Of a DNA stretch of 64,000 nucleotides, positions 1-64,000 are shown one piece after another. The stretch covers positions 1 to 64,000 of the forward strand of contig NZ_WUQY01000007.1 in the NCBI RefSeq assembly GCF_009829085.1. The letters are read 5' to 3'. Under the pieces are notes generated by a model. The model saw nothing but the letters and a program-made list of their open reading frames with translations, was not told the origin of the DNA and did no database searches. Both the position numbers and the translations under genes were made by a program. The stretch's first letter is position 1; each line of letters starts with the position of its first letter. The DNA is from Sphingobacterium bovisgrunnientis. Its GTDB lineage: Bacteria; Bacteroidota; Bacteroidia; Sphingobacteriales; Sphingobacteriaceae.

Positions 1-77
1 AACCGCCGTATGCCGAACGGCACGTACGGTGGTGTGAGGGGTCAGGTAATCAAATAATGATTACCTTCCTACTCTAT
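1..77 (+). ncRNA. 3' end of a group II intron (domains V and VI)
   Basis: The first bases fold as a group II intron domain V. Positions 2-10 pair with 25-33 (one G-T wobble), a two-base CG bulge lies at 23-24, and a four-pair distal helix (11-14 with 19-22) is capped by a four-base loop. A domain VI-like stem follows: 45-52 pair with 58-65, with a lower helix that leaves A71 as the candidate bulged branch point. The intron would then end near 77 in AT, seven nucleotides counting from A71, which fits the AY rule. The rest of the intron, and any reverse transcriptase, lies before this window. Family assignment is by structure and by resemblance to Bacteroidota group II introns. The exact 3' splice site is inferred. 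Confidence 0.8.
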
Positions 78-101
78 GTTTAAATGCGTGTAGAAAATAA
101 T

Positions 102-130
102 AGCGCAGTCACTCGAAAAAGTGCTGCGCT
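102..130 (-). terminator. Hairpin terminator of the acidic-protein gene
   Basis: Positions 102-113 and 120-130 form an 11-bp stem with one bulged T. On the minus strand it is followed by a T-rich stretch. It lies about 40 bp after the stop codon of the minus-strand gene at 173-571 and 25 bp from the inferred end of the group II intron. Confidence 0.6.
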
Positions 131-172
131 AACTATATAGATTTGACTAATTGTGGATTGTTAAATGTTTTG

Positions 173-571
173 TTAGAGGATTTGATCATCTTCAATATCC
201 TCATCAATCATATCGTCTTCCTCTTCAGATGGATCGATGTCTAAATCATCAATTTCTTCATCAGGCTCTATTTCATCTAGGTCGGGTACAGGTTCTTCCA
301 TTGGGATATCATCAAGATTTTCGTCACCTTGTCTTTCTTCGAATTCTTCCGGATCAGGCATATTTTCTTCTTCGCCTGCAGGCATTGTCTCGTCTAAAGT
401 TTGACCTGGTTTAATTAAGTTTTCTTCGTCTTGCAATGTTTCGTTTACATCAGAATCGTCACTATCTATTGTTCCAGGTGTGTTTCCTATAGTACCTGGA
501 TTATTACTTTCCATCATAATGCAAACCATTGGACCTAGTCCTTGCGTTGCTGATATTGTTTGTGCTTTCAT
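173..571 (-). CDS. Strongly acidic protein of unknown function, 132 aa
   Basis: I do not recognise this protein. The first ~35 residues are neutral and contain Met, Gly and Thr-rich stretches. From about residue 36 onward the chain is dominated by Asp and Glu (for example EEEDDMIDEDIEDD near the C-terminus), with scattered Pro and no predicted membrane segment or lipobox. Such low-complexity acidic tails usually indicate an unfolded, ion- or partner-binding protein. The gene stands alone, with its own downstream hairpin and a 190-bp gap to the divergent CinA-like gene. The ORF is clean and uninterrupted, but coding status rests on ORF length only. Confidence 0.6.
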   Translation of the reverse strand: MKAQTISATQGLGPMVCIMMESNNPGTIGNTPGTIDSDDSDVNETLQDEENLIKPGQTLDETMPAGEEENMPDPEEFEERQGDENLDDIPMEEPVPDLDEIEPDEEIDDLDIDPSEEEDDMIDEDIEDDQIL

Positions 572-760
572 AGTAAATAAGATGTTAATGTACTCTAAGA
601 ACCAATGAATGAGTTGATTAGTTTTAAGAAATAATACGTTAAATGGGGTGTAATAAACACGTGTTACTGGAGAATTATGGCGTATTAAAACTTAAAATCT
701 AAAGTATATTCAACTATTAGGGGTTTCAAACGTTAATTCTTAAGAAGCATAAAAGATAAT

Positions 761-1273
761 ATGAGCAGAAACATAATAGATGAACGCAGTTTATTTCGTT
801 TGGGAAGTTGGCTTTCGGATAATAAGTTGAAGCTAGTATGCGCTGAAAGTATGACTACAGGTTTTTTGAGTAGTACTTTCGGTTTAGAGGTTTGTAGCGG
901 AGATTATTATCTAGGTTCAGTCGTTTGTTATGATAACAAAATGAAAGAAAGATTGTTAGGTGTCTTACCTTCATTGATAGAAACGCATACAGCAGAATCA
1001 CAAGAGGTAACTTTAGCGATGTTGCGCGGTCTGCAGAATCTGGTGCCATATTCGGATGTATACCTCAGCATAACAGGACTTGCGTTTGACAGTTCAAATC
1101 CCAAGCAAAACCGTCCAATAGGACGTGTTTATTATGCTTTTAGCTATAAAGGAAATCAACATGTTGTCGAGAAGCAATTCAAAGGAAATGCAGGACAGAT
1201 TATCATTGCTACCTGTAATAGTATTTTTTCTGATTTGTATTCTTGGCTACAATCACTGCATACGAATTCATAA
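761..1273 (+). CDS. CinA C-terminal domain protein (PncC-like NMN amidohydrolase family), 170 aa
   Basis: The protein matches the stand-alone CinA-C/PncC family, which deamidates nicotinamide mononucleotide in the pyridine nucleotide salvage cycle. The family motif AES(C/M)TTG appears as AESMTTGFLSS near residues 28-38. It is followed by the GxVVxY segment (GSVVCYDN, near 66) and the conserved STxG-like turn (SITGLA, near 103). Length fits a single CinA-C domain of about 160-170 residues, and there is no N-terminal MoaB-like domain. A Met stands where most family members have Cys after AES, so catalytic activity should not be assumed. It ends 17 bp before a mini-lipoprotein gene on the same strand and may be cotranscribed with it. 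Confidence 0.8.
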   Translation: MSRNIIDERSLFRLGSWLSDNKLKLVCAESMTTGFLSSTFGLEVCSGDYYLGSVVCYDNKMKERLLGVLPSLIETHTAESQEVTLAMLRGLQNLVPYSDVYLSITGLAFDSSNPKQNRPIGRVYYAFSYKGNQHVVEKQFKGNAGQIIIATCNSIFSDLYSWLQSLHTNS

Positions 1274-1290
1274 ACTTTAAAATTAACGAT

Positions 1291-1512
1291 ATGAAAAATT
1301 TAAGCATTTTATCAATTTTCTTATTGTCCTTATTAATGAGTTGCGGGCAATCAACTAATGAATCACAAGAGAATGACGAAAATTCGCCAGGACCAGTAAC
1401 TGAGGCGGATAAACAGCGGTATAATTTAAATTCCAATGATGAACTCATATACGGCACGGTGGATACTTTAAATCAAGATTCCCTTCGTCTAGACAGTTTA
1501 AAGAAACCCTAG
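1291..1512 (+). CDS. Mini-lipoprotein, 73 aa
   Basis: An N-terminal signal sequence ends in the lipobox LLMSC at residues 13-17, so this is a predicted lipoprotein of about 57 mature residues. The mature part is polar and ends with repeated DTL/DSL units. I chose ATG 1291 because it directly precedes the hydrophobic signal. An in-frame start at 1243 would add residues that lie inside the preceding CinA-like gene and would bury the signal peptide. The protein resembles the mini-lipoprotein at 7056-7265 in layout and in its C-terminal D(T/S)L repeats. Function unknown. Confidence 0.75.
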   Translation: MKNLSILSIFLLSLLMSCGQSTNESQENDENSPGPVTEADKQRYNLNSNDELIYGTVDTLNQDSLRLDSLKKP

Positions 1513-1582
1513 TTAACATCTAGGTGGCATAAATTCTGAAGCGAAGAACAAATAAATTTTTACACATCATAAATCACATAAT

Positions 1583-1786
1583 ATGGCTACGATACATGAA
1601 GATAAACCACTGGGTAGGGATATGCATAAAAAGAAAAAAGAAATCTTAACAAAAGATGGTCACAAAGAAATTGATCGCGATATTAAATTGGATGGTGATG
1701 CCGAAGCTGGTGTGGACCCTCAAGTCGAGCAGCTGAATGACATGCCCAATGATCCAACTGATATGCCCAAAGAAAAGAATGAATAA
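1583..1786 (+). CDS. Small hydrophilic protein, 67 aa
   Basis: A short, highly charged protein with no membrane segment and no Cys. It is Lys-rich at residues 16-30 and Asp/Pro/Met-rich at the C-terminus. It starts with MATIHEDKPLGRD and ends just before a strong bidirectional terminator, which supports a real gene. The composition is like that of small stress-associated hydrophilic proteins, but I cannot name a family. Confidence 0.6.
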   Translation: MATIHEDKPLGRDMHKKKKEILTKDGHKEIDRDIKLDGDAEAGVDPQVEQLNDMPNDPTDMPKEKNE

Positions 1787-1791
1787 ATACA

Positions 1792-1821
1792 AAAATGGTG
1801 TTCAACAGGAACACCATTTTT
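1792..1821. terminator. Bidirectional terminator between convergent genes
   Basis: An 11-bp perfect stem (1792-1802 with 1810-1820) has A-rich and T-rich flanks on both strands. It lies between the convergent 67-aa gene and the sigma factor gene. Confidence 0.85.
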
Positions 1822-1822
1822 A

Positions 1823-2335
1823 CTAACTCGCGTATTTTACTTTTAACCTTTTTTGAAGTGTTTTACGAATGATATGTATTCGTGATTTGATTGTGCCTTC
1901 GGGAATACCGTACATTTCAGAAAGCTCTCTGTATTTATAACCATCGATATAATTATTAAACATTTCGCCGTGTGCAACTGGTAGTTCTGCGATAATTTTA
2001 GAAATGTCCCCCAACATCATTCTCTTATCTGAACTATCCTCTGTATAAGGCTCTGAGGATAAACTGTGGTTGTAATAATACATACTGATGTCATCATAGT
2101 TTTGCTGATAACTCAGACGTTTGTATTGGTTTATATAAATATTGCGCATGATTACAAAAAGCCATGATACGACGCGTGGATTGTCAAAAAATTGATCCAT
2201 GTATTTCAAGGCACGAATAAACGTCTCTTGTACTAGATCATTAATAGCTTCTTGATCTTTTGTGAATTTCTTTGCTAAGCCTTTTAGGATGCGCTGATAC
2301 TCTAGTAGTTGGGTGTTAAACGCTTTGTCTTTCAT
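1823..2335 (-). CDS. ECF-type RNA polymerase sigma factor, 170 aa
   Basis: A sigma-70 family extracytoplasmic-function sigma factor that redirects RNA polymerase to a specific promoter set. Region 2 covers about residues 20-85: DLVQETFIRALKY is the -10 binding helix and the PRVVSWLFVIMRNIYIN block follows. Region 4 covers about 115-168, with the helix-turn-helix ELSEMYGIPEGTIKSRI recognising the -35 element. Length is typical for the group. No anti-sigma gene is adjacent, which is unusual for a canonical ECF pair. Neighbouring stress-type genes are possible targets, but nothing in the sequence proves this. Confidence 0.92.
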   Translation of the reverse strand: MKDKAFNTQLLEYQRILKGLAKKFTKDQEAINDLVQETFIRALKYMDQFFDNPRVVSWLFVIMRNIYINQYKRLSYQQNYDDISMYYYNHSLSSEPYTEDSSDKRMMLGDISKIIAELPVAHGEMFNNYIDGYKYRELSEMYGIPEGTIKSRIHIIRKTLQKRLKVKYAS

Positions 2336-2616
2336 AGATGTATGTTTTTAATAGTTGCTGCAACAGTACTTACAAAAACAGTGCATATATTTCTGATTTG
2401 GTGCCATTCAGGTATTTACTAAATGATAAAAAGTAGATACTTCCTCTATACGGAGATTTAGCGCAATTCAATATGGGTTTACTGCGTACTTATACGCGCT
2501 TAAACCTGGTGTAAAGTGTAAAGCTTTTGTTTTTTTACTGCTTTTGCTAAAATGTAGGTTATCGCCTACAACATTAACTATTCTAAGATGTTATTCTAGT
2601 ATAAAATCTGACAGGT

Positions 2617-3120
2617 ATGAGATTGATTATTTATTTATTAGGAAGTTTGTTTTTGATATCGTGCTCGAGTGCCCCTAAGAAAAATCTGAAGGAATCAATA
2701 GCACTGGAGGAAATAATTTACCAACGAACAGAGGGATTACTTTTATTAGAGAAAATCCTACATAGCTCGCATTGCGAAAATACCAATATGATTTGTGAGA
2801 AAATCAAACTTTTCTATGCGGAAAGTCAGCCTGAATTGCTTGGATTGTGTACGAATAAAGAGCTTAATTTGACAATGGCTACTTATGAAGAGATCAATGA
2901 GGATGTAGAAGTACTTTTTCAAGATAGTACTACATATGCTGATTATTTGGCCGATAAATTATTGACCAATTTGCATAATCAAAAGAAATTCTACCTACAA
3001 ATACTGGAAGATCGCGAACTTGCTTCTTTACATATGTATACACTTGATTCTTATTTGCAAATGATGTGTTTTGTGGACGATATGAAATATATGCTTGATG
3101 AAACATATGCTGTTCAATAA
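2617..3120 (+). CDS. Putative lipoprotein, 167 aa
   Basis: The signal sequence ends in the lipobox LISC at residues 13-16, predicting a lipid-anchored envelope protein. The rest looks alpha-helical and carries Cys residues near positions 53, 60 and 77, together with LHNQKKFYLQILEDREL near the middle. I do not recognise a family, and no partner gene is within operon distance. A terminator hairpin shared with the convergent kinase gene lies about 80 bp downstream. Confidence 0.7.
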   Translation: MRLIIYLLGSLFLISCSSAPKKNLKESIALEEIIYQRTEGLLLLEKILHSSHCENTNMICEKIKLFYAESQPELLGLCTNKELNLTMATYEEINEDVEVLFQDSTTYADYLADKLLTNLHNQKKFYLQILEDRELASLHMYTLDSYLQMMCFVDDMKYMLDETYAVQ

Positions 3121-3202
3121 TAGCTAAAATCTAAATCGACCGCTAATAGAATTCGAATAAATTTATCCAAATATTATTACGTTTAGGGTTAAATTGATAG
3201 CC

Positions 3203-3233
3203 AACGGTGTCTTAATTTCTTTAAGACGCCGTT
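3203..3233. terminator. Terminator between convergent genes
   Basis: A 13-bp stem with one G-T wobble (3203-3215 with 3221-3233). It sits between the lipoprotein gene (+) and the end of the histidine kinase gene (-), and can serve both. Confidence 0.75.
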
Positions 3234-3239
3234 AGTATA

Positions 3240-5396
3240 TTATGATGTTTCTGAAGTATCCAAAATAACTTTAGGGAAATCCATTACCATAGGAAATTTC
3301 ATTATTACGGTAGTTCCTACATCCACCACAGAGCTTACTTGAATTTCACCCTCGAGTCTTTCGATAATACGTTTCACCAGAGACAAACCAATACCACTTC
3401 CTTTGTAGTTGTCGGTATTCATAGCGCGACCAAACATTTCAAATATATGACTCAGATCTTCTTCTGGAATTCCAATACCATTGTCTCTGACTTCATAACA
3501 GACGTAATTATCTACTATGCTGCTCGAGACATGTATTTTGGGTTTGTCCAATTGTTGGCTGTATTTTATAGCATTACTAAGTACATTAGTGAATATCTGA
3601 TATACCGCACTTTTCTCACCCCATACAGGAAGGAGCTTACCAAATGTTACCTCACATTTATCATCTTCATAAGCCAGCTCCGTTTCTTCCACTATTTTAC
3701 GAAGCATGTATTGTAGCGGTATAGTATCTTTAGTTATTTTATTGATTTTATCCTTAGAAAGATTGACGATGTTATCAATGATATCCTGAATATTTTGTAA
3801 ACCCATAGTGATGGTACTAAACCATTTCTCTTTTTGGTTTTCGTTGATGTTCCCATTTTTTGATTTAAGAAAATCAATACCCATCTTCAATACAGATAAA
3901 GGATTTTTTAAATCGTGAGATAGGGTATAGGTAAACATTTCCAACTCATTGTTGAGTTGTGAAAGAGTCTTGGCTAAATCTTTATTTTCGATGAGCTTTT
4001 GCATCATCGAATGATTAAGCGTGTTTTTTAATCCATCTAAGAGATTCAGTTCTTCGTCATTCCAAGGAATGGCCGTTTCGTAAATGGTCTCTTCATAGAC
4101 ATCAAAAGTATAGGGGCTTTTTTCACTTATCGTCATCTTTGTTTCTGTTGAAATTGTTTCATTTCGAAACCAAATGATGTAATAATCCTTGTTGATGTCT
4201 ACGTTGTAAGCAAGTAAGCCCGCAAATGGCAATGATTTCTTAAAATTATCTTTATGGTTTTTCTTAAAGTTATGATCAATAAATACTGTTAAATCACTGT
4301 TTTGCTGCAAGTAATTGATGATTTCAAAACAGGTTTCGGTAGTGGGTGTCTCGCCTTTGAGGAAAAGATCTCCTTCATTGTAGATAGCGATCCCATCCGC
4401 CCTTAGCATCCAGCGTAAGTTATCCATACTTTCTACCAATGCACAGTTTATAGTTTTATGAAAAGACAATCGCTTGATCAATGAATCCTGAAATTGTTGA
4501 ACTTGCATATTTATGTCAATCAAACCTTGTTGAATGAACATTTCGTACTTACTCATTGCATTTTGCACAATAAAGGTGCATATCTTTCTGGTCTGTAAGT
4601 CTACATGCTTTTCCTTAATGTTTTGTGCTACGACCATTCCCCAAAATTTCCCTTTTAGGTAAAGTGGAAAAAAGAGTGCTGTTTTTATGCCTATGAATTG
4701 ATAATATTCAGCTGTGAGGTCAGGAACGCATATCAGTTGGGTTGATTTTAAATCTATATTTTGATCAATGGTATAGAAATTCTGGGGTTGCTCATGGACA
4801 TTAGCCAAGAATCGATACGGTGAATGCTTGAAATGTTCAATTAGCACCTCGGGAAGAAAATCCTTCGAAAAGTATTTGTTTTCAAGAGGCTCTGAGGATA
4901 TATGACTGTTTTCAGCTATAATACTACAATTGCCAGTTTCTAGGACTTGTAGAACGAATACTCTGTCAAATTGAATTATCTTGTTTATAGCTTTACATAC
5001 AAGCTTCCAGTTTTTGTGATGGTTGCTGTCAAATAAAAAACCTATTTCATTAAGATCACTTGTCGAAATATGTTTTTTGACCTGACGTTCTGCTTCAATA
5101 TAAATGTGGTTATCTTGCTTGCTTATTTTTAAGTAGTACGGCTTGCTATTTATCTTACAGGTGATTACTGATCGCGGAGAATTACCTTCAAAATAGGATT
5201 CTATGACGCTCTTCACCTTATTAAAAGAGCTTAAGCTGGAAAATATTTTTTTAAAAAGATCTTCTGCAGAAGTGTTTAAAATATTTTGTGGTAAAATATC
5301 AAATTCAGAAAATAAATTTTGAGAGATGCCCGTAATCTTTAGGTTAAGATCTAAAACAATTAAATGCCCGAATTTCTGAATTCTTATAGTGTCCAA
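3240..5396 (-). CDS. Phytochrome-like PAS-GAF-PHY sensor histidine kinase, 718 aa, lacking the N-terminal chromophore Cys
   Basis: The N-terminus (RIQKFGHLIVLD, residues 4-15) matches the start of the phytochrome PAS domain, usually IQPHGxLLxLD. A GAF-like domain follows (about 110-290, with FFPLYLKGKFWGMVVAQN), then a PHY-like domain (VESMDNLRWMLRADGIAIYN, about 317-336, and GETP). The kinase core has the H-box SHDLKNPL (His494), the N-box (NVLSNAIKYS), DNGIGIPEED and GSGIGLSL. The bilin-binding Cys of bacteriophytochromes, about 12 residues before IQ, is missing. The GAF residues usually seen as ASDIP and the His of SPxHxEYL are also changed (KDFLP, PDLTAEYY). The start is a TTG: an in-frame TAA lies three codons upstream and the first internal ATG is deep in the GAF domain. 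Membrane segments are absent, so it is cytoplasmic. It is divergent from a response regulator 480 bp away. Confidence 0.85.
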   Translation of the reverse strand: MDTIRIQKFGHLIVLDLNLKITGISQNLFSEFDILPQNILNTSAEDLFKKIFSSLSSFNKVKSVIESYFEGNSPRSVITCKINSKPYYLKISKQDNHIYIEAERQVKKHISTSDLNEIGFLFDSNHHKNWKLVCKAINKIIQFDRVFVLQVLETGNCSIIAENSHISSEPLENKYFSKDFLPEVLIEHFKHSPYRFLANVHEQPQNFYTIDQNIDLKSTQLICVPDLTAEYYQFIGIKTALFFPLYLKGKFWGMVVAQNIKEKHVDLQTRKICTFIVQNAMSKYEMFIQQGLIDINMQVQQFQDSLIKRLSFHKTINCALVESMDNLRWMLRADGIAIYNEGDLFLKGETPTTETCFEIINYLQQNSDLTVFIDHNFKKNHKDNFKKSLPFAGLLAYNVDINKDYYIIWFRNETISTETKMTISEKSPYTFDVYEETIYETAIPWNDEELNLLDGLKNTLNHSMMQKLIENKDLAKTLSQLNNELEMFTYTLSHDLKNPLSVLKMGIDFLKSKNGNINENQKEKWFSTITMGLQNIQDIIDNIVNLSKDKINKITKDTIPLQYMLRKIVEETELAYEDDKCEVTFGKLLPVWGEKSAVYQIFTNVLSNAIKYSQQLDKPKIHVSSSIVDNYVCYEVRDNGIGIPEEDLSHIFEMFGRAMNTDNYKGSGIGLSLVKRIIERLEGEIQVSSVVDVGTTVIMKFPMVMDFPKVILDTSETS

Positions 5397-5875
5397 AGCT
5401 GTGTATTAGGTGATGCAATACATAAAGATATTATAATTCAATACATCTACGAAATCTCAATGGAAATTAACTTAGGGTGAAATTTTACTTCTTAAGTATA
5501 AAAATATAGGCTTTGTAGTCTTTTAGTGTTCGAAGAGGTAATTTATTGTTTTTGTAATTATTTTATTAAGAACTTTTGTTGTTTATGTTAAAATATTATT
5601 TTTTTCACTGTGTTAAGTTACTCAAAAATACCGTATTAGTACCTGGGATTGTATATTTATACCATTTTTTGAAATTTAAATTTTACTTGTAGTTAATAGT
5701 TGCCCTTTATTGTGTTGTTAGAGAGTTGTTTATTTAGCAAGAGGTACATTTTCAAACTTTGGGTAGTATAAATTCCCTGAAAAAGTTTGTTCCTCACGTA
5801 AAACAGAGAATTTGGCAAAATTTTTGTTGTTAAATTGTCATCTATGAAAAACAAGCCTAATTAATAATTCTTTGT
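5397..5875. other. Divergent intergenic region between kinase and regulator
   Basis: About 480 bp of AT-rich DNA. On the minus strand just before the kinase start, in the kinase frame, lies the short sequence ATG TAT TGC ATC ACC TAA (5423 to 5406), which encodes a Cys before a stop. I see no tRNA, no convincing small gene and no perfect Bacteroidota promoter match. Both divergent genes must be promoted from here. Confidence 0.5.
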
Positions 5876-6532
5876 ATGATTAAAGTTATTTTAGTGGAGG
5901 ATCATTTGGTAGTAAGAAATGGTATTAAACTATTATTGGATTCTTCGGGGGAAATAGAAATTATAAGTGAGGCGCGAGATGGGAGTGAACTTATGTCTTT
6001 ACTCAGCGATGGTTTACAACCTGATGTCATACTATCTGATATCAACATGCCATTGATGGATGGGCTTGAGGTCACAACATATTTGTCCGAAAAGTATCCA
6101 AATATTAAGGTAATATTATTATCAATGCTGAATACCGTTGACCAAGTTATTGATGCATTCGGACGTGGCGCTAAAGGTTACTTAGTGAAAAACGTGGGCT
6201 ACAACGAATTGATATTCGCAGTGAAACATGTGGCAAGCGGGGGACGATATGTGTGTGAAGAATTGACTATGTTGATGTTAAATATTCTTTCTTCATCTTC
6301 TTCATCGGTAATACTGAAAAAAGAAGTTGATATGGAACTTGACCTTTCAGAACGAGAAATAGAAGTCCTACAATTGATCAGTGAAGGCTATACAAATATG
6401 GAAATAGCGGATAAACTATTCTTAAGCAAAAGAACTGTAGAAGGACATCGGCAAAGTCTAATCACCAAAGTAAAAGTCAAAAATTCAGCAGAACTTATAA
6501 AGTTTGCTGTACAACATCATATGGTCAACTAA
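5876..6532 (+). CDS. NarL/FixJ-type response regulator, 218 aa
   Basis: A two-component response regulator. The receiver domain (1-120) has the acidic pair E8-D9, the phosphoacceptor Asp55 in DVILSDINMP and the conserved Lys in KGYLVKN. The LuxR-type helix-turn-helix (about 155-215) has LSEREIEVLQLISEGYTN and the recognition helix LSKRTVEGHRQ. It is divergent from the phytochrome-like kinase. NarL-type regulators more often pair with HisKA_3 kinases, while the neighbour has a classical HisKA H-box, so the pairing is likely by position but not certain. Confidence 0.93.
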   Translation: MIKVILVEDHLVVRNGIKLLLDSSGEIEIISEARDGSELMSLLSDGLQPDVILSDINMPLMDGLEVTTYLSEKYPNIKVILLSMLNTVDQVIDAFGRGAKGYLVKNVGYNELIFAVKHVASGGRYVCEELTMLMLNILSSSSSSVILKKEVDMELDLSEREIEVLQLISEGYTNMEIADKLFLSKRTVEGHRQSLITKVKVKNSAELIKFAVQHHMVN

Positions 6533-6544
6533 CTATTTAAAGAA

Positions 6545-6574
6545 ATCGCCATCACATTAATTGTTGATGGCGAT
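6545..6574. terminator. Terminator after the response regulator
   Basis: Stem of ATCGCCATCA pairing with TGATGGCGAT around a short loop, 13 bp after the regulator stop codon. It lies between convergent genes and can work in both directions. Confidence 0.75.
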
Positions 6575-6603
6575 ATTCATTTAGTTACCTTTAATAAATC
6601 GAA

Positions 6604-6834
6604 TTAATCGTGTCCTTCAGTTTTCACGATTTTATTATAAATGCCGAATAACAAAAATGGCGCTACCCATTGGCCAATAAATAGTGCATCCTTATCTCTA
6701 CATAAGCATTTCAATGTAGCTGATGCGACCATTGCTGTTACGGCTACGGCCAGATACGTTGTAGAAGGAAGCTTTGAAGTCTGTTGTTCAATTTGTTTGG
6801 TCGTCTGACCTTCGTTTGGAGTTGTTAGTGCCAT
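6604..6834 (-). CDS. Small membrane protein, 76 aa
   Basis: The first 25 residues are polar and Gln/Thr-rich. Two hydrophobic segments follow (about 27-43 and 53-66), separated by a basic and Cys-containing loop (KCLCRDKD). This predicts a two-pass inner membrane protein with a short cytosolic tail. Family unknown. It stands alone, convergent with the response regulator gene. Confidence 0.6.
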   Translation of the reverse strand: MALTTPNEGQTTKQIEQQTSKLPSTTYLAVAVTAMVASATLKCLCRDKDALFIGQWVAPFLLFGIYNKIVKTEGHD

Positions 6835-7055
6835 AATATTAATGTTTATGTGTGAAAAATAATATTGTTTACTAACTAACAGCCCTCAATTTATTGTGTT
6901 CAAGATATTTATAAAACAAGTATAAATGCAACAACACCGTAAAAATCCCCATTCACCCGATTGAATTACGTTATTTTTTGTTAACTCAACGTTTTGATTA
7001 TCTGTATGTTCAGTTGTAAGAAAAGAATTATTTAGTAAACACTAAAACACAACGT

Positions 7056-7265
7056 ATGAAAAATCTATTTTTAATTATCGTCACCACATTGTTCCTAAGT
7101 GGAATAGTGGCCTGTTCAAATTCTAATAATAACAATACAGAAGAAGATGGTCATGCTTTTGATTCGACCAATACGATGTATGATGATGGACAGAGTATCC
7201 ACGATACAATCGGAAGAGATACATTATCTACAGATTCGCTTATACCACCGACCCCAATGAATTAA
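7056..7265 (+). CDS. Mini-lipoprotein, 69 aa
   Basis: A signal sequence with the lipobox GIVAC (Cys near residue 20) is followed by an Asn-rich linker (SNSNNNN) and an acidic mature region ending in DTIGRDTLSTDSL. The arrangement matches the mini-lipoprotein at 1291-1512: signal, short acidic body, D(T/S)L repeats, Pro-containing end. They are probably paralogues. A rho-independent terminator follows about 80 bp downstream. Function unknown. Confidence 0.7.
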   Translation: MKNLFLIIVTTLFLSGIVACSNSNNNNTEEDGHAFDSTNTMYDDGQSIHDTIGRDTLSTDSLIPPTPMN

Positions 7266-7342
7266 TCTAAATACAACAGCATAATAATATTTTTTCAGTT
7301 AGTTATAGGAAAGAATATTTTACTTACAGAAAGAGAAAGAAG

Positions 7343-7368
7343 CCTACTTTGATAAGTAGGTTTTTTTT
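7343..7368 (+). terminator. Rho-independent terminator
   Basis: Seven-bp stem CCTACTT/AAGTAGG with a 4-nt loop, followed by eight T on the plus strand. It terminates the mini-lipoprotein transcript. Confidence 0.9.
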
Positions 7369-7494
7369 GTTTCATACTACAGGGTTAATACGCATTAAAT
7401 TACTGCAAACACTTGTATTTCAGAAATTGACAACGATGCTGTAAAGCAAATGTTCGAGTAGTACAAAGCATAAATTATTCACACTAAAAAATCA

Positions 7495-8460
7495 ATGCTT
7501 ATGTTCTACCATGTAAAAAATCTTATTCATCCTATAGTGGATGATCAGCCGGATCCATCAGCAGCCAATGCACTACAAGAAGGATTGGGTGGACAATTTG
7601 GAGAAATGCGTACCATGATGCAGTTTCTTTTTCAAAGCTTCAATTTCCGTGGAAATGGTATTCCATATCTTGATTTAATTCAAGGTATCGGACTAGAGGA
7701 AATCAGCCACGTAGAATTAGTAACCAAAACCATTTCCAAATTATTGGATGGAGCGCCAGGTTATTATGGTGACAAGTTTGACACGCCAAGTGCAGGAGGT
7801 GTTCCATCGATGGAGATGGCTAAAGAGCAACAAAACCCACATCATTTCATTATGGGTGCACAAGGCGCGTTGCCTGTTGATGCCGCTGGAAACCCGTGGA
7901 GTGGCTCTTATGTACACAATCACGGGAACTTGGTACTTGATCTTATGGACAATCTAGTGCTAGAAGCTACTGGTCGTCTTCAAAAATCCCGTATCTATCA
8001 AATGTCCAGCAATAAAACTTTGCGATCCACTATTTCTTTCTTAATAGTGCGTGATGAAGCACATCAAATGGCTTTTGCTAAAGCGCTAGAAACACTGGGT
8101 GTCAATTGGGCTAAAGTGTTGCCTGTACCCAAATTTGATGCTTCACAATTCCCTGAAGTACGTAAACTAATGGATCAAGGCATACATCGTGAGCAATACA
8201 CATTCCGTTTAGATGGGTCGATGATGGACCAAATATTCCAAGGTTCATCTCCGTCTAATGATGGGACTGAACTGGTGACGATGGCTGAACCGCGGGAGTC
8301 CTTCCCTAATCCAATAGCACCGGAACGACCAGAAGAATTTGCGCCAGGCTTAGATCCTGAATTGCAAAAATTAGCGGATGCCTTTGAAGAGTTTAAGGAA
8401 AAAACCTTGAAGGATATGGAAGATAAAGCTGGTCCAAATCCACGAAACCCAGAAGGATAA
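7495..8460 (+). CDS. Manganese catalase, 321 aa
   Basis: A non-haem catalase that disproportionates hydrogen peroxide at a dimanganese centre within a ferritin-like four-helix bundle. Ligand motifs are visible: Glu37 in GGQFGEMRT, the E-x-x-H pair Glu69/His72 in IGLEEISH, and a second set in LVLEATGRLQKS and RDEAHQMAF. The C-terminal tail after about residue 260 is Pro/Glu-rich, as in other members. The start could also be the ATG at 7501 (MFYHVKN), two codons in, which is closer to family N-termini. The gene is flanked by terminators on both sides, so it is probably monocistronic. Manganese catalases often belong to general stress regulons. Confidence 0.95.
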   Translation: MLMFYHVKNLIHPIVDDQPDPSAANALQEGLGGQFGEMRTMMQFLFQSFNFRGNGIPYLDLIQGIGLEEISHVELVTKTISKLLDGAPGYYGDKFDTPSAGGVPSMEMAKEQQNPHHFIMGAQGALPVDAAGNPWSGSYVHNHGNLVLDLMDNLVLEATGRLQKSRIYQMSSNKTLRSTISFLIVRDEAHQMAFAKALETLGVNWAKVLPVPKFDASQFPEVRKLMDQGIHREQYTFRLDGSMMDQIFQGSSPSNDGTELVTMAEPRESFPNPIAPERPEEFAPGLDPELQKLADAFEEFKEKTLKDMEDKAGPNPRNPEG

Positions 8461-8508
8461 TAAAATGTGTCTGTGTTTTTATAGTTCCAATAGTTCATAG
8501 GGAACAAC

Positions 8509-8534
8509 AAGCCCCTGATGCTATTCAGGGGCTT
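8509..8534 (+). terminator. Terminator after Mn catalase
   Basis: GC-rich 10-bp stem AAGCCCCTGA/TCAGGGGCTT around ~6 nt, 48 bp after the catalase stop codon. The T-run is weak. Confidence 0.8.
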
Positions 8535-8636
8535 CATTTATGTATTGGATCATTAAACTTGTTGTAAATAAATATAGTCGGATTGAGTGGCATACGTATA
8601 AACAATTGCTATTCTATAATCCGTAAGCTTAATATT

Positions 8637-9227
8637 TTACTTTGCTAAACCATCAATCAATGCTTTCCATTGGGGGTAAGAAGCCCCAAGTTTCGCGCCT
8701 AAGCCCACCAAGAAATTACGTATGTTATCTAGTACATTTTCTGTTTCTGTATTTATGACTTCATTTCTACCCGCATAATGTAAGCTTACGCTATTTCCTT
8801 CTTGCTTGATCACAATATTGGAAGATGTATATTTCTTGAAAAAATGTGCTGCATCATCCCCCAGTGTGCTGGGGTCAGGACTTGGTTGTAGGGAGAGAAA
8901 TGTTTTCCTTTTGTTTTGATGATCGTATTGATCAAGCGAGGTCACTTTTACATAATCATATCCACCAGCCGAGGGACTGCCAGGCCCAGGGATATCAATT
9001 CGTATAAAGTCATTTTTCTTTACCCTACGCATTTGTACTTCTTTTTTCTCATTAACTATAACAAATTCTGCAGATAATCCCACAGCGATTTTTTGCCAAG
9101 CATTTACATCAATAAGTTTTTTGACGATTTCTCTATAGCGATTATAGGCCATTGTTTCATTCGGCAAAGTTAATTCTCTCGAATAATCTAAGGATTTACC
9201 TACTACCTGTTCTGGAATCTTGCTCAT
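8637..9227 (-). CDS. Conserved-looking protein of unknown function, 196 aa
   Basis: A soluble protein without signal peptide or membrane segment. The central region (about 65-125) is beta-rich with a GPGSPSAGGYDYVKV stretch. The C-terminus contains a helix with Trp and ends in ALIDGLAK. I recognise no domain. It is convergent with the catalase gene, divergent from the alcohol dehydrogenase gene, and monocistronic. Confidence 0.6.
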   Translation of the reverse strand: MSKIPEQVVGKSLDYSRELTLPNETMAYNRYREIVKKLIDVNAWQKIAVGLSAEFVIVNEKKEVQMRRVKKNDFIRIDIPGPGSPSAGGYDYVKVTSLDQYDHQNKRKTFLSLQPSPDPSTLGDDAAHFFKKYTSSNIVIKQEGNSVSLHYAGRNEVINTETENVLDNIRNFLVGLGAKLGASYPQWKALIDGLAK

Positions 9228-9439
9228 ATGCTTAAGTATTTAGTTTACAATGAATAAATAGCTAACACTTCCTGTGGATAATCGTTGAAATGAAATAGGA
9301 TAACAGGTAATAATTACCTAATCGTATAAATACGGATAACATACTTAATTAATACGCCTTTTGTAAAACGTGTCAACATGTAAGGGTATCGGCTGGTTCA
9401 ATCGGTAATCATACACACTAGTAATTAAAAACTCTGCCT

Positions 9440-10579
9440 ATGAAAGCAATGAACTATAGAGGGCCTTTTCGCATTCGAGTCGATGAGAAACCAATGCCCG
9501 AAATTTTACACCCGAGAGATGCAATTGTACAGGTGACAAGAGCTTGTATATGTGGATCAGACTTACACTTATACCACGGTATGGTTCCAGATACACGTGT
9601 GGGAAGTACATTTGGACATGAGTTCATAGGTATTGTGCGTGAACTCGGTAGTGGCGTGACTAACTTAAAAGTTGGTGACAAAGTATTGGTGCCATTCAAT
9701 ATAGCATGTGGTGAATGTGTTTTTTGTGTGCAAGGCTTATTTGCCAACTGCCATGAATCCAATACGATGGCTACAGCAGCAGGTGGTATATTTGGTTATT
9801 CGCATATTGCAGGCGGCTATGATGGCGGACAAGCGGAGTTTGTGCGTGTCCCCTATGCAGATGTAGGTCCCACCGTTATTCCAGAGGGTATGGACGAGGA
9901 AGACGCACTTCTATTGACCGATGTACTCCCGACGGGTTATCAAGCAGCAGAAATGGGTGGAATACAAAAGGGAGATACTGTAGTTGTATTCGGTGCAGGG
10001 CCAATAGGTATTATGGCTGCTAAATGTGCATGGCTTTTCGGCGCTGAACGTGTAATTGTTATTGACCATTTGGAATATAGGCTTGATTTTGTAAAGAAAT
10101 ACGCCAATTGCGAAGTTTATAATTTTAGATCCATTGAAGATCCTGTTTTATTTATCAAGCATATTACGAATTGGCTGGGTGCCGATGTATGTATCGATGC
10201 CGTAGGTTCGGATGCATGCGGAAATGCCATGCAAACTATTACAGGTAAGAAACTACTGTTGCAAGCAGGAGCTGCTACAGCATTACATTGGGCAGTGAAT
10301 TCCGTTAAAAAGGGTGGAATCGTTTCTATTGTGGGTGTTTATGGTCCTACAGACAATTTGGTTCCAATCGGCAATGTGGTGAATAAAGGGATTACAATTC
10401 GTGCCAATCAGACATCTGTCAAACGCTTATTACCTCGTTTAATTGAGCATGTACAATCAGGCGTATTGAGCCCAAAAGATATAATTACACATCGCTTTTC
10501 ACTGGAAGAAATTTCAGATGCGTACCGAATATTTTCTTCAAAATTAGATGAATGTATTAAGCCTGTAATCATTGTATAA
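9440..10579 (+). CDS. Zinc-dependent alcohol dehydrogenase, MDR family (formaldehyde dehydrogenase-like), 379 aa
   Basis: A medium-chain dehydrogenase. Catalytic zinc ligands are expected at Cys38 (CICGSD), His60-Glu61 (GHE) and the downstream D/E. The structural zinc site is intact as C-x2-C-x2-C-x7-C (CGECVFCVQGLFANC, near 90-104). The Rossmann motif GAGPIGIMAA lies near 185-194, with Asp at the end of strand beta-2, which favours NAD. The insertion after the structural lobe and the segment LLTDVLPTGYQAAE resemble glutathione-independent formaldehyde dehydrogenases and related plant-type enzymes. The substrate cannot be set from sequence. Two small genes follow at 19 and 6 bp and form an operon. 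Confidence 0.9.
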   Translation: MKAMNYRGPFRIRVDEKPMPEILHPRDAIVQVTRACICGSDLHLYHGMVPDTRVGSTFGHEFIGIVRELGSGVTNLKVGDKVLVPFNIACGECVFCVQGLFANCHESNTMATAAGGIFGYSHIAGGYDGGQAEFVRVPYADVGPTVIPEGMDEEDALLLTDVLPTGYQAAEMGGIQKGDTVVVFGAGPIGIMAAKCAWLFGAERVIVIDHLEYRLDFVKKYANCEVYNFRSIEDPVLFIKHITNWLGADVCIDAVGSDACGNAMQTITGKKLLLQAGAATALHWAVNSVKKGGIVSIVGVYGPTDNLVPIGNVVNKGITIRANQTSVKRLLPRLIEHVQSGVLSPKDIITHRFSLEEISDAYRIFSSKLDECIKPVIIV

Positions 10580-10598
10580 CTCTTAAAACTTAAAGACT

Positions 10599-11078
10599 AT
10601 GAATGTAGTAACAACAGATACCCCTATAAAAGATAGTTGGGCTATAGACGAGAATGTAGAAAATGACCCAACTTATCCGATGCGCAACCGCAAGAATACG
10701 AAAGTACCTTCTCGGCCTGAACAGCAAATAGCACGTGTCGAGATATTACAATCCATTGAGCGTCCACACTACAGTGCGGTCTTCGGCGAGACTGTGCCTC
10801 CATCAGGGCTGAGCGGTCAGCTACGTAGGTATGCTTTTCAACATAGCGAATCGCGGTACCGTCATTGGTTGCCACTTCTATTGGCTGATCGGATCAATGT
10901 AGTAGAAGAGTTGGTGAAAGATGTAAAGAATGGACATATACCCAATCTTTTCGTCGAGATGGGAGGACGAGCATTGTGGAAATATGATAAGGCTACTTTG
11001 TTTAAAAAGACAGCATTTTATGCCCTAGGTACACTCGCTGCCGTTTGGGCAGTAAGACGAATTTTTAGTAATAAATAG
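10599..11078 (+). CDS. Protein of unknown function with C-terminal membrane anchor, 159 aa
   Basis: The N-terminal ~60 residues are polar. The middle contains the RYRHWLPLLLADRINVVEELVKD region. A hydrophobic segment at about 138-153 (AFYALGTLAAVWAVRR) ends in a basic tail, suggesting a tail-anchored inner membrane protein. It lies 19 bp behind the alcohol dehydrogenase and 6 bp ahead of the next ORF, so the three are probably cotranscribed. No family recognised. Confidence 0.7.
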   Translation: MNVVTTDTPIKDSWAIDENVENDPTYPMRNRKNTKVPSRPEQQIARVEILQSIERPHYSAVFGETVPPSGLSGQLRRYAFQHSESRYRHWLPLLLADRINVVEELVKDVKNGHIPNLFVEMGGRALWKYDKATLFKKTAFYALGTLAAVWAVRRIFSNK

Positions 11079-11084
11079 CAGCAT

Positions 11085-11348
11085 ATGGCAGTAATGTATT
11101 TAGATACCATACACAGATTTAAGATTATAAAAAGTACTAAGGGAAAGTTTGATCTTACATTCAATGAAGTAGTGTATCAGGAATGCGAAGATCAGGATGA
11201 GGTCTTGTATTTGTTAAAATCAATTCAGCGCGAATATGAGAATAATCCCTGTTATGAATTATTGCATGGAATGAAAGATCGTCTATCTGTGTGTTTTCGT
11301 AATACCTACAATGATGAAGATGTATGCTTTTATTCTTCAGATGAATAG
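11085..11348 (+). CDS. Small acidic protein, 87 aa
   Basis: Last gene of the alcohol dehydrogenase operon, starting 6 bp after the preceding stop. A soluble alpha/beta-looking protein with a Glu/Asp-rich middle (ECEDQDEVLYLLKSIQ) and three further Cys. No signal peptide. Function unknown. A terminator follows 40 bp downstream. Confidence 0.65.
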   Translation: MAVMYLDTIHRFKIIKSTKGKFDLTFNEVVYQECEDQDEVLYLLKSIQREYENNPCYELLHGMKDRLSVCFRNTYNDEDVCFYSSDE

Positions 11349-11387
11349 TTTTTTCTACCTATAATCACATCTATATCTACAACTAGA

Positions 11388-11418
11388 AGATTAGGCTTTT
11401 ATTAGTCTAATCTTTTTG
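11388..11418 (+). terminator. Terminator of the alcohol dehydrogenase operon
   Basis: AGATTAG pairs with CTAATCT, and the hairpin is followed by five T. Confidence 0.8.
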
Positions 11419-11966
11419 TTTATATGTAATATTCGTTACCGAAATATCGGAAGATTCTCTTACTTATGTCACGATTAATTAATGTAAGATTGAATTCAGT
11501 AATATGTTTAAAATAATAGATTGAGTAGTTTCTTTACACTATAATTAGGTATTGAATCCCAATTAATACGATAAAGAATGAATCAGGAATAGCTTTACAA
11601 TTTTCCCATTGGACCAATAGATTGCTGACTAAACATATATGATACTTTATACCTTATGGGGTTTCCTTCGGTACTTGTTTGGAAAAAAGTCCCTTTTTCC
11701 GAAGGACACCCGAATAAGACCCAAACAAAATATGTGAAAGTGTTCAATTTCGGTCAAATTCTTGTATCCGATTTTTACGGCTCTACTTATGATTTTAATA
11801 AATCGAAGTATTGATGTAGTCTTTGATATTATAAAATTTAATGTCACTTTAGAAAGTTATTACTAAATTATGAAGTTTAAAGTGATACATTTTCTAATGG
11901 AGAAGATTTATAGTATTATAATTGATCTATATAAGGAAAATACAATGACATATATTTAAATTAAAT
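11419..11966. other. 550-bp region with no convincing gene
   Basis: AT-rich DNA between two terminators. It contains an inverted repeat near 11659-11711 and one short plus-strand ORF (11656-11814, 52 codons, beginning MGFPSVLVWKKVPF). The composition of that ORF is protein-like, but no family or operon partner supports it. A 66-codon minus-strand ORF overlaps it and is equally unsupported. I do not call either as a gene. Confidence 0.5.
11659..11711 (+). other. Extended imperfect hairpin
   Basis: GGG-TTT-CCTTCGG at 11659-11671 mirrors CCGAAGG-ACA-CCC at 11699-11711, a 3x3 internal loop in a 10-bp stem. Nested inside, GGAAAAA can pair with TTTTTCC. It could be an RNA hairpin, a decayed element end or a regulator site. 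Confidence 0.4.
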
Positions 11967-12003
11967 AAAAAAAGGCGTTAAAAAACCAAGTTTTATCGCC
12001 TTT
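11967..12003 (-). terminator. Terminator of the minus-strand glycan operon
   Basis: AAAGGCG pairs with CGCCTTT, with further A/T pairs inside the loop. On the minus strand it ends in a T-rich run, about 50 bp after the stop of the gene at 12051. Confidence 0.8.
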
Positions 12004-12050
12004 ATATATAAAGAGAGAATGAGTCTTTTTATTATTCGTATTCCTGATTT

Positions 12051-13136
12051 TTAATAGATCTCGTAATGAATATAAGTATGCGCTAACCAATAACTAATGG
12101 TGCTTTCAGCTCCTTGATTTTGATTCACTGCATCCTTATCTATACCATCGCGACAACCTTTAGTGGTGGCATCAAAGATTACTGCATTCAATCTGTTATT
12201 ACCATAAAACCAATTGAAGCAATCTTTGGCTTTACCATAAAATTTTGGAGCATTGTTTATTTCTGCTAGTTTATGGTACATCAGTATTAGGGATGGTATC
12301 TCGATAGGTTGTTCCCCGACACAAGATTTTGAACCGTTCTTTTTATACCAACCTGCATTACCAATCAACTCTAATTTATCATTTTTGAATATAATTTCAT
12401 CTAAGAAAGCAGCGCTATCCAGACTATACATGAGGTACTTCTCTTCAAACAATATGCCTTTTGTAAGCATCAAGCTGTATGGGATTATGGCATTATCATA
12501 ACTAATAATTTCCTCATACCATAGCCATTCGTCCGTAGCTGATTTCTCGTATTCATTACTGATGAAATCCGCTAAGAGGTAAATCTCTTGGATTAAATCC
12601 TTTTTGTATTGTTTGGAGTGAAACATATAAACCAATCCACACAACGCGTAAGCGGCAGCTCGTATAGATTTTATGTCGGAGATGTGCGTGTATGCCTTGT
12701 CTATTATTTCCTTTAACAATTGTTGTACATGCTTACGATCGTCATTATACATAAGGCTACCTAGAGCCCATATTGTGCGTCCAAAAGCATCTTGAGTGCC
12801 ATATTTATCTAAGAATTGATGATCAAATGCTAAGAAATTCCCAAACTGGCCATTGTCACGTTGCATATAATGAATAAAGGCTAGATAGGTATCAATCAAT
12901 TTGTCGCAAGAATGTGGATACACACGATTAGAAAGTCCTGCTAGCATTAGCGCACGCGAATTGTCATCTAAACAATAGCCGTGATTATAATCGGGCGTAG
13001 CAAATTTGGCGTGTTGTGCGATACCTACTGGATTAGTCAGGCGTCGGATATGCGCTAAGTCTATCTGTGTATCGTGCGCATAAAATGGAATTTCTTGATA
13101 GTGCTGAAATGTACGTTGATGCGAAGTTAATATCAT
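12051..13136 (-). CDS. Six-hairpin-type carbohydrate-related protein, 361 aa
   Basis: The sequence has the repeating helical pattern of (alpha/alpha)6 barrel glycosidases, with motifs such as YCLDDNSRALMLAG (near 54-67), FGRTIWALG, DEWLWYEE and, close to the C-terminus, NQNQGAESTISYWLA. Acidic residues in DDNSR, EEIISYDNA and GAEST are candidate catalytic or binding residues. No signal peptide, so it is cytosolic. It sits 9 bp behind a GT4 glycosyltransferase, and pairs of this kind occur together in Bacteroidota, suggesting a role with the same glycan. I cannot assign a CAZy family or substrate. Confidence 0.7.
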   Translation of the reverse strand: MILTSHQRTFQHYQEIPFYAHDTQIDLAHIRRLTNPVGIAQHAKFATPDYNHGYCLDDNSRALMLAGLSNRVYPHSCDKLIDTYLAFIHYMQRDNGQFGNFLAFDHQFLDKYGTQDAFGRTIWALGSLMYNDDRKHVQQLLKEIIDKAYTHISDIKSIRAAAYALCGLVYMFHSKQYKKDLIQEIYLLADFISNEYEKSATDEWLWYEEIISYDNAIIPYSLMLTKGILFEEKYLMYSLDSAAFLDEIIFKNDKLELIGNAGWYKKNGSKSCVGEQPIEIPSLILMYHKLAEINNAPKFYGKAKDCFNWFYGNNRLNAVIFDATTKGCRDGIDKDAVNQNQGAESTISYWLAHTYIHYEIY

Positions 13137-13145
13137 AAGAATAGA

Positions 13146-14288
13146 TTAAGCACGTTTGAATAATTTTCTACTATTGGTATATGTTGTTGCAATCAATTTG
13201 GAATAACGGTTTCCTACATTTGGCCACTGCATTTTTTCACCATGCTCACGTGCATTAGTTCTGTATTTTGCTAGCGTCAATGGATTTTGTACCAGTTCAT
13301 TGATAATTTTAGCAAGTTGCTTGGCATCGCAGAAGTCAAATAATAATCCTCTTTCCTCTGCCAAAAGATCTTTCGCATACAGGTAGGGGGTAGAAATAAC
13401 TGCTGCTCCTGCACCCAATGCAAAGGAGAGTGTACCACTGCTGATTTGATTTTCATTTGGGTAAGGTGTGACATACATATCACAGGCTGTTAAATATTCG
13501 GCTAGCTGCTCATTGGTTGCAAATTCATTGATGAATTGCACTTTATCCGAGATGCCTAATTCCTGGCATCGCTTTATGAGCTGATTTCTATAGGCTTCAC
13601 CTTCTTCTTTGATTACATTAGGATGGGTGATACCGAGGATGAGATATTTAAAGTCTTTATCCTCAACATCCTTAACCGCTTCAATAGCTGTCTCAAAGCC
13701 TTTGCCACGCCCCAAGAAACCAAAACTTAATAATACTTTCTTACCAGTCAAACCAAGCTTTTCTTTAGCGGAATCGTGTTTGTAATCGAAAACTGGTACA
13801 CCATGAGGAATCATTTCAATCTTACGAAATGGGATCTTGTAAATCGAATGCAACATATTCACCGCCCAATTGGTCATCACTGTAACCATACTACTTATTT
13901 GCCCAATTTCTTGTAAGACGATTCGCTCTTTTTCAGAAGGTTTTGGTAGTATAGTATGAAAATTAGTAATGATGGGAATATGTAATAATTTGCACAAAGT
14001 CAGAATATAATCGCCACTTTCTCCACCAAAAATACCATACTCGTGCTGTATAATACACACGTCATAGCTGCTATTGATAAAATTGGCAGCTTGAACATAA
14101 CTTTTTAATTTATCCTTCTCAATGCTATATACGACCTCTTCGGGGAAGCTGACGGCATCACAATTCGTAATAGCTGCAATGTGTACGGTGTCTGTTTTGG
14201 CTATTTTAAGGCTTTTGTATAAGTCATGCGCGAATGTGGCAATGCCACACTTCTGAGGTGTATACGTCGATAGTATGATCGTTTTCAT
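13146..14288 (-). CDS. GT4-family glycosyltransferase, 380 aa
   Basis: A retaining GT-B fold glycosyltransferase. The N-terminal half has the TPQKCGIATFAHDL glycine loop (near 9-22), QHEYGIFGGESGD and TNFHTILP. The C-terminal domain has LLSFGFLGRGKGFETAIEA and the nucleotide-sugar site with PYPNENQISSGTLSFALGAG (about 277-296), the family E-x7-E-type region. The sugar donor is unknown. The gene is first in a two-gene unit with the six-hairpin protein. It lies near the trehalose genes, which makes a compatible-solute or envelope-glycan role plausible but unproven. Confidence 0.9.
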   Translation of the reverse strand: MKTIILSTYTPQKCGIATFAHDLYKSLKIAKTDTVHIAAITNCDAVSFPEEVVYSIEKDKLKSYVQAANFINSSYDVCIIQHEYGIFGGESGDYILTLCKLLHIPIITNFHTILPKPSEKERIVLQEIGQISSMVTVMTNWAVNMLHSIYKIPFRKIEMIPHGVPVFDYKHDSAKEKLGLTGKKVLLSFGFLGRGKGFETAIEAVKDVEDKDFKYLILGITHPNVIKEEGEAYRNQLIKRCQELGISDKVQFINEFATNEQLAEYLTACDMYVTPYPNENQISSGTLSFALGAGAAVISTPYLYAKDLLAEERGLLFDFCDAKQLAKIINELVQNPLTLAKYRTNAREHGEKMQWPNVGNRYSKLIATTYTNSRKLFKRA

Positions 14289-14380
14289 AGTGGTGTTGAC
14301 AAAATATATTAGTGCAATAGTTCTAATACCTTAACAACAAATAAATTGACAAATAGTTGTAGGTTATAATTACTAAAATA

Positions 14381-15109
14381 TTAAATAATTTGTTTTAGCG
14401 GTTTTACTTTAATCTCGCAAAGGTCTACACGCTTTGGTTGCTGTAAGACGAAGAGTACTACATTGGCTATGTCTTCTGTTGTCAACATTGTCTTTTCTGC
14501 TTGTTTTTGTCGTTCTTCGTCCGGTGTAGTGGATTGCATATCCGAGCCTACCAGGCCTGGTTCAATTAAAGTCACACGGATATTAGATGGATTAAGCTCT
14601 TTGCGTAATGCTTCAGAGAAACCACGTATTGCGGATTTAGTCGCTACATAGCCAGAGCTTTCTGCATCTTTCGTGGTCGCACTCATTGAACCTATTTGAA
14701 TCATTTCGCCTTCGATACCTTTTTGTTTCATTTTTTCGCCAACAAATCCGGAGAGCCACATGTACGAAAGTAAGTTGGTATTCAATAGATAATGTAAGTC
14801 TTGAATGGATTTTCCTTCTACAGCGTCATAACCAATAGCTGCGTTATTTACCAATACATCAAAAGAACCATATTCAGCATCCCAATCTTTTATTTGTTGT
14901 TCGAATGCTGTAAGATTTGTCACATCCGTAAGTGAGAAGTGGAAGCGATGCGTTAATCCTAATACCGCGATATCTTTTTTGAGATCTTCCAACTTTTCTT
15001 CGCTTCTGCCGATAAGAAATATAGTGTAGTCATGTTGAGCTAGTAATAACGCTATGGCTCTTCCAATCCCAGCTGTTCCGCCTGTTAATAATACTTTTTT
15101 AGTTTCCAT
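14381..15109 (-). CDS. Short-chain dehydrogenase/reductase, 242 aa
   Basis: A classical SDR with the cofactor motif TGGTAGIGRAI (near 9-19), the NNAA motif (near 87-90), catalytic Ser in the IGSMSATT segment, and YVATK supplying the Y-x3-K pair. Length is typical. The substrate is unknown. The absence of an acidic residue after strand 2 (IGRSEEK) points to NADP. It begins 6 bp after the end of the 727-aa gene and is probably cotranscribed with it. Confidence 0.92.
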   Translation of the reverse strand: METKKVLLTGGTAGIGRAIALLLAQHDYTIFLIGRSEEKLEDLKKDIAVLGLTHRFHFSLTDVTNLTAFEQQIKDWDAEYGSFDVLVNNAAIGYDAVEGKSIQDLHYLLNTNLLSYMWLSGFVGEKMKQKGIEGEMIQIGSMSATTKDAESSGYVATKSAIRGFSEALRKELNPSNIRVTLIEPGLVGSDMQSTTPDEERQKQAEKTMLTTEDIANVVLFVLQQPKRVDLCEIKVKPLKQII

Positions 15110-15115
15110 AATGAT

Positions 15116-17299
15116 TTATTTACGTATGAATTTTAGTGTGTCGTCTGCTTTAATCTGATGGTACTCTTTGTTGGGTTGTTTTTTCCTATTTATTTCTACT
15201 TGTATCGAATTTGTTTTAATCCATAAAATGCCTTCTTGACTTGTAGCGCCCAGTATTTGTATTTGCTTTTGTTTATTCCCGTTCTGTATCAAGGGAAGCG
15301 AAGAAACGACATAGGTATCCTCATCTAGTTTAACAACGTGATGAATACAAAGGTTGAGAAAAAGTGCGGCTCCATATACTTCTTGTCCGACTTGCCCCAT
15401 TGCTTCCCATCCATCCCCCAGGTCTTCAATTGGAATATTAATAGTAGGATTTACATAGCCCGTCTTGGCTTTGTCCGCGAATATGTCTGTGGGAAGAAAT
15501 GGTGGGAAATAATAAGGAAGTCGGTGTAATGCGTACTGTATGTATTCGCTCATGAAAAATCGTAGGTATGGCGAAATGGATATTTTCTTTTGATGTATAA
15601 GGTGAACTATTCGGTTGAATATCGCTACTGTCTCGTGTTCTTCGAATGGTGCGGTATACAGTGTTTTTCGTAAAGGAAATAGTGCAAAAAAAGTTTCCCT
15701 TTCTTTGGCATTGCCATACTTCATATCCCAAATCGCACAATTGCGTATAATATTACCCAGAAATACTTCAGCTATTTCCAAATACTTTTTGTTGGATGTC
15801 ATGACATATAATTCCAATAAAGCTTCTGCGGTATAAGCTGCATTATTGGATTGGTATAATGAATCTAAATCTACAGATTTGAGTTGATTGGCTGCACGTT
15901 TGGCTTCGGTTAAATACACATCCTTGTTGTATAGTTTATAGCTCTTGAGCATGATCTGAATGTATAGCCCAGCGGTATCCACTTCTCCAAATACGTCGTG
16001 ATTTCCTTCGTCCTTTAATACTTCTAAGGTGTAGATGTTGAAGAAAATTGGCCAATCGTAATCAAAGGCTTTGGCTGCTCTTCGGATATACAATAGAGAC
16101 TTTTGAAATTGTTCTTCGAGTATATTATCCTTAAAACCTTGTTCAAATAAGAAAGCTAACTGTAGCAACGGATAGAGTAAGTACCAACTGTCCATGATAA
16201 AAGACCGTTTTTGCTCCTCATCAAAATCGAGTAAATAAGAATCGGCAGGTAGCCAACGGTGGATAACACCTAACTCTTCGTCGTAAAAGCGAGCTATATT
16301 TATTGTAAACTCTCGGATGATTTGCTCAGAGAGCGGAGTGCCGAATTGCTGATGGTATTCAAACAGTGGTCTTAACACAGCCATTTGCACCATACTTTCG
16401 GGCGGAGTCTCATAGCTATTAACATAAGCATTGAGATAGGCTGCATCTTGCACTTGTTTCCAACAGCCTTTATGTTCGGAAAGATCCTGCAGTGTTTTAG
16501 TCGCATTCTCTAGTATATCTACGACCTTCTTTTTAGGTTTCTGTAGACTAGGATAGATGTGATAGAGTAGACGAATATAAAGATTGGATGCGTGCCGTGC
16601 ATTTTGCGGTTTTTGATTAGAGTAACTTACAAAAGTTTGTTGGATGCAATAGCTTTCCCCTGGAGGTAATGGCAATTTCGCACGTGGGAATTTAAAACCA
16701 AGCTGAGGCCATTCTATCTTTACGGTGTCCAAATAAGATACTTGTGTGTATTCCGCTATTTGTTGGACTGCTCCTAGGTCTTGAAGATAGAGTAGACAAC
16801 CTGAAGTTTTCTTTCCGAAATCAACAAAGCAATGCCCACTTCGTCCTTCTATTTGTTCGATGTGTTGTGTAGGAGTTTTGGGTAAATCATAATCATTTGT
16901 TAATAATAATACTTCACGATCTTCTTGCTGATGAATATGTTGCTTTTTACAGTCAAGATAAGTGCTTGTATTTAGTATTATGGATTCTTCCTGAGATAGA
17001 TCGACGGATAATATTATATTAATAGTACCTACTACGACAGGAAACACTAATTCAACCTTTTTATCTGATTTAGAATTAAAATGTATTGATTTTATATCGT
17101 TAGGTAATGCGCCTTGATAAAGACGTTGGATTAGAATATGTTTGTTTGGGAGATGTACTTTTAAAAGCAATTCATTGTTGCAATACAAGAGTTGCAAGAA
17201 ATAGTCAGTATAAGGTTGGTTAAGTAATTCTACATAATTGCTGCTTTTTAAATCTTCACATAACTGTATTGTATTCAGCGTCATATAGTTTTTATCCAT
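15116..17299 (-). CDS. Large protein of unknown function with helical-barrel character, 727 aa
   Basis: I do not recognise a named family. The N-terminal ~230 residues look beta-rich. From about 260 to 640 the sequence is helical, with repeated aromatic, Trp and Glu/Asp-containing stretches (WLPADSYLLDFDEEQKRSFIMDSWYLLYPL, DWPIFFNIYTLEVLKDEG in parts), reminiscent of (alpha/alpha)6 toroid enzymes such as glycosidases or epimerases. A beta-rich tail follows, the architecture of several GH families. No signal peptide. Position between a GH15 enzyme and a glycosyltransferase unit supports a sugar-related role. Confidence 0.65.
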   Translation of the reverse strand: MDKNYMTLNTIQLCEDLKSSNYVELLNQPYTDYFLQLLYCNNELLLKVHLPNKHILIQRLYQGALPNDIKSIHFNSKSDKKVELVFPVVVGTINIILSVDLSQEESIILNTSTYLDCKKQHIHQQEDREVLLLTNDYDLPKTPTQHIEQIEGRSGHCFVDFGKKTSGCLLYLQDLGAVQQIAEYTQVSYLDTVKIEWPQLGFKFPRAKLPLPPGESYCIQQTFVSYSNQKPQNARHASNLYIRLLYHIYPSLQKPKKKVVDILENATKTLQDLSEHKGCWKQVQDAAYLNAYVNSYETPPESMVQMAVLRPLFEYHQQFGTPLSEQIIREFTINIARFYDEELGVIHRWLPADSYLLDFDEEQKRSFIMDSWYLLYPLLQLAFLFEQGFKDNILEEQFQKSLLYIRRAAKAFDYDWPIFFNIYTLEVLKDEGNHDVFGEVDTAGLYIQIMLKSYKLYNKDVYLTEAKRAANQLKSVDLDSLYQSNNAAYTAEALLELYVMTSNKKYLEIAEVFLGNIIRNCAIWDMKYGNAKERETFFALFPLRKTLYTAPFEEHETVAIFNRIVHLIHQKKISISPYLRFFMSEYIQYALHRLPYYFPPFLPTDIFADKAKTGYVNPTINIPIEDLGDGWEAMGQVGQEVYGAALFLNLCIHHVVKLDEDTYVVSSLPLIQNGNKQKQIQILGATSQEGILWIKTNSIQVEINRKKQPNKEYHQIKADDTLKFIRK

Positions 17300-17410
17300 A
17301 GGTAAATTTAGCTTGTTATCATATCTTCATTCCTTATAAGTATGAACAAGTTATACTATAGATAGTTTATGAATATGTTCGAGAATCGTTTAGGGTATTT
17401 ATAATAAATA

Positions 17411-17445
17411 CAAAAGCCTTAATATGCATTATAGCACATTAAGGC
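17411..17445 (-). terminator. Terminator after the GH15 gene
   Basis: GCCTTAAT at 17416-17423 pairs with ATTAAGGC at 17438-17445, followed on the minus strand by TTTTG. It separates the GH15/OtsAB transcript from the downstream 727-aa gene. Confidence 0.8.
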
Positions 17446-17473
17446 AGATTGTGTAAGTGAAATATTAAAAAGA

Positions 17474-19303
17474 TTAATTTTGTTCGGAGATAAAATTATT
17501 CATTTCGGCATTTTCGAAAAATGTAGGTTTATCCAATTTAATAGCGATGCGGTAAGCAGCATTCATTAGTCCTACATGACTGTAAGCTTGGGGGAAATTA
17601 CCCCATTGACTGCCGTCTTCTTCGTTGATGTCTTCACTGAATAACATCAAATGATTACCGAAGGACAACAATTGCTTAAAAACAGATTGTGCTTCTTCTA
17701 CGCGGCCAACACAAGCTAAAGCTTCCACATACCAAAAGGCGCAAACTAAAAAAGTAGACTTTGGTTTTCCAAAATCATCTTTATGCAGGTAGCGATAAAA
17801 TAGACCGTGATTACCTTTGAGTTCGTCTTCTAAGACGGCTAAATGCTTCTTCGCTTTATCCGAGTTAGGATCTAAATAACCCATCATAATCAACTGCAAA
17901 GTCGAAGCATCCAGATTAGAAGAGTCTGTTGAATTTGTATATACTCCACGCTCTTCATCATAACAAGCCTCAATATATGTCGCTGCTTTTTCTTGCAAAA
18001 CTAAAGCACGTTGTTCTATTTCTTTAAAGCCGTTTTGACGCGCTATTTTTAAAGCTGCGGTTGCGCCAGCCCATTGAAACAAATTCGAGTAACAATGTCT
18101 TTGTTGGAAGTTCCGAAATTCCCATATACCTGCATCGGTTTCATCTATTGTGTTTTCAATTTTGGTAAGAATAAAATTTGTCCATTCTTCTGCTACCAAT
18201 TTATTTTGGTATTTGAATCGTTGATCCGTAAAGAGCGGTAATAACGCAATCAGTGCTTGACCGTATACGTCATTCTGCACATGTTCGTAGGCCTGGTTAC
18301 CAATACGAATAGGGGTGTTTCCCAGATAACCCGCTAAATGATCTAAGTGAAATTCCTCTAACTTAGTTTTACCCAGAATGCCGTACAAAGGTTGTAATCG
18401 TCCTGTATCTGTCTGTGTGATGTTAGCAATGTAGGAAGCGTATTTTTCCATTTCTTCAAAATGACCAACATGACTCAGTGCTGTCAAAACATAAAAACTA
18501 TCACGTAACCAACAAAAGCGATAATCCCAATTACGTCCCGACCCCGGAAACTCAGGAAGGCTGGTAGTGCTGGCTGCAATAATAGCTCCTGTATCTTCAA
18601 ATTGATGTAGTTTCAGCGCCAGAGCAGAACGAACAACCTGCTTTTGATAGAAGGATGGGATAGAAGCATTCTTCACCCATTTCTGCCAATAAACAATAGT
18701 ACGACGTAAGAAGTCCTCGCAGGTACGCTCAATCGGTGCCTCAAAAGGACTCCCAAACGTCAAAATCATATGTATGGGGCGATCTAAGACATGAGGTATA
18801 TCATCAAAAAAATGATTGATAGGCATATCTGTCGCTAGACGTAGTTTTATATCTCCTTGTTCGAATTGGATGTGATTGCTTCCTCTGTTTACATGGAATG
18901 TTGTTTTTCCATATTGATAGACTGGTTCACAGCGCACACGAATACGGGGTCTTCCTTTTAATGGTTCCACCTTACGGATCAGTGTTAGTGGTTTAAAATA
19001 ACGCTCATACTGTTCGAAGCGTGGCGCAAAGTCCGTAATTCTGTAGGATCCTTCTTTAGTGGTAATTTCTGTACAGAGGATATTGGTATTTTCGATGTAA
19101 TATTGTTTGGATTCGTAATCCTCATCTACAGGTTTTATATCAAATTTTCCTCCTTTATCTTCGTCTAACAAACCTCCGAATACAAAGGAGTCTTGAAAAG
19201 TAGGCCAACACAACCAACTTATATTTGTGTCTTTGTTTACATGTGCAATAAATGCACAATTTCCAATTATTCCACTGTTATAAATGTGTTTTGTATCTAA
19301 CAT
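17474..19303 (-). CDS. Glycoside hydrolase family 15 protein (glucoamylase or trehalase-like), 609 aa
   Basis: GH15 enzymes release glucose from alpha-glucans or split trehalose by inversion in an (alpha/alpha)6 barrel. The N-terminal beta-sandwich begins with IYNSGIIGNCAFIAHV and WLCWPTFQDSFVFG. The barrel contains the signature GSGRNWDYRFCWLRDSFY (about 254-271), and the C-terminal part has EEDGSQWGNFPQAYSHVG (about 566-583). Lack of a signal peptide places it in the cytosol. It lies 24 bp behind the trehalose synthesis fusion, so a trehalose- or glycogen-degrading role, balancing OtsAB, is the best inference. Substrate specificity cannot be read from sequence. Confidence 0.92.
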   Translation of the reverse strand: MLDTKHIYNSGIIGNCAFIAHVNKDTNISWLCWPTFQDSFVFGGLLDEDKGGKFDIKPVDEDYESKQYYIENTNILCTEITTKEGSYRITDFAPRFEQYERYFKPLTLIRKVEPLKGRPRIRVRCEPVYQYGKTTFHVNRGSNHIQFEQGDIKLRLATDMPINHFFDDIPHVLDRPIHMILTFGSPFEAPIERTCEDFLRRTIVYWQKWVKNASIPSFYQKQVVRSALALKLHQFEDTGAIIAASTTSLPEFPGSGRNWDYRFCWLRDSFYVLTALSHVGHFEEMEKYASYIANITQTDTGRLQPLYGILGKTKLEEFHLDHLAGYLGNTPIRIGNQAYEHVQNDVYGQALIALLPLFTDQRFKYQNKLVAEEWTNFILTKIENTIDETDAGIWEFRNFQQRHCYSNLFQWAGATAALKIARQNGFKEIEQRALVLQEKAATYIEACYDEERGVYTNSTDSSNLDASTLQLIMMGYLDPNSDKAKKHLAVLEDELKGNHGLFYRYLHKDDFGKPKSTFLVCAFWYVEALACVGRVEEAQSVFKQLLSFGNHLMLFSEDINEEDGSQWGNFPQAYSHVGLMNAAYRIAIKLDKPTFFENAEMNNFISEQN

Positions 19304-19327
19304 GCTAATTTTTTAGGTGAAGAAATA

Positions 19328-21529
19328 TTAAACAGATTGATAAGTAGGTTGCGCGAACTTTTTAATGAGTTTTAATACTTCTTCTTGTGTTTCAATATAA
19401 TATCGAGCGGCAGACTTGCGACTACCAACCTTGACAGTGATGGAATCAGCAGGTAGCTCTAGGAACATATCCTCATCCGTAGCGTCATCGCCAATGGCGA
19501 ATATAAAGTCAGGTTTGAAATCATTAACGATTTCCATCGCTGCTCTACCTTTGTTGAGTTCACTATTTTTAACTTCAATTACTTTGTTACCCATTAACAA
19601 TTGCAGACCGTGATGTGGTAACAAATAGCGTAAATGATCTACAAGCTCCTGTGCCCTTAGGTTACCCAGTCCGCTTTGTACTTTACGGTAGTGCCAAGCT
19701 AACGAATAGTTCTTTTCTTCGACTACAGAGCCCGCCGTCATGTTTGTGAATTTGGTCATCACGTGTTTGATTGGGTATTTCCAACGTGTGGAAATGTGGG
19801 TTTTGGTATGCCAAACAAACTCGGGATAATTACTCCAAGCTCCATGTTCTGCTACTAAATAGTACTGTTTATCTGCGAACCAATCCGATAAAGTGTCATG
19901 TGGTCTACCACTGATGATCACAATTTGATTATGGGGATTGGACTGCAAATCTTCCAATACTTCGTATAAATCATTTGTCGGTGTAGCTTCGCTTGCATTA
20001 TTGTTGAAGCCAATCAATGTGCCGTCGTAATCTAAGAAGAATAGACACTTTTTACTTTCGCTATATTTTGACAAGAAATTCTGTAAAATCTCAGGGTTAA
20101 TTCTTCTCGCACGTTCTTCCTGTTGAATAGATTTAATTTCTTTTAATCTTTTGAAGAATAAGCGAACCCAGTGTCTAATATTGAATTTCTTTACAATTTC
20201 TAGACTGTCATCCAAACGCTTCCGTTGTTCCTCTTCGGGCATATTTATCGCTGTACGAAGGGCTTCACAAATTTGTTGTGTTGAGTGCGGGTTAACTAGA
20301 ATGGGGCCGATAAGCTCTTTGCTTGCGCCAGCCATTTCACTCAATATTAAGACCCCATTGTTGACTTCCTTGCTGGCAATAAACTCCTTACATACTAAGT
20401 TCATGCCATCGCGAAGCGAAGTCACCAAACAAATATCCGATGCAACATACAGCGCGGACAACTCTTTAAAATCGTAAGAATTATAAAAATAGCTGATAGG
20501 TGTCCATTCGTTATTGCCGTAAACAGCATTAATTTGCCCCACCATGCGGTTAATTTCATCATGAAGCTCTTTGTACTTTGGTACGGTATCGCGTGACGGC
20601 ACTACCAGCATATACAAGATTACTTCATTCTGAAATTCGGGATATGTCTTGAGCAGCGCTTCAAATGCACGTAAGCGCTCAATAATTCCTTTGCTATAGT
20701 CCAAGCGGTCAATGCTTAGAATAAATTTTCTATTATTGTAATATGTACGTATTTCTTGAGCTCGTTCTTGAATCTCTGGCGATTGCGCCATATTGTTGAA
20801 TTTATCGTAGTCAATCCCCATCGGAAATACTTCGACGTACACACTTCTTCCGCCACTACGTAAACAATTGTTTTGAATGGGTATTCCCAAGATATGTGTA
20901 CAAGCATTCAAGAAATGCTGTGTATCATTGTACGTGTGGAATGCGATTAGATCTGCACCCAATAAGCCTTTCAAGAGTTCATCACGCCAAGGAATTCCAC
21001 GGAATAACTCATCTGGTGGAAAAGGGATATGTTGAAAATAGCCAATAGAAATACGACTATTATATGCTCTTATCAATTTAGGCAAAAGCATTAATTGATA
21101 ATCGTGTACCCACACCTCATCCAGATCTGCTATATCTTGTTCCATTACGATAGTAGCAAATTTTTTATTCACAGACTCGTAGGTGTTCCAATACCATTCA
21201 TCGTACACTGCGTAGGAGGGATGGTAATGAAATATTGGCCAAAGGACTTCATTGGAGAAGCCTTCATAGTAGCCTTCTAACTCGCATTCTGTTAAGAAAA
21301 CAGGAATTAAGTTGAGGGATTTTAATTTTTCGGTAACATCAATTTTCTCAAGTTCGTTTTCAGGTACAAAACCCGGCCAGCCTATCCATATATTTCCATC
21401 TTCTTTGTAAATAGAGCCGAGACCTGTAGCCAGACCACCCTCACTTGGAATAACAAGAAGCTCCCCATTGCTTCTTTCAATTCGTACGGGTAATCTGTTT
21501 GAAACGATTATAGTTCTTTTTTTGTGCAT
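19328..21529 (-). CDS. Bifunctional trehalose-6-phosphate synthase/phosphatase, 733 aa
   Basis: Residues about 1-465 form a GT20 trehalose-6-P synthase, with VSNRLPVRIE at the N-terminus, the glucose-6-P loop region GGLATGL, and DRLDYSKGI plus SLRDGMNLVCKEF for donor binding. Residues about 490-725 form a HAD-type trehalose-6-phosphatase, with FFLDYDGTLIGF (nucleophile DxDxT), SGRP, and GDDATDEDMF near the end. Together they make trehalose from UDP- or ADP-glucose and glucose-6-P. The fusion is common in Bacteroidota. It is first in a unit with the GH15 gene. Trehalose supports osmotic, desiccation and oxidative stress tolerance. Confidence 0.95.
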   Translation of the reverse strand: MHKKRTIIVSNRLPVRIERSNGELLVIPSEGGLATGLGSIYKEDGNIWIGWPGFVPENELEKIDVTEKLKSLNLIPVFLTECELEGYYEGFSNEVLWPIFHYHPSYAVYDEWYWNTYESVNKKFATIVMEQDIADLDEVWVHDYQLMLLPKLIRAYNSRISIGYFQHIPFPPDELFRGIPWRDELLKGLLGADLIAFHTYNDTQHFLNACTHILGIPIQNNCLRSGGRSVYVEVFPMGIDYDKFNNMAQSPEIQERAQEIRTYYNNRKFILSIDRLDYSKGIIERLRAFEALLKTYPEFQNEVILYMLVVPSRDTVPKYKELHDEINRMVGQINAVYGNNEWTPISYFYNSYDFKELSALYVASDICLVTSLRDGMNLVCKEFIASKEVNNGVLILSEMAGASKELIGPILVNPHSTQQICEALRTAINMPEEEQRKRLDDSLEIVKKFNIRHWVRLFFKRLKEIKSIQQEERARRINPEILQNFLSKYSESKKCLFFLDYDGTLIGFNNNASEATPTNDLYEVLEDLQSNPHNQIVIISGRPHDTLSDWFADKQYYLVAEHGAWSNYPEFVWHTKTHISTRWKYPIKHVMTKFTNMTAGSVVEEKNYSLAWHYRKVQSGLGNLRAQELVDHLRYLLPHHGLQLLMGNKVIEVKNSELNKGRAAMEIVNDFKPDFIFAIGDDATDEDMFLELPADSITVKVGSRKSAARYYIETQEEVLKLIKKFAQPTYQSV

Positions 21530-21654
21530 AGTAAATTTGAAAACAGTATAAATGAAATGTATAGGTAGCGAATATATACCGTCTATATAACTAACAGTTT
21601 ATAACGCTTGTAGTTTTAATTAATTTGAATCCGTGCTTTCAGTATATGTCATGA

Positions 21655-23175
21655 TTACTGTGTTTTTTCGTTAACACGCTCTAAGCCAGTAGTTGTAGGG
21701 CCAGTCAATATTTTTCCATTAATATTGAATCTAGAACCGTGGCAAGGACAGTCCCAAGATAATTCCGCATTATTCCAGCGGACTTCGCACTGTGCATGCG
21801 GACATGTGCTCTTCAAGATGTGTAGTTCACCGTCTTTTTCTGCAAACACGGCATAAGAATTACCTTCGTATTTAACTACTTTAGCTTCTCCTTCTTTTAT
21901 TTCTGCTAAGGAGTGTATTCGTTCCATACTTACTTTATCACCAATAAAGTCTTTGACTACTGTTGCATTTTCTTTTACAAAAGAGGTGAAGCCTGCTGTA
22001 GGTTTGAATCGCTTAGGATTGAATAATTTTGCATATGAATTTTCGCCTCCGATAATCAAATCTGTTATAATAGCTGATGCTAATGTTCCGAATGTCATAC
22101 CATTTCCACGAAATCCTGTTGCTACAAACATTCTACCATCACTAGAGGGTAATACCCCAATCGATGGAAGGCCATCTGCAGGTTCGAAGTATTGACTTGA
22201 CCAAGCATATTCTACCGTATCCACCTCAAAATGTGTTCTGCAATAGTTTTCTAATTTCGCAAAGCAAGAACCAGTATCGTCAGAATGTCCAGTTTTGTGG
22301 TCTTCACCGCCTGCAATAATTAATTGTTTGCCATCAATTTCGTGTGTGCGGTAATAATGGTATGGATCGTGCAAATCATAACCAAGCGTGGTAGGGTAGT
22401 TGTCATTCTTTAAAGTAAATGCAATTGCATAACTCCGGTACGGCGCTGTCGTAAAATGCAAAATGCTAATTCCTGGTGGTGTATGTGTTGCGTATATACC
22501 GTGCTTCGCTTGAATTTCGCCTAGGGAGGTTTTGAAGGTAACACCTTCGCTATCTTCTTCGTGAGATTCTACTAAGCAATTTTCTACAATCATTCCACCT
22601 GCTTTAATATAGGCTTCCGCTAAGGCTTTCACATATTTTATGGGATGGAATTGTGCTTGTTTGGGAATATGTACGGCTTTTTTGAAAGGTATTGGATAGT
22701 CGATTTCATCAATATATGTCATTTCGTAACCGACTTGTTTCGCACCATCCACGATATCATCTAATTGTTGGACTTGATCATCATCAATAGCAAAAAGCTG
22801 TGCATTCTTATACTCAAAATCACAATCAATTTCGTGACGTGCTACATTGGCTTGAAATATATGGATGGCTTCTTTACCCGCTTGCACTAGAAGTTTGGAG
22901 TTCTCTAATCCAAACTTACTAATAGTTTCTTTGAAAGTAGTGTCGAAAAAATCATTCAAATGAGCTGTAGTACCGCCAGTCGTTCCAAACCCAATATTAT
23001 TAGCTTCCAGAAGAATACATCTTAAGCCAGAAAGCTGTAGGCGATAAGCAGTAGAAACTCCTGTAATTCCACCACCAATAATAGCCACATCAAACATTTG
23101 ATCATGTGTGGGCAAATTTTCGAGCCTCTTAGTCTCTGCTTGCCACATGCTTTTGCGAGCTCCGTCTCTGAACAT
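21655..23175 (-). CDS. FAD-dependent oxidoreductase with C-terminal Rieske domain, 506 aa
   Basis: A DadA-like FAD oxidoreductase (GGGITGVSTAYRLQ, near 33-46, GxGxxG dinucleotide motif) runs to about residue 400. A Rieske [2Fe-2S] domain follows, with ligand sets CPHAQC and CPCHGSRF near 464 and 482. Such fusions occur in many stress regulons of Bacteroidota and Proteobacteria, but the substrate is not established. It is cytosolic and monocistronic, transcribed in the same direction as the trehalose block. Confidence 0.92.
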   Translation of the reverse strand: MFRDGARKSMWQAETKRLENLPTHDQMFDVAIIGGGITGVSTAYRLQLSGLRCILLEANNIGFGTTGGTTAHLNDFFDTTFKETISKFGLENSKLLVQAGKEAIHIFQANVARHEIDCDFEYKNAQLFAIDDDQVQQLDDIVDGAKQVGYEMTYIDEIDYPIPFKKAVHIPKQAQFHPIKYVKALAEAYIKAGGMIVENCLVESHEEDSEGVTFKTSLGEIQAKHGIYATHTPPGISILHFTTAPYRSYAIAFTLKNDNYPTTLGYDLHDPYHYYRTHEIDGKQLIIAGGEDHKTGHSDDTGSCFAKLENYCRTHFEVDTVEYAWSSQYFEPADGLPSIGVLPSSDGRMFVATGFRGNGMTFGTLASAIITDLIIGGENSYAKLFNPKRFKPTAGFTSFVKENATVVKDFIGDKVSMERIHSLAEIKEGEAKVVKYEGNSYAVFAEKDGELHILKSTCPHAQCEVRWNNAELSWDCPCHGSRFNINGKILTGPTTTGLERVNEKTQ

Positions 23176-23321
23176 ATCCTATATATTATTGTTATACAAT
23201 TACGATGATTTGTACCCAACGAACAGTTATTCTTAAGAATCGTTGGGCAATTTTTAGGAATGCAGATGGGAAAAGGAAAATCATACAGATTTTAGTGAAT
23301 TATTAAAATGAATGAATTGAT

Positions 23322-23777
23322 ATGGAAAAGTTTGAGAAAAGGTTGGCAACCTATAAAGAAAAATATGGCGAGGAAAAGCGTCAGAGTAAATTTAGTTATA
23401 ACCAAAGTGCTGAACAGATAATTTATCGAAATGAAGCCTTACGTACTGGTCAACGTGATATGTATGCGGAATATTTAGGTGCACACCATGATCTGGATGA
23501 GTCGAATGAATTAAAGGCGTTTGATAGTATTGCACCCCGAGTAATGAAACTAGATAGACCTTCTTTTTTGGCTTGGGCTACAGATAAGGGAATTGAATTA
23601 GTCGAAAGTGATATTTATATTTTTGATGAAGATGCTATCCTAAAAGGTATACGTCTGGATGATACTGAATTGGAGGATTATGATGTAGAAGCCAGCTGGG
23701 ACGATCTTGTACATAATTTGCACAAGCCCGAAGATCTTGCAAAGGAGCGAGCTTACTTTTGGGTGTTGGATGAATAA
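23322..23777 (+). CDS. Acidic protein of unknown function, 151 aa
   Basis: A soluble protein with a basic N-terminus (RLATYKEKYGEEKRQSKF) and an acidic C-terminus rich in Asp/Glu (DDTELEDYDVEASWDDL). No signal peptide, no recognised domain. Its stop codon overlaps the start of the next ORF by 8 bp, a typical coupled arrangement, and the following two ORFs are broken. Possibly the only intact member of a small accessory gene set beside tRNA genes. Confidence 0.65.
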   Translation: MEKFEKRLATYKEKYGEEKRQSKFSYNQSAEQIIYRNEALRTGQRDMYAEYLGAHHDLDESNELKAFDSIAPRVMKLDRPSFLAWATDKGIELVESDIYIFDEDAILKGIRLDDTELEDYDVEASWDDLVHNLHKPEDLAKERAYFWVLDE

Positions 23778-24001
23778 TTCTTATTTAAATTTATGGATTG
23801 ATTTCAATAAGTTAAACTATGTGTGGCTTCTGCTATATTTATTTTCTGAGAATCAATGGCAGTCCATTGATATAGGCTTAGTAAAAAATAAAATATCCAA
23901 GTTATGTCGAACCGATTGGGTACTATAGCGAAAAAGATTTTGTGTTTTGGATAGAATTGTGTTTGGAATATAATAAAGTACTTATGCAATCTAAGAAATA
24001 G
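23770..24001 (+). pseudogene. Frameshifted small ORF, ~76 codons if restored
   Basis: ATG 23770 overlaps the previous stop codon. The frame runs to a TAG at 23926-23928 after 52 codons. Removing one T near 23902-23904 would join it to an open frame continuing with YSEKDFVFWIELCLEYNK and ending at 24001. The combined product reads as a coherent aromatic- and Leu-rich protein, which suggests a single-base frameshift rather than a real 52-aa protein. A sequencing error would look the same. No family recognised. Confidence 0.5.
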
Positions 24002-24004
24002 TAG

Positions 24005-24391
24005 ATGAATAAATCTGAATTTGAACTTGTTCTAAGAGAATTTATGCTGATTGTTTATCCCTCAAATGAAGAAGTTTCGTGTATTAATTTTAGAATCACA
24101 TTTGTGATATGAAATATGGGGCAGAGGATTAAGTTTGGAGGGCATTATTTTGCTGGGGATAATTATATTCCAATAAATCTAATTAAGATTGAAAAATTGA
24201 AATGTCGTCAGTTTTGTGAAAGTATAGAATTGTTTCGCAGTCATAATTTGGTATCTGCCAAATGGAATACAATAGATTTAACACTGGACCAAGATAATTT
24301 AATAAGCTATAGTTTTAGGTGGGAGGAAGAAGAAAATCGTGAGAATTTAAAACAAAAAAAGCCCGACAATATTGTCGAGCTTTGTACCTAG
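24005..24391 (+). pseudogene. ORF interrupted by an in-frame TGA, ~127 codons if restored
   Basis: ATG 24005 starts 4 bp after the preceding frame ends. The frame meets TGA at 24110-24112 and continues open from ATG 24116 to 24391, running into the tRNA terminator. The composite (MNKSEFELVLREF at the start, SAKWNTIDLTLDQDNLISYSFRWEEEEN in the second half) looks like one alpha/beta protein. Its Trp- and acid-rich strand pattern resembles small immunity proteins of polymorphic toxin systems, but I cannot place it in a named family. Alternatively, the 91-aa second part alone could be translated. Confidence 0.5.
24354..24380 (-). terminator. Terminator of tRNA cassette 1
   Basis: Palindromic stem (CGACAAT/ATTGTCG extended by GC pairs) at 24361-24380, followed on the minus strand by seven T. 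It overlaps the end of the broken ORF. Confidence 0.9.
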
Positions 24392-24469
24392 GGCGGGAAT
24401 CGAACCCGCACTCCTTTAACAGGAACAGGATTTTAAGTCCTGCGTGTCTACCAGTTCCACCACCTAGGC
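24385..24469 (-). tRNA. tRNA-Leu (TAA anticodon)
   Basis: An 85-nt cloverleaf with a long variable arm. The acceptor GCCTAGG pairs with CCTAGGT (G-T at the end), the anticodon loop CTTAAAA reads UAA, and the T-arm is GCGGGTTCGATTCCCGC. CCA is not encoded. It is cotranscribed with tRNA-Gly, which lies upstream on the minus strand. Confidence 0.96.
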
Positions 24470-24474
24470 AACTC

Positions 24475-24550
24475 TGGAGCGAAAAACGAGATTCGAACTC
24501 GCGACCCCAACCTTGGCAAGGTTGTGCTCTACCAGCTGAGCTATTTTCGC
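24475..24550 (-). tRNA. tRNA-Gly (GCC anticodon)
   Basis: Cloverleaf with the anticodon loop CTTGCCAAG, acceptor GCGAAAA pairing with TTTTCGC, discriminator T, and an encoded CCA at 24475-24477. First gene of the cassette transcript, with a ~50-nt leader from the promoter at 24607-24638. Confidence 0.96.
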
Positions 24551-24606
24551 TTTTTTAAGTCTTTCAATTTTGTTTCGAACATCGCGTCCGTCCCGATTTG
24601 ATGATG

Positions 24607-24638
24607 CAAATATAGAGCTATAATCCATTTCTGCAAAA
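24607..24638 (-). promoter_or_regulatory. Bacteroidota-type promoter of tRNA cassette 1
   Basis: On the minus strand, TTTTG (24638-24634) is followed by 19 nt and TATATTTG (24614-24607). This is an exact match to the -33 TTTG / -7 TAnnTTTG promoter of the primary sigma factor. The same arrangement is kept in copy 2. Confidence 0.88.
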
Positions 24639-24652
24639 TGTTTTTTAAAATA

Positions 24653-24684
24653 AAATGCCTTCTTACATCGGTAAAAAGGCATTT
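24653..24684 (-). terminator. Terminator of the M3 peptidase gene
   Basis: AAATGCCTT pairs with AAGGCATTT, followed by TTTTATTTT on the minus strand. It lies about 70 bp after the peptidase stop and just before the tRNA promoter. Confidence 0.8.
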
Positions 24685-24754
24685 GTTTGATAATCAGTGA
24701 TAATAAATTTTATTAAATTATACTAAATACTGTATAGAAGTATGTTTAATTTAA

Positions 24755-26785
24755 TTATTTCAGCAATCCTGCTCTTCTTAACAACGGATCAACTTGCGGT
24801 TCTTGCCCTCTAAATTGCTTATAAAGCTTCATGGGATGAACCGTGCCACCTTGCGAAAGGATATTATCTTTAAATTTTTCTGCAATTTCCTTATTAAAAA
24901 TTCCATTCTCTTTGAAATATTCGAAAGCATCAGCATCCAATACTTCCGCCCACTTGTAACTGTAATAGCCAGATGAATATCCGCCATTAAATATATGGGA
25001 GAATGACGTGCTCATCGCATTATCCTCTACATCGGGGTAGAATTGCGTAGAAGCGAATTGCTCTTTTTCGAATTCTTTAACATTCGAAATGGATGAAGGA
25101 TCTTTACCATGCCAGCCCATGTCGAGCAAACCGAAGCTCAATTGACGTACTGTTGCCATACCTTCAAGGAATGCAGCAGATTCTCTGATTTTTTCAACCA
25201 ATTCCATTGGAATAATCTCACCTGTCTGGTAATGTTTAGCAAATAAGGTTAAAGCTTCTTTTTCATAACACCAGTTTTCCATAATTTGACTTGGTAATTC
25301 CACAAAATCCCAATAAACTGAAGTGCCAGAGAGGTTAGGATACTGTGTATTTGCCAACATGCCATGCAATGCATGACCAAATTCATGAAATAGCGTCGTT
25401 ACTTCATTGAATGTCAATAAAGCTGGTTTAGTTTCTGTTGGAGGTGTGAAATTGCAGACAATAGAAACATGCGGTCTTTCATTAGTGCCATCTTTAATAT
25501 ATTGCGGTTTGAAAGAAGTCATCCACGCACCTTGACGTTTGCCTTTGCGCGGAAAGAAATCGGCATAGAATACAGCAACAAAATTATTATTTCCATCTGT
25601 CACTTCATATGTCTGCACATCTGGATGATATTTGTCAATGGTTTGTACCTCGGTAAATTTCAAATCAAATAGTCTATTGGCAATCTCAAATGCACCTTGT
25701 AATACATTTTCTAATTTGAAATAAGGTTTCAAAAGTTCGTCATCGAGCTGGAATTTTTCTTGTTTTAGTTTTTCGGAATAATATGATCCATCCCATTTTT
25801 CCAATTGCTCAATACCATCTTTTTGCTTAGCAAATGCTGTAAGTTCTTCGAATTCGTATTGCGCTGCTGGTTTTGCTTTTTCTAACAAGTCATTTAGAAA
25901 AGCAAGTACTTTGGCAGGTGACTCTGCCATTCGCTCTGCTAACACAAAATCAGCATGTGTTTTATAGCCTAGCAGTTGTGCCCGTTGATGACGTAGCTTG
26001 GCTATTTCTAAGACATTACTTTCATTGTTGTTATCATTTTGTTGAAAACCTTTACGTCCTGCAGCCAAAGTAATCTCTTTGCGTAAATCGCGATTATCAG
26101 CATAAGTCACAAAAGGGATATAACTTGGGTAATCCAACGTAAATATCCAACCTTCTTTGCTTTCTGATTTTGCAAGTGATGCGGCTGCTTCTATTACACC
26201 TTCAGGCAGACCAGCTAAATCTTTTTCATTTGTGATATGCAATTGGTAGGCATTAGAATCTGCCAGAACATTTTCACCGTATTTTAATTTTAATACAGCT
26301 AATTTGGAATCTATGTCGCGTAATTTTTGTTTCTGCTCATCATTCAACAGAGCACCATTACGAGCAAAATCTTTAAATGATTTTTCCAGTAAAGTTTCTT
26401 GTTCAGGAGTCAGGTTTAAAGTGCTTTTCTGATCGTATACTGCTTTCACTCGAGAGAACAAATCAATATTAAGCGTGATATCATTGCCAAGCGCAGAAAG
26501 TTTTGGTGCGACTTCTTGTGCAATTTTTTCTAATTTATCATTTGTTTCTGCGGAATGCAGATTAAAAAATAGATTACTAATTCGATCCAAGGTTAAACCT
26601 GAATACGCTAATGCTTCAATCGTGTTTGCAAAAGTTGGAGGCTCGGGGTTGCTTACAATGTCTTCAATCTCTTTTAAAGTCAATGTAATGCCTTCTTCAA
26701 AGGCCGGAATATAATCCTTTTCCGCAATTGCCGAAAAAGGAGCTGTATCGTGTACGGTATTAAATTTTTCTGTTAATGTTGCCAT
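24755..26785 (-). CDS. M3-family zinc metallopeptidase (oligopeptidase A/Dcp type), 676 aa
   Basis: A cytosolic thimet-type oligopeptidase that degrades short peptides, such as products of ATP-dependent proteases and cleaved signal peptides. The zinc site HEFGHALHG lies near residues 466-474 in TTLFHEFGHALHGML, followed by the third ligand in FVELPSQIMENW. The C-terminal FNGGYSSGYYSYKWAEVLDADAF block is family-typical. Full length (about 680), no signal peptide. Monocistronic with its own terminator. Whether it acts as an endopeptidase or a dipeptidyl carboxypeptidase cannot be told. Confidence 0.95.
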   Translation of the reverse strand: MATLTEKFNTVHDTAPFSAIAEKDYIPAFEEGITLTLKEIEDIVSNPEPPTFANTIEALAYSGLTLDRISNLFFNLHSAETNDKLEKIAQEVAPKLSALGNDITLNIDLFSRVKAVYDQKSTLNLTPEQETLLEKSFKDFARNGALLNDEQKQKLRDIDSKLAVLKLKYGENVLADSNAYQLHITNEKDLAGLPEGVIEAAASLAKSESKEGWIFTLDYPSYIPFVTYADNRDLRKEITLAAGRKGFQQNDNNNESNVLEIAKLRHQRAQLLGYKTHADFVLAERMAESPAKVLAFLNDLLEKAKPAAQYEFEELTAFAKQKDGIEQLEKWDGSYYSEKLKQEKFQLDDELLKPYFKLENVLQGAFEIANRLFDLKFTEVQTIDKYHPDVQTYEVTDGNNNFVAVFYADFFPRKGKRQGAWMTSFKPQYIKDGTNERPHVSIVCNFTPPTETKPALLTFNEVTTLFHEFGHALHGMLANTQYPNLSGTSVYWDFVELPSQIMENWCYEKEALTLFAKHYQTGEIIPMELVEKIRESAAFLEGMATVRQLSFGLLDMGWHGKDPSSISNVKEFEKEQFASTQFYPDVEDNAMSTSFSHIFNGGYSSGYYSYKWAEVLDADAFEYFKENGIFNKEIAEKFKDNILSQGGTVHPMKLYKQFRGQEPQVDPLLRRAGLLK

Positions 26786-27083
26786 GTGCTAAAGCTATAA
26801 ATATTTTAGGAATTATTAAATCAATATAGCGTCAAGTCTAGTTGGCTTTGCTGATATGTCTGAATTGATTTAGGATTTAAATAGCATATATTTTGTCTCT
26901 TAAATCCATATTCTTAGTAGATATTATTTTAAGGCTATTTAGTCTTAATTCTGTTGTATTTATGGTAATAATAAATTAAAAATGAATTATTTTCGGATAA
27001 TGAGTTATTAAGCTATAATTAGTTTTGTTTTGTGTAAATTAGATAAGACTTGAAAGTTTTGTTTTGGTAATTATGATCTTTAA
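26786..27083. other. AT-rich intergenic region upstream of the sulfur operon
   Basis: Divergent spacer between the M3 peptidase and the sulfur-transport operon. Apart from the palindrome and -7 box listed next, I see no gene or RNA in it. Confidence 0.5.
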
Positions 27084-27097
27084 GTAACTTAAGTTAC
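27084..27097. promoter_or_regulatory. 14-bp perfect palindrome, candidate Crp/Fnr operator
   Basis: GTAACTTAAGTTAC is a perfect inverted repeat centred at 27090.5. With TACTTTTG at 27120-27127 as the -7 element, the inferred start lies near 27133, which puts the centre about 42 bp upstream. That is the classical position for activators that overlap the -35 region. The last gene of the operon encodes a Crp/Fnr-type regulator, the obvious candidate binder. Binding is inferred, not shown. Confidence 0.55.
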
Positions 27098-27119
27098 CTA
27101 CATAATGAATTAGAGCAAT

Positions 27120-27127
27120 TACTTTTG
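27120..27127 (+). promoter_or_regulatory. -7 box of the sulfur operon
   Basis: TACTTTTG fits TAnnTTTG, 20 bp before the first start codon. No TTTG lies 19 nt upstream; that position is next to the palindrome, which suggests dependence on an activator. Confidence 0.55.
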
Positions 27128-27147
27128 TAGTATAAAATGAAATAAAT

Positions 27148-27696
27148 ATGGAAATGATATTTGGAACATGGCCTTGGTACGTTGGAGGACCACTAGTCGC
27201 AATCATCATGTTGATTCTAATAAAATTGGGGAAATCTTTTGGATTTTCATCCAATTTCAGAACGATGTGCGCCGCAATGGGGGCAGATAAGAGTTGTGAT
27301 TTTTTTGATTTCAACTGGAAATCACAACGTTGGAATTTATTATTCTTACTCGGAACTATAATCGGTGGATTCGTAGCAGCAAATCTTTTAGCAAATAATC
27401 AAGCAGCACCTATTTCGGAAGAATCAATCGCCGCATTACAAGCGTATGGATTTGAAAGTGCGGGTAAAGCATATTTACCTACAGAATTATTTTTTGATTT
27501 AAGCCCGAAGAATATAATCATTCTGTTGGTAGGTGGATTATTTATTGGCTTTGGAACACGTTATGCAGGTGGCTGCACGTCCGGGCATGCGATTTCGGGT
27601 TTGAGTGATCTGCAATGGCCTTCATTAGTCGCTGTCGTTGGATTCTTTATTGGTGGACTTCTGATGGTTCATATTTTGTTCCCTTTAATTTTTTAG
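27148..27696 (+). CDS. YeeE/YedE-family transporter half, 182 aa
   Basis: A membrane protein with about four to five helices and the family signature GTRYAGGCTSGHAISGLS (near 139-156), whose Cys is thought to handle thiosulfate or sulfane sulfur. A second half with its own Cys motif follows after 1 bp, so the two polypeptides probably form one transporter equivalent to the longer single-chain YeeE. First gene of a five-gene operon with TauE, an MBL-rhodanese protein and a regulator. Confidence 0.9.
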   Translation: MEMIFGTWPWYVGGPLVAIIMLILIKLGKSFGFSSNFRTMCAAMGADKSCDFFDFNWKSQRWNLLFLLGTIIGGFVAANLLANNQAAPISEESIAALQAYGFESAGKAYLPTELFFDLSPKNIIILLVGGLFIGFGTRYAGGCTSGHAISGLSDLQWPSLVAVVGFFIGGLLMVHILFPLIF

Positions 27697-27697
27697 A

Positions 27698-28114
27698 ATG
27701 ATGAGAAAGTTAATTTTCGTGCTATTAGGAATAGCATTCGGTATAGTAATGTATAAAGCAGAAGCAGCTTCTTGGTTTAGAATATTTGAGATGTTTAATT
27801 TCCAATCTTTTCATATGTATGGATTTATTGGGTCTGCATTAGCAGTTGGCGTAATCGGAGTACAATATTTTAAAAGAAGTCAATCGAAGGATGTTGATGG
27901 GGAGGATATAGTTATCCAACCAAAAGCAAAATCAATTCCCAGATATCTTATTGGTGGTGTTTTTTTTGGATTAGGTTGGGCCTTAGTTGGGGCATGTCCA
28001 GGACCGATATTCGCACTTTTGGGATCTGGTGTGTTTTCAATCATCATCGTTATCATCGGCGCATTGGCAGGAACATATTTTTACGGTTTGATTCGTAAAT
28101 ATTTGCCTCACTAA
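27698..28114 (+). CDS. YeeE/YedE-family second transporter half (DUF6691-like), 138 aa
   Basis: Four predicted membrane helices with the matching signature GWALVGACPGPIFALLG (about 96-112), carrying the second conserved Cys. It starts directly after the first half and so is translationally coupled. Together they are expected to import or move thiosulfate or related sulfur compounds. Direction of transport unknown. Confidence 0.88.
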   Translation: MMRKLIFVLLGIAFGIVMYKAEAASWFRIFEMFNFQSFHMYGFIGSALAVGVIGVQYFKRSQSKDVDGEDIVIQPKAKSIPRYLIGGVFFGLGWALVGACPGPIFALLGSGVFSIIIVIIGALAGTYFYGLIRKYLPH

Positions 28115-28125
28115 TTGGATACTAA

Positions 28126-28905
28126 ATGTTTGTATTTGGATTAATATTAGCGGTTTTCGTTGGTATAACGTTAGGATTAGTTGGCAGTGGAGGATCCATA
28201 CTCACCGTACCAATTTTTGTTTATGTATTTGGGGTTGATCCTGTGTTAGCAACGGCATATTCGCTTTTTGCTATCGGAGCAACATCAATTATAGGTGGTG
28301 TAAAGGGATTTATACATAAAGATGTTGATTTTGATAAGCTTTTGAAATTTGGTATTCCATCAATGATATCAGTTTTCTTGACACGGAAATTTATCGTTCC
28401 ATTAATCCCTGATCATTTGAATTTATTTGGCCATACTGTTGCGCAAGAAGTTGTCCTAATGGTTCTATTTGCGATCCTGATGCTTTTTGCGGCTTATGCT
28501 ATGTATCAAGAAATTAATATTCCACAGACAAACTTTCCCTTTTTAACTATTGTATTAAAGGGCATATTTGTGGGGAGTGTAACAGGAATTGTGGGGGCTG
28601 GAGGCGGATTTCTAATTATTCCTGCGCTTACTAATTTCTTCAATCTGAGTATGAAAAAGGCTGTAGCAACATCTTTAGTGTTGATCGCTATCAATTCTAT
28701 TTTAGGATTGTTAGGTGATTGGAGAAGGATCGAATTATTTGATTGGAATTTATTACTGCTATATACGCTTTTGACTATTGTAGGGATTTTTATAGGCTTT
28801 TTTATCAGTAATAAAATAGATGGAATGAAGTTGAAGCGTATCTTTTCAATGGGGATTATGGCTGTAGCAATTTTTGTGTTACTTACTGAATTTGGTGTTA
28901 TTTAA
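28126..28905 (+). CDS. TSUP-family permease (TauE/SafE), 259 aa
   Basis: About eight membrane helices in two halves, each with a Gly-rich motif (GLVGSGGSILTVPI near 18-31 and TGIVGAGGGFLIIPAL near 153-168), typical of sulfite/sulfoacetate exporters. Within this operon it most likely exports sulfite formed by the downstream persulfide-dioxygenase-like enzyme. Starts 11 bp after the preceding gene. Confidence 0.9.
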   Translation: MFVFGLILAVFVGITLGLVGSGGSILTVPIFVYVFGVDPVLATAYSLFAIGATSIIGGVKGFIHKDVDFDKLLKFGIPSMISVFLTRKFIVPLIPDHLNLFGHTVAQEVVLMVLFAILMLFAAYAMYQEINIPQTNFPFLTIVLKGIFVGSVTGIVGAGGGFLIIPALTNFFNLSMKKAVATSLVLIAINSILGLLGDWRRIELFDWNLLLLYTLLTIVGIFIGFFISNKIDGMKLKRIFSMGIMAVAIFVLLTEFGVI

Positions 28906-28921
28906 TTAAAAATTATTAGAA

Positions 28922-30286
28922 ATGTTTTTCGAACAAATATATGATAAAACTTTAGCTCAAGCGAGTTATATGATTGGTTGTCAAGTGTCAAAAGAAGCAA
29001 TAGTTATTGACCCTAAGCGCGATGTAGATACGTACTTGGAAATCGCTAAAGCCAACAATCTAACAATAACGCATGTTGCTGAAACACACATTCATGCAGA
29101 TTTCTTATGCGGTAGTAGAGAACTTGTTGCTTTGACAGGAGCAAAATTGTACTTATCTGACGAAGGTGGGACTGATTGGCAGTATGAGTTTCCACATATC
29201 GGCTTGAAGCATGCTGATGTTATCTCTATTGGTAACTTGACTTTGGAGACGATTCATACGCCTGGCCATACGCCTGAGAGTATTTCTTTCTTATTGACAG
29301 ATCATCCAGCTACAGAACAACCAGTGATGCTATTTACGGGAGATTTTGTATTTGTAGGTGACGTAGGAAGACCTGATTTACTGGAAGAAGCTGCAGGAGT
29401 CGAAGGTTCTAAAGATATTGGTGCACAGCAATTATTTGAGTCGTTAAAATTTTTTAAATCTTTACCCGATTATATTCAAGTATGGCCTGGACATGGAGCT
29501 GGTTCTGCATGTGGTAAATCTTTGGGAGCAGTCGCAAGTACCACAGTAGGGTATGAAAAGATTAGAAATTGGGCATTGCAATATGACGATTTTGAAACTT
29601 TTAAAGAAGAATTGTTACGTGATCAGCCAGAAGCTCCTTACTACTTTGCTAAGATGAAAAAATTGAACAAAGTAGATAGAGCGTTATTAACTGAGGTTCC
29701 GAAGCATCCAACAATAACACTTGATGAAATAGCTACTGATGCAATTCTTGTGGATACGCGGAATAAAGTGGAGTTTGCGAATGGTCACTTGCCAAAATCT
29801 ATAAATATTCAAAACAACAATAGTTTAGCAAATTGGGCAGGATGGATGTTACCATATGAAAAACCGCTGGTATTAATTGGCGAAGAAGTGGATAAGGAAG
29901 ATATCACCCGAAAACTGATGCGTATTGGATTAGATAATATTAAAGGTTTTATTACCGATATTGGAGATAATTTGACCAAAACTATAATCGTAGATGCGGA
30001 ATTCGTCAAACAAGAATTAGCGGAAGACCAATCAATAGTATTAGATGTACGTAGTGCTGTGGAATTTAGAAAAGGACACATTGAGGCAGCTAAACATCAT
30101 TTTGTAGGGCATATAGCCAAGAATTTACCTACTTTTCATAAGGATCAATCGCTAATTATTCAATGTCAATCTGGTGATAGGGCAACAATAGCAACATCTT
30201 TCCTTGAGAAAGAAGGATTCACGAATGTGAAAAATTATGCAGGAAGTATGCAAGATTGGATGGCTAAGGGGAATCCTGTGGTATAA
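28922..30286 (+). CDS. MBL-fold hydrolase with two C-terminal rhodanese domains (persulfide dioxygenase-like), 454 aa
   Basis: The N-terminal metallo-beta-lactamase domain (1-240) has ETHIHADFLCG near 55-65, the persulfide-dioxygenase version of HxHxDH, plus TPGHTPES and WPGHGAGSACG. Two rhodanese-like domains follow, about 255-350 (without an obvious catalytic Cys) and 360-454 (active Cys in IIQCQSGDRA). The layout is that of CstB/ETHE1-type sulfide detoxification enzymes, which oxidise glutathione- or CoA-persulfide to sulfite or thiosulfate. In the operon it links sulfur uptake with sulfite export. Exact substrate unknown. Confidence 0.9.
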   Translation: MFFEQIYDKTLAQASYMIGCQVSKEAIVIDPKRDVDTYLEIAKANNLTITHVAETHIHADFLCGSRELVALTGAKLYLSDEGGTDWQYEFPHIGLKHADVISIGNLTLETIHTPGHTPESISFLLTDHPATEQPVMLFTGDFVFVGDVGRPDLLEEAAGVEGSKDIGAQQLFESLKFFKSLPDYIQVWPGHGAGSACGKSLGAVASTTVGYEKIRNWALQYDDFETFKEELLRDQPEAPYYFAKMKKLNKVDRALLTEVPKHPTITLDEIATDAILVDTRNKVEFANGHLPKSINIQNNNSLANWAGWMLPYEKPLVLIGEEVDKEDITRKLMRIGLDNIKGFITDIGDNLTKTIIVDAEFVKQELAEDQSIVLDVRSAVEFRKGHIEAAKHHFVGHIAKNLPTFHKDQSLIIQCQSGDRATIATSFLEKEGFTNVKNYAGSMQDWMAKGNPVV

Positions 30287-30297
30287 ATAATATAAAT

Positions 30298-30927
30298 ATG
30301 CAGAATTTGCTGAGAACGCGCTATGCAGGCGTTTTGGATAATAATATTCTAAGTGAGATCGAGACTGTTGCTAAGTTCAGAAGCTTTGAAAGAGCGGAAG
30401 TAATTTTAGAAATAGGTCAATCCATTCATTTTATACCTCTTGTATTAAGCGGAGCTGTCAAAGTCATGCGCGAAGATGCTGACAAAGGTGAGTTGTTATT
30501 GTATTATTTAAGCGGTGGGGATACTTGTACAATGACAGCTACCTGTTGTACCCAAAATCGGATAAGTGCAATTCGTGTTATCGCTGATTCCAAGGTTGAC
30601 ATAGCTTTTGTTCCAAATAATTATTTCAGCATATGGTTAGCAGAAAATGAATCTTGGAGAAACTTTATTCTATCAAGTTATTCTATTCGTTTAGATGAAA
30701 TGATACAAGCTGTTGACAGTTTAGCATTTTCAAATATGGAAGAAAGAGTAATGTCTTATTTAAATCAAAAAGTCAAACTTGAGGAAAATAGAATATTAAC
30801 AATAACGCACGCAGAAATTGCAACAGATCTGAATTCTTCACGTGTTGTTATCTCTCGCATCTTGAAAAAATTGGAATCAGATGAGAAAATTGTGTTGTTA
30901 CGTAATGAAATACGAGTTTTAGTTTAA
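30298..30927 (+). CDS. Crp/Fnr-family regulator with a Cys-rich effector domain, 209 aa
   Basis: A cyclic-nucleotide-binding-like domain (1-125) joined to a winged helix-turn-helix (about 140-209; ITHAEIATDLNSSRVVISRILKKLE). Three Cys lie in SGGDTCTMTATCCTQ (residues 79, 85 and 86), where cAMP-binding residues would otherwise sit. No Fnr-type N-terminal Cys cluster is present. This Cys set could sense sulfide or persulfide, as other Cys-based regulators of sulfide genes do. It is the last gene of the sulfur operon, and the palindrome at 27084-27097 is a candidate binding site for autoregulation. Confidence 0.9.
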   Translation: MQNLLRTRYAGVLDNNILSEIETVAKFRSFERAEVILEIGQSIHFIPLVLSGAVKVMREDADKGELLLYYLSGGDTCTMTATCCTQNRISAIRVIADSKVDIAFVPNNYFSIWLAENESWRNFILSSYSIRLDEMIQAVDSLAFSNMEERVMSYLNQKVKLEENRILTITHAEIATDLNSSRVVISRILKKLESDEKIVLLRNEIRVLV

Positions 30928-30969
30928 TTAATTATTGAAAAACAATAATTAATTTTCTATATTTATTTC

Positions 30970-31001
30970 AATTAGTGATTACTATCACTAATTATTTTTT
31001 T
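30970..31001 (+). terminator. Terminator of the sulfur operon
   Basis: AATTAGTGAT pairs with ATCACTAATT, followed by a run of seven T. A second, weaker 12-bp inverted repeat with an A5 loop (30926-30954) overlaps the last stop codon. Confidence 0.88.
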
Positions 31002-31030
31002 AATGCAAATATTTAGTTGAATTTTACGTT

Positions 31031-31504
31031 ATGAAGATAACGCTTGTGTGCATAGGAAAAACAGATGACAAATACATTCAAGAGGGAATTGATAAATATA
31101 ATAAGCGATTAAAACATTATATAACCTTCAATATCGTAGTACTACCTGATGTCAAGAATGTGAAAAATCTTTCTCAATCACAACAAAAGGAAAAGGAAGC
31201 TGAATTATTTAATAAACATATTCAAAACACGGATTATGTAGTTTTATTGGATGAACGTGGGAAAGAATACAGTTCTATAGAATTTTCATCTTTTTTAGAA
31301 AAAAAAATGATAGCTAGTGTACAGCATATCGTGTTTTTAGTCGGTGGACCTTATGGATTTTCTGAAGAAATAAAACAACGCGCCAATTCACTTGTTTCAT
31401 TATCGAAGATGACTTTTTCTCACCAAATGGTTCGCTTGTTTTTCATTGAACAAATATATCGCGCTTATACGATTATGAAAGGTGAACCCTATCATCACGA
31501 ATAG
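31031..31504 (+). CDS. rlmH: 23S rRNA pseudouridine-1915 N3-methyltransferase RlmH, 157 aa
   Basis: A SPOUT-class methyltransferase acting on helix 69 of the 23S rRNA in the 70S ribosome. It starts with MKITLVCIGKTDDKYIQEG. The knot region contains VVLLDERGKEYSS and VFLVGGPYGFSEEI, and the C-terminal HQMVRLFFIEQIYRAY and YHHE are family hallmarks. Length matches E. coli RlmH. A short membrane protein gene follows 49 bp downstream. Confidence 0.97.
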   Translation: MKITLVCIGKTDDKYIQEGIDKYNKRLKHYITFNIVVLPDVKNVKNLSQSQQKEKEAELFNKHIQNTDYVVLLDERGKEYSSIEFSSFLEKKMIASVQHIVFLVGGPYGFSEEIKQRANSLVSLSKMTFSHQMVRLFFIEQIYRAYTIMKGEPYHHE

Positions 31505-31553
31505 AGTATGTAATACAGTGACAATTTTCATCATATACTAAAAGGAGAACGCT

Positions 31554-31676
31554 ATGGATTTAGATAAATATAAAAGAGACTTCAAATATAGAAGTAGAGA
31601 AGGTGATAAAAGTTTCAAATGGATAATTATTCTGGGCGGAATAACTATTGCGATATTGGCTTATTTTTTGAATTAA
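31554..31676 (+). CDS. 40-aa single-pass membrane protein
   Basis: A short ORF encodes a polar, basic N-terminus (residues 1-22, with KYKRDFKYRSREGDKS) and one hydrophobic segment (about 23-38, WIIILGGITIAILAYF). A purine-rich AAAGGAG lies 6 bp before the ATG, an unusually good Shine-Dalgarno sequence for a Bacteroidota. A terminator lies 7 bp after the stop. Both support a real small protein. Confidence 0.7.
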   Translation: MDLDKYKRDFKYRSREGDKSFKWIIILGGITIAILAYFLN

Positions 31677-31682
31677 AAAAAT

Positions 31683-31707
31683 AAGGCGATATTGGGAGTA
31701 TCGCCTT
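31683..31707. terminator. Terminator after the 40-aa gene
   Basis: Nine-bp stem AAGGCGATA/TATCGCCTT with a 7-nt loop. Confidence 0.8.
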
Positions 31708-31856
31708 AAAATCACACTAACTATTTATCTCTTATGAAAAGAGAATAGGGCATCGATGGTTTGAAATTATCAAGGAAACATCGATGATATAAATTTAGTA
31801 AATTAAGTTTTAATATTTCAAAATTTTATAGAAAAAAATATTAATTAGTTTAATTA

Positions 31857-32309
31857 TTAACTATTGGTTAATAATTTAAATATTTCTAAAGCTTTTTTGT
31901 CCGTTTTAAATGTTAATTCATCTACCGTGAAATCTTTTAGATTTATTAATCTAAATACTTCTAGTTTATCCGCAATAATATTGTTATCAAATTCGAATGG
32001 TGAATTCTTTAGATCGATATCTAAATCTTCTAAAGCTTTAACCTCATAATATACGCTAATTATTTGGCTATTATTAAAACTTGATTTCTCGTAAAAATCA
32101 GTAGTATATATATGCCTTACTATGTCGACTTTTAAATTGCACTCTTCGATAAATTCTCTTTTGAGCGCATCTATTAACCCTTCTCCATATTCTAATCCTC
32201 CTCCTGGAAACTTAGTGAAAGATACGCTTTGAGTTCTTTCATCCGTGATCAGCACATCATCGTTTTCTGTTCTAAGTATTCCGTATACTCTAACGTTAAA
32301 TGGAAACAT
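31857..32309 (-). CDS. NUDIX hydrolase, 150 aa
   Basis: Hydrolyses a nucleoside-diphosphate-X compound. The Nudix box is at about 36-61: GGGLEYGE, then seven residues, then REFIEECNL, which matches GX5EX7REUXEEXGU with Asn in place of the last Gly. Substrate unknown. Last gene of a minus-strand unit (8 bp after the DUF1080 gene). Confidence 0.9.
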   Translation of the reverse strand: MFPFNVRVYGILRTENDDVLITDERTQSVSFTKFPGGGLEYGEGLIDALKREFIEECNLKVDIVRHIYTTDFYEKSSFNNSQIISVYYEVKALEDLDIDLKNSPFEFDNNIIADKLEVFRLINLKDFTVDELTFKTDKKALEIFKLLTNS

Positions 32310-32317
32310 TGATTTTT

Positions 32318-33112
32318 TTAGTTTTTCTTAGATAAATCTTTTAAATATATATTTCTGAACTCTACAGGCTGACCTTCACTTTGTAATGCAATAAAACCTT
32401 CTTTGAGAGCTGAGCCATCTACTTTGATACGAGGATCGAAGTTATTTACAACAGGACCACCTATATGTGGTTTGGAATACGTTAATACCGTATCGCCCTC
32501 TATGATATGTTGAATTAGTGAATCGCCCAAAACAATGAGTTCAGCTTTTACCCATTGATCGCCATGATATGTTTTGGATGAAGAATTAATGCAGTGTGTA
32601 GTATTCAATTCTCCATTGAGGTATATATGTGTACCTGGCGAACACATGTTTCCTGTCGTTCTAGATTTTCCATCAGACAATCCTCCTAAAAATTGCATTT
32701 CAACTGATATTGGCCAATCTTGATCAGCGGGCATTGTACGAGGATCTTGTGAATGAAACATGATTCCACTATTTCGCAACGTATAACTTGGTGCTCCAGG
32801 ATACAAATCCCCATAAAATCTATATTCTAATTTCAAATGGTAATGTGAATAGGGCATATCGTAATATAAGTGACCGAAGCGATCCTCATATTTGTCACCG
32901 TAGCCATCATAATTCACTTGAATCACATTATCTTTGATACGAAACGTATTGGCATAATTATTACCTACTTCATAGGGATAAATCTTAGCTGTCCAGCCAG
33001 TTAAGTCTTTGCCATTAAACAATGGTTTCCATTCTTCCTTATGTTCTTTTCTTGCAGAACATCCTATTAGCGATGCGCATAATAAAGCAGAAGCAAAATA
33101 TTTAAAGGTCAT
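32318..33112 (-). CDS. DUF1080-domain lipoprotein, 264 aa
   Basis: A signal peptide with lipobox LIGC (Cys near residue 18) is followed by a DUF1080 (3-keto-disaccharide hydrolase-like) jelly-roll domain. That domain opens with EWKPLFNGKDLTGWTAKI near 27-44 and contains SGIMFHSQDP and the late RNIYLKDL strand. In some Bacteroidota these domains cleave 3-keto-glycosides, but many have no known substrate. Middle gene of a three-gene unit, 4 bp after the upstream gene. Confidence 0.9.
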   Translation of the reverse strand: MTFKYFASALLCASLIGCSARKEHKEEWKPLFNGKDLTGWTAKIYPYEVGNNYANTFRIKDNVIQVNYDGYGDKYEDRFGHLYYDMPYSHYHLKLEYRFYGDLYPGAPSYTLRNSGIMFHSQDPRTMPADQDWPISVEMQFLGGLSDGKSRTTGNMCSPGTHIYLNGELNTTHCINSSSKTYHGDQWVKAELIVLGDSLIQHIIEGDTVLTYSKPHIGGPVVNNFDPRIKVDGSALKEGFIALQSEGQPVEFRNIYLKDLSKKN

Positions 33113-33116
33113 AAGC

Positions 33117-33848
33117 CTAAATTTCTATAAATCCTTTTTCAACAGCATTTTCGTCTACGAATAATACCGAGTAATGTCTTGGCAAAAGCCATCCTATGGT
33201 ATTTGAAATAATTTCAAATTTTTTCTCGTCAGCAATTTGTGGAGGTGTAAAATTAAAAACCAAATCTTGCTTTACATCTTGCTCATTCTCATAATTACGT
33301 GCTATCATCATTGCTTTAGGCGTTTCGATTCCGGCATGCTTTAAGAATTCACGTAGTTGATTCTTAACATATTTTGGTAAAATTGAATCCGAAGGTGCAC
33401 CAACTAAGATTTGTTCGTCGGGTTGTATAACAATTTGTTCTTTATTATTGGAAAAAATGCTTTCATCCGAATAAAAAGTATCATTCAGTTCATAATTTAC
33501 AATATCACCATAAGTAAAAATCCAGTCTGGTCTCTCGTTTTGCGCATTAATCACAATTCCAAATCCCTGAGTAAGTATAGCGGGAAGCTGTTTATTAATT
33601 ACAAATGCTTGGAAGCTTTCGTCTGTTTTTACATTTTGAAGTTGTATATATGGGAATCCATCGCTAGCAATTACCACTTCTGGACTTCCTAATTTTAGGT
33701 TGGCTTGATCGATGGATTGAAGAAATCTTTCTACCCATTTTTCGTTGCGTTCTTCAAAAGGTACTTCTAATAATGAATTCAATATCACCGTCTTCTCTAA
33801 ATCGCCTAATCCAACTTCTGGATTATTCTCATTATTCGTTACACTCAT
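33117..33848 (-). CDS. Protein of unknown function, 243 aa
   Basis: Soluble, acidic, no signal peptide. The middle part (SPEVVIASDGFPYIQLQNV) and the C-terminal part (WLLPRHYSVLFVDENAVEKG) look alpha/beta. I recognise no domain. It is first in the unit with the DUF1080 lipoprotein and NUDIX genes, and divergent from the E1 dehydrogenase gene. Confidence 0.65.
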   Translation of the reverse strand: MSVTNNENNPEVGLGDLEKTVILNSLLEVPFEERNEKWVERFLQSIDQANLKLGSPEVVIASDGFPYIQLQNVKTDESFQAFVINKQLPAILTQGFGIVINAQNERPDWIFTYGDIVNYELNDTFYSDESIFSNNKEQIVIQPDEQILVGAPSDSILPKYVKNQLREFLKHAGIETPKAMMIARNYENEQDVKQDLVFNFTPPQIADEKKFEIISNTIGWLLPRHYSVLFVDENAVEKGFIEI

Positions 33849-33951
33849 ATTCTAATTTAATTCTTTAAGTTGTGCTTAAAAGTACATAATTCTTATCTAT
33901 ATTTTAGATGTAATATTAAATTATTGGCTATATTGTAAAGAGTTATTTTGC

Positions 33952-33959
33952 TACTTTTG
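33952..33959 (+). promoter_or_regulatory. -7 box candidate of the E1 dehydrogenase gene
   Basis: TACTTTTG fits TAnnTTTG, 20 bp before the start codon. The nearest TTG lies only 16 nt upstream, so the -33 element is imperfect. Confidence 0.4.
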
Positions 33960-33979
33960 TTGAACAAGAATATAAGTTA

Positions 33980-36400
33980 ATGATAGATACGAAACTGAAT
34001 ACACCAATGGATATCGCTGCTTCAAAGTTAAGTTATGATGATTTTCGTGAGATCATATTGAAAGACTATGAAGCTGCAGTTCAAAGTCGGTATGTAAGTT
34101 TACTAGGTAGAAAAGAAGTTCTTACAGGCAAAGCTAAGTTTGGGATTTTTGGTGATGGCAAAGAAGTAGCACAGATTGCTTTGGCAAAAGTTTTCAAAGA
34201 AGGAGACTGGCGGTCTGGTTATTACAGAGATCAGACATTGGCTTTTGTATCTGGAATTAGTACGCCATATCATTTTTTCTCTCAGTTGTATGCCAATCCT
34301 GATATAAAAGCAGATATATCTTCGGCAGGAAGACAGATGGTTGCCCATTTTTCAACGAATCTAACAGAAGATAATGGAAGTTGGAAAGACCAGACCAAAC
34401 AAAAAAATTCATTTTCGGATATTTCAACTACTGGTGGGCAAATGTCACGTACACTTGGATTGGGATTAGCTTCTAAATTATATAGAAATAATAAAGCATT
34501 AGATTACTTACGATATTTTTCACATAGTGGTAATGAGGTCGTGTTCTGTACGGTAGGTAATGCATCGACTTCCGAAGGGGTTTTTTGGGAAACTGTTAAT
34601 GCAGCTGGTGTGAAACAAATTCCAGCTGTCATTTCGATTTGGGATGATGGTTATGGTATTTCTGTACCAAATGATATTCAAACGACCAAAGCTGATATTT
34701 CAGAAGTCTTACGAGGTTTTCAACGTGATAATAGTCATTTTGGTTTCGAAATTTTTAAAGTAAAGGGTTGGGATTATGCCGGATTGTGTGAAACCTATGA
34801 AAGAGCAGCTAAAGTAGCGCGAGAAAAACATATTCCCTGTTTGGTGCATGTCACTGAAATGACTCAACCACAAGGACACAGCTCTTCAGGTTCGCATGAA
34901 CGCTATAAATCCCAAGAGAGATTGCAATGGGAACAAGAATTTGATTGTAATGTCAAACTGCGTAAATGGATAATAGATGCAGGAATTGCTTTGGATGATG
35001 AGTTGAAGCAGATTGAGTCATTGGCTAAAGATTATGTTCGTAAAGAACAAAAGCGTGCATGGACAGATTATCGAAAAGTAATACAAACTGAGTTGGACGA
35101 AGCTATTCATTATCTTTCTGAGCTTGATAATGAGATCGTTGAGCTTCCATTGAATATTTTAAAAAGTACTACAGAGCCTTCTTTAAAAGAAATTTATTCA
35201 ACAGTTCGGCAGGTTTTGCGAGATCTGCGTTTTGAGGATTCTACTGAGAAAGCAGCCTTATATACTTGGTATCAGGAAAAACTAAAATTAAACGAAGACC
35301 GCTACAACAGCAAATTGCATGTAGAAAATTCGTTTTCTCCACTTGAAGTAGAAATTATAGAACCTTCATATTCTGCAGATTCTCCTATTTTGGATGGGAG
35401 AGAGGTGCTCAACGCCTGTTTTGAAGCTAATTTCAAAAATGACGATCGCCTAGTTGCATTCGGTGAGGATGTCGGAAAAATTGGTGATGTTAATCAAGGA
35501 TTTGCAGGCTTACAAGATAAATTTGGCGATTTACGCATCTTCGACACTGGAATACGTGAATCAGCTATCATTGGAAAAGGAATTGGTTTGGCTGTAAGAG
35601 GTCTTCGTCCAATTGCGGAAATTCAATATTTAGACTATCTAATTTACGCATTACCTGTTTTGAGCGATGATTTAGCATCTTTGAGCTACAGAACAAAAGG
35701 TCAACAAAAAGCGCCGGTCATTATTCGCACACGTGGACATCGTTTGGAAGGAATTTGGCATTCTGGTTCTCCGATGACTGTTTTATTGGGAGCTTTGCGC
35801 GGCTTGCATATTTGTGTGCCACGTAATATGACGCAAGCTGCGGGTATGTATAATACGCTATTACGCGGAGATGATCCCGCAGTAGTAGTTGAATGTTTAA
35901 ACGGTTACCGTTTGAAAGAAAAAATGCCATCAAATGTTGGGGAATTTACGGTTCCTATCGGTGTTGCAGAGGTTATTCGTGACGGAGCAGATATTACGGT
36001 AGTTTCTTATGGTTCTACATTACGTCTGGTACAAGAGGCGGCAATGGAATTGGATAAAATTGGTATTTCGATTGAAATAGTGGATGTACAATGTCTACAA
36101 CCATTTGATCGTACGCAAGTATGTTTGGCTTCATTGCGCAAAACAAATAGAATTTTGGTTGTAGATGAGGATATGCCTGGTGGTGCCTCCGCATTTATTT
36201 TACAACAAATTCTAGAAGCTCAAAATGGGTATTACCATTTGGATAGCAAACCGAGAACTTTATCGGCTAAAGCGCATCGTCCACCTTACGGATCGGATGG
36301 AGACTATTTCACTAAACCGTCTGTTGATGATATTATTGAAACGGTGTATGAAATTATGAATGATGTAAATCCACAACAGTTTCCTAAGTACTTAGCCTAG
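33980..36400 (+). CDS. 2-oxoacid dehydrogenase E1, fused alpha and beta subunits, 806 aa
   Basis: A thiamine-diphosphate-dependent decarboxylase of the branched-chain or pyruvate type. Residues about 15-400 are the alpha part (GDGKEVAQIALAKVFKEGDW, YYRDQTLAF, the ThDP region GNASTSEGVFWETVN). About 460-800 is the beta part (FGEDVGKIGDVNQGF, GIRESAIIGKGIGLA, VDEDMPGGASAFI). The two are linked by a charged helical segment. No E2 or E3 gene is nearby, so it must be assembled with subunits encoded elsewhere. The fused form is common in Bacteroidota. Confidence 0.93.
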   Translation: MIDTKLNTPMDIAASKLSYDDFREIILKDYEAAVQSRYVSLLGRKEVLTGKAKFGIFGDGKEVAQIALAKVFKEGDWRSGYYRDQTLAFVSGISTPYHFFSQLYANPDIKADISSAGRQMVAHFSTNLTEDNGSWKDQTKQKNSFSDISTTGGQMSRTLGLGLASKLYRNNKALDYLRYFSHSGNEVVFCTVGNASTSEGVFWETVNAAGVKQIPAVISIWDDGYGISVPNDIQTTKADISEVLRGFQRDNSHFGFEIFKVKGWDYAGLCETYERAAKVAREKHIPCLVHVTEMTQPQGHSSSGSHERYKSQERLQWEQEFDCNVKLRKWIIDAGIALDDELKQIESLAKDYVRKEQKRAWTDYRKVIQTELDEAIHYLSELDNEIVELPLNILKSTTEPSLKEIYSTVRQVLRDLRFEDSTEKAALYTWYQEKLKLNEDRYNSKLHVENSFSPLEVEIIEPSYSADSPILDGREVLNACFEANFKNDDRLVAFGEDVGKIGDVNQGFAGLQDKFGDLRIFDTGIRESAIIGKGIGLAVRGLRPIAEIQYLDYLIYALPVLSDDLASLSYRTKGQQKAPVIIRTRGHRLEGIWHSGSPMTVLLGALRGLHICVPRNMTQAAGMYNTLLRGDDPAVVVECLNGYRLKEKMPSNVGEFTVPIGVAEVIRDGADITVVSYGSTLRLVQEAAMELDKIGISIEIVDVQCLQPFDRTQVCLASLRKTNRILVVDEDMPGGASAFILQQILEAQNGYYHLDSKPRTLSAKAHRPPYGSDGDYFTKPSVDDIIETVYEIMNDVNPQQFPKYLA

Positions 36401-36404
36401 AAGA

Positions 36405-37271
36405 CTACGTATTTGGATTTGAAAATATAGAAGCAGCACCGATTAATGCTGCTTTTTCAGCATATTGTGCTTTTGTAATTTTAAATGCGGAGAACTCATC
36501 ATTTGTAGCAATGTAATCCCAAGCTTTGGTTATATTTCCTCCAAAAATGAAGTGATTGCATGAGTGGATTTCACTAAAATAGGCTAAAAAATCTTTTAAG
36601 TGAATTCTATATTCTTGTATTAATTGCTCAAATGCGATTGTATCTTTATGATTTTCTATAATCTCTTTTAGACCTTTCTCTTGATTTCCTGTTAATTCTT
36701 TAAAACGTCGTGTAAACCAGCGTGTCACTAGATATTCTTCGAATATGGATTCTTTGTATTTTTCTTTCCAAAGATCCGCATCAAATGCTGTTTTTCCTTT
36801 TGACCATACAGCTGATCCCAAACCAGTGCCTAATGTAATTCCTAAAACTTTATTCTCCGATGAAAGATGCTGCGCATATATTTCGCCTTGTAAAAACGCC
36901 GCTGCATCATTGATGTATTTAATTTCCAAATTTTGAAGTTGCAATTCAGTCAAAATGCCTTCAGTCGTATTAAGTTTGTAAATAGCATCATACTTGTCCT
37001 GATTTTTCATTAAGGAAATACCACCCTCATAATCAAAAGGTCCAGGCATCGCTATTCCAATATGCTTAATTATTCCATCAAATTTATCTAGAGAAGATTT
37101 TATATTACCAGCCCATCCTTGAAAAATCGATTTAGCATTTGAAGACGAATTAATATGCGCGCGAGTTAGTGTATATGATAAAATTTCCCAATTTTGGGTA
37201 TTAACAATAGCAGAAGTAATATGAGTTCCACCAATGTCACACGCTAAAATAAAAGAAGGGGCTTCTGACAT
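36405..37271 (-). CDS. ROK-family kinase-like protein, 288 aa
   Basis: Sugar-kinase/regulator superfamily. The phosphate loop ACDIGGTHITSAIV is at about 10-23, and LGITLGTGLGSAVWSKGK near 143-160 is the second ATP motif. The Cys-rich zinc motif (CxCGxxGC) of many ROK proteins is absent, and no DNA-binding domain is present, so it is probably an enzyme such as a glucokinase rather than a repressor. The catalytic Asp is likely in YINDAAAFLQGE. Convergent with the E1 gene, 4 bp apart. Confidence 0.85.
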   Translation of the reverse strand: MSEAPSFILACDIGGTHITSAIVNTQNWEILSYTLTRAHINSSSNAKSIFQGWAGNIKSSLDKFDGIIKHIGIAMPGPFDYEGGISLMKNQDKYDAIYKLNTTEGILTELQLQNLEIKYINDAAAFLQGEIYAQHLSSENKVLGITLGTGLGSAVWSKGKTAFDADLWKEKYKESIFEEYLVTRWFTRRFKELTGNQEKGLKEIIENHKDTIAFEQLIQEYRIHLKDFLAYFSEIHSCNHFIFGGNITKAWDYIATNDEFSAFKITKAQYAEKAALIGAASIFSNPNT

Positions 37272-37356
37272 AATTGCAATTAGATTAACTTAGTTATGAT
37301 CCAAAGATATGTTTTCTTATTAAATTTTGAATATAAAATTTTTAATAAGTTAAATT

Positions 37357-37659
37357 TTAATTACATAGGCTGCGATCCACGTAGGTTTTACCACCGTTTC
37401 TATTTATATAATAGCAGCCTCCTCGAGGACCACGTATATAGGTTCTGCCTGAATTATTCGTTGAATTACTTCTAAAAGTTTGAATTTTATTATTGGAAGA
37501 AGAGGGATTACTCGAAATTGATTTACTATTCACGTATTCCCAAGTGCCATTGGATCGAAGTAATACTTTCTTTCCATCTTTCGTTGTGGCATATTGCTCT
37601 TGAGCTTGCACAACGAAAAATAGCATAAAGCTAAGAAAGGTGATGAATAAAGATTTCAT
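37357..37659 (-). CDS. Small secreted protein with two short repeat-like motifs, 100 aa
   Basis: A signal peptide ends near residue 19 (AQEQY). The mature protein has a TKDGKKVLLRSNGTWEYV stretch, seen in many secreted Bacteroidota proteins, a Ser-rich linker, and a basic C-terminal RGPRGGCYYINRNGGKTYVD block resembling a PBCV basic adaptor domain. No enzymatic motif. Role unknown, probably periplasmic or surface. Convergent layouts are absent; aroC lies upstream on the same strand. Confidence 0.75.
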   Translation of the reverse strand: MKSLFITFLSFMLFFVVQAQEQYATTKDGKKVLLRSNGTWEYVNSKSISSNPSSSNNKIQTFRSNSTNNSGRTYIRGPRGGCYYINRNGGKTYVDRSLCN

Positions 37660-37678
37660 AGGTAATAAAAGGTTAAAT

Positions 37679-37702
37679 AGTTTCCGTGAAAATACGGAAA
37701 CT
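37679..37702 (-). terminator. Hairpin at the end of the aro operon
   Basis: AGTTTCCGT pairs with ACGGAAACT around a 6-nt loop, four bp beyond the aroC stop codon. The T-run is short. Confidence 0.65.
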
Positions 37703-37705
37703 ATT

Positions 37706-38797
37706 TTAAATATTTGTATAAGCTCTTTGCTTCAACAATTGGTCTGCAATAACTAAAGCTGCCATTGCTTCAACAATTATTACCGCACGAGGAACTACAC
37801 ATGGGTCGTGTCTTCCTTTGCCCGAAATGGTTGTTTCTTCGCCTGCTTGGTTCAAGGTATTTTGATCACGCATAATAGTTGCTACAGCTTTGAAAGCTAC
37901 TTTGAATGTGATATCCATACCATTAGAAATACCTCCCTGTATACCTCCTGAGAAGTTAGTTTTGGTCACTACCTTGTCGTTTTCAGTAATGAAAATATCA
38001 TTGTGTTCAGAACCTTGCATTCTCGAACCTTCAAATCCAGAACCGTATTCAAATCCATGAACGGCATTAATGCTCAACATAGCTTTGCCTAATTCCGCAT
38101 GTAATCTGTCAAATACAGGTTCGCCCAATCCTGCAGGCACACCTCTAATAATAGTAGAAATACGTCCACCAACAGTATCGCCATTTTTGCGGATATTATC
38201 AATGAAATCAATCATTTCATTGGCAGTTGCGGGATCAGCACAACGAGCGATATTCGATTCACGTGTTTCTAACAAAGCGTTCAAATCCGAAGAATCCACA
38301 TTTGGTGCTTCAATTTGACCTACTCCAGAGACATGCGCAAAAATCTCAATACCCTGTTGTTTTAAAAATAACTTGGCGATAGCACCTGCCGCTACACGAG
38401 CTGCTGTTTCTCGTGCTGAAGAACGACCTCCACCTCTGTAATCACGAATTCCATATTTCATTTGATATGTGTAATCGGCATGCGAAGGACGGAATTTATC
38501 TGAGATATGAGAGTAATCTTTAGAACGTTGGTCTTCGTTGGGAATCACAATCGAAATTGGTGTACCTGTAGATTTTCCTTCGAAAACTCCTGATAAAATT
38601 TGCGCGGTATCGCTTTCTTTGCGTTGTGTTGTGATTTTTGATTGACCAGGCTTGCGTTTATCCAATTCAGATTGAATAAATGCTTCGTCAATTTCAATAT
38701 TTGAGGGGCAACCATCTACAATAACGCCAATTGCTTTGCCATGGGACTCACCAAATGTGGTTATTCTAAATAAATCGCCGAATGAATTTCCTGCCAT
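37706..38797 (-). CDS. aroC: Chorismate synthase, 363 aa
   Basis: Converts EPSP to chorismate with reduced FMN, the last step of the shikimate pathway. The signature [16 protein letters not shown] lies near 16-31, with [21 protein letters not shown] (about 119-139, two of the motifs joined) and the C-terminal [20 protein letters not shown] also conserved. Full length. Last gene of the aromatic operon, separated from aroA by a ~90-bp repeat. Confidence 0.97.
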
Positions 38798-38851
38798 AAT
38801 TTGATTTTAGTAGCGTAAATATACTATTTGCCGACTAATAATTTTACATCC

Positions 38852-38941
38852 TGTCATTCCGACGTTAGAAGAAATCTATGCAATTAACAGTTATCCTTTC
38901 TGATAGATTTCTCATTATTTTGAAGCTCGTTCAAAATGACA
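38852..38941. repeat. Intergenic repeat with inverted ends (REP- or MITE-like)
   Basis: A 90-bp element starts with TGTCATTCCGAC and ends with the near-complement CAAAATGACA. AGAAATCT and AGATTTCT form an inner pair. The layout and end sequences resemble palindromic intergenic repeats scattered in many Bacteroidota genomes. Only one copy is in this window, so repeat status is inferred from its structure. Confidence 0.6.
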
Positions 38942-38953
38942 ATCAGCGTTATT

Positions 38954-40204
38954 TTAATCTGCTATGGAAAAACCTTGTGCTGTTAAATGATCCCAATACA
39001 TTGGATATGATTTTTCAACCACGTGTGGTTCTTCTATTTGGATTTCTTTGAAAACTAAAGCCAAAGGTGCAAATGCCATTGCCATTCTATGGTCTTCGTA
39101 CGTCGCTATCGAAATTGCTTCAGGCTCTTGTACATTATCGGTATTCAAATGATAAACTTCATTATCTTCTGTAAATGTAGCTCCAAATTTTCCGATTTCA
39201 TTTTGCAATGCAGCGATACGGTCTGTTTCTTTAATTTTCAAGGTTTCTAAACCTGTAAAAGATACATTGCGTTTCAAAACAGCGGCAACAACAACTACAG
39301 TTTGCGCTAAATCAGGACATTCTTTCAAATCAAATAACGTTTTATCCGATTGTAAAGCTGTTTTCTGGAGCAAAATTCCTTTTTCTTCGAAAGTCGTTTT
39401 CACGCCAAAATGTTCCATGATTTCAGAGATCGCGATATCACCTTGCAGACTGTTTTTCTTCAATCCTGGAAGTCTGACTTCAGCTTCTTCAGCCAAGGCA
39501 ACCATAGCATACCAGTATGAAGCTGCGCTCCAGTCTGGTTCTACGTAAATCGTTGCTTCTTTCGCCTCTTGTGGAAGAATTTGAATATTATTGCCTTCCC
39601 AAGTGTGTTGAATACCCGCTTCAGCAAGCATATTTAAGGTCATTGTTACATAAGGACGCGATGTCAATTCCCCTTCAATTTCAATAGTCAAACCTTTTTT
39701 CAAAGATGACGCTATCAATAGGAGCGAAGAGATGTATTGACTACTTACATCGCCTTTGATGCTTACTTTATCTTTGCCTTGAAATAATTTGCCTTCAATA
39801 TGTAAAGGAGGATAGCCTGTTTTCTTGACATAATGCACATCCGCACCAATAGTCTTCAATGCATCCACTAAAATACCAATCGGACGTTGTTGCATACGTT
39901 CTGAACCAGTCAGTATAAAATCACCCGGAATCAGATTCAAATAGGACGTCATAAAACGCATCGCAGTTCCAGCTGGACCTATGTCAATTGTTTTTTGACC
40001 TTCGCCTTCTGCGTTTGCATCTTTTATGGCTCTTGTCAATAATACAGTATCATCAGCTTCCGAAAGATTTTCAATAGAAACTTTGCCTTTACTTAATGCT
40101 TGTATAATAAGAGCACGGTTGCTCTCTGACTTAGAGCCAGTAAGTTGTACCGTGCCACTTAATTTTTTTGTTGAATGAGATAGCTTAATGCTTGTTTGAC
40201 TCAT
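38954..40204 (-). CDS. aroA: EPSP synthase (3-phosphoshikimate 1-carboxyvinyltransferase), 416 aa
   Basis: Adds phosphoenolpyruvate to shikimate-3-phosphate. Motifs: GSKSESNRALI (about 23-33), NIGPAGTAMRFMTSYL-like PEP loop (IGPAGTAMRFMTSYL near 75), DWSAASYWYAM, KETDRIAALQNEIGKFG and DHRMAMAFAPLAL near the end. It overlaps the preceding DAHP synthase gene by one base, so the two are coupled. It is followed by a repeat and aroC. Confidence 0.96.
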   Translation of the reverse strand: MSQTSIKLSHSTKKLSGTVQLTGSKSESNRALIIQALSKGKVSIENLSEADDTVLLTRAIKDANAEGEGQKTIDIGPAGTAMRFMTSYLNLIPGDFILTGSERMQQRPIGILVDALKTIGADVHYVKKTGYPPLHIEGKLFQGKDKVSIKGDVSSQYISSLLLIASSLKKGLTIEIEGELTSRPYVTMTLNMLAEAGIQHTWEGNNIQILPQEAKEATIYVEPDWSAASYWYAMVALAEEAEVRLPGLKKNSLQGDIAISEIMEHFGVKTTFEEKGILLQKTALQSDKTLFDLKECPDLAQTVVVVAAVLKRNVSFTGLETLKIKETDRIAALQNEIGKFGATFTEDNEVYHLNTDNVQEPEAISIATYEDHRMAMAFAPLALVFKEIQIEEPHVVEKSYPMYWDHLTAQGFSIAD

Positions 40205-41316
40205 TATGCCTCCGTAGCTGTATTAACGTTCATAATCTCATTTTGCTTGCGGATTGACTCATTGTGCAATAACTCTAAGTATTTCACTGAGAAATCTTCA
40301 CCCAAATTTAATGCTTTAGCTAATTGAACACGTTTTTGAATAATTTCATCCCAACGAGAAACTTGTAAAATAGTAACATTGTTATCACGTTTGTATTCGC
40401 CGATTTTCTCCGCTACTTTCATACGATCACCAATTAACTTTAAGATTTGGTCATCCAATTTGTCAATTTGTGAACGTAATTCTGCTAATTTATCAGAGAA
40501 AGCAGGGTCTGCAGATTCAGGTTGACGGTATGATAGATTATCTAACAATTCTGCTAAAGCAGCAGGCGTAACTTGTTGTTTTGCATCTGTCCAAGCTACT
40601 GAAGGATCGATGTGTGATTCGATGATGAAACCTTGCATATCCATATCCATTGCTTTTTGCGCAACGTAAGGAATCAATTCACGGTTACCACAGATGTGGC
40701 TAGGATCATTGATAATAGGTAATTCTGGAGCGATTGTTTTCAATTGAATCGCTAAATCCCACATTGGTTCATTACGGAAAGCAGTTTTTTCGTATGATGA
40801 GAAACCGCGGTGGATAGCAGCAATTTTCTTGATTCCAGCACCATTAACACGCTCTAATGCACCAATCCATAGCGACAAATCTGGGTTGACAGGGTTTTTA
40901 ACAATAACTGGAACATCTTTACCGTATGCTTTGATCGCATCAGCAATTTCTTGAACAGTGAATGGGTTTGCTGTCGAACGCGCACCAATCCATAAGATAT
41001 CAACGCCAGAATCTAGCGCTTCTTTTACGTGTTGAGCTGTTGCAACCTCAGTCGCAGTTAATAGACCAGTTTCTTCTTTTGCACGTTTCAACCATTCTAA
41101 TCCAATACTTCCGATACCTTCAAATTCTCCTGGACGTGTACGTGGTTTCCAAATACCTGCACGTAATACATGAACTTTACCTGTATTTGCTAGTAAGTGT
41201 GCTGTAGATAATAATTGCTCTTCAGTCTCTGCACTACATGGACCTGATATAATTAATGGTTTACCGTCTGTATTTATCCAAGAATTTAATGGTTGGATTT
41301 CTAATGAATGTTTCAT
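40204..41316 (-). CDS. Bifunctional DAHP synthase / chorismate mutase, 370 aa
   Basis: The first ~260 residues are a class I (KDO8P-synthase-like) DAHP synthase: ISGPCSAETEEQL near 22-34, IWIGARSTANPFTVQE and NDPSHICGNRE. Residues about 275-360 form an AroQ-type chorismate mutase (ELRSQIDKLDDQILKLIGDRMKVAEKIGEYKRDN). The fusion couples entry into the shikimate pathway with the branch to prephenate and is common in Bacteroidota. It follows pheA by 54 bp and overlaps aroA, in one operon controlled by the attenuator in front of pheA. Confidence 0.95.
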   Translation of the reverse strand: MKHSLEIQPLNSWINTDGKPLIISGPCSAETEEQLLSTAHLLANTGKVHVLRAGIWKPRTRPGEFEGIGSIGLEWLKRAKEETGLLTATEVATAQHVKEALDSGVDILWIGARSTANPFTVQEIADAIKAYGKDVPVIVKNPVNPDLSLWIGALERVNGAGIKKIAAIHRGFSSYEKTAFRNEPMWDLAIQLKTIAPELPIINDPSHICGNRELIPYVAQKAMDMDMQGFIIESHIDPSVAWTDAKQQVTPAALAELLDNLSYRQPESADPAFSDKLAELRSQIDKLDDQILKLIGDRMKVAEKIGEYKRDNNVTILQVSRWDEIIQKRVQLAKALNLGEDFSVKYLELLHNESIRKQNEIMNVNTATEA

Positions 41317-41370
41317 TTTTATTTCAATTTTTTTATTTACAATTTGATTAGTTACGCTGATATGTTTGTG

Positions 41371-42195
41371 TTATACTTTTTCGTTTTTAATGTATTCGCC
41401 CATGATACTAAAATTCACCGTATGCTTCAGTACTTTGCGAATGGCTGCATCGAAGTCTGATTGTTTTTTCCATTCTACATCGACATAGAAATCATATTCA
41501 TTGCGACGACCGACTACTGGCATCGATTGGATTTTGCTCAGATTTACATTTTGTTCTGCGAAACATTGTAATACAGCAGCTAATGAACCAACTGCATTAC
41601 CTGTTTGAAATGATAAAGAAGCTTTATTCGCATTTTTCTGTTCTACTACTTCGTTTGCTAGAATAAGAAAACGCGTTGCATTTTTTTTATGTGTCTCAAT
41701 TCTCTTTTCTAAAATATTAAGACCATAGATTTTAGCTGCATATTCACTTGCGATAGCTGCTGTTGAAGTCAATTTATCTTCTGCAATTTTCTTAGCACAG
41801 CCCGCAGTATCCATTCCTTCTTTAATTGTCCATTCTGGGTGTTCTCCCAAAAACTCATCGCATTGACGGATTGCAATAGGGTGGGACTCCACAGTTTGAA
41901 TGTCACTCAACTTCACGCCTGGCAAAGCCAAAAGATTTTGTTGAATATTCAGATGTACTTCACCGATAATGTGGAATCTGTAATCTCTCAACAGATTGTA
42001 ATTCGGTAGGATACTTCCTGCAATGGAATTTTCGATTGCCATTACCACATAATCTGCTTTACCTTGTTTAAGCATTTCGCAGGTTTGTTTGAAAGAACCA
42101 CACTCAATTGTTTCGATATCTTGACCGAAATATTTGTAAGCAGCTTCTTCGTGGAATGATGCTTTAACACCTTGAATTGCAATTTTTATACTCAT
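41371..42195 (-). CDS. pheA: Prephenate dehydratase, 274 aa
   Basis: Converts prephenate to phenylpyruvate. The catalytic domain (1-180) carries the TRF motif (KKNATRFLIL, 174-176). A C-terminal ACT domain (about 190-270) has NLSKIQSMPVVG, in which the Phe-binding ESRP of classical enzymes reads QSMP (223-226). I place the start at ATG 42195 (MSIKIAIQG), because a longer frame from 42234 would begin inside the attenuator terminator. First structural gene of the operon, with the mutase activity supplied by the next gene. Confidence 0.93.
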   Translation of the reverse strand: MSIKIAIQGVKASFHEEAAYKYFGQDIETIECGSFKQTCEMLKQGKADYVVMAIENSIAGSILPNYNLLRDYRFHIIGEVHLNIQQNLLALPGVKLSDIQTVESHPIAIRQCDEFLGEHPEWTIKEGMDTAGCAKKIAEDKLTSTAAIASEYAAKIYGLNILEKRIETHKKNATRFLILANEVVEQKNANKASLSFQTGNAVGSLAAVLQCFAEQNVNLSKIQSMPVVGRRNEYDFYVDVEWKKQSDFDAAIRKVLKHTVNFSIMGEYIKNEKV

Positions 42196-42212
42196 GTTGT
42201 TTTTATGTTCAC

Positions 42213-42244
42213 AAAAAAAAGTCCCAGTTTTCAAACCGGGACTT
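42213..42244 (-). terminator. Attenuator terminator of the phe/aro operon
   Basis: On the minus strand AAGTCCCGGTT pairs with AACTGGGACTT (11 bp, one G-T pair) around a TGAA loop, followed by an uninterrupted run of T (eight on the minus strand). It lies 17 bp before the pheA start and after the leader ORF. AGCTGGGAC in the leader (42286-42278) can pair with the 5' arm instead, so the two structures exclude each other. Confidence 0.9.
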
Positions 42245-42271
42245 AGTAGTTATGTTTTAACAATTACACAA

Positions 42272-42337
42272 TTAGTTGTCCCAGCTCTTATTGCTAAAAT
42301 AAAAGAAGTTAAAATAATATGTGTTAAAGTTTTTCAT
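42272..42337 (-). CDS. Leader peptide of the phe/aro operon, 21 aa
   Basis: A 21-codon ORF begins at ATG 42337 and ends at TAA 42272. Residues 4-14 are FNTYYFNFFYF: five Phe and three Tyr in eleven codons; Trp is at 19. It is followed by a terminator before pheA, and its codons 18-20 (AGC TGG GAC) overlap the antiterminator strand. This is the layout of a classical amino-acid leader peptide: ribosome stalling on Phe or Tyr codons when charged tRNA is scarce would free the antiterminator strand. Translation is inferred. Confidence 0.88.
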   Translation of the reverse strand: MKNFNTYYFNFFYFSNKSWDN

Positions 42338-42355
42338 GTTCTCGTTTTGATATTC

Positions 42356-42386
42356 CAAAGGTAGACTAATAATTTATAAATGCAAA
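42356..42386 (-). promoter_or_regulatory. Bacteroidota-type promoter of the phe/aro operon
   Basis: On the minus strand TTTG (42386-42383) is followed by exactly 19 nt and TACCTTTG (42363-42356). The inferred start is near 42349, about 12 nt before the leader ORF. It matches the tRNA promoters in spacing. Confidence 0.85.
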
Positions 42387-42387
42387 A

Positions 42388-42737
42388 TATTTTATTAAAA
42401 AATGTTTTTTCATATCATTTATTAGGGTAAAAATTGACGTTTTTTTAAACATAAAAATCACTATATTTTTATTGAAAATAATGTATAAATTCATTCATTT
42501 AATTTAAAAATGTGCCTTAATTGTGATTTTAAATGAGTTTATAGATTTTTTTAATGAATTTTATTTGTCTAATTATTATATAAAAAATAGGCTTATTTTT
42601 TGATTAATTTTTAATCATTTTTTGGTTGAAAAATATCGTAAATTGAATGATAATTTGTCGATTATATAGCTGATTTTTACGATATGTCTAATTCAATTTT
42701 ATTTGATATAATTGTAATCGTAAAAAAAAGTTGTTAT
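42388..42737. other. AT-rich divergent spacer
   Basis: About 350 bp of very AT-rich, low-complexity DNA between the phe/aro promoter and the DMT transporter gene. An 8-bp inverted repeat (ATCGTAAA, near 42634, with TTTACGAT near 42675) lies just before the transporter. I see no gene in it. Confidence 0.5.
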
Positions 42738-43595
42738 ATGATATATGTTTTGATAAGTGTCTGTTGTAGTGTAATCGTTGGTGTACTTATAAAGATAGCT
42801 AGGCAAAGGCAAGTCGATGTACAACAGTTGGTACTATGGAATTATCCTACAACGGTATTACTGACTTATTTCCTGTTTGATCCATCGTTGGCCGGTTTGA
42901 ATTGGACAAAATTACCTTATCAATTCTATATTCCATTAAGCATACTTTTACCCACCTTGTTTATTTTTATCGCACTGGCTGTAAAATACAGTGGTATTGT
43001 GAAGACAGATGTAGCTCAACGCATGTCTTTGTTTGTTCCATTAATTGCATCCTTTGTTCTTTTTAAGGAGGTAATACATCTTAATAAAATTATAGGTATT
43101 GTGATAGGTTTGGTCGCGGTAGGCTGTTCAGTCGGCTGGACAAAGAAATCATACACCAATACATCAACTAACTCCATATATCCAATAATAGTTTTCGTGG
43201 GTATGGGATTTATAGATATATTATTCAAACAAATAGCGCAATACAAGGAAATCCCATATACCACATCGATGTTTGTTGTTTTTATTGGAGCTATGCTGTT
43301 TGCTGCGCTGATCTTAGCATATAAAGTTGGTTGGAAAAAGGATTCGTTGGATAAATCGGCAATTGTTTGGGGATTGATTTTGGGTTTGTTTAACTTTGCA
43401 AATATTTATTATTACATGAAGGCACACCGAGCAATTTCGGAGAATCCATCCATAGTTTTTACAGCTATGAATGTAGGTGTTATCGTTTTGGGAAGTTTAG
43501 TGGGAGTTTTTATGTTTAATGAAAAGTTGAGCTTTACCAACAAAATAGGTTTGGTATTGGCTGTAATTTCTATTTTATTAATTGCATACCTGTGA
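42738..43595 (+). CDS. DMT/EamA-type transporter, 285 aa
   Basis: About ten hydrophobic helices in two related halves, typical of drug/metabolite transporters. The start is probably ATG 42738 (MIYVLISVCC), because the in-frame ATG 42684 would place a polar 18-residue extension before the first helix. Substrate unknown; members of the family export amino acids or metabolites. It overlaps the YigZ gene by 4 bp (GTGA) and is divergent from the phe/aro operon, which makes an aromatic amino-acid link conceivable but unsupported. Confidence 0.88.
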   Translation: MIYVLISVCCSVIVGVLIKIARQRQVDVQQLVLWNYPTTVLLTYFLFDPSLAGLNWTKLPYQFYIPLSILLPTLFIFIALAVKYSGIVKTDVAQRMSLFVPLIASFVLFKEVIHLNKIIGIVIGLVAVGCSVGWTKKSYTNTSTNSIYPIIVFVGMGFIDILFKQIAQYKEIPYTTSMFVVFIGAMLFAALILAYKVGWKKDSLDKSAIVWGLILGLFNFANIYYYMKAHRAISENPSIVFTAMNVGVIVLGSLVGVFMFNEKLSFTNKIGLVLAVISILLIAYL

Positions 43596-44209
43596 GTTTA
43601 TTTGAAGATACGTATTTTACAATTGAGGAAACTGCGGAAGGAATTTTCCGTGACAAGGGAAGTAAATTTATAGCTTATGCTTATCCTTTTAAGGATGAAA
43701 ATAAGCTCAAAGAAATTATTGCTGAACTAAAATCTTTGCATCCAAAGGCTAGACACCATTGTTGGGCGTATCGCTTGTCTCCAGATCGGACGGTTTTTCG
43801 TCTCAATGATGATGGTGAACCATCAGGAACTGCAGGTAGACCAATACTAAATGTCTTATTATCCAAAGACGTTACAAATATTCTCGTAGTCGTAGTTCGT
43901 TATTTCGGGGGAACATTATTGGGCGTACCTGGCCTAATTAATGCCTACAAAACTGCTGCACAAGAAGCTTTGGCAAATGCAGTAATTGTTGAGAAGACTG
44001 TAAATGATGTTTATCAAATAGATTTTGAATATTTGGTTATGAATGATGTAATGCGCATCGTCAAGGATGAAAATATCACTGTATTAGACCAACAATTTGA
44101 TAATGCGTGCACCATGACAGTTGAAATGCGCAAAATGCAAGTAAATTCATTTGTGACCAAAATGGAAAAAGTCGAAGGGACTAAATTTAATTACTTGCGA
44201 ACTTTATAG
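43592..44209 (+). CDS. YigZ/IMPACT family protein, 205 aa
   Basis: Starts with GTG overlapping the transporter stop. The IMPACT-type N-terminal domain (1-125) has the motifs GSKFIAYAYPF, HHCWAYRL, NDDGEPSGTAGRPIL and VVVRYFGGTLLGVPGLI. The C-terminal part is a small ferredoxin-like DUF1949-type domain. Conserved in bacteria; proposed to act in translation-related regulation, exact function unresolved. Confidence 0.92.
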   Translation: MSLFEDTYFTIEETAEGIFRDKGSKFIAYAYPFKDENKLKEIIAELKSLHPKARHHCWAYRLSPDRTVFRLNDDGEPSGTAGRPILNVLLSKDVTNILVVVVRYFGGTLLGVPGLINAYKTAAQEALANAVIVEKTVNDVYQIDFEYLVMNDVMRIVKDENITVLDQQFDNACTMTVEMRKMQVNSFVTKMEKVEGTKFNYLRTL

Positions 44210-44213
44210 TAAT

Positions 44214-45485
44214 TTAATTCGGTGAAAGTCCTTTTCTTGTCGAATCAAATTTTAAAAGAATAAACAATAATATCGTAAAGCTCCACAAAGATGACCCACC
44301 GTAGCTAATAAAAGGCAATGGAATCCCAATTACTGGTACAATCCCAATTGTCATCCCAATATTAATAAAGAAGTGGAAAAATAGGATAGAAGCGACTCCG
44401 TAGGCATATACCCGAGCAAATGTAGTTCGTTGCCGTTCGGCGATATGAATGATTCGCATGAGTAAGAAGATGTAAATTGCTATTACAGTCACTGAACCTA
44501 CGAATCCCCATTCTTCACCTACCGTACAAAAAATAAAATCTGTACTTTGTTCTGGGACAAAATTGTACTTGGTTTGTGTACCCTGAAGATAGCCTTTTCC
44601 AAATATTTTACCAGAGCCAATAGCAATCTTAGATTGATTTAGGTTATAACCTTGACCTTTTGGGTCATCCATTTTACCTAAAATAATATCAATACGATTT
44701 CGCTGATGAGATTGCAATACATTTTCATAGGCAAAATCCACACTAAGTACATATATACTTGCAACAGCGAAAATAACACCTATATCAATCAAATACTTTC
44801 GTTTTTTGCCAAGAAGAAATATAAATATTACACACACGGCAGCTATAATTCCAATGAGTATCCATTGATTGATCAACAATGCCATAATGAAGAGTAAAAT
44901 AGCTAATCCACCAAAAATAAGTAGTTTGGTACTCACATAGCCTTCTCTATAGAAAACGAAAATTAACGAAAAGAATGCCAACGCAGAGCCTGTATCTGGT
45001 TGTAGCATAACCAAAAAAACCGGAAATAGTACAATACAAGCACCAACTACTAAGCCTTTTAATGTAGGGTTTTTGTTAGTCTGGGTATTTAAAAAGTATG
45101 CTAGAAGTAGACAGGTTGCTAATTTTCCAAATTCGGAAGGTTGTAAACGAAAGCTTCCTATTGGAATCCAAGCCTGATTTCCTCCAACATTTCGACCAAC
45201 GACCAATACAGCAACTAATAACAGCACAACTACGATATAAATAAAAGGTGTGGCTGAAATAAAGAATCTTTGGTCGATTATTAGTATACTAAATCCAATG
45301 ATTAAAGCTGTGAAAATATAGATCGATTGCTTCCCATAATTCGTAGCCATGCTAAATAATCCCGGGTTTTCGGGGTCATAAACTGCAGCATGTATATTGA
45401 ACCAGCCAATAAGACACAAGACCAACCATATTAAAATGGTTATCCAATCAATTCTACCCAAAAATCCTTTCTTATCGTTGTTCAT
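44214..45485 (-). CDS. rodA: Rod-shape determining SEDS protein RodA, 423 aa
   Basis: A SEDS glycosyltransferase that polymerises lipid II for side-wall peptidoglycan together with PBP2. About ten membrane helices, with SEDS hallmarks PSEFGKLATCLLLAYF, LQPDTGSAL, EQSTDFIFCTVGEEWGF and PLPFISYGGSSLW. The start overlaps the pbp2 gene by 14 bp. Last gene of the mreB-mreC-mreD-pbp2-rodA series. Confidence 0.96.
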   Translation of the reverse strand: MNNDKKGFLGRIDWITILIWLVLCLIGWFNIHAAVYDPENPGLFSMATNYGKQSIYIFTALIIGFSILIIDQRFFISATPFIYIVVVLLLVAVLVVGRNVGGNQAWIPIGSFRLQPSEFGKLATCLLLAYFLNTQTNKNPTLKGLVVGACIVLFPVFLVMLQPDTGSALAFFSLIFVFYREGYVSTKLLIFGGLAILLFIMALLINQWILIGIIAAVCVIFIFLLGKKRKYLIDIGVIFAVASIYVLSVDFAYENVLQSHQRNRIDIILGKMDDPKGQGYNLNQSKIAIGSGKIFGKGYLQGTQTKYNFVPEQSTDFIFCTVGEEWGFVGSVTVIAIYIFLLMRIIHIAERQRTTFARVYAYGVASILFFHFFINIGMTIGIVPVIGIPLPFISYGGSSLWSFTILLFILLKFDSTRKGLSPN

Positions 45486-47451
45486 AGTTTCTTCTCACTT
45501 GGCTGTGATGAACCAATATATTGCCGCTATTTGTCTTGTGATTAGCAGCTTGTTTAGTTGTTCCAGTTGAACCTTTAGTGTTATTTGTGCTGTCTTGTTT
45601 TTGCTTAACCTGTGGTTTTACTTCTTTAGTTTTTACTTTAGGTAAAATAACGGCATTCATTACACGATCTTGAATATGTTTTGGCAAGCTAATGGTATCG
45701 CGAATATATTTTTCAATAATCATACTTGCAATTGGAGCCGCCCAAGTACCGCCATAACCAGCATTTTCAACGAATACAGCTATCGCAATTTTCGGATTAT
45801 CTCTTGGTGCAAAAGCAAAATAAACAGCATGATTTTCACCGTGTGGATTCTGTACAGTTCCTGTTTTACCACACATCTCTATTCCCGGAATTTTTGAAGC
45901 AGCAGCTGTACCCGAGGAAACCGCTCGACTCATTCCTTCGATTACTGGTTCAAAGTGCTTCGAATCTACACCAGCCCAAATCTTCTCCGTAAATTCTTTT
46001 TTAATAATCTTTTTTTCACCTATGCCTTTTATAAGATGAGGTCTATAATAATATCCTCGATTGGCAACAATCGCCGTGACATTCGCCATTTGCAACGGAG
46101 TAATACCTAATTGCCCCTGACCAATCGATTGTGATATATTGTAACTCGAAGTCCATTTATTGCTACCGAAATTCTTCGTATAATATTCTGCGGAATATAC
46201 GTTACCACCTTTTTCACCTGGTAAATCAATGCCTAATGGTTGTCCAAGGCCAAATTGTAATAATCCATCGCGCCATAAATCATATGCCTGATATGTTGGC
46301 ATCCCACGTTTGTCCAACATATGCGCATATACATAACCATAGTATGTATTACAAGACTTTTGGATAGATCTGACTAGATCAGTGGGACCGTCAACGTGTG
46401 TACATCGCATAATCGCATTTCGACCATAGCGATATCCTCCTGGGCAATTAAAAATTGTTTGGGGCGTAATAAGTCCTGCCTGTTGTGCAGTAAGTGCGGC
46501 TACTACTTTGAAAATTGATCCAGGAGGGTAGGAAGCCTGTATGGGGCGATTGAACATAGGCTTATAAGGATCATGAAGCATTTTCATGTAATTGTTGCCT
46601 CTTTCACGACCTACCATAAGATTTGGATTGTAGCTTGGGCTACTTACGTAAGTTAAAATCTCACCTGTCGAAGGCTCAATGGCAACAACTGATCCCAATT
46701 TATTCCGCATCAATTTTTCAGCAAGAAGTTGTACTTCTTTATCCAATGAAGAGATTAATCCTTCTCCCGAAATAGCTAATGTATCGTATTTCCCGTCCAT
46801 GAATGCACCTTGCGGACGATTCAAAGCATCCACCATTTGGTTTTTTACACCACGCGTGCCTCGTAACAATTCCTCATAAGAACGTTCGACACCCGATGCA
46901 CCAATATAATCCCCCGATCGGTAAAATCCATTTGAACGCTCTATATCTTTATCGTTTACTTCTTGAATGTAACCTAAAAACTGTGCTGCTACACTATCTG
47001 GATAAGTACGTATATTTCGATCCACTGTGTAAAATCCATGAAACTTGTCCATATGTTCTTGGAGTATAGCAAAAGTTTCCTTGGGAATTAATTTTTCGAA
47101 AAGAGAAGCTCGATATGGCGAATGATCACGCGCCTTTTTCATACGTTTATCAAATCCCTCTTTATCAATTCCAATCAGTTGGCAAAGCAATGCCGTATCA
47201 ATATTTTTTGCCTCCCTAGGTGTAACCATAAGGTCATAGACAGGTTCATTTTGAACTAAAATTTCACCATTACGATCCAAAATAACTCCTCGAGCTGGGT
47301 ATTCTATTACTTTACGTAAGACATTGTTATTGGCTGATAATAAATAGGAATCATCGATTATTTGCAAATAAAATAATCGTGCTACTAACGTAATTGCTAT
47401 AATGAGGATGATTCCCTGAATAACATATTTTCTCTCAAAAAAACTATTCAT
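45472..47451 (-). CDS. mrdA: Penicillin-binding protein 2, 659 aa
   Basis: A bitopic class B transpeptidase for lateral wall synthesis. One N-terminal membrane helix (about 11-28) is followed by a PBP dimerisation domain (RGVILDRNGEILVQNEPVYDL) and the transpeptidase domain. The active-site Ser is in PPGSIFKVVAAL (SxxK), SCN lies in KSCNTYYG, and KTG lies in CGKTGTVQNP. A Lys/Thr/Gln-rich tail of about 60 residues follows. Coupled to mreD upstream and rodA downstream. Confidence 0.96.
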   Translation of the reverse strand: MNSFFERKYVIQGIILIIAITLVARLFYLQIIDDSYLLSANNNVLRKVIEYPARGVILDRNGEILVQNEPVYDLMVTPREAKNIDTALLCQLIGIDKEGFDKRMKKARDHSPYRASLFEKLIPKETFAILQEHMDKFHGFYTVDRNIRTYPDSVAAQFLGYIQEVNDKDIERSNGFYRSGDYIGASGVERSYEELLRGTRGVKNQMVDALNRPQGAFMDGKYDTLAISGEGLISSLDKEVQLLAEKLMRNKLGSVVAIEPSTGEILTYVSSPSYNPNLMVGRERGNNYMKMLHDPYKPMFNRPIQASYPPGSIFKVVAALTAQQAGLITPQTIFNCPGGYRYGRNAIMRCTHVDGPTDLVRSIQKSCNTYYGYVYAHMLDKRGMPTYQAYDLWRDGLLQFGLGQPLGIDLPGEKGGNVYSAEYYTKNFGSNKWTSSYNISQSIGQGQLGITPLQMANVTAIVANRGYYYRPHLIKGIGEKKIIKKEFTEKIWAGVDSKHFEPVIEGMSRAVSSGTAAASKIPGIEMCGKTGTVQNPHGENHAVYFAFAPRDNPKIAIAVFVENAGYGGTWAAPIASMIIEKYIRDTISLPKHIQDRVMNAVILPKVKTKEVKPQVKQKQDSTNNTKGSTGTTKQAANHKTNSGNILVHHSQVRRNYEQR

Positions 47452-47464
47452 GATTCATCGAAGT

Positions 47465-47989
47465 TTAATTTATTACACGTGATTTTTTATGATAAGTCAA
47501 TAGACTTATTACAAAAATAAGGACTAATGTGAATATAGAGCTAAATGCAATACTTAGCACTGTCTGTATAAAGTTATGGAATGAAAAGGCTTCCACAAAA
47601 AACAATATTACGTGATGAATGAGAATAGAAAGCGAAATATAAGTTAAATACCATTTAAAGCCCATGTTTCCCCACGACGGTGTATTAAAGGATTCTTGTT
47701 CGTCTAATTCTATGGTAATTTTGTGAAAGAATATCCTGAAAAAAGCAAGTGCAACACAGGTTGCTGCATGAATTCCTATACTATCGTAAAATGCATCAAT
47801 GCTTAATCCCGTCAAAAATGCCAATACGTAAAGCAGAATATTCGGAATTCCGATGGGTAGTAGCAGAACGATTAAAATATAAGGGAATGCTACTGCTAGA
47901 TTGTAATAGCCTATATTCTTTAATACTGCAACCTGAATAAGGATCAACACTAAAAATCGAATAATATTGAAAAGTACAATTTTAGCCAT
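47465..47989 (-). CDS. mreD: Rod-shape determining protein MreD, 174 aa
   Basis: A hydrophobic protein with about five membrane helices, in the standard position between mreC and pbp2. It starts 8 bp inside the end of mreC. MreD links MreC and PBP2 in the elongation machinery. The low sequence similarity typical for MreD makes the call depend mainly on context. Confidence 0.85.
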   Translation of the reverse strand: MAKIVLFNIIRFLVLILIQVAVLKNIGYYNLAVAFPYILIVLLLPIGIPNILLYVLAFLTGLSIDAFYDSIGIHAATCVALAFFRIFFHKITIELDEQESFNTPSWGNMGFKWYLTYISLSILIHHVILFFVEAFSFHNFIQTVLSIAFSSIFTLVLIFVISLLTYHKKSRVIN

Positions 47990-48827
47990 CGTTTTGCTCG
48001 CTTAATGTTTCTAATTCTACCTTTTCTTTAGCCAATTTGTCTTTGACAATATATACATGTGTCAGTTTTTCAAATTTAGTTGTCAGTAATATTCGTACAT
48101 CCTTGAATGATCCTCCAGATACAATATCTGTTTGCACAATATAACCCACCTTTATGCCTTTAGGAAATTTCGATGAAAAACCAGATGTATAAATTGGCTG
48201 TCCAACATATAATTTTACATGATTAGGAATATCTCTAACCATAGCAAATCTTGATTCGGTATTGTCACCCCACACCAATGAACCAAATGCTGACGACGTA
48301 GAGTCTATCGAAACTGAAATTTTCTCAGTTTTGTGCAGCAACGATTTAATTGTACTAAAATTAGGTGAGACATTCAAAACCGTGCCTACCACGCCAGTAG
48401 ATGAGATAACGCCCATATCTTTTTGAATTCCATCACGTGATCCTTTGTTAATAGTAATATAATTGTTTTTCTGGTGTACACTATTATTTACAACAGAAGC
48501 AACTATGAATTCATAACGACTAGGATTGTCAAGTGAGTCGGTATTCAAAGCTTCAAAAAGGGTATCTCTACTTCTTAATTCTTGCAGTTGATGTCTAAGA
48601 AGTGCATTTTCATCCAAAAGATCTTTATTAGATTCTGCCAAATGCATATATTCTTTCCAAGAATTGAATTTTGTAAAAAAAGATCCAACAATTAAATTTG
48701 AGGAGTTGATGAAAGAGGAACGCTGGTAATTGTTATTGTTAACAACCAAAGCTAAAGCTGACACGAAAAATAGTATAAACCAAAAAAAGGCATTATATCG
48801 GACCAAGAAAAGCCACAGATTTTTCAT
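47982..48827 (-). CDS. mreC: Rod-shape determining protein MreC, 281 aa
   Basis: One membrane helix (about 12-28), then a coiled-coil region (MHLAESNKDLLDENALLRHQLQELRSRD) and the beta-barrel MreC core (VVNNSVHQKNNYITINKGSRDGI, GVISSTGVVGTVLNV). A periplasmic scaffold of the elongasome that binds PBP2. Directly downstream of mreB. Confidence 0.95.
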   Translation of the reverse strand: MKNLWLFLVRYNAFFWFILFFVSALALVVNNNNYQRSSFINSSNLIVGSFFTKFNSWKEYMHLAESNKDLLDENALLRHQLQELRSRDTLFEALNTDSLDNPSRYEFIVASVVNNSVHQKNNYITINKGSRDGIQKDMGVISSTGVVGTVLNVSPNFSTIKSLLHKTEKISVSIDSTSSAFGSLVWGDNTESRFAMVRDIPNHVKLYVGQPIYTSGFSSKFPKGIKVGYIVQTDIVSGGSFKDVRILLTTKFEKLTHVYIVKDKLAKEKVELETLSEQNDG

Positions 48828-48929
48828 GTATTGTTGTTGACTAAAAGTTTAATTTACTATTAACAAATACGCGATATAGAAGAAGTTTTACTTATCTATA
48901 TCGCGCTTAAATATCTTATATCGAAATGA

Positions 48930-49952
48930 TTATTGCATTAAGAATTTGAATCTTCCAATGTTTTTCAATGCAATACCGGTACCACGAACAACCGCGCGAA
49001 GAGGATCTTCAGCGACATGGACAGGCAATTTCGTTTTTGCTTGGATACGTTTGTCTAAACCTCTTAATAAAGCTCCACCACCAGTCAAATAAATACCAGT
49101 TTGATAAATGTCAGCTGACAATTCTGGAGGAGTAATTTCTAAAGCTTTTAAAATTGCTTCTTCGATTTTCGAAATCGATTTGTCCAAACAGTGCGCAATT
49201 TCTGTATATGAAACTGTGATTTGTTTTGGGATACCCGTCATCAAATCACGACCTTGAACTGCAAAATCCGCTGGTGGATCTGAAAGCTCTGGAAGAGCAG
49301 CACCAACTTCGATTTTGATTTTTTCAGCCGTACGATCACCGATCATAATATTGTGTTGACGGCGAATATATTGTACGATATCTGAGTCAAAATTGTCACC
49401 AGCTACGCGAATAGATTGGTCACATACGATTCCTGATAATGCAATTACTGCGATTTCAGTAGTACCGCCACCGATATCAATAATCATATTTCCTACAGGC
49501 TCCTCTACATCGATACCAATACCCACAGCAGCAGCCATTGGTTCATGGATAAGATATACTTCTTTCGCTCCAGCAATTTCAGCAGAGTCACGCACAGCAC
49601 GTTTTTCTACTTCTGTAATTCCTGAAGGAATACATACTACCATTCGTAAAGAAGGGAAGAACCAAGATTTACCATTGTTAACTAGCTTAACCATGCCGCG
49701 TATAAGTGCTTCAGCAGCAGTAAAATCTGCAATAACACCATCGCGTAAAGGTCTAACTGTTTTTATATTGTCATGTGTTTTACCCTCCATTTGCATCGCT
49801 TGTCTACCAATAGCAATTACTTTATTGGTAGTGCGGTCAAATGCCACTATTGAAGGTTCATCCACTACTACTTTGTCGTTATGTATAATTAGGGTGTTTG
49901 CCGTCCCCAAGTCAATCGCAACTTCTTGCGTAAACCAATTGAATAAACCCAT
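48930..49952 (-). CDS. mreB: Bacterial actin MreB, 340 aa
   Basis: An actin-like ATPase forming membrane-associated filaments that position the elongation complex. Phosphate 1 motif DLGTANTLIIHN near 13-24, phosphate 2 IIDIGGGTTEIAV near 157-169 and the adenosine motif TGGGALLRGLDKRI (about 289-302). An amphipathic N-terminus (MGLFNWFTQ) fits membrane binding. First gene of the five-gene cluster, 102 bp before mreC. Confidence 0.98.
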   Translation of the reverse strand: MGLFNWFTQEVAIDLGTANTLIIHNDKVVVDEPSIVAFDRTTNKVIAIGRQAMQMEGKTHDNIKTVRPLRDGVIADFTAAEALIRGMVKLVNNGKSWFFPSLRMVVCIPSGITEVEKRAVRDSAEIAGAKEVYLIHEPMAAAVGIGIDVEEPVGNMIIDIGGGTTEIAVIALSGIVCDQSIRVAGDNFDSDIVQYIRRQHNIMIGDRTAEKIKIEVGAALPELSDPPADFAVQGRDLMTGIPKQITVSYTEIAHCLDKSISKIEEAILKALEITPPELSADIYQTGIYLTGGGALLRGLDKRIQAKTKLPVHVAEDPLRAVVRGTGIALKNIGRFKFLMQ

Positions 49953-50113
49953 TTAAAAAGTCCTGATTCTTTGTGTAAAATTTGAACAAAATTAATTAAA
50001 AAAAACTGATAATGATAGTAGGATTGCCATAAAATCCTACAATTAGTTATCTTTTTTATATTGAAATTGATATTCTATTCCTCAATGCGTATTTAACGAC
50101 TTTTGAAGCGTTT

Positions 50114-51781
50114 TTATTGTAATTGAACTTTGATATAATAGTTATGTGTATCAATTTTTAAATTATCTTTTGTTAATCCTTTAATATCAATTTTAGAAAA
50201 TTCATCTGTTAAATTTACACGCGAAGTAGGTCTATCCAATCCCAAGTGAATTGGCATTTTAAAATTTTTTACATTTGTTTTCCATCTTGCAAATACATCG
50301 CCGTTTGTTTGAAACTTAACTTCGAGTGTAGGAATGGTAGTGTTTTGAATATATTGCTCAAAAACTTTACTAAAATCATAATTTGCATGTTGAGAAACAT
50401 AATTCAAAATATCATTATAATCTACCTGTTTGTGCTTGAAATCTCTGTTCAAGCTTCTTAGAATAAATCTCCATTTAGCATCGTCGCTGATTATTGTGCG
50501 TACCATATTCCATAGTACGCCGCCTTTGACATACATATCCCCCGAACCTTCTTTATTTACGTGATAAGGACCTTGTAAAGGTGTGTCGTTTCTTATCCCC
50601 GAGCGATTTCCATAGACATATGCTTGACCAGCTTCTTTGCCGTAATGATAGTCAATGAATAACGCTTCGGAATAGTTGGTGAAGCTTTCGTGAATCCACA
50701 TATCTGCTAAATCTTTAGCTGTTATGTTATTTCCAAACCATTCGTGTCCCGACTCATGCACTACGATGAAATCCCATTTTTTTCCCCAGCCCGTGTTTGA
50801 TCCATCACGTCCCAAATAACCATTTTGATATTTATTACCATAGGCAATAGCAGATTGGTGCTCCATGCCCAGATGTGCTGTTTCCACGATTTTGTAACTG
50901 TCTTCAAAGAATGGATATGGACCAAACCAATATTCTAATGCTTCTAATGTCTCAGCTACATTCTTTTTCAAGTGGTTGATTTTTTCTGCTGTTGCATTTT
51001 CATTCAGCACATAATAATCTACATCCATCAACCCGTCTTCGGTTTTCAGCTTTTCATGGATACGTACATAATCACCAATATTTAGTGATATGTTATAGTT
51101 ATTGATAGGCTTTGTTACCCGCCAATGGTATTTTGTATAATTATTGTCTAATACTTCAGTTCTGATCAACCTACCGTTTGAAACATTCATCAAACCTTTG
51201 GGTACTGCGACCGAAATCAACATACTATCTGGCTCATCGGAAAGATGATCTTTGTTCGGCCACCAAGCACTTGCACCAAGTCCTTGCACTGCAGTAGCTA
51301 CAAAATGTTTTCCGTTGCTGTCTTTTTTCCAGTCAAATCCACCATCCCAAGGTGCTCTTGTAGCCTGAATAGGATTGCCCGAATAATACACTTTGAAAGA
51401 TTCTATTTGGTCTTTTTTGATGTGCTCTGGAAACGTCACAAAAACAGCGTTAAATTCGCGGGTAAACTTCAACTTTTTGCCTTTGTATTCAATTTTATCA
51501 ACAGATAAGTTATCAAAAAGGTCAAACTGTAATTTTTTAAAATCATTTACAGCTTTAAATTTAAATAGGTTAGAGCCTGATATAAACTTGTTTTCAAGAT
51601 CAACCTTGACATCCAGATGGTAATATTGTACATCGTAACAAGTTCGTAAAGGTGTCAATTGCCCTCTTAGGGAGTCAGCTTTTGTGTACAAGTCTTTAGC
51701 ACGCATCAATTGTGCTTTTGATGGAGATGCAATTAAGCAACATGCACACAAAAGTGCAGATGCAAGAAAAATTTTATTCAT
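50114..51781 (-). CDS. M1-family aminopeptidase, 555 aa, exported
   Basis: A signal peptide (about 1-23) precedes an N-terminal beta domain and a gluzincin catalytic domain. The zinc site HESGHEWFGNN is near residues 341-351, with the Glu ligand in WIHESFTNYSEALF, and HLGMEHQSAIAYG is the GxMEN-equivalent substrate loop. The protein lacks the long C-terminal helical domain of large M1 enzymes. Its start overlaps the thioesterase gene by 8 bp. Confidence 0.92.
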   Translation of the reverse strand: MNKIFLASALLCACCLIASPSKAQLMRAKDLYTKADSLRGQLTPLRTCYDVQYYHLDVKVDLENKFISGSNLFKFKAVNDFKKLQFDLFDNLSVDKIEYKGKKLKFTREFNAVFVTFPEHIKKDQIESFKVYYSGNPIQATRAPWDGGFDWKKDSNGKHFVATAVQGLGASAWWPNKDHLSDEPDSMLISVAVPKGLMNVSNGRLIRTEVLDNNYTKYHWRVTKPINNYNISLNIGDYVRIHEKLKTEDGLMDVDYYVLNENATAEKINHLKKNVAETLEALEYWFGPYPFFEDSYKIVETAHLGMEHQSAIAYGNKYQNGYLGRDGSNTGWGKKWDFIVVHESGHEWFGNNITAKDLADMWIHESFTNYSEALFIDYHYGKEAGQAYVYGNRSGIRNDTPLQGPYHVNKEGSGDMYVKGGVLWNMVRTIISDDAKWRFILRSLNRDFKHKQVDYNDILNYVSQHANYDFSKVFEQYIQNTTIPTLEVKFQTNGDVFARWKTNVKNFKMPIHLGLDRPTSRVNLTDEFSKIDIKGLTKDNLKIDTHNYYIKVQLQ

Positions 51782-52217
51782 TTACTTCTAAATAGTCAGG
51801 TGATTTAGGAATGTTTTGTAGTATGGGCTTCCAATTTTCAGGAAGTGAGGTTAGTTTTCTAGCGACCAAATCGAGCCATGCACCATCGACGTTCACTGTA
51901 GCAGCTATATCTCCGTTAGATTTTAGGATTTTGTGTACAAAAGAAAATCGACCATTCGAGGTGTTATATTTACTTAATTCGGTACTAACCTTAATGTATT
52001 CATCAAGTTTCACTTCACGTTTGTAGATTAGTTCTTCTCTAAATAAAATAGGACCAATTTTTTGCTTAGCAAATTCGTCTAATGATAATCCTGCCTTTGT
52101 GAGCATATTGCTTCGAGCTTGCGCACAAAAATCCGCGTATGCAGAATGCCTTAAATGACGGTTTGCGTCAATTTGAGACCATAATACCTGCCCTTCGTAA
52201 AAAATATTTTCGCCCAT
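51774..52217 (-). CDS. Acyl-CoA thioesterase, hot-dog fold, 147 aa
   Basis: A single hot-dog domain of the 4-hydroxybenzoyl-CoA/YbgC type. The N-terminal GQVLWSQIDANRHLRHSAY block contains the D-x-N-x-H catalytic loop. Length is typical. Probably hydrolyses short or medium acyl-CoAs; substrate unknown. First of a two-gene unit with the M1 peptidase. Confidence 0.88.
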   Translation of the reverse strand: MGENIFYEGQVLWSQIDANRHLRHSAYADFCAQARSNMLTKAGLSLDEFAKQKIGPILFREELIYKREVKLDEYIKVSTELSKYNTSNGRFSFVHKILKSNGDIAATVNVDGAWLDLVARKLTSLPENWKPILQNIPKSPDYLEVNE

Positions 52218-52269
52218 AATGATTAAGTGTCTTCTAAAATAGCGATTATTATTTAAACGGGCATTTATG

Positions 52270-52308
52270 AAAAAAGAAAGAGCGATAGATGTAAACTTTA
52301 TCGCTCTT
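52270..52308 (-). terminator. Terminator of the DUF819 gene
   Basis: AAGAGCGATA pairs with TATCGCTCTT, followed by T-rich sequence on the minus strand. Confidence 0.85.
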
Positions 52309-52328
52309 ATTTTAAATTCTAAATATTT

Positions 52329-53591
52329 CTAAATTTGAGAAGCCAATTGCATAAGTATAGCTGTTAGCCAGCCAGCGTATGTTCCAATAGCATAGCTAAA
52401 TACAGATAAAATAACACCTACAGAAATCAATGATGGATGGAATGCAGCTGACATTACCGAAGCTGATGCTACACCTCCCACATTAGCCATACTTCCGACG
52501 GCAAAATAGAAAAAAGGAATTTTAAAAATCTTAGCTACTAATATAAGTAATAAAGCATGGAAGGAAATCCATAAAATACCTACTATAAAAAGTCCTGGAT
52601 TGTCTAGAATGGCTAAAATGTCCATTTGCATACCAATCGTCACGATTAGCATATATAATAGAGCGGTACCCATTTTGGAAGCACCAACGTTTTCCAACTT
52701 ACGTGCTGGCGTAAAGGATAATATTATACTAATAATTGTGGCAAATAAAACAATCCAAAAGAAGGTGTTTGTCAATGAAAATGTTTCCAATTGTGGGTGA
52801 TTTTCTGCTATGTACGCAGCAACAGGTTCAGCTAAAAAAGTTGCAAGCCCTGTGCCTGCAAAAGCAACAGACAACATCAAAATAATGTCTTTCGTTTGTG
52901 GCATTTTAGCATTTTCTTGCGCTTTCTTTTCCAGTTTTACCATCAATTCATCCACATCTTGCGAATCAGCTTTGAAAAATCTGTCCATCATTTTGCTTTT
53001 GCCAGCGCCATACAACAAGAGAGCCATCCACGTGTAGGCTACAAAAACATCAACAGCTATAATGGAAGAAAATAGTGTTGGTGAGGGTTGAAGAATTTCC
53101 TTCAATGCCACTTGATTCGCGCTGCCTCCGATCCAAGATCCCGCTAAAGTCCCCAATCCTCGCCATACTTCATCGGGGCCTATACCACCCACAACCTGAG
53201 GAGCGACAAGTGCGGTCAACCATACAGCCAGAGGTCCGCCCAATAAAACACCAATTGTACCTGTTATAAACATCAAGCCTGCGCGTTTGCGCAATGCCCA
53301 CATTTCTTTAATATCTAAATTGAGTATAAATAAAATCAAGCAGGCTGGAAGAAAATAGCGACTTCCAATCGTTGTTAGTGGCGAATTAGCACCATCGAAA
53401 ACATTAAACGAATTTAATAATCCTGGTAAAAAGTAGCAGAGCAACAAAGGAGGGATCATATCGTAAAATCCTTTAATAAATTTGTTGTTAATATTTGATG
53501 TGTAAAATACTAAACCTAAAATTGCCATTAAAATTCCGACAATTACGGTGTTATTGGTAATAAGTGGTTCTAAATTTTGTGTGCTTTCCAT
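52329..53591 (-). CDS. DUF819-family membrane protein, 420 aa
   Basis: About ten to twelve membrane helices with the glycine-rich segment LAGSWIGGSANQVALKE in the middle and GSMANVGGVASASVMSAAFHP near the C-terminus, both typical of DUF819 transporters. Members are proposed to move small organic substrates; function not established. Monocistronic. Confidence 0.88.
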   Translation of the reverse strand: MESTQNLEPLITNNTVIVGILMAILGLVFYTSNINNKFIKGFYDMIPPLLLCYFLPGLLNSFNVFDGANSPLTTIGSRYFLPACLILFILNLDIKEMWALRKRAGLMFITGTIGVLLGGPLAVWLTALVAPQVVGGIGPDEVWRGLGTLAGSWIGGSANQVALKEILQPSPTLFSSIIAVDVFVAYTWMALLLYGAGKSKMMDRFFKADSQDVDELMVKLEKKAQENAKMPQTKDIILMLSVAFAGTGLATFLAEPVAAYIAENHPQLETFSLTNTFFWIVLFATIISIILSFTPARKLENVGASKMGTALLYMLIVTIGMQMDILAILDNPGLFIVGILWISFHALLLILVAKIFKIPFFYFAVGSMANVGGVASASVMSAAFHPSLISVGVILSVFSYAIGTYAGWLTAILMQLASQI

Positions 53592-53706
53592 AGTTTATAC
53601 CATTGCTGCGTGAAAATATGTAATATTTTTGATGTTTTCTGTTATAAAAATGGAAACTAATGACTTTCAACTTTCTAAAAATTTTTAAATGTTGCATATT
53701 TATAGC

Positions 53707-54978
53707 ATGAAATACTCTAGACGAAATTTTATCAAAACAAGTGGTCTAGTAATTGGTAGCTTACCATTTGCTTCCATGGCTAATTCTATACCTATGAATC
53801 GAAAAATCAAAGTCGGCTTAGTGGGGTGTGGAGGAAGAGGAGTAGGAGCTCTAGTACAAGCAATGACTGCAGACCGAGATGTAATTGTTACAGCTTTAGC
53901 TGATGTCTTTCCTGAGCAGCTGGATCAAGCTTTAAAACTTGCACAAAGAAAGGATAACGCTAGAGTTGATGTGCCTAAAGAAAGACAATTTTTGGGTTTC
54001 GAAAGTTACAAGCAATTGATTGATACGGATGTTGATATCGTATTGTTGTGTAGTCCGCCAAACTTTAGACCCGACCACATGGAATATGCAGTTTCAAAAG
54101 GTAAACATATCTTTTGCGAGAAGCCTGTAGCTATTGATATTCCAGGATTAAAGCGAGTTATGGAGAGTGTAAAAGCTGCTAAAGAACAGAATTTAAATAT
54201 AGTGTCTGGTTTTTGCTTTCGCTACCTCGTACCAAATCGCGAAATCATGAAGCGTGTTTTAGGAGGAGATATTGGGGATGTTCGTTCGGTCACAACTTTT
54301 AGATGTGGGGGTGAAAATACGGTTAAACCGAGATTGGCACAGTATAATGAAATGCAGTATCAGTTAAAAAATTGGTATTACTTCCAGCGTTATGCCGGGG
54401 ATTTAATTATTGAACAGACCGTGCATAGTTTAGATTATATGAACTGGATTATGCAAAATAGATTGCCTAAATCCGTATTCGCTACAGGGGGTAGACAAAC
54501 ATGGAAATGGGATGCGCTAGGTAATGGGTACGATCATTTTGCCGTAGAGTATGATTATGGTGATGGGGTAAAAGGTATACATTTTGGTAGACAACAAAGT
54601 GGAACTGATAGCCGTAATTCTGTTGAAGTATTAGGAACCAAAGGGAATGTTGATGTAAATATTATGAGTTCTTACAAAATTCACGGTGATAAACCATTCG
54701 AATATTCAGGTGCTTCGAATAATATGTATCAAACGCAACATGATGAATTGGTCGCAGCTGTACGTAGTGGAAAAACAATCAATGATGGTGACCATATGGT
54801 AAACTCTACTTTATTCGCCATTTGGGGGAAAGTATCTGCATACACCGGTAAACGTATAACACTAGAACAAATATTATCCTCACAAGAGGTTTTAAGTCCG
54901 AATTCAAATGCCTATTCGTGGGATATGCCAGAGGATACTTTTGAAATTGCAAGGCCAGGGATGAAATCATTTGTATAA
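53707..54978 (+). CDS. Tat-exported Gfo/Idh/MocA oxidoreductase, 423 aa
   Basis: A twin-arginine signal (SRRNFIKTSGLVIGSLPF, near 4-21) precedes a Rossmann domain (GLVGCGGRGVGALVQAM) and the Gfo/Idh/MocA catalytic domain with FCEKPVAID (EKP motif). Such exported members act on sugars or sugar derivatives in the periplasm and carry their cofactor folded. I start at ATG 53707 because the ATG at 53689 adds six residues (MLHIYS) before the RR motif. It overlaps the next gene by one base. Confidence 0.92.
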   Translation: MKYSRRNFIKTSGLVIGSLPFASMANSIPMNRKIKVGLVGCGGRGVGALVQAMTADRDVIVTALADVFPEQLDQALKLAQRKDNARVDVPKERQFLGFESYKQLIDTDVDIVLLCSPPNFRPDHMEYAVSKGKHIFCEKPVAIDIPGLKRVMESVKAAKEQNLNIVSGFCFRYLVPNREIMKRVLGGDIGDVRSVTTFRCGGENTVKPRLAQYNEMQYQLKNWYYFQRYAGDLIIEQTVHSLDYMNWIMQNRLPKSVFATGGRQTWKWDALGNGYDHFAVEYDYGDGVKGIHFGRQQSGTDSRNSVEVLGTKGNVDVNIMSSYKIHGDKPFEYSGASNNMYQTQHDELVAAVRSGKTINDGDHMVNSTLFAIWGKVSAYTGKRITLEQILSSQEVLSPNSNAYSWDMPEDTFEIARPGMKSFV

Positions 54979-56048
54979 TGAATAAAATTAAAATATTAGT
55001 TGTAGGCTGTGGAAATATGGGGGCTTCACATGCCAAAGCTTACCATGACTTTTCAGAATTTGAAATTGTAGGCTTAGTGTCTCGCGGTAATAGTAAAGTT
55101 GAATTGCAAAAGCAATTGGGTGTTGATTATGCGCTTTTCGATGATTACGAAGATGCATTATTAGCGACAAATCCTGATGCTGTGTGTATTTCTACATATC
55201 CTGATACACATGAAGATTATGCAGTCAAAGCATTTGAAAATGGTGCCCATGTGTTTATTGAAAAGCCTCTTGCGGACACGGTTATTGGTGCTCACCGTGT
55301 GATTGATGCAGCCAATAAAGCCAAGAAGAAATTAGTAGTTGGTTATATCCTAAGACATCATCCTTCTTGGATGCGATTCATAGAAGAGGGGAAAAAGTTA
55401 GGTTCGCCTTTGGTATTTCGAATGAACCTAAATCAACAGAGTCAAGGTTATATGTGGGATGTACATCGTAACTTAATGAAAAGCTTAAGCCCAATAGTGG
55501 ATTGTGGTGTTCATTATATAGATATCATGTGTAAGATGACCATTGCTAAACCAGTATCTGTATCTGCTATTGGCGCGCGATTGACGGATGATATTCCTGT
55601 GGATAATTACAATTATGGACAGTTACAAATTCGTTTTGATGACGGCTCTGTAGGATGGTATGAGGCAGGCTGGGGGCCTATGGTTAGCCAAACAGCTTTC
55701 TTTGTAAAAGATGTCATCGGTCCCAAGGGTGCTGTTTCTATAGTTGCAAACGCAGCTTCAAAAGATGGTCAGTCGGATTCTGTAGAAGCGCACACTAAGA
55801 CAGAGTCAATTCGTGTGCATCATGCTTTAATTGATGAAAATAATAAGTTTGTAAAAGAAGACGAATGGATTAATCTTGCAGATGAACCAGATCACCAAGA
55901 ATTATGCAATCGTGAGCAGCGTTTTTTTTGGGATGCAATCAAAAACGATTGGGATCTTTCCAAATCAATGGATGATGCGTTGAATAGTTTAAAAATTGCT
56001 TTAGCCTGTGATGAAAGTGTAAAATCAGGAGAGATTGTAAGATTATAA
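54978..56048 (+). CDS. Gfo/Idh/MocA-family oxidoreductase, 356 aa
   Basis: Rossmann motif VGCGNMGASHAKAYHDF near 8-24, the EKPLADT catalytic loop (about 94-100) and the domain II beta sheet. No signal peptide, so it is cytosolic. Coupled to the Tat-exported homologue upstream, which suggests that one converts a periplasmic sugar and the other continues inside the cell. Substrate unknown. Confidence 0.9.
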   Translation: MNKIKILVVGCGNMGASHAKAYHDFSEFEIVGLVSRGNSKVELQKQLGVDYALFDDYEDALLATNPDAVCISTYPDTHEDYAVKAFENGAHVFIEKPLADTVIGAHRVIDAANKAKKKLVVGYILRHHPSWMRFIEEGKKLGSPLVFRMNLNQQSQGYMWDVHRNLMKSLSPIVDCGVHYIDIMCKMTIAKPVSVSAIGARLTDDIPVDNYNYGQLQIRFDDGSVGWYEAGWGPMVSQTAFFVKDVIGPKGAVSIVANAASKDGQSDSVEAHTKTESIRVHHALIDENNKFVKEDEWINLADEPDHQELCNREQRFFWDAIKNDWDLSKSMDDALNSLKIALACDESVKSGEIVRL

Positions 56049-56061
56049 GCGGAATGCAAAT

Positions 56062-56108
56062 AAAAACAAAGCCGTCTCGATTAATAAATTTTAGACGGCT
56101 TTGTTTTT
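56062..56108. terminator. Bidirectional terminator between convergent genes
   Basis: A 16-bp stem AAAAACAAAGCCGTCT/AGACGGCTTTGTTTTT at 56062-56077 and 56093-56108. It serves the oxidoreductase pair (+) and the GH43 gene (-). Confidence 0.9.
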
Positions 56109-56112
56109 GCAA

Positions 56113-57066
56113 TTATTTTAAAGGATGTTTCACCCCAGTAAATGTCATCTTAACGGGCAAAATTTTACCATCTTTATCGAATTTCATCTCATCAATACAG
56201 GTTACACGGTCGTGAGCGCTTGTCTTACCAAGAGGTCGTCTGTGATACACGATATAATATTTTTCTTCGTTTGGAATCTTAATTATAGAATGGTGTCCAG
56301 CGCCAGTAGCGACGGCAGGATCTTGTTCAAGGATAGTATTTATTCTTTCAAAAGGCCCTAAAGGGTTGTCCGCGATAGCGTACGCGACTTTATAATCTGG
56401 ACCTGTCCAGCCGCCTTCAGACCACATGAAATAGTATTTTCCATCTTTAATAAACATAGTTGGTCCCTCAACGTAATCCTTCGGTGTGACTTCTTTATAA
56501 TAACTTCCGTCTTCAAAGGGTAGCAGTTTTGTGAAATCAGAACTTAGCTTAACCACATTACAGTGTTTCCAACCTCCATAGTACATGTAAAAAGTTCCGT
56601 CTTTATCCTTAAAAACGTATTGATCAATTGGCTGAGCTCCGTTTATAATATCGCTTATTAAAGGTTTTCCTAATAAATCTTTATAAGGTCCTTCTGGTTT
56701 ATCGGATACAGCCACACCAATTCCTCCAATTTGCCCTTGATGTACATCATTTGCTGCGAAAAAAAAATAATACTTGCCTTTATTTTCTATTACAGAAGGA
56801 GCCCACATTGCACGTTTTGCCCATTTAACCTCAATATTATCAATTATGTTGCTGTGTTTTTTCCAAGATACCAAATCCTTAGAGGAGAATGCGTCAAATT
56901 TAATTTGTTCATCATAAGGAGCAGAGTAGGTAGGGAAAATCCAATATGTATTGTTATAAATAATTGCTTCAGGATCTGCATAATTTCCTGGAAAGACGGG
57001 GTTTTGTTGACTAAATGCATTTAGCGATAATGCAAAGAGTATGCTGAATAAAAATGTTTTTCTCAT
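56113..57066 (-). CDS. Glycoside hydrolase family 43 protein, 317 aa, exported
   Basis: A signal peptide (cleavage after about residue 19) precedes a five-bladed beta-propeller GH43 domain. The catalytic base is expected in YADPEAI (Asp near 31), the general acid in VEGPTMFIKDG (Glu near 198) and the third Asp in ACT-type positions such as VAVSDKPEGPY. Members act on arabinan, xylan or galactan side chains. Alone, without SusC/D partners nearby. Confidence 0.9.
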   Translation of the reverse strand: MRKTFLFSILFALSLNAFSQQNPVFPGNYADPEAIIYNNTYWIFPTYSAPYDEQIKFDAFSSKDLVSWKKHSNIIDNIEVKWAKRAMWAPSVIENKGKYYFFFAANDVHQGQIGGIGVAVSDKPEGPYKDLLGKPLISDIINGAQPIDQYVFKDKDGTFYMYYGGWKHCNVVKLSSDFTKLLPFEDGSYYKEVTPKDYVEGPTMFIKDGKYYFMWSEGGWTGPDYKVAYAIADNPLGPFERINTILEQDPAVATGAGHHSIIKIPNEEKYYIVYHRRPLGKTSAHDRVTCIDEMKFDKDGKILPVKMTFTGVKHPLK

Positions 57067-57214
57067 AAAATCTATAGATTGATGTGTTGATAGGAATAAA
57101 GATACTGAATTGTTCCAAGGATTAGCGGAATAAAAGTAACATATTGAATATAACTTGTTCGAAGTGTTGCAAAGGAAGTTTGTATAGATGTGGTTATGGG
57201 ATAGCTATAAACGC

Positions 57215-57242
57215 AAAAAGGCTTATCATATGATAAGCCTTT
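57215..57242 (-). terminator. Terminator of tRNA cassette 2
   Basis: Perfect palindrome AAAGGCTTATCATATGATAAGCCTTT flanks the tRNA-Leu 3' end; on the minus strand it is followed by T-rich sequence. Confidence 0.88.
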
Positions 57243-57243
57243 G

Positions 57244-57328
57244 TACCTAGGGCGGGAATCGAACCCGCACTCCTTTAACAGGAACAGGATTTTAAGTCCT
57301 GCGTGTCTACCAGTTCCACCACCTAGGC
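57244..57328 (-). tRNA. tRNA-Leu (TAA anticodon), second copy
   Basis: Base-for-base equal to the copy at 24385-24469, with the same anticodon loop and long variable arm. Ends without encoded CCA. Confidence 0.96.
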
Positions 57329-57337
57329 AACTCTGGG

Positions 57338-57410
57338 AGCGAAAGACGAGATTCGAACTCGCGACCCCAACCTTGGCAAGGTTGTGCTCTACCAACTGAG
57401 CTACTTTCGC
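57338..57410 (-). tRNA. tRNA-Gly (GCC anticodon), second copy
   Basis: Same anticodon loop as copy 1. The acceptor is GCGAAAG/CTTTCGC, and the D-loop reads AGTTGG instead of AGCTGG. After the discriminator the sequence is CCCA rather than CCA, so an exact CCA is not encoded. Confidence 0.96.
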
Positions 57411-57465
57411 TTTTTAAGTCTTTCAATTTTGTTATGAACATCGCGTCCGTCCCGATTTGATGATG

Positions 57466-57496
57466 CAAATATAGAGCTATAATCCATTTCTGCAAA
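57466..57496 (-). promoter_or_regulatory. Bacteroidota-type promoter of tRNA cassette 2
   Basis: Minus strand TTTG (57496-57493), 19 nt, TATATTTG (57473-57466), identical to copy 1. Confidence 0.88.
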
Positions 57497-57566
57497 ATGT
57501 TTTTCAAAATAAAAGCGCTTTTTTCCGCTTAAAAGCTCCATTTGTTTGATAATCAGTGATAATAAT

Positions 57567-57933
57567 TTTAGGACAGATAATAAAAATTGTAAATCTGAGT
57601 TTTGAGTAGAATTATTTTTAGAATTTATCTTCTAAAATGTTTTTGAGTATATTTTAATCTCTTTTGTTCTGATATTTAAGGTAATTATGTGTTTTAAATC
57701 AATAAAATGAATAATTATTAAAGTTTTTAATTAGTTTTTTATTTAAAAATCACAATTATTCTTGTTTTGTATTTAAATATTTCCATTATTTGTCTTATAA
57801 TTTTATTGAAAACTAAAAATCATAATATAATAAGTGCAAATAATGTAATATTTGAAGTGATTTTTGTTAAATATGGAATTATTTTTATTGAAAATGATTA
57901 ATTAACCTATTAACACAAATTAAAAACAAGTTT
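57567..57933. other. AT-rich intergenic region before the outer-membrane protein gene
   Basis: About 370 bp of AT-rich DNA with A/T runs and no ORF, hairpin or recognisable promoter that I can support. It must contain the promoter of the barrel protein gene. Confidence 0.4.
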
Positions 57934-58974
57934 ATGAGAAAAAAATCTTTACTATTGTCGTTATTTATGATGGGTGCATTCACTTATGCGCAAGAAAACA
58001 CTAGTGGAATTGAAATTTCTGGCTCTGCTGATGCTTATTACAAATATGATTTTGCAAAAGGTGAAAATATCGGGACATATTTTGCTAACGATCATAATTC
58101 TATTTCTATAGGAATGATTAGTTTAGGCTTAAAGAAATCAACTGGTAAAGCTTCATTCGTAGGCGAATTATCTTTTGGTCCTCGTGGACAATACCAATCA
58201 CTTCTAAATGGAGATGGAGAGAGCGCTAATGAAAGCAATACATTTCATATTCAAAATCTCTATATGGATTATGCTTTCACAGAAAAATTTTCAATGACAG
58301 CAGGTTTTATGGGAACATTCATTGGATATGAAGTAATTTCACCAGCTGCAAATTTTCACTATAGTACTTCGTATTTATTCGGAGCTGGACCATTTCAAAA
58401 TGCAGGTATTAAAGGTACTTTTGCGTTCTCTGACAAAGTGTCTTTAATGGCTGGATTATTTAATGATTGGAATGAATACAAAGATTTAAACGGTGTCTCG
58501 CATTTTGGTGCTCAATTGAGTTTAGCTCCAGTGGATGGATTAAGTGTATATGCTAATTTCTTGACAGGTTCTTCTGCAGGAGGAAAAGATGAATATTCTT
58601 CTGGTACTATTTATGATTTAGTGGCTAGTTACGATTTTACAGAAAAATTCTCATTAGGTCTTAATGCTGCTGATTATTCATTCAAGACAGATGGAGGGTA
58701 TCAAGGAGTTGCATTGTATCCAAAATATAGTATTACAGAGAATGTTCAAATAGGGGCGAGAGGTGAATACTTTAAATTTAAAGATGTGGGGGCGGTTGAT
58801 GGAGCATCTGTAACCTCATTGACATTGTCAGGAAAATTAACTCATGGAGGATTGTCTTTGATTCCTGAGTTCAGATTTGATTCAAATGATTCAAAACCTT
58901 TCTTGAAAAGTGATTTCACTACAGCAACAAAATCAGCTTCACAAGTATCATTAGCATTGGTATATGCTTTCTAA
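57934..58974 (+). CDS. Outer-membrane beta-barrel protein (porin-like), 346 aa
   Basis: Signal peptide (about 1-20, AQEN after it) and a chain of alternating amphipathic strands with aromatic girdles, ending in LALVYAF with C-terminal Phe, a barrel assembly signal. Two repeats of FTEKFSM/L-type segments are visible. Size and pattern fit a 14- to 18-stranded porin of the OprO/DcaP-like class. Substrate unknown. Confidence 0.82.
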   Translation: MRKKSLLLSLFMMGAFTYAQENTSGIEISGSADAYYKYDFAKGENIGTYFANDHNSISIGMISLGLKKSTGKASFVGELSFGPRGQYQSLLNGDGESANESNTFHIQNLYMDYAFTEKFSMTAGFMGTFIGYEVISPAANFHYSTSYLFGAGPFQNAGIKGTFAFSDKVSLMAGLFNDWNEYKDLNGVSHFGAQLSLAPVDGLSVYANFLTGSSAGGKDEYSSGTIYDLVASYDFTEKFSLGLNAADYSFKTDGGYQGVALYPKYSITENVQIGARGEYFKFKDVGAVDGASVTSLTLSGKLTHGGLSLIPEFRFDSNDSKPFLKSDFTTATKSASQVSLALVYAF

Positions 58975-59014
58975 AAAGAGTTCTACAATTAGTCAAATTG
59001 GTTTATAAATGGTA

Positions 59015-59043
59015 AAGGGGATTTTGCTCATCAAAATCCCCTT
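59015..59043. terminator. Terminator between convergent genes
   Basis: AAGGGGATTTTG pairs with CAAAATCCCCTT around a 5-nt loop. Confidence 0.9.
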
Positions 59044-59052
59044 ATTCTTTCG

Positions 59053-59469
59053 TTATTCAGCTGCTTTTTTCAAATTTTCTAATTCTTTGCGAAGAGCTGT
59101 AATCTCGGCTTGTTGTTCTTTGATGGCAGCTACTAAAACAGGAATTAAGTTTTCGTTGTTTACTTCGTCATATTTCATTGCTTTAGTCGCATTTTTACCA
59201 GTTTTATAAATTTTGGATTGCGTCTTAACAACTTCTGGTGACGCATTTTCTGCAGTAAATCCAAACTGTTTTGTTTTCGGTAATTCGAGTGTTTTATATT
59301 TATCCGTATTGTAATTAAATGTTACGGGCTCTAAACTGTTTAAAACAGCAAATGGTTTAGAAATAGTTTGAACATTTACTTTTAATTCTTTCTCGTTTAT
59401 TTGTTGAGCACTTGCTGTGTTAGCGATACCCAAAATAGCACTTATAATGACGATAGTTTTGATAGTCAT
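59053..59469 (-). CDS. Small exported protein with S74-chaperone-like C-terminus, 138 aa
   Basis: A signal peptide (about 1-21) is followed by ~50 residues (VTFNYNTDKYKTLELPKTKQFGFTAENA in parts) and a terminal coiled coil (ENLIPVLVAAIKEQQAEITALRKELENLKKA). The pair resembles the C-terminal intramolecular chaperone of phage tail-fibre and peptidase S74 proteins, without the catalytic part. It may be a free-standing trimerisation unit. Function unknown. Confidence 0.65.
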   Translation of the reverse strand: MTIKTIVIISAILGIANTASAQQINEKELKVNVQTISKPFAVLNSLEPVTFNYNTDKYKTLELPKTKQFGFTAENASPEVVKTQSKIYKTGKNATKAMKYDEVNNENLIPVLVAAIKEQQAEITALRKELENLKKAAE

Positions 59470-59521
59470 AGTTATATGATTTTAAATGTAAATTAGTATT
59501 AATATATAAAAGATATAGTTT

Positions 59522-59821
59522 TTACGCTATATTATTTGGAGGCGGGTAATGCAAATGGAAATGTCGGAAAGGAAGCATTTTCTTGGGATCAAAAAAATCC
59601 AGTTCGCGACTATTTGAACTAAAGAAAAAACCAGTGTGCGACTGAAAAAAGACTTCTATCTCGTATAATTTTTCAACCTCTTTCGTTTCCTTTTCTCCAA
59701 CAAAATGCTCTAAAAATTCAATTTCGTGGGAAACGGCATGCAGCAAAGTAGAAGATGTCTTGTAAGTCAAACAAGACAATAGAATAACTGAAAGTATATA
59801 CTTAACAAGTCTTATGCGCAT
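59522..59821 (-). CDS. Small protein with N-terminal hydrophobic segment, 99 aa
   Basis: One hydrophobic stretch (about 8-22) suggests export or a membrane anchor. The remainder is acidic in the middle (EFLEHFVGEKETKEVEKLYEIE) and ends in FRHFHLHYPPPNNIA, a His-rich tail that can bind metal ions. Similar short His-ended proteins occur beside metal-transport genes in Bacteroidota, but no such gene is next to this one. Unrecognised. Confidence 0.6.
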   Translation of the reverse strand: MRIRLVKYILSVILLSCLTYKTSSTLLHAVSHEIEFLEHFVGEKETKEVEKLYEIEVFFQSHTGFFFSSNSRELDFFDPKKMLPFRHFHLHYPPPNNIA

Positions 59822-59931
59822 GTATAGCTGTCTAATCTTTTGATATAATGTGAATTATTCCGTAAAAATAAATAAATCTTAGTTTCAACAAAATATTAAT
59901 TCTGTTACATTTTTGTCATTTAAGAAAAATA

Positions 59932-60408
59932 CTAATCTTTTAATCTTTGAAAAATTAAATCACTCTCGTAGCCTTTCGATTGAATATAGCGAACCAATTT
60001 AGCTTTATCTGTGTATGATAATCTTTGGATATCATCACCTGCTTTCATTTTGATAAGATGATCAAGCTTCTCTATATATTCGTCATAATCGATTTCTTTT
60101 AGTGCGATTTTAATCAATGGTGGCGTAATTCGCTTTGATTTTAGGTGTTGTATAATTTTAACTTTTCCCCAATCTTTCATTCGAAATTTACCGCGCACAT
60201 AAGCTCTTGCGAAACGTTCTTCATTTAGGAAATTTTCAGAAATTAAATTTGCAATAATATTTTCTACATCATTCTCATACAACCCCATATCATATAATTT
60301 GTCACGAACTTCTTGTTGTGCGCGCTCCTGATATGCACAATAATTTTCCATCTTTAATTTTGCTTGATGCGGAGTATATTTCTTTTTATTTCTTTCGAGA
60401 TCTTCCAT
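59932..60408 (-). CDS. recX: Regulatory protein RecX, 158 aa
   Basis: Three repeats of the RecX three-helix motif (AYQERAQQEVRDKLYDMGLYENDVENII, EERFARAYVRGKFRMKDWGKVKIIQHLK and the C-terminal LVRYIQSKGYESDLIFQRL). RecX binds RecA filaments and limits RecA activity. Length is typical. Divergent from the MurF-Alr gene; recA is not in this window. Confidence 0.92.
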   Translation of the reverse strand: MEDLERNKKKYTPHQAKLKMENYCAYQERAQQEVRDKLYDMGLYENDVENIIANLISENFLNEERFARAYVRGKFRMKDWGKVKIIQHLKSKRITPPLIKIALKEIDYDEYIEKLDHLIKMKAGDDIQRLSYTDKAKLVRYIQSKGYESDLIFQRLKD

Positions 60409-60477
60409 AGTACAAATCTTGAAAAAATAGAAGACATATTAAAAAATTATGGTCAAATTTGTATTAACAACAAAGCT

Positions 60478-62910
60478 ATGTACGTAATATCTGATTTCCT
60501 CGAAAGTTTAAAACTATTAAAAAAGACACTTCCAAATCCAGATTTGACATTTGATAAGCTGGCGTACGATACACGTAAAATACATACAGGAGAACAAAGT
60601 GTGTTTTTTGCCTTGAAGGGTCATCAAGATGGACATAAGTATATAAAAGATGCTTATCAGAAAGGCATTCGAAATTTTGTTGTATCCGATTTAAATCTGA
60701 ATATTAATTCTTATACTGCTGCGAATTTTATTTGGGTAGAAAATACGTTGCGCGCTTTGCAAGCCATGGCTACACGGCATCGGAATACACTTAATATACC
60801 GATTGTTGGCATTACCGGAAGTAACGGTAAAACTATAGTAAAGGATTGGTTGGTGCAACTTCTCAAGGAGGATAAAAAAGTGTATCAAAGTCCCAAAAGC
60901 TATAATTCACAGCTTGGTGTGGCGTTGTCTCTATGGAATTTAGCGAATAATTTTGAATTGGCTTTTATTGAGGCAGGAATAAGTAAGCGCGATGAAATGC
61001 ACTATTTGCAGAAAATGATTCAGCCAAATTGGGGGATTTTTACCTCATTGGGTACAGCGCATAGGGAAGGTTTTTCTTCGAAAGATGAAAAACTACAAGA
61101 GAAATGGAAGTTGTTTACTCACGCTGAAAAAATTATTGCGCCTTCTGCACAACTTTCTGAGGAGTTTTTATCCGACTCCCGCGTAGTTAGTTGGGGGATT
61201 TTACCGACAGATAAGCTACTAGTAAAATCAATATTAAATTTAAATTTGTCTTCTCAGCTGTCGCTCGCCTACGAGCATTTGGAATTTCAAATTGAAATTC
61301 CATTTACGGACAAAGCTTCAATTGATAATGCGCTTACCTGCGTACTGTTCATGCTGGAGATGGAATATGACGTCAATGTTATCCAGGAGAGAATTCGCAC
61401 ATTAAAGTCTTTGGATATGCGTCTAAAGCTTAAGAAGGGAAAGAACCACAGTAGTATTATTGACGATACGTATTCAAATGATTTAGCTTCACTCAATATT
61501 GCTTTGGATTTTTTGAATCAACAAAATCAATTTGAAAGAAAGATCCTGGTTTTAAGTGACTTTGAGGGTGAAGAGTGGACCGAAAAATTTCAGATTAAAT
61601 TACATAATTTACTTAGTTCAGTCTCTTTGGAAGAAATTGTTTTGATTGGTAGTCGATTTAAATCATTTGTTCCAACTTCGAAAGCAAACATTCACTATTT
61701 CGATCGTACCGAAGAATTGTTGGCAAGTTTGTCGCAATTGGATTTTTCGAATGCAGTCGTTTTAATTAAAGGAGCACGAAAATTCAAATTAGAATCACTA
61801 AGTCGTCGGTTAACAGAAAAATCGCACGAAACAGTTTTGCAAATTAATTTGAAAGCGTTGGAGCATAATCTTAAACAATACCGTTCTAAAATAGATTCTT
61901 CTGTGAAAATGATGGCAATGGTTAAGGCTTTCTCATATGGCAGTGGTTCGTTTGAGGTGGCGAACGTATTGCAATTTAATAATGTGGATTATTTGACTGT
62001 AGCATTTGTAGATGAAGGTAGTGAATTGCGACGTGCAGGAGTCAGATTGCCCATTATGGTTCTAAGTCCACATGAAAGCGCATTTGATGATATTATCGAA
62101 TATAATATTGAACCTGAGATATATTCTTTGCGGATACTTAAAGCATTTGTTGAATATTTGAGAGATCAGAATATACAGAATTATCCGATACATTTGAAAT
62201 TGGATACAGGCATGCATAGACTTGGATTTATGGAAAGCGAAATCGAAGATTTGCTTGATATTTTAATAAATAATAAAGAGGTGAAAGTTGTTTCTGCTTT
62301 CTCTCATTTGGTAGGAGCAGGATCAAAAGATTTGATTGATTTCACAGCACATCAAATTACTGTTTATAATACTATAGTCAATAAAATCAAAAATGCCTTG
62401 CGCTATGATTTTATTCGACATATTTGCAATACTTCGGGTATCACTCAGTATCCAGAAGCCCATATGGATATGGTTCGTTTGGGAATAGGTCTTTATGGTT
62501 ATGACATGAGTTCACAAGATTTAGATTTGGAAGAAGTTGGAATATTGAAAACTACAATAACTCAAATCAAACATATTCCAAAAACAGAGACTGTCGGCTA
62601 CGATAGAAAAGGTGTTTTGACGCGAGATTCCATTATTGCTACTGTGAAAATTGGCTATGCCGATGGTTATAATAGACGCTTTGGAAATGGAGTTGGAGAA
62701 ATGCTAGTGAATGGTCAAATGGTTCGGACGGTAGGTAATATTTGTATGGATATGTGTATGCTTGATATGACTGATGTATATGCAAAAGAGGGAGACGAAG
62801 TAATTGTATTTCCAGATGTGACTGAGGCATCTCGACGAATTGGTACTATTTCATATGAATTGCTAACGGGCATTTCGGCACGAGTCAAACGGGTTTATTA
62901 TTACGAATAA
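60478..62910 (+). CDS. Bifunctional MurF ligase / alanine racemase, 810 aa
   Basis: The N-terminal ~450 residues form a Mur ligase (LAYDTRKIHTGEQSVFFALKG and the ATP motif GITGSNGKTIVKDW), which adds D-Ala-D-Ala to UDP-MurNAc-tripeptide. The C-terminal part is a PLP-dependent alanine racemase, with the Lys in MAMVKAFSYGSG and GVLTRDSIIATVKIGYADGYNRRFGNG near the catalytic Tyr. The fusion is known from Bacteroidota. I use ATG 60478 (MYVISDFLESL) rather than an earlier in-frame ATG at 60364, which lies inside recX and adds an unrelated 38 residues. Confidence 0.95.
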   Translation: MYVISDFLESLKLLKKTLPNPDLTFDKLAYDTRKIHTGEQSVFFALKGHQDGHKYIKDAYQKGIRNFVVSDLNLNINSYTAANFIWVENTLRALQAMATRHRNTLNIPIVGITGSNGKTIVKDWLVQLLKEDKKVYQSPKSYNSQLGVALSLWNLANNFELAFIEAGISKRDEMHYLQKMIQPNWGIFTSLGTAHREGFSSKDEKLQEKWKLFTHAEKIIAPSAQLSEEFLSDSRVVSWGILPTDKLLVKSILNLNLSSQLSLAYEHLEFQIEIPFTDKASIDNALTCVLFMLEMEYDVNVIQERIRTLKSLDMRLKLKKGKNHSSIIDDTYSNDLASLNIALDFLNQQNQFERKILVLSDFEGEEWTEKFQIKLHNLLSSVSLEEIVLIGSRFKSFVPTSKANIHYFDRTEELLASLSQLDFSNAVVLIKGARKFKLESLSRRLTEKSHETVLQINLKALEHNLKQYRSKIDSSVKMMAMVKAFSYGSGSFEVANVLQFNNVDYLTVAFVDEGSELRRAGVRLPIMVLSPHESAFDDIIEYNIEPEIYSLRILKAFVEYLRDQNIQNYPIHLKLDTGMHRLGFMESEIEDLLDILINNKEVKVVSAFSHLVGAGSKDLIDFTAHQITVYNTIVNKIKNALRYDFIRHICNTSGITQYPEAHMDMVRLGIGLYGYDMSSQDLDLEEVGILKTTITQIKHIPKTETVGYDRKGVLTRDSIIATVKIGYADGYNRRFGNGVGEMLVNGQMVRTVGNICMDMCMLDMTDVYAKEGDEVIVFPDVTEASRRIGTISYELLTGISARVKRVYYYE

Positions 62911-62921
62911 TCTAGATTAAT

Positions 62922-63518
62922 ATGTTTAAGAAGTTGTTTCAAAGGGTTTTATATTATTTAATTAAAGGTGTACTTGTTGTTGTGCCTGTTGCTGGTGCTG
63001 TATTTCTTATTATTTGGATTTTCGCATCACTCGATAATGCACTTAATATTTCGCAGCATTTTCTGGAAGATGAAAATGGGCATCCGTTATACATTCCTGG
63101 AGGAGGTTTGTTAATGGTAATTTGTATTCTAATATTGGTTGGTTTTATATTTACTACTTTCGTAACAGAGCCTATCCGTAATTGGCTGAGTCGTACAGTA
63201 AATAGAATTCCATTATTTAATACACTATATTCTTCGATTAAGGATTTTACCGAGGCTTTTGTTGGTGATGCTAAAAAATTCAACGAACCTGTATTAGTAA
63301 AAGTGAATGATATGGGTTTAAAAAAAATTGGTTTTTTAACGCAACGAGACTTAGCAAAAATTGGTTTGGAAGGTGAAGTAATTGTTTACTTTCCATTTTC
63401 TTATTCACTAGCAGGACAGGTAGTTGTGGTGGAAAGCAAATATGTGTCAAAATTGAATATGTCTGCTACAGATGCGATGAAATTGGTTGTATCGGGAGGT
63501 GTGTCAGGTTTAGAATAA
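62922..63518 (+). CDS. DUF502-family membrane protein, 198 aa
   Basis: Two membrane helices at about 12-32 and 62-84, then a cytosolic or periplasmic domain with NRIPLFNTLYSSIKDFTEAF and PFSYSLAGQVVVVESKYV. This is the DUF502 architecture. Function not established. Follows MurF-Alr by 11 bp and is probably cotranscribed. Confidence 0.88.
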   Translation: MFKKLFQRVLYYLIKGVLVVVPVAGAVFLIIWIFASLDNALNISQHFLEDENGHPLYIPGGGLLMVICILILVGFIFTTFVTEPIRNWLSRTVNRIPLFNTLYSSIKDFTEAFVGDAKKFNEPVLVKVNDMGLKKIGFLTQRDLAKIGLEGEVIVYFPFSYSLAGQVVVVESKYVSKLNMSATDAMKLVVSGGVSGLE

Positions 63519-63519
63519 C

Positions 63520-64000
63520 ATGAAAAATTTCCTCACAAACTTATTTAATAAAGAGCAAGAAGTTGATATTGAGAAAATGCAATTGGCAGCTGCATTAAGT
63601 GTTAATTCAGCTATGTTTGATAAGCATCTAATTAAATTGGCTATCAAACAAAATCAGTTAAATTCTCTCCAAGCATATCTCTCTAAGATGACTGCTGTAA
63701 ATTTAGAGAAGGATTTAGAATTATCGAAAGAAATTGAAAACATAGAATGTTATATTTCTGCATATCAAACTCTCGCTGAATCTAATTTCTATGTGAAATT
63801 GCAGAATAATATTGCAGTTAATTCTTCGTGTGTTATAGCACCATTTATACTTTTCCCATTGATTCAAAATGCACTTATATATGGATATAATTCTTTGGAA
63901 AAATACCCTATACGTATAAAATTGAATAGTGTAGGGGATAAGATAAAATTAGAGGTGAGCAATCATGTAAATCATCATTTGAATAATCAAGAGTCGACAA
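63520..64000 (+). CDS. LytS-like histidine-kinase-type protein, 5' part (160 codons), truncated by window end
   Basis: Starts 1 bp after the DUF502 stop. The pattern of a LytS/His-kinase region is visible: the dimerisation-type helix around residues 45-80 and an ATPase N-box FILFPLIQNALIYGYN near 111-126, resembling LxPLVENAIxHG. The canonical HFLFN H-box, expected near residues 40-55, is not seen; the corresponding stretch is LIKLAIKQNQLNSLQAYL. It may be a non-catalytic ATPase-fold partner. The rest lies outside the window. Confidence 0.65.
   Translation, partial: MKNFLTNLFNKEQEVDIEKMQLAAALSVNSAMFDKHLIKLAIKQNQLNSLQAYLSKMTAVNLEKDLELSKEIENIECYISAYQTLAESNFYVKLQNNIAVNSSCVIAPFILFPLIQNALIYGYNSLEKYPIRIKLNSVGDKIKLEVSNHVNHHLNNQEST

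Follow-up and report, generated by a model that had tools for sequence, protein, structure and literature searches.

A predicted trp-type ribosome-mediated attenuator in front of the pheA operon of Sphingobacterium bovisgrunnientis and its relatives

The question raised by this locus was whether the short region in front of a pheA operon, which holds a leader ORF rich in phenylalanine and tyrosine codons and an intrinsic terminator, acts as a switch that reads the supply of charged tRNA. Analysis of the window (the whole stretch of 64,000 nucleotides) and of related genomes pointed to a trp-type ribosome-mediated transcription attenuator of the pheA-DAHPS/CM-aroA-aroC operon, a reading based on sequence comparison and folding models that was given a probability of about 0.9.

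Operon and leader anatomy

The operon contained four genes, and the gene order pheA, DAHPS-CM, aroA, aroC was retained in relatives.

42195-41371, minus strand: pheA, prephenate dehydratase, 274 aa (best match NF008865 at 205.7 bits, under the curated cut-off of 219)
41316-40204, minus strand: DAHP synthase/chorismate mutase fusion, 370 aa (assigned on domains only, under the equivalog cut-offs)
40204-38954, minus strand: aroA, EPSP synthase (TIGR01356 above cut-off)
38797-37706, minus strand: aroC, chorismate synthase (above cut-off)

The operon products serve phenylalanine and the shared aromatic precursors, with the entry enzyme of the pathway and two later shared enzymes among them. Elsewhere in the window, two tRNA gene pairs on the minus strand (24385-24550 and 57244-57410) had equal lengths, near-equal spacing and similar scores, and are perhaps a duplication, while positions 1-77 matched a group II intron (RF00029, 50.8 bits).

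The leader features were as follows.

42386-42356, minus strand: Bacteroidota-type promoter, read from the sequence as TTTG (42386-42383), a 19-nt spacer and TACCTTTG (42363-42356)
42337-42272, minus strand: leader ORF of 21 codons, from ATG at 42337 to the stop codon at 42274-42272, peptide MKNFNTYYFNFFYFSNKSWDN
42324-42315, minus strand: 5' arm of the outer 1:2 stem, ACACAUAUUA (window fold; covarying helix 1)
42305-42298, minus strand: 5' arm of the inner 1:2 stem, CUUUUAUU, codons 11-14 (window fold; helix 3, 96.7% of cells paired)
42292-42285, minus strand: 3' arm of the inner 1:2 stem, AAUAAGAG (window fold; family pair counts)
42286-42278, minus strand: antiterminator strand, AGCUGGGAC (DNA AGCTGGGAC), codons 18-20; family consensus AGCCGGGAC
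42274-42266, minus strand: 3' arm of the outer 1:2 stem, UAAUUGUGU (window fold; family pair counts)
42244-42234, minus strand: 5' arm of the terminator, AAGUCCCGGUU, common to antiterminator and terminator
42229-42219, minus strand: 3' arm of the terminator, AACUGGGACUU (pairing in 90.8% of cells; both sides vary in 10 of the 11 pairs)
42220-42213, minus strand: T-run of the intrinsic terminator, T8

The promoter, the 21-codon ORF and the terminator had been placed in a preliminary description, and all of their coordinates held when the minus strand was re-read from 42386 to 42213. From the promoter motif, transcription is predicted to start upstream of the leader ORF. Among 107 relatives, 96 had the pattern TAnnTTTG in the 75 nt preceding the leader start, as against 5% in mononucleotide shuffles, and 92 of the 107 had TTG at the right spacing from it. 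The ORF, which is predicted from its sequence to be translated, has Phe or Tyr at codons 4, 7, 8, 9, 11, 12, 13 and 14. Dinucleotide shuffles of the leader gave no ATG ORF of 14-30 codons with at least 8 Phe/Tyr (0/5000), a stretch matching the terminator arm over 9 bp in 41/5000, and the ORF and the match together in 0/5000.

A terminator scan of 42150-42700 returned one terminator, with 0.2 expected by chance. It was the 11-bp hairpin with a T-run reported earlier in front of pheA, formed by AAGTCCCGGTT and AACTGGGACTT (42244-42219), to which a TGAA loop can now be added. Intergenic terminators are common, and this one might be thought to end an upstream transcription unit, the ORF being there by chance; the gene upstream of the leader is divergent (42684-43595, plus strand), which leaves nothing to terminate, and that explanation, which the shuffles also speak against, is refuted by the conservation described below and was given next to no weight.

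Pairing of AGCTGGGAC with 42242-42234 over 9 bp, two G-U pairs included, was found as previously claimed, and G42287-U42233 is a possible tenth pair. Antiterminator and terminator have the terminator 5' arm in common and are mutually exclusive. When the window RNA was folded with the full terminator present, the terminator was favoured at equilibrium (at least 0.91), and therefore the switch must be kinetic and decided during transcription, as in the trp leader.

Conservation and covariation in the family

The same design was present upstream of pheA in 107 of 107 readable regions from the family Sphingobacteriaceae, where the start of pheA was located by an N-terminal motif and three loci were left out. 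As the preliminary description had proposed for related genomes, covarying stems and conserved Phe/Tyr codons were found, and neither the ORF nor the hairpins were missing in any readable close relative, so the observation is taken as settled. The leader start codon was ATG in 104 of the 107. One relative genome had an identical PheA and a nearly identical leader.

Helix counts were made on an alignment of 91 distinct sequences; they depend on that alignment, and the related sequences in it are not independent. Counted in this way, the 1:2 hairpin was paired in 86.9% of cells, and 9 of its 18 pairs had changed on both sides (94 such cells); the antiterminator was paired in 84.5% of cells, and 9 of its 10 pairs had changed on both sides, though in only 13 such cells. 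In a control with the partners slid by 1-3 columns, pairing fell to 19-60%. Unaided, RNAalifold recovered the terminator and the inner leader stem.

The family 1:2 hairpin consists of an outer stem of the GCAUAU/AUAUGC type and an inner CUUUUAY/RUAAGAG stem, both with compensatory changes; it was present in the minimum-energy fold of the window RNA itself, and it overlaps the regulatory codons. Its strongest pair was C-G in 56 sequences and U-A in 33, the U-A form spanning at least three genera, and on the 5' side the switch is synonymous and falls in a Tyr codon. The preliminary description had considered a separate 1:2 pair unnecessary, a view that could not be upheld given that the hairpin is conserved and appears in the window fold. 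The corresponding reduced design, in which antiterminator and terminator alone compete, the ribosome is the sole mask and no 1:2 hairpin functions, would fit with the inner 1:2 stem and the antiterminator being able to coexist in the window RNA and with the antiterminator winning, also when no ribosome is present, as long as the terminator is incomplete. Against this stand the conserved hairpin, the 9 of 18 pairs changed on both sides and the Tyr codon kept synonymous, and such a design was judged unlikely.

In RNA that ends before the 3' arm of the terminator and carries no ribosome, the antiterminator beat the 1:2 hairpin at equilibrium in 90 of 107 relatives, so that an untranslated leader would keep the operon silent only if the 1:2 hairpin folded first. 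In the trp-type reading, the folding models suggest that the 1:2 hairpin may be a protector if it folds first; a role as pause signal is just as likely.

Codon geometry and the proposed switch

Both Phe and Tyr occurred in 107 of 107 leaders (median of 8 Phe/Tyr in 21 codons), the two interchanged at the same leader positions among relatives, and Trp codons were also present in 47 of the 107. In the family leaders the Phe/Tyr codons preceded the antiterminator strand by 3-12 codons, and the two codons just before it were never Phe or Tyr codons; by distance before the strand, the Phe/Tyr fraction was 0.9-1.0 at 4-6 codons, 0.7-0.8 at 9-11 codons and 0 at 0-2 codons. Over the 100 leaders in which the stall and stop geometry was counted, the position of the strand start relative to the stop codon ranged from -28 to +8 nt, with a median of -8. 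Two layouts were seen: either the strand is made of the last codons (leaders ending in SRD, as SWDN in the window), or the ORF ends just before the strand (YYYQ, followed by GTAAGAG). In either layout the stop codon lies at the antiterminator strand, and a terminating ribosome would cover that strand.

A masking model, in which the RNA downstream of the ribosome was folded with a 14-nt downstream edge (the value for the E. coli ribosome), gave the antiterminator in the window for every tested A-site up to and including codon 15 and none from codon 16 onwards; the last Phe/Tyr codon is codon 14. Stalling at the Phe/Tyr codons and masking of the antiterminator by a ribosome that has reached the last codons of the ORF, both put forward in the preliminary description, are strongly supported by the comparison and the masking model.

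The proposed course of events is the following. RNA polymerase would transcribe the leader with a ribosome behind it. When Phe-tRNA or Tyr-tRNA is short, the ribosome would stall at codons 4-14, opening the 1:2 hairpin and freeing AGCUGGGAC, which would pair with GUCCCGGUU before the 3' arm of the terminator exists, and transcription would continue. When both tRNAs are charged, the ribosome would reach the stop codon and mask the strand, the terminator would form and transcription would end.

The leader sequence suggests sensing of more than Phe, which is plausible because three enzymes of the shared pathway, the entry enzyme and two later ones, are encoded in the operon. A leader that senses Phe alone, its Tyr and Trp codons serving RNA pairing or arising by chance in AT-rich sequence, would agree with the UAC/UAU codons also building the 1:2 stem and with E. 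coli pheL, which is Phe-rich; with Phe and Tyr in all 107 leaders, swapping at the same positions, and with shared-pathway enzymes in the operon, it was considered improbable, if slightly less so than the reduced design. In enterobacteria, the ilv and thr leaders likewise carry in one leader the codons for several amino acids of a shared pathway; they sense branched-chain amino acids or Thr/Ile, whereas the Bacteroidota leader would sense aromatic ones.

A structured 5' leader with a terminator could also belong to an attenuator driven by a protein or ligand (T-box, riboswitch or RNA-binding protein), the ORF then being incidental. No Rfam family reached its gathering score here, and the F/Y-rich ORF, the codon placement and the stop position were kept in every readable relative, which makes this explanation very improbable. 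RF01859 (Phe_leader) was the best-scoring Rfam family over the element and matched it end to end, with 25.2 bits against a gathering score of 55. Relatives scored 25.5-29.3 bits with RF01859, and other leader families scored similarly on them; homology to RF01859 is not established because of the sub-threshold score and these similar scores.

The mechanism is that of classical trp-type attenuation, and the design is already known from trp and phe leaders. The present analysis contributes a detailed anatomy, covariation of all three helices across the family, the geometry of the codons and the mixture of Phe with Tyr codons. Like the E. coli pheA leader (pheL; RF01859), the element combines a Phe-rich peptide with an antiterminator/terminator switch directly before pheA; unlike it, the Bacteroidota leader has mixed Phe/Tyr (often Trp) codons and a Bacteroidota promoter, and the operon includes DAHP synthase/CM, aroA and aroC. 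With the E. coli trp attenuator (RF00513) it has in common the 1:2, 2:3 and 3:4 pairings, a strand 1 that carries the stall codons and a stop codon beside strand 2. It differs from it in the amino acids sensed and in the 40 of 107 leaders that end in SRD, where the antiterminator strand is the last codons and does not follow the stop.

Earlier predictions for Bacteroidetes may be found in Vitreschak et al. 2004 and Lopatovskaya et al. 2010. No experiment on this locus was found in the literature, and NCBIfam held no model for the leader peptide. For Flavobacterium psychrophilum, the part of a 2021 RNA-seq study drawn on here describes a structured 5' element upstream of pheA with no Rfam match, and leader-peptide attenuation was suspected there before amino-acid operons (PMC9723704). 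That element concerns the same gene and phylum but a member of the Flavobacteriaceae, and the same part of the study gives no worked mechanism for it (PMC9723704).

Distribution and related leaders

Of 201 genomes sampled from the order, 200 matched a covariance model of the element at E 2.1e-8 or better, and no pheA was found in the genome that was the sole exception. The noise level was set by 17 genomes of the family for which the search gave no pheA (best 45.4 bits), and matches were counted only above about 50 bits. A core DNA pattern scanned against one genome per species (84,980 species) occurred in at least 119 stretches. The 80 matches listed were all from Bacteroidota, and from Sphingobacteriaceae where named to family (one was named 'bacterium A37T11'); 79 of these 80 lay directly upstream of pheA, and the remaining one ends at the edge of its locus.

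A class-wide covariance tally of 87/395 was rejected as a prevalence, genomes without detectable pheA also matching at E 1e-4 to 1e-3, and prevalence in the class was judged instead by reading pheA upstream regions. The 15 best covariance-model matches in the class outside the family were all upstream of pheA. Among the pheA genes sampled in the class outside the family, 27 of 38 had an F/Y-rich leader, a matching strand at the leader end and a terminator, and 11 of 38 had no such leader; five of the class loci were read by eye where the automatic choice of terminator or ORF failed, and the pheA query matched in only 43 of 148 class genomes, so distant PheA proteins are under-sampled. Two loci of one genus (class family f15) had pheA without a recognisable leader and terminator, and their upstream DNA resembled the 3' part of an aroA gene, which means that the genes are ordered differently there. 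Five loci of another class family (f12) also had pheA without a recognisable leader and terminator.

Other leaders were seen in the same genome. The trpE leader (about 124300-124560 of contig C89) encodes MQTIVTYQYWWWPEAISIGN, with WWW, and shows the same design, with the antiterminator strand CATCGGG at the leader end and the terminator GCCCGATG..CATCGGGC behind it; a WW-containing leader was present at 30 of 30 Sphingobacterium trpE loci. Ahead of the trpE-leader terminator lies a conserved AATCAACCAAAACCA that could base-pair with the Trp codons UGGUGG. The hisG leader (MTKFFTYHMHTHHRHCGDM), conserved in the genus, has hairpins but no U-tract, and therefore does not fit the pheA/trpE mechanism. 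The hisG upstream regions (loci L276 and L320-L348) encode a His-rich leader, HMHTHHRHCGDM, whose ORF contains a conserved AUCGCC/GGCGAU hairpin and is followed by a conserved UUCUACGUGAAGCA; neither an evident intrinsic terminator nor a match in Rfam was seen for the hisG leaders. No leader was seen in the ilvD upstream region.

It is possible, though somewhat less than an even chance, that one leader integrates the charging of several aromatic tRNAs (Phe, Tyr and often Trp), so controlling the Phe branch and the shared aromatic pathway at once, and that this arrangement goes back to the ancestor of much of the class Bacteroidia. If this reading is true, ribosome and RNA polymerase would be closely coupled in a phylum whose sigma factor is unusual and in which Shine-Dalgarno pairing is little used.

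The locus provides a worked, comparatively tested case of classical attenuation in Bacteroidota, and the covariance model separates pheA-bearing family members from noise (E 2.1e-8 or better, as against 45.4 bits at most). If the leader works as modelled, transcription-translation coupling in the phylum becomes testable by a simple reporter, and the model offers a route to annotating aromatic amino-acid leaders in many gut, soil and water bacteria.
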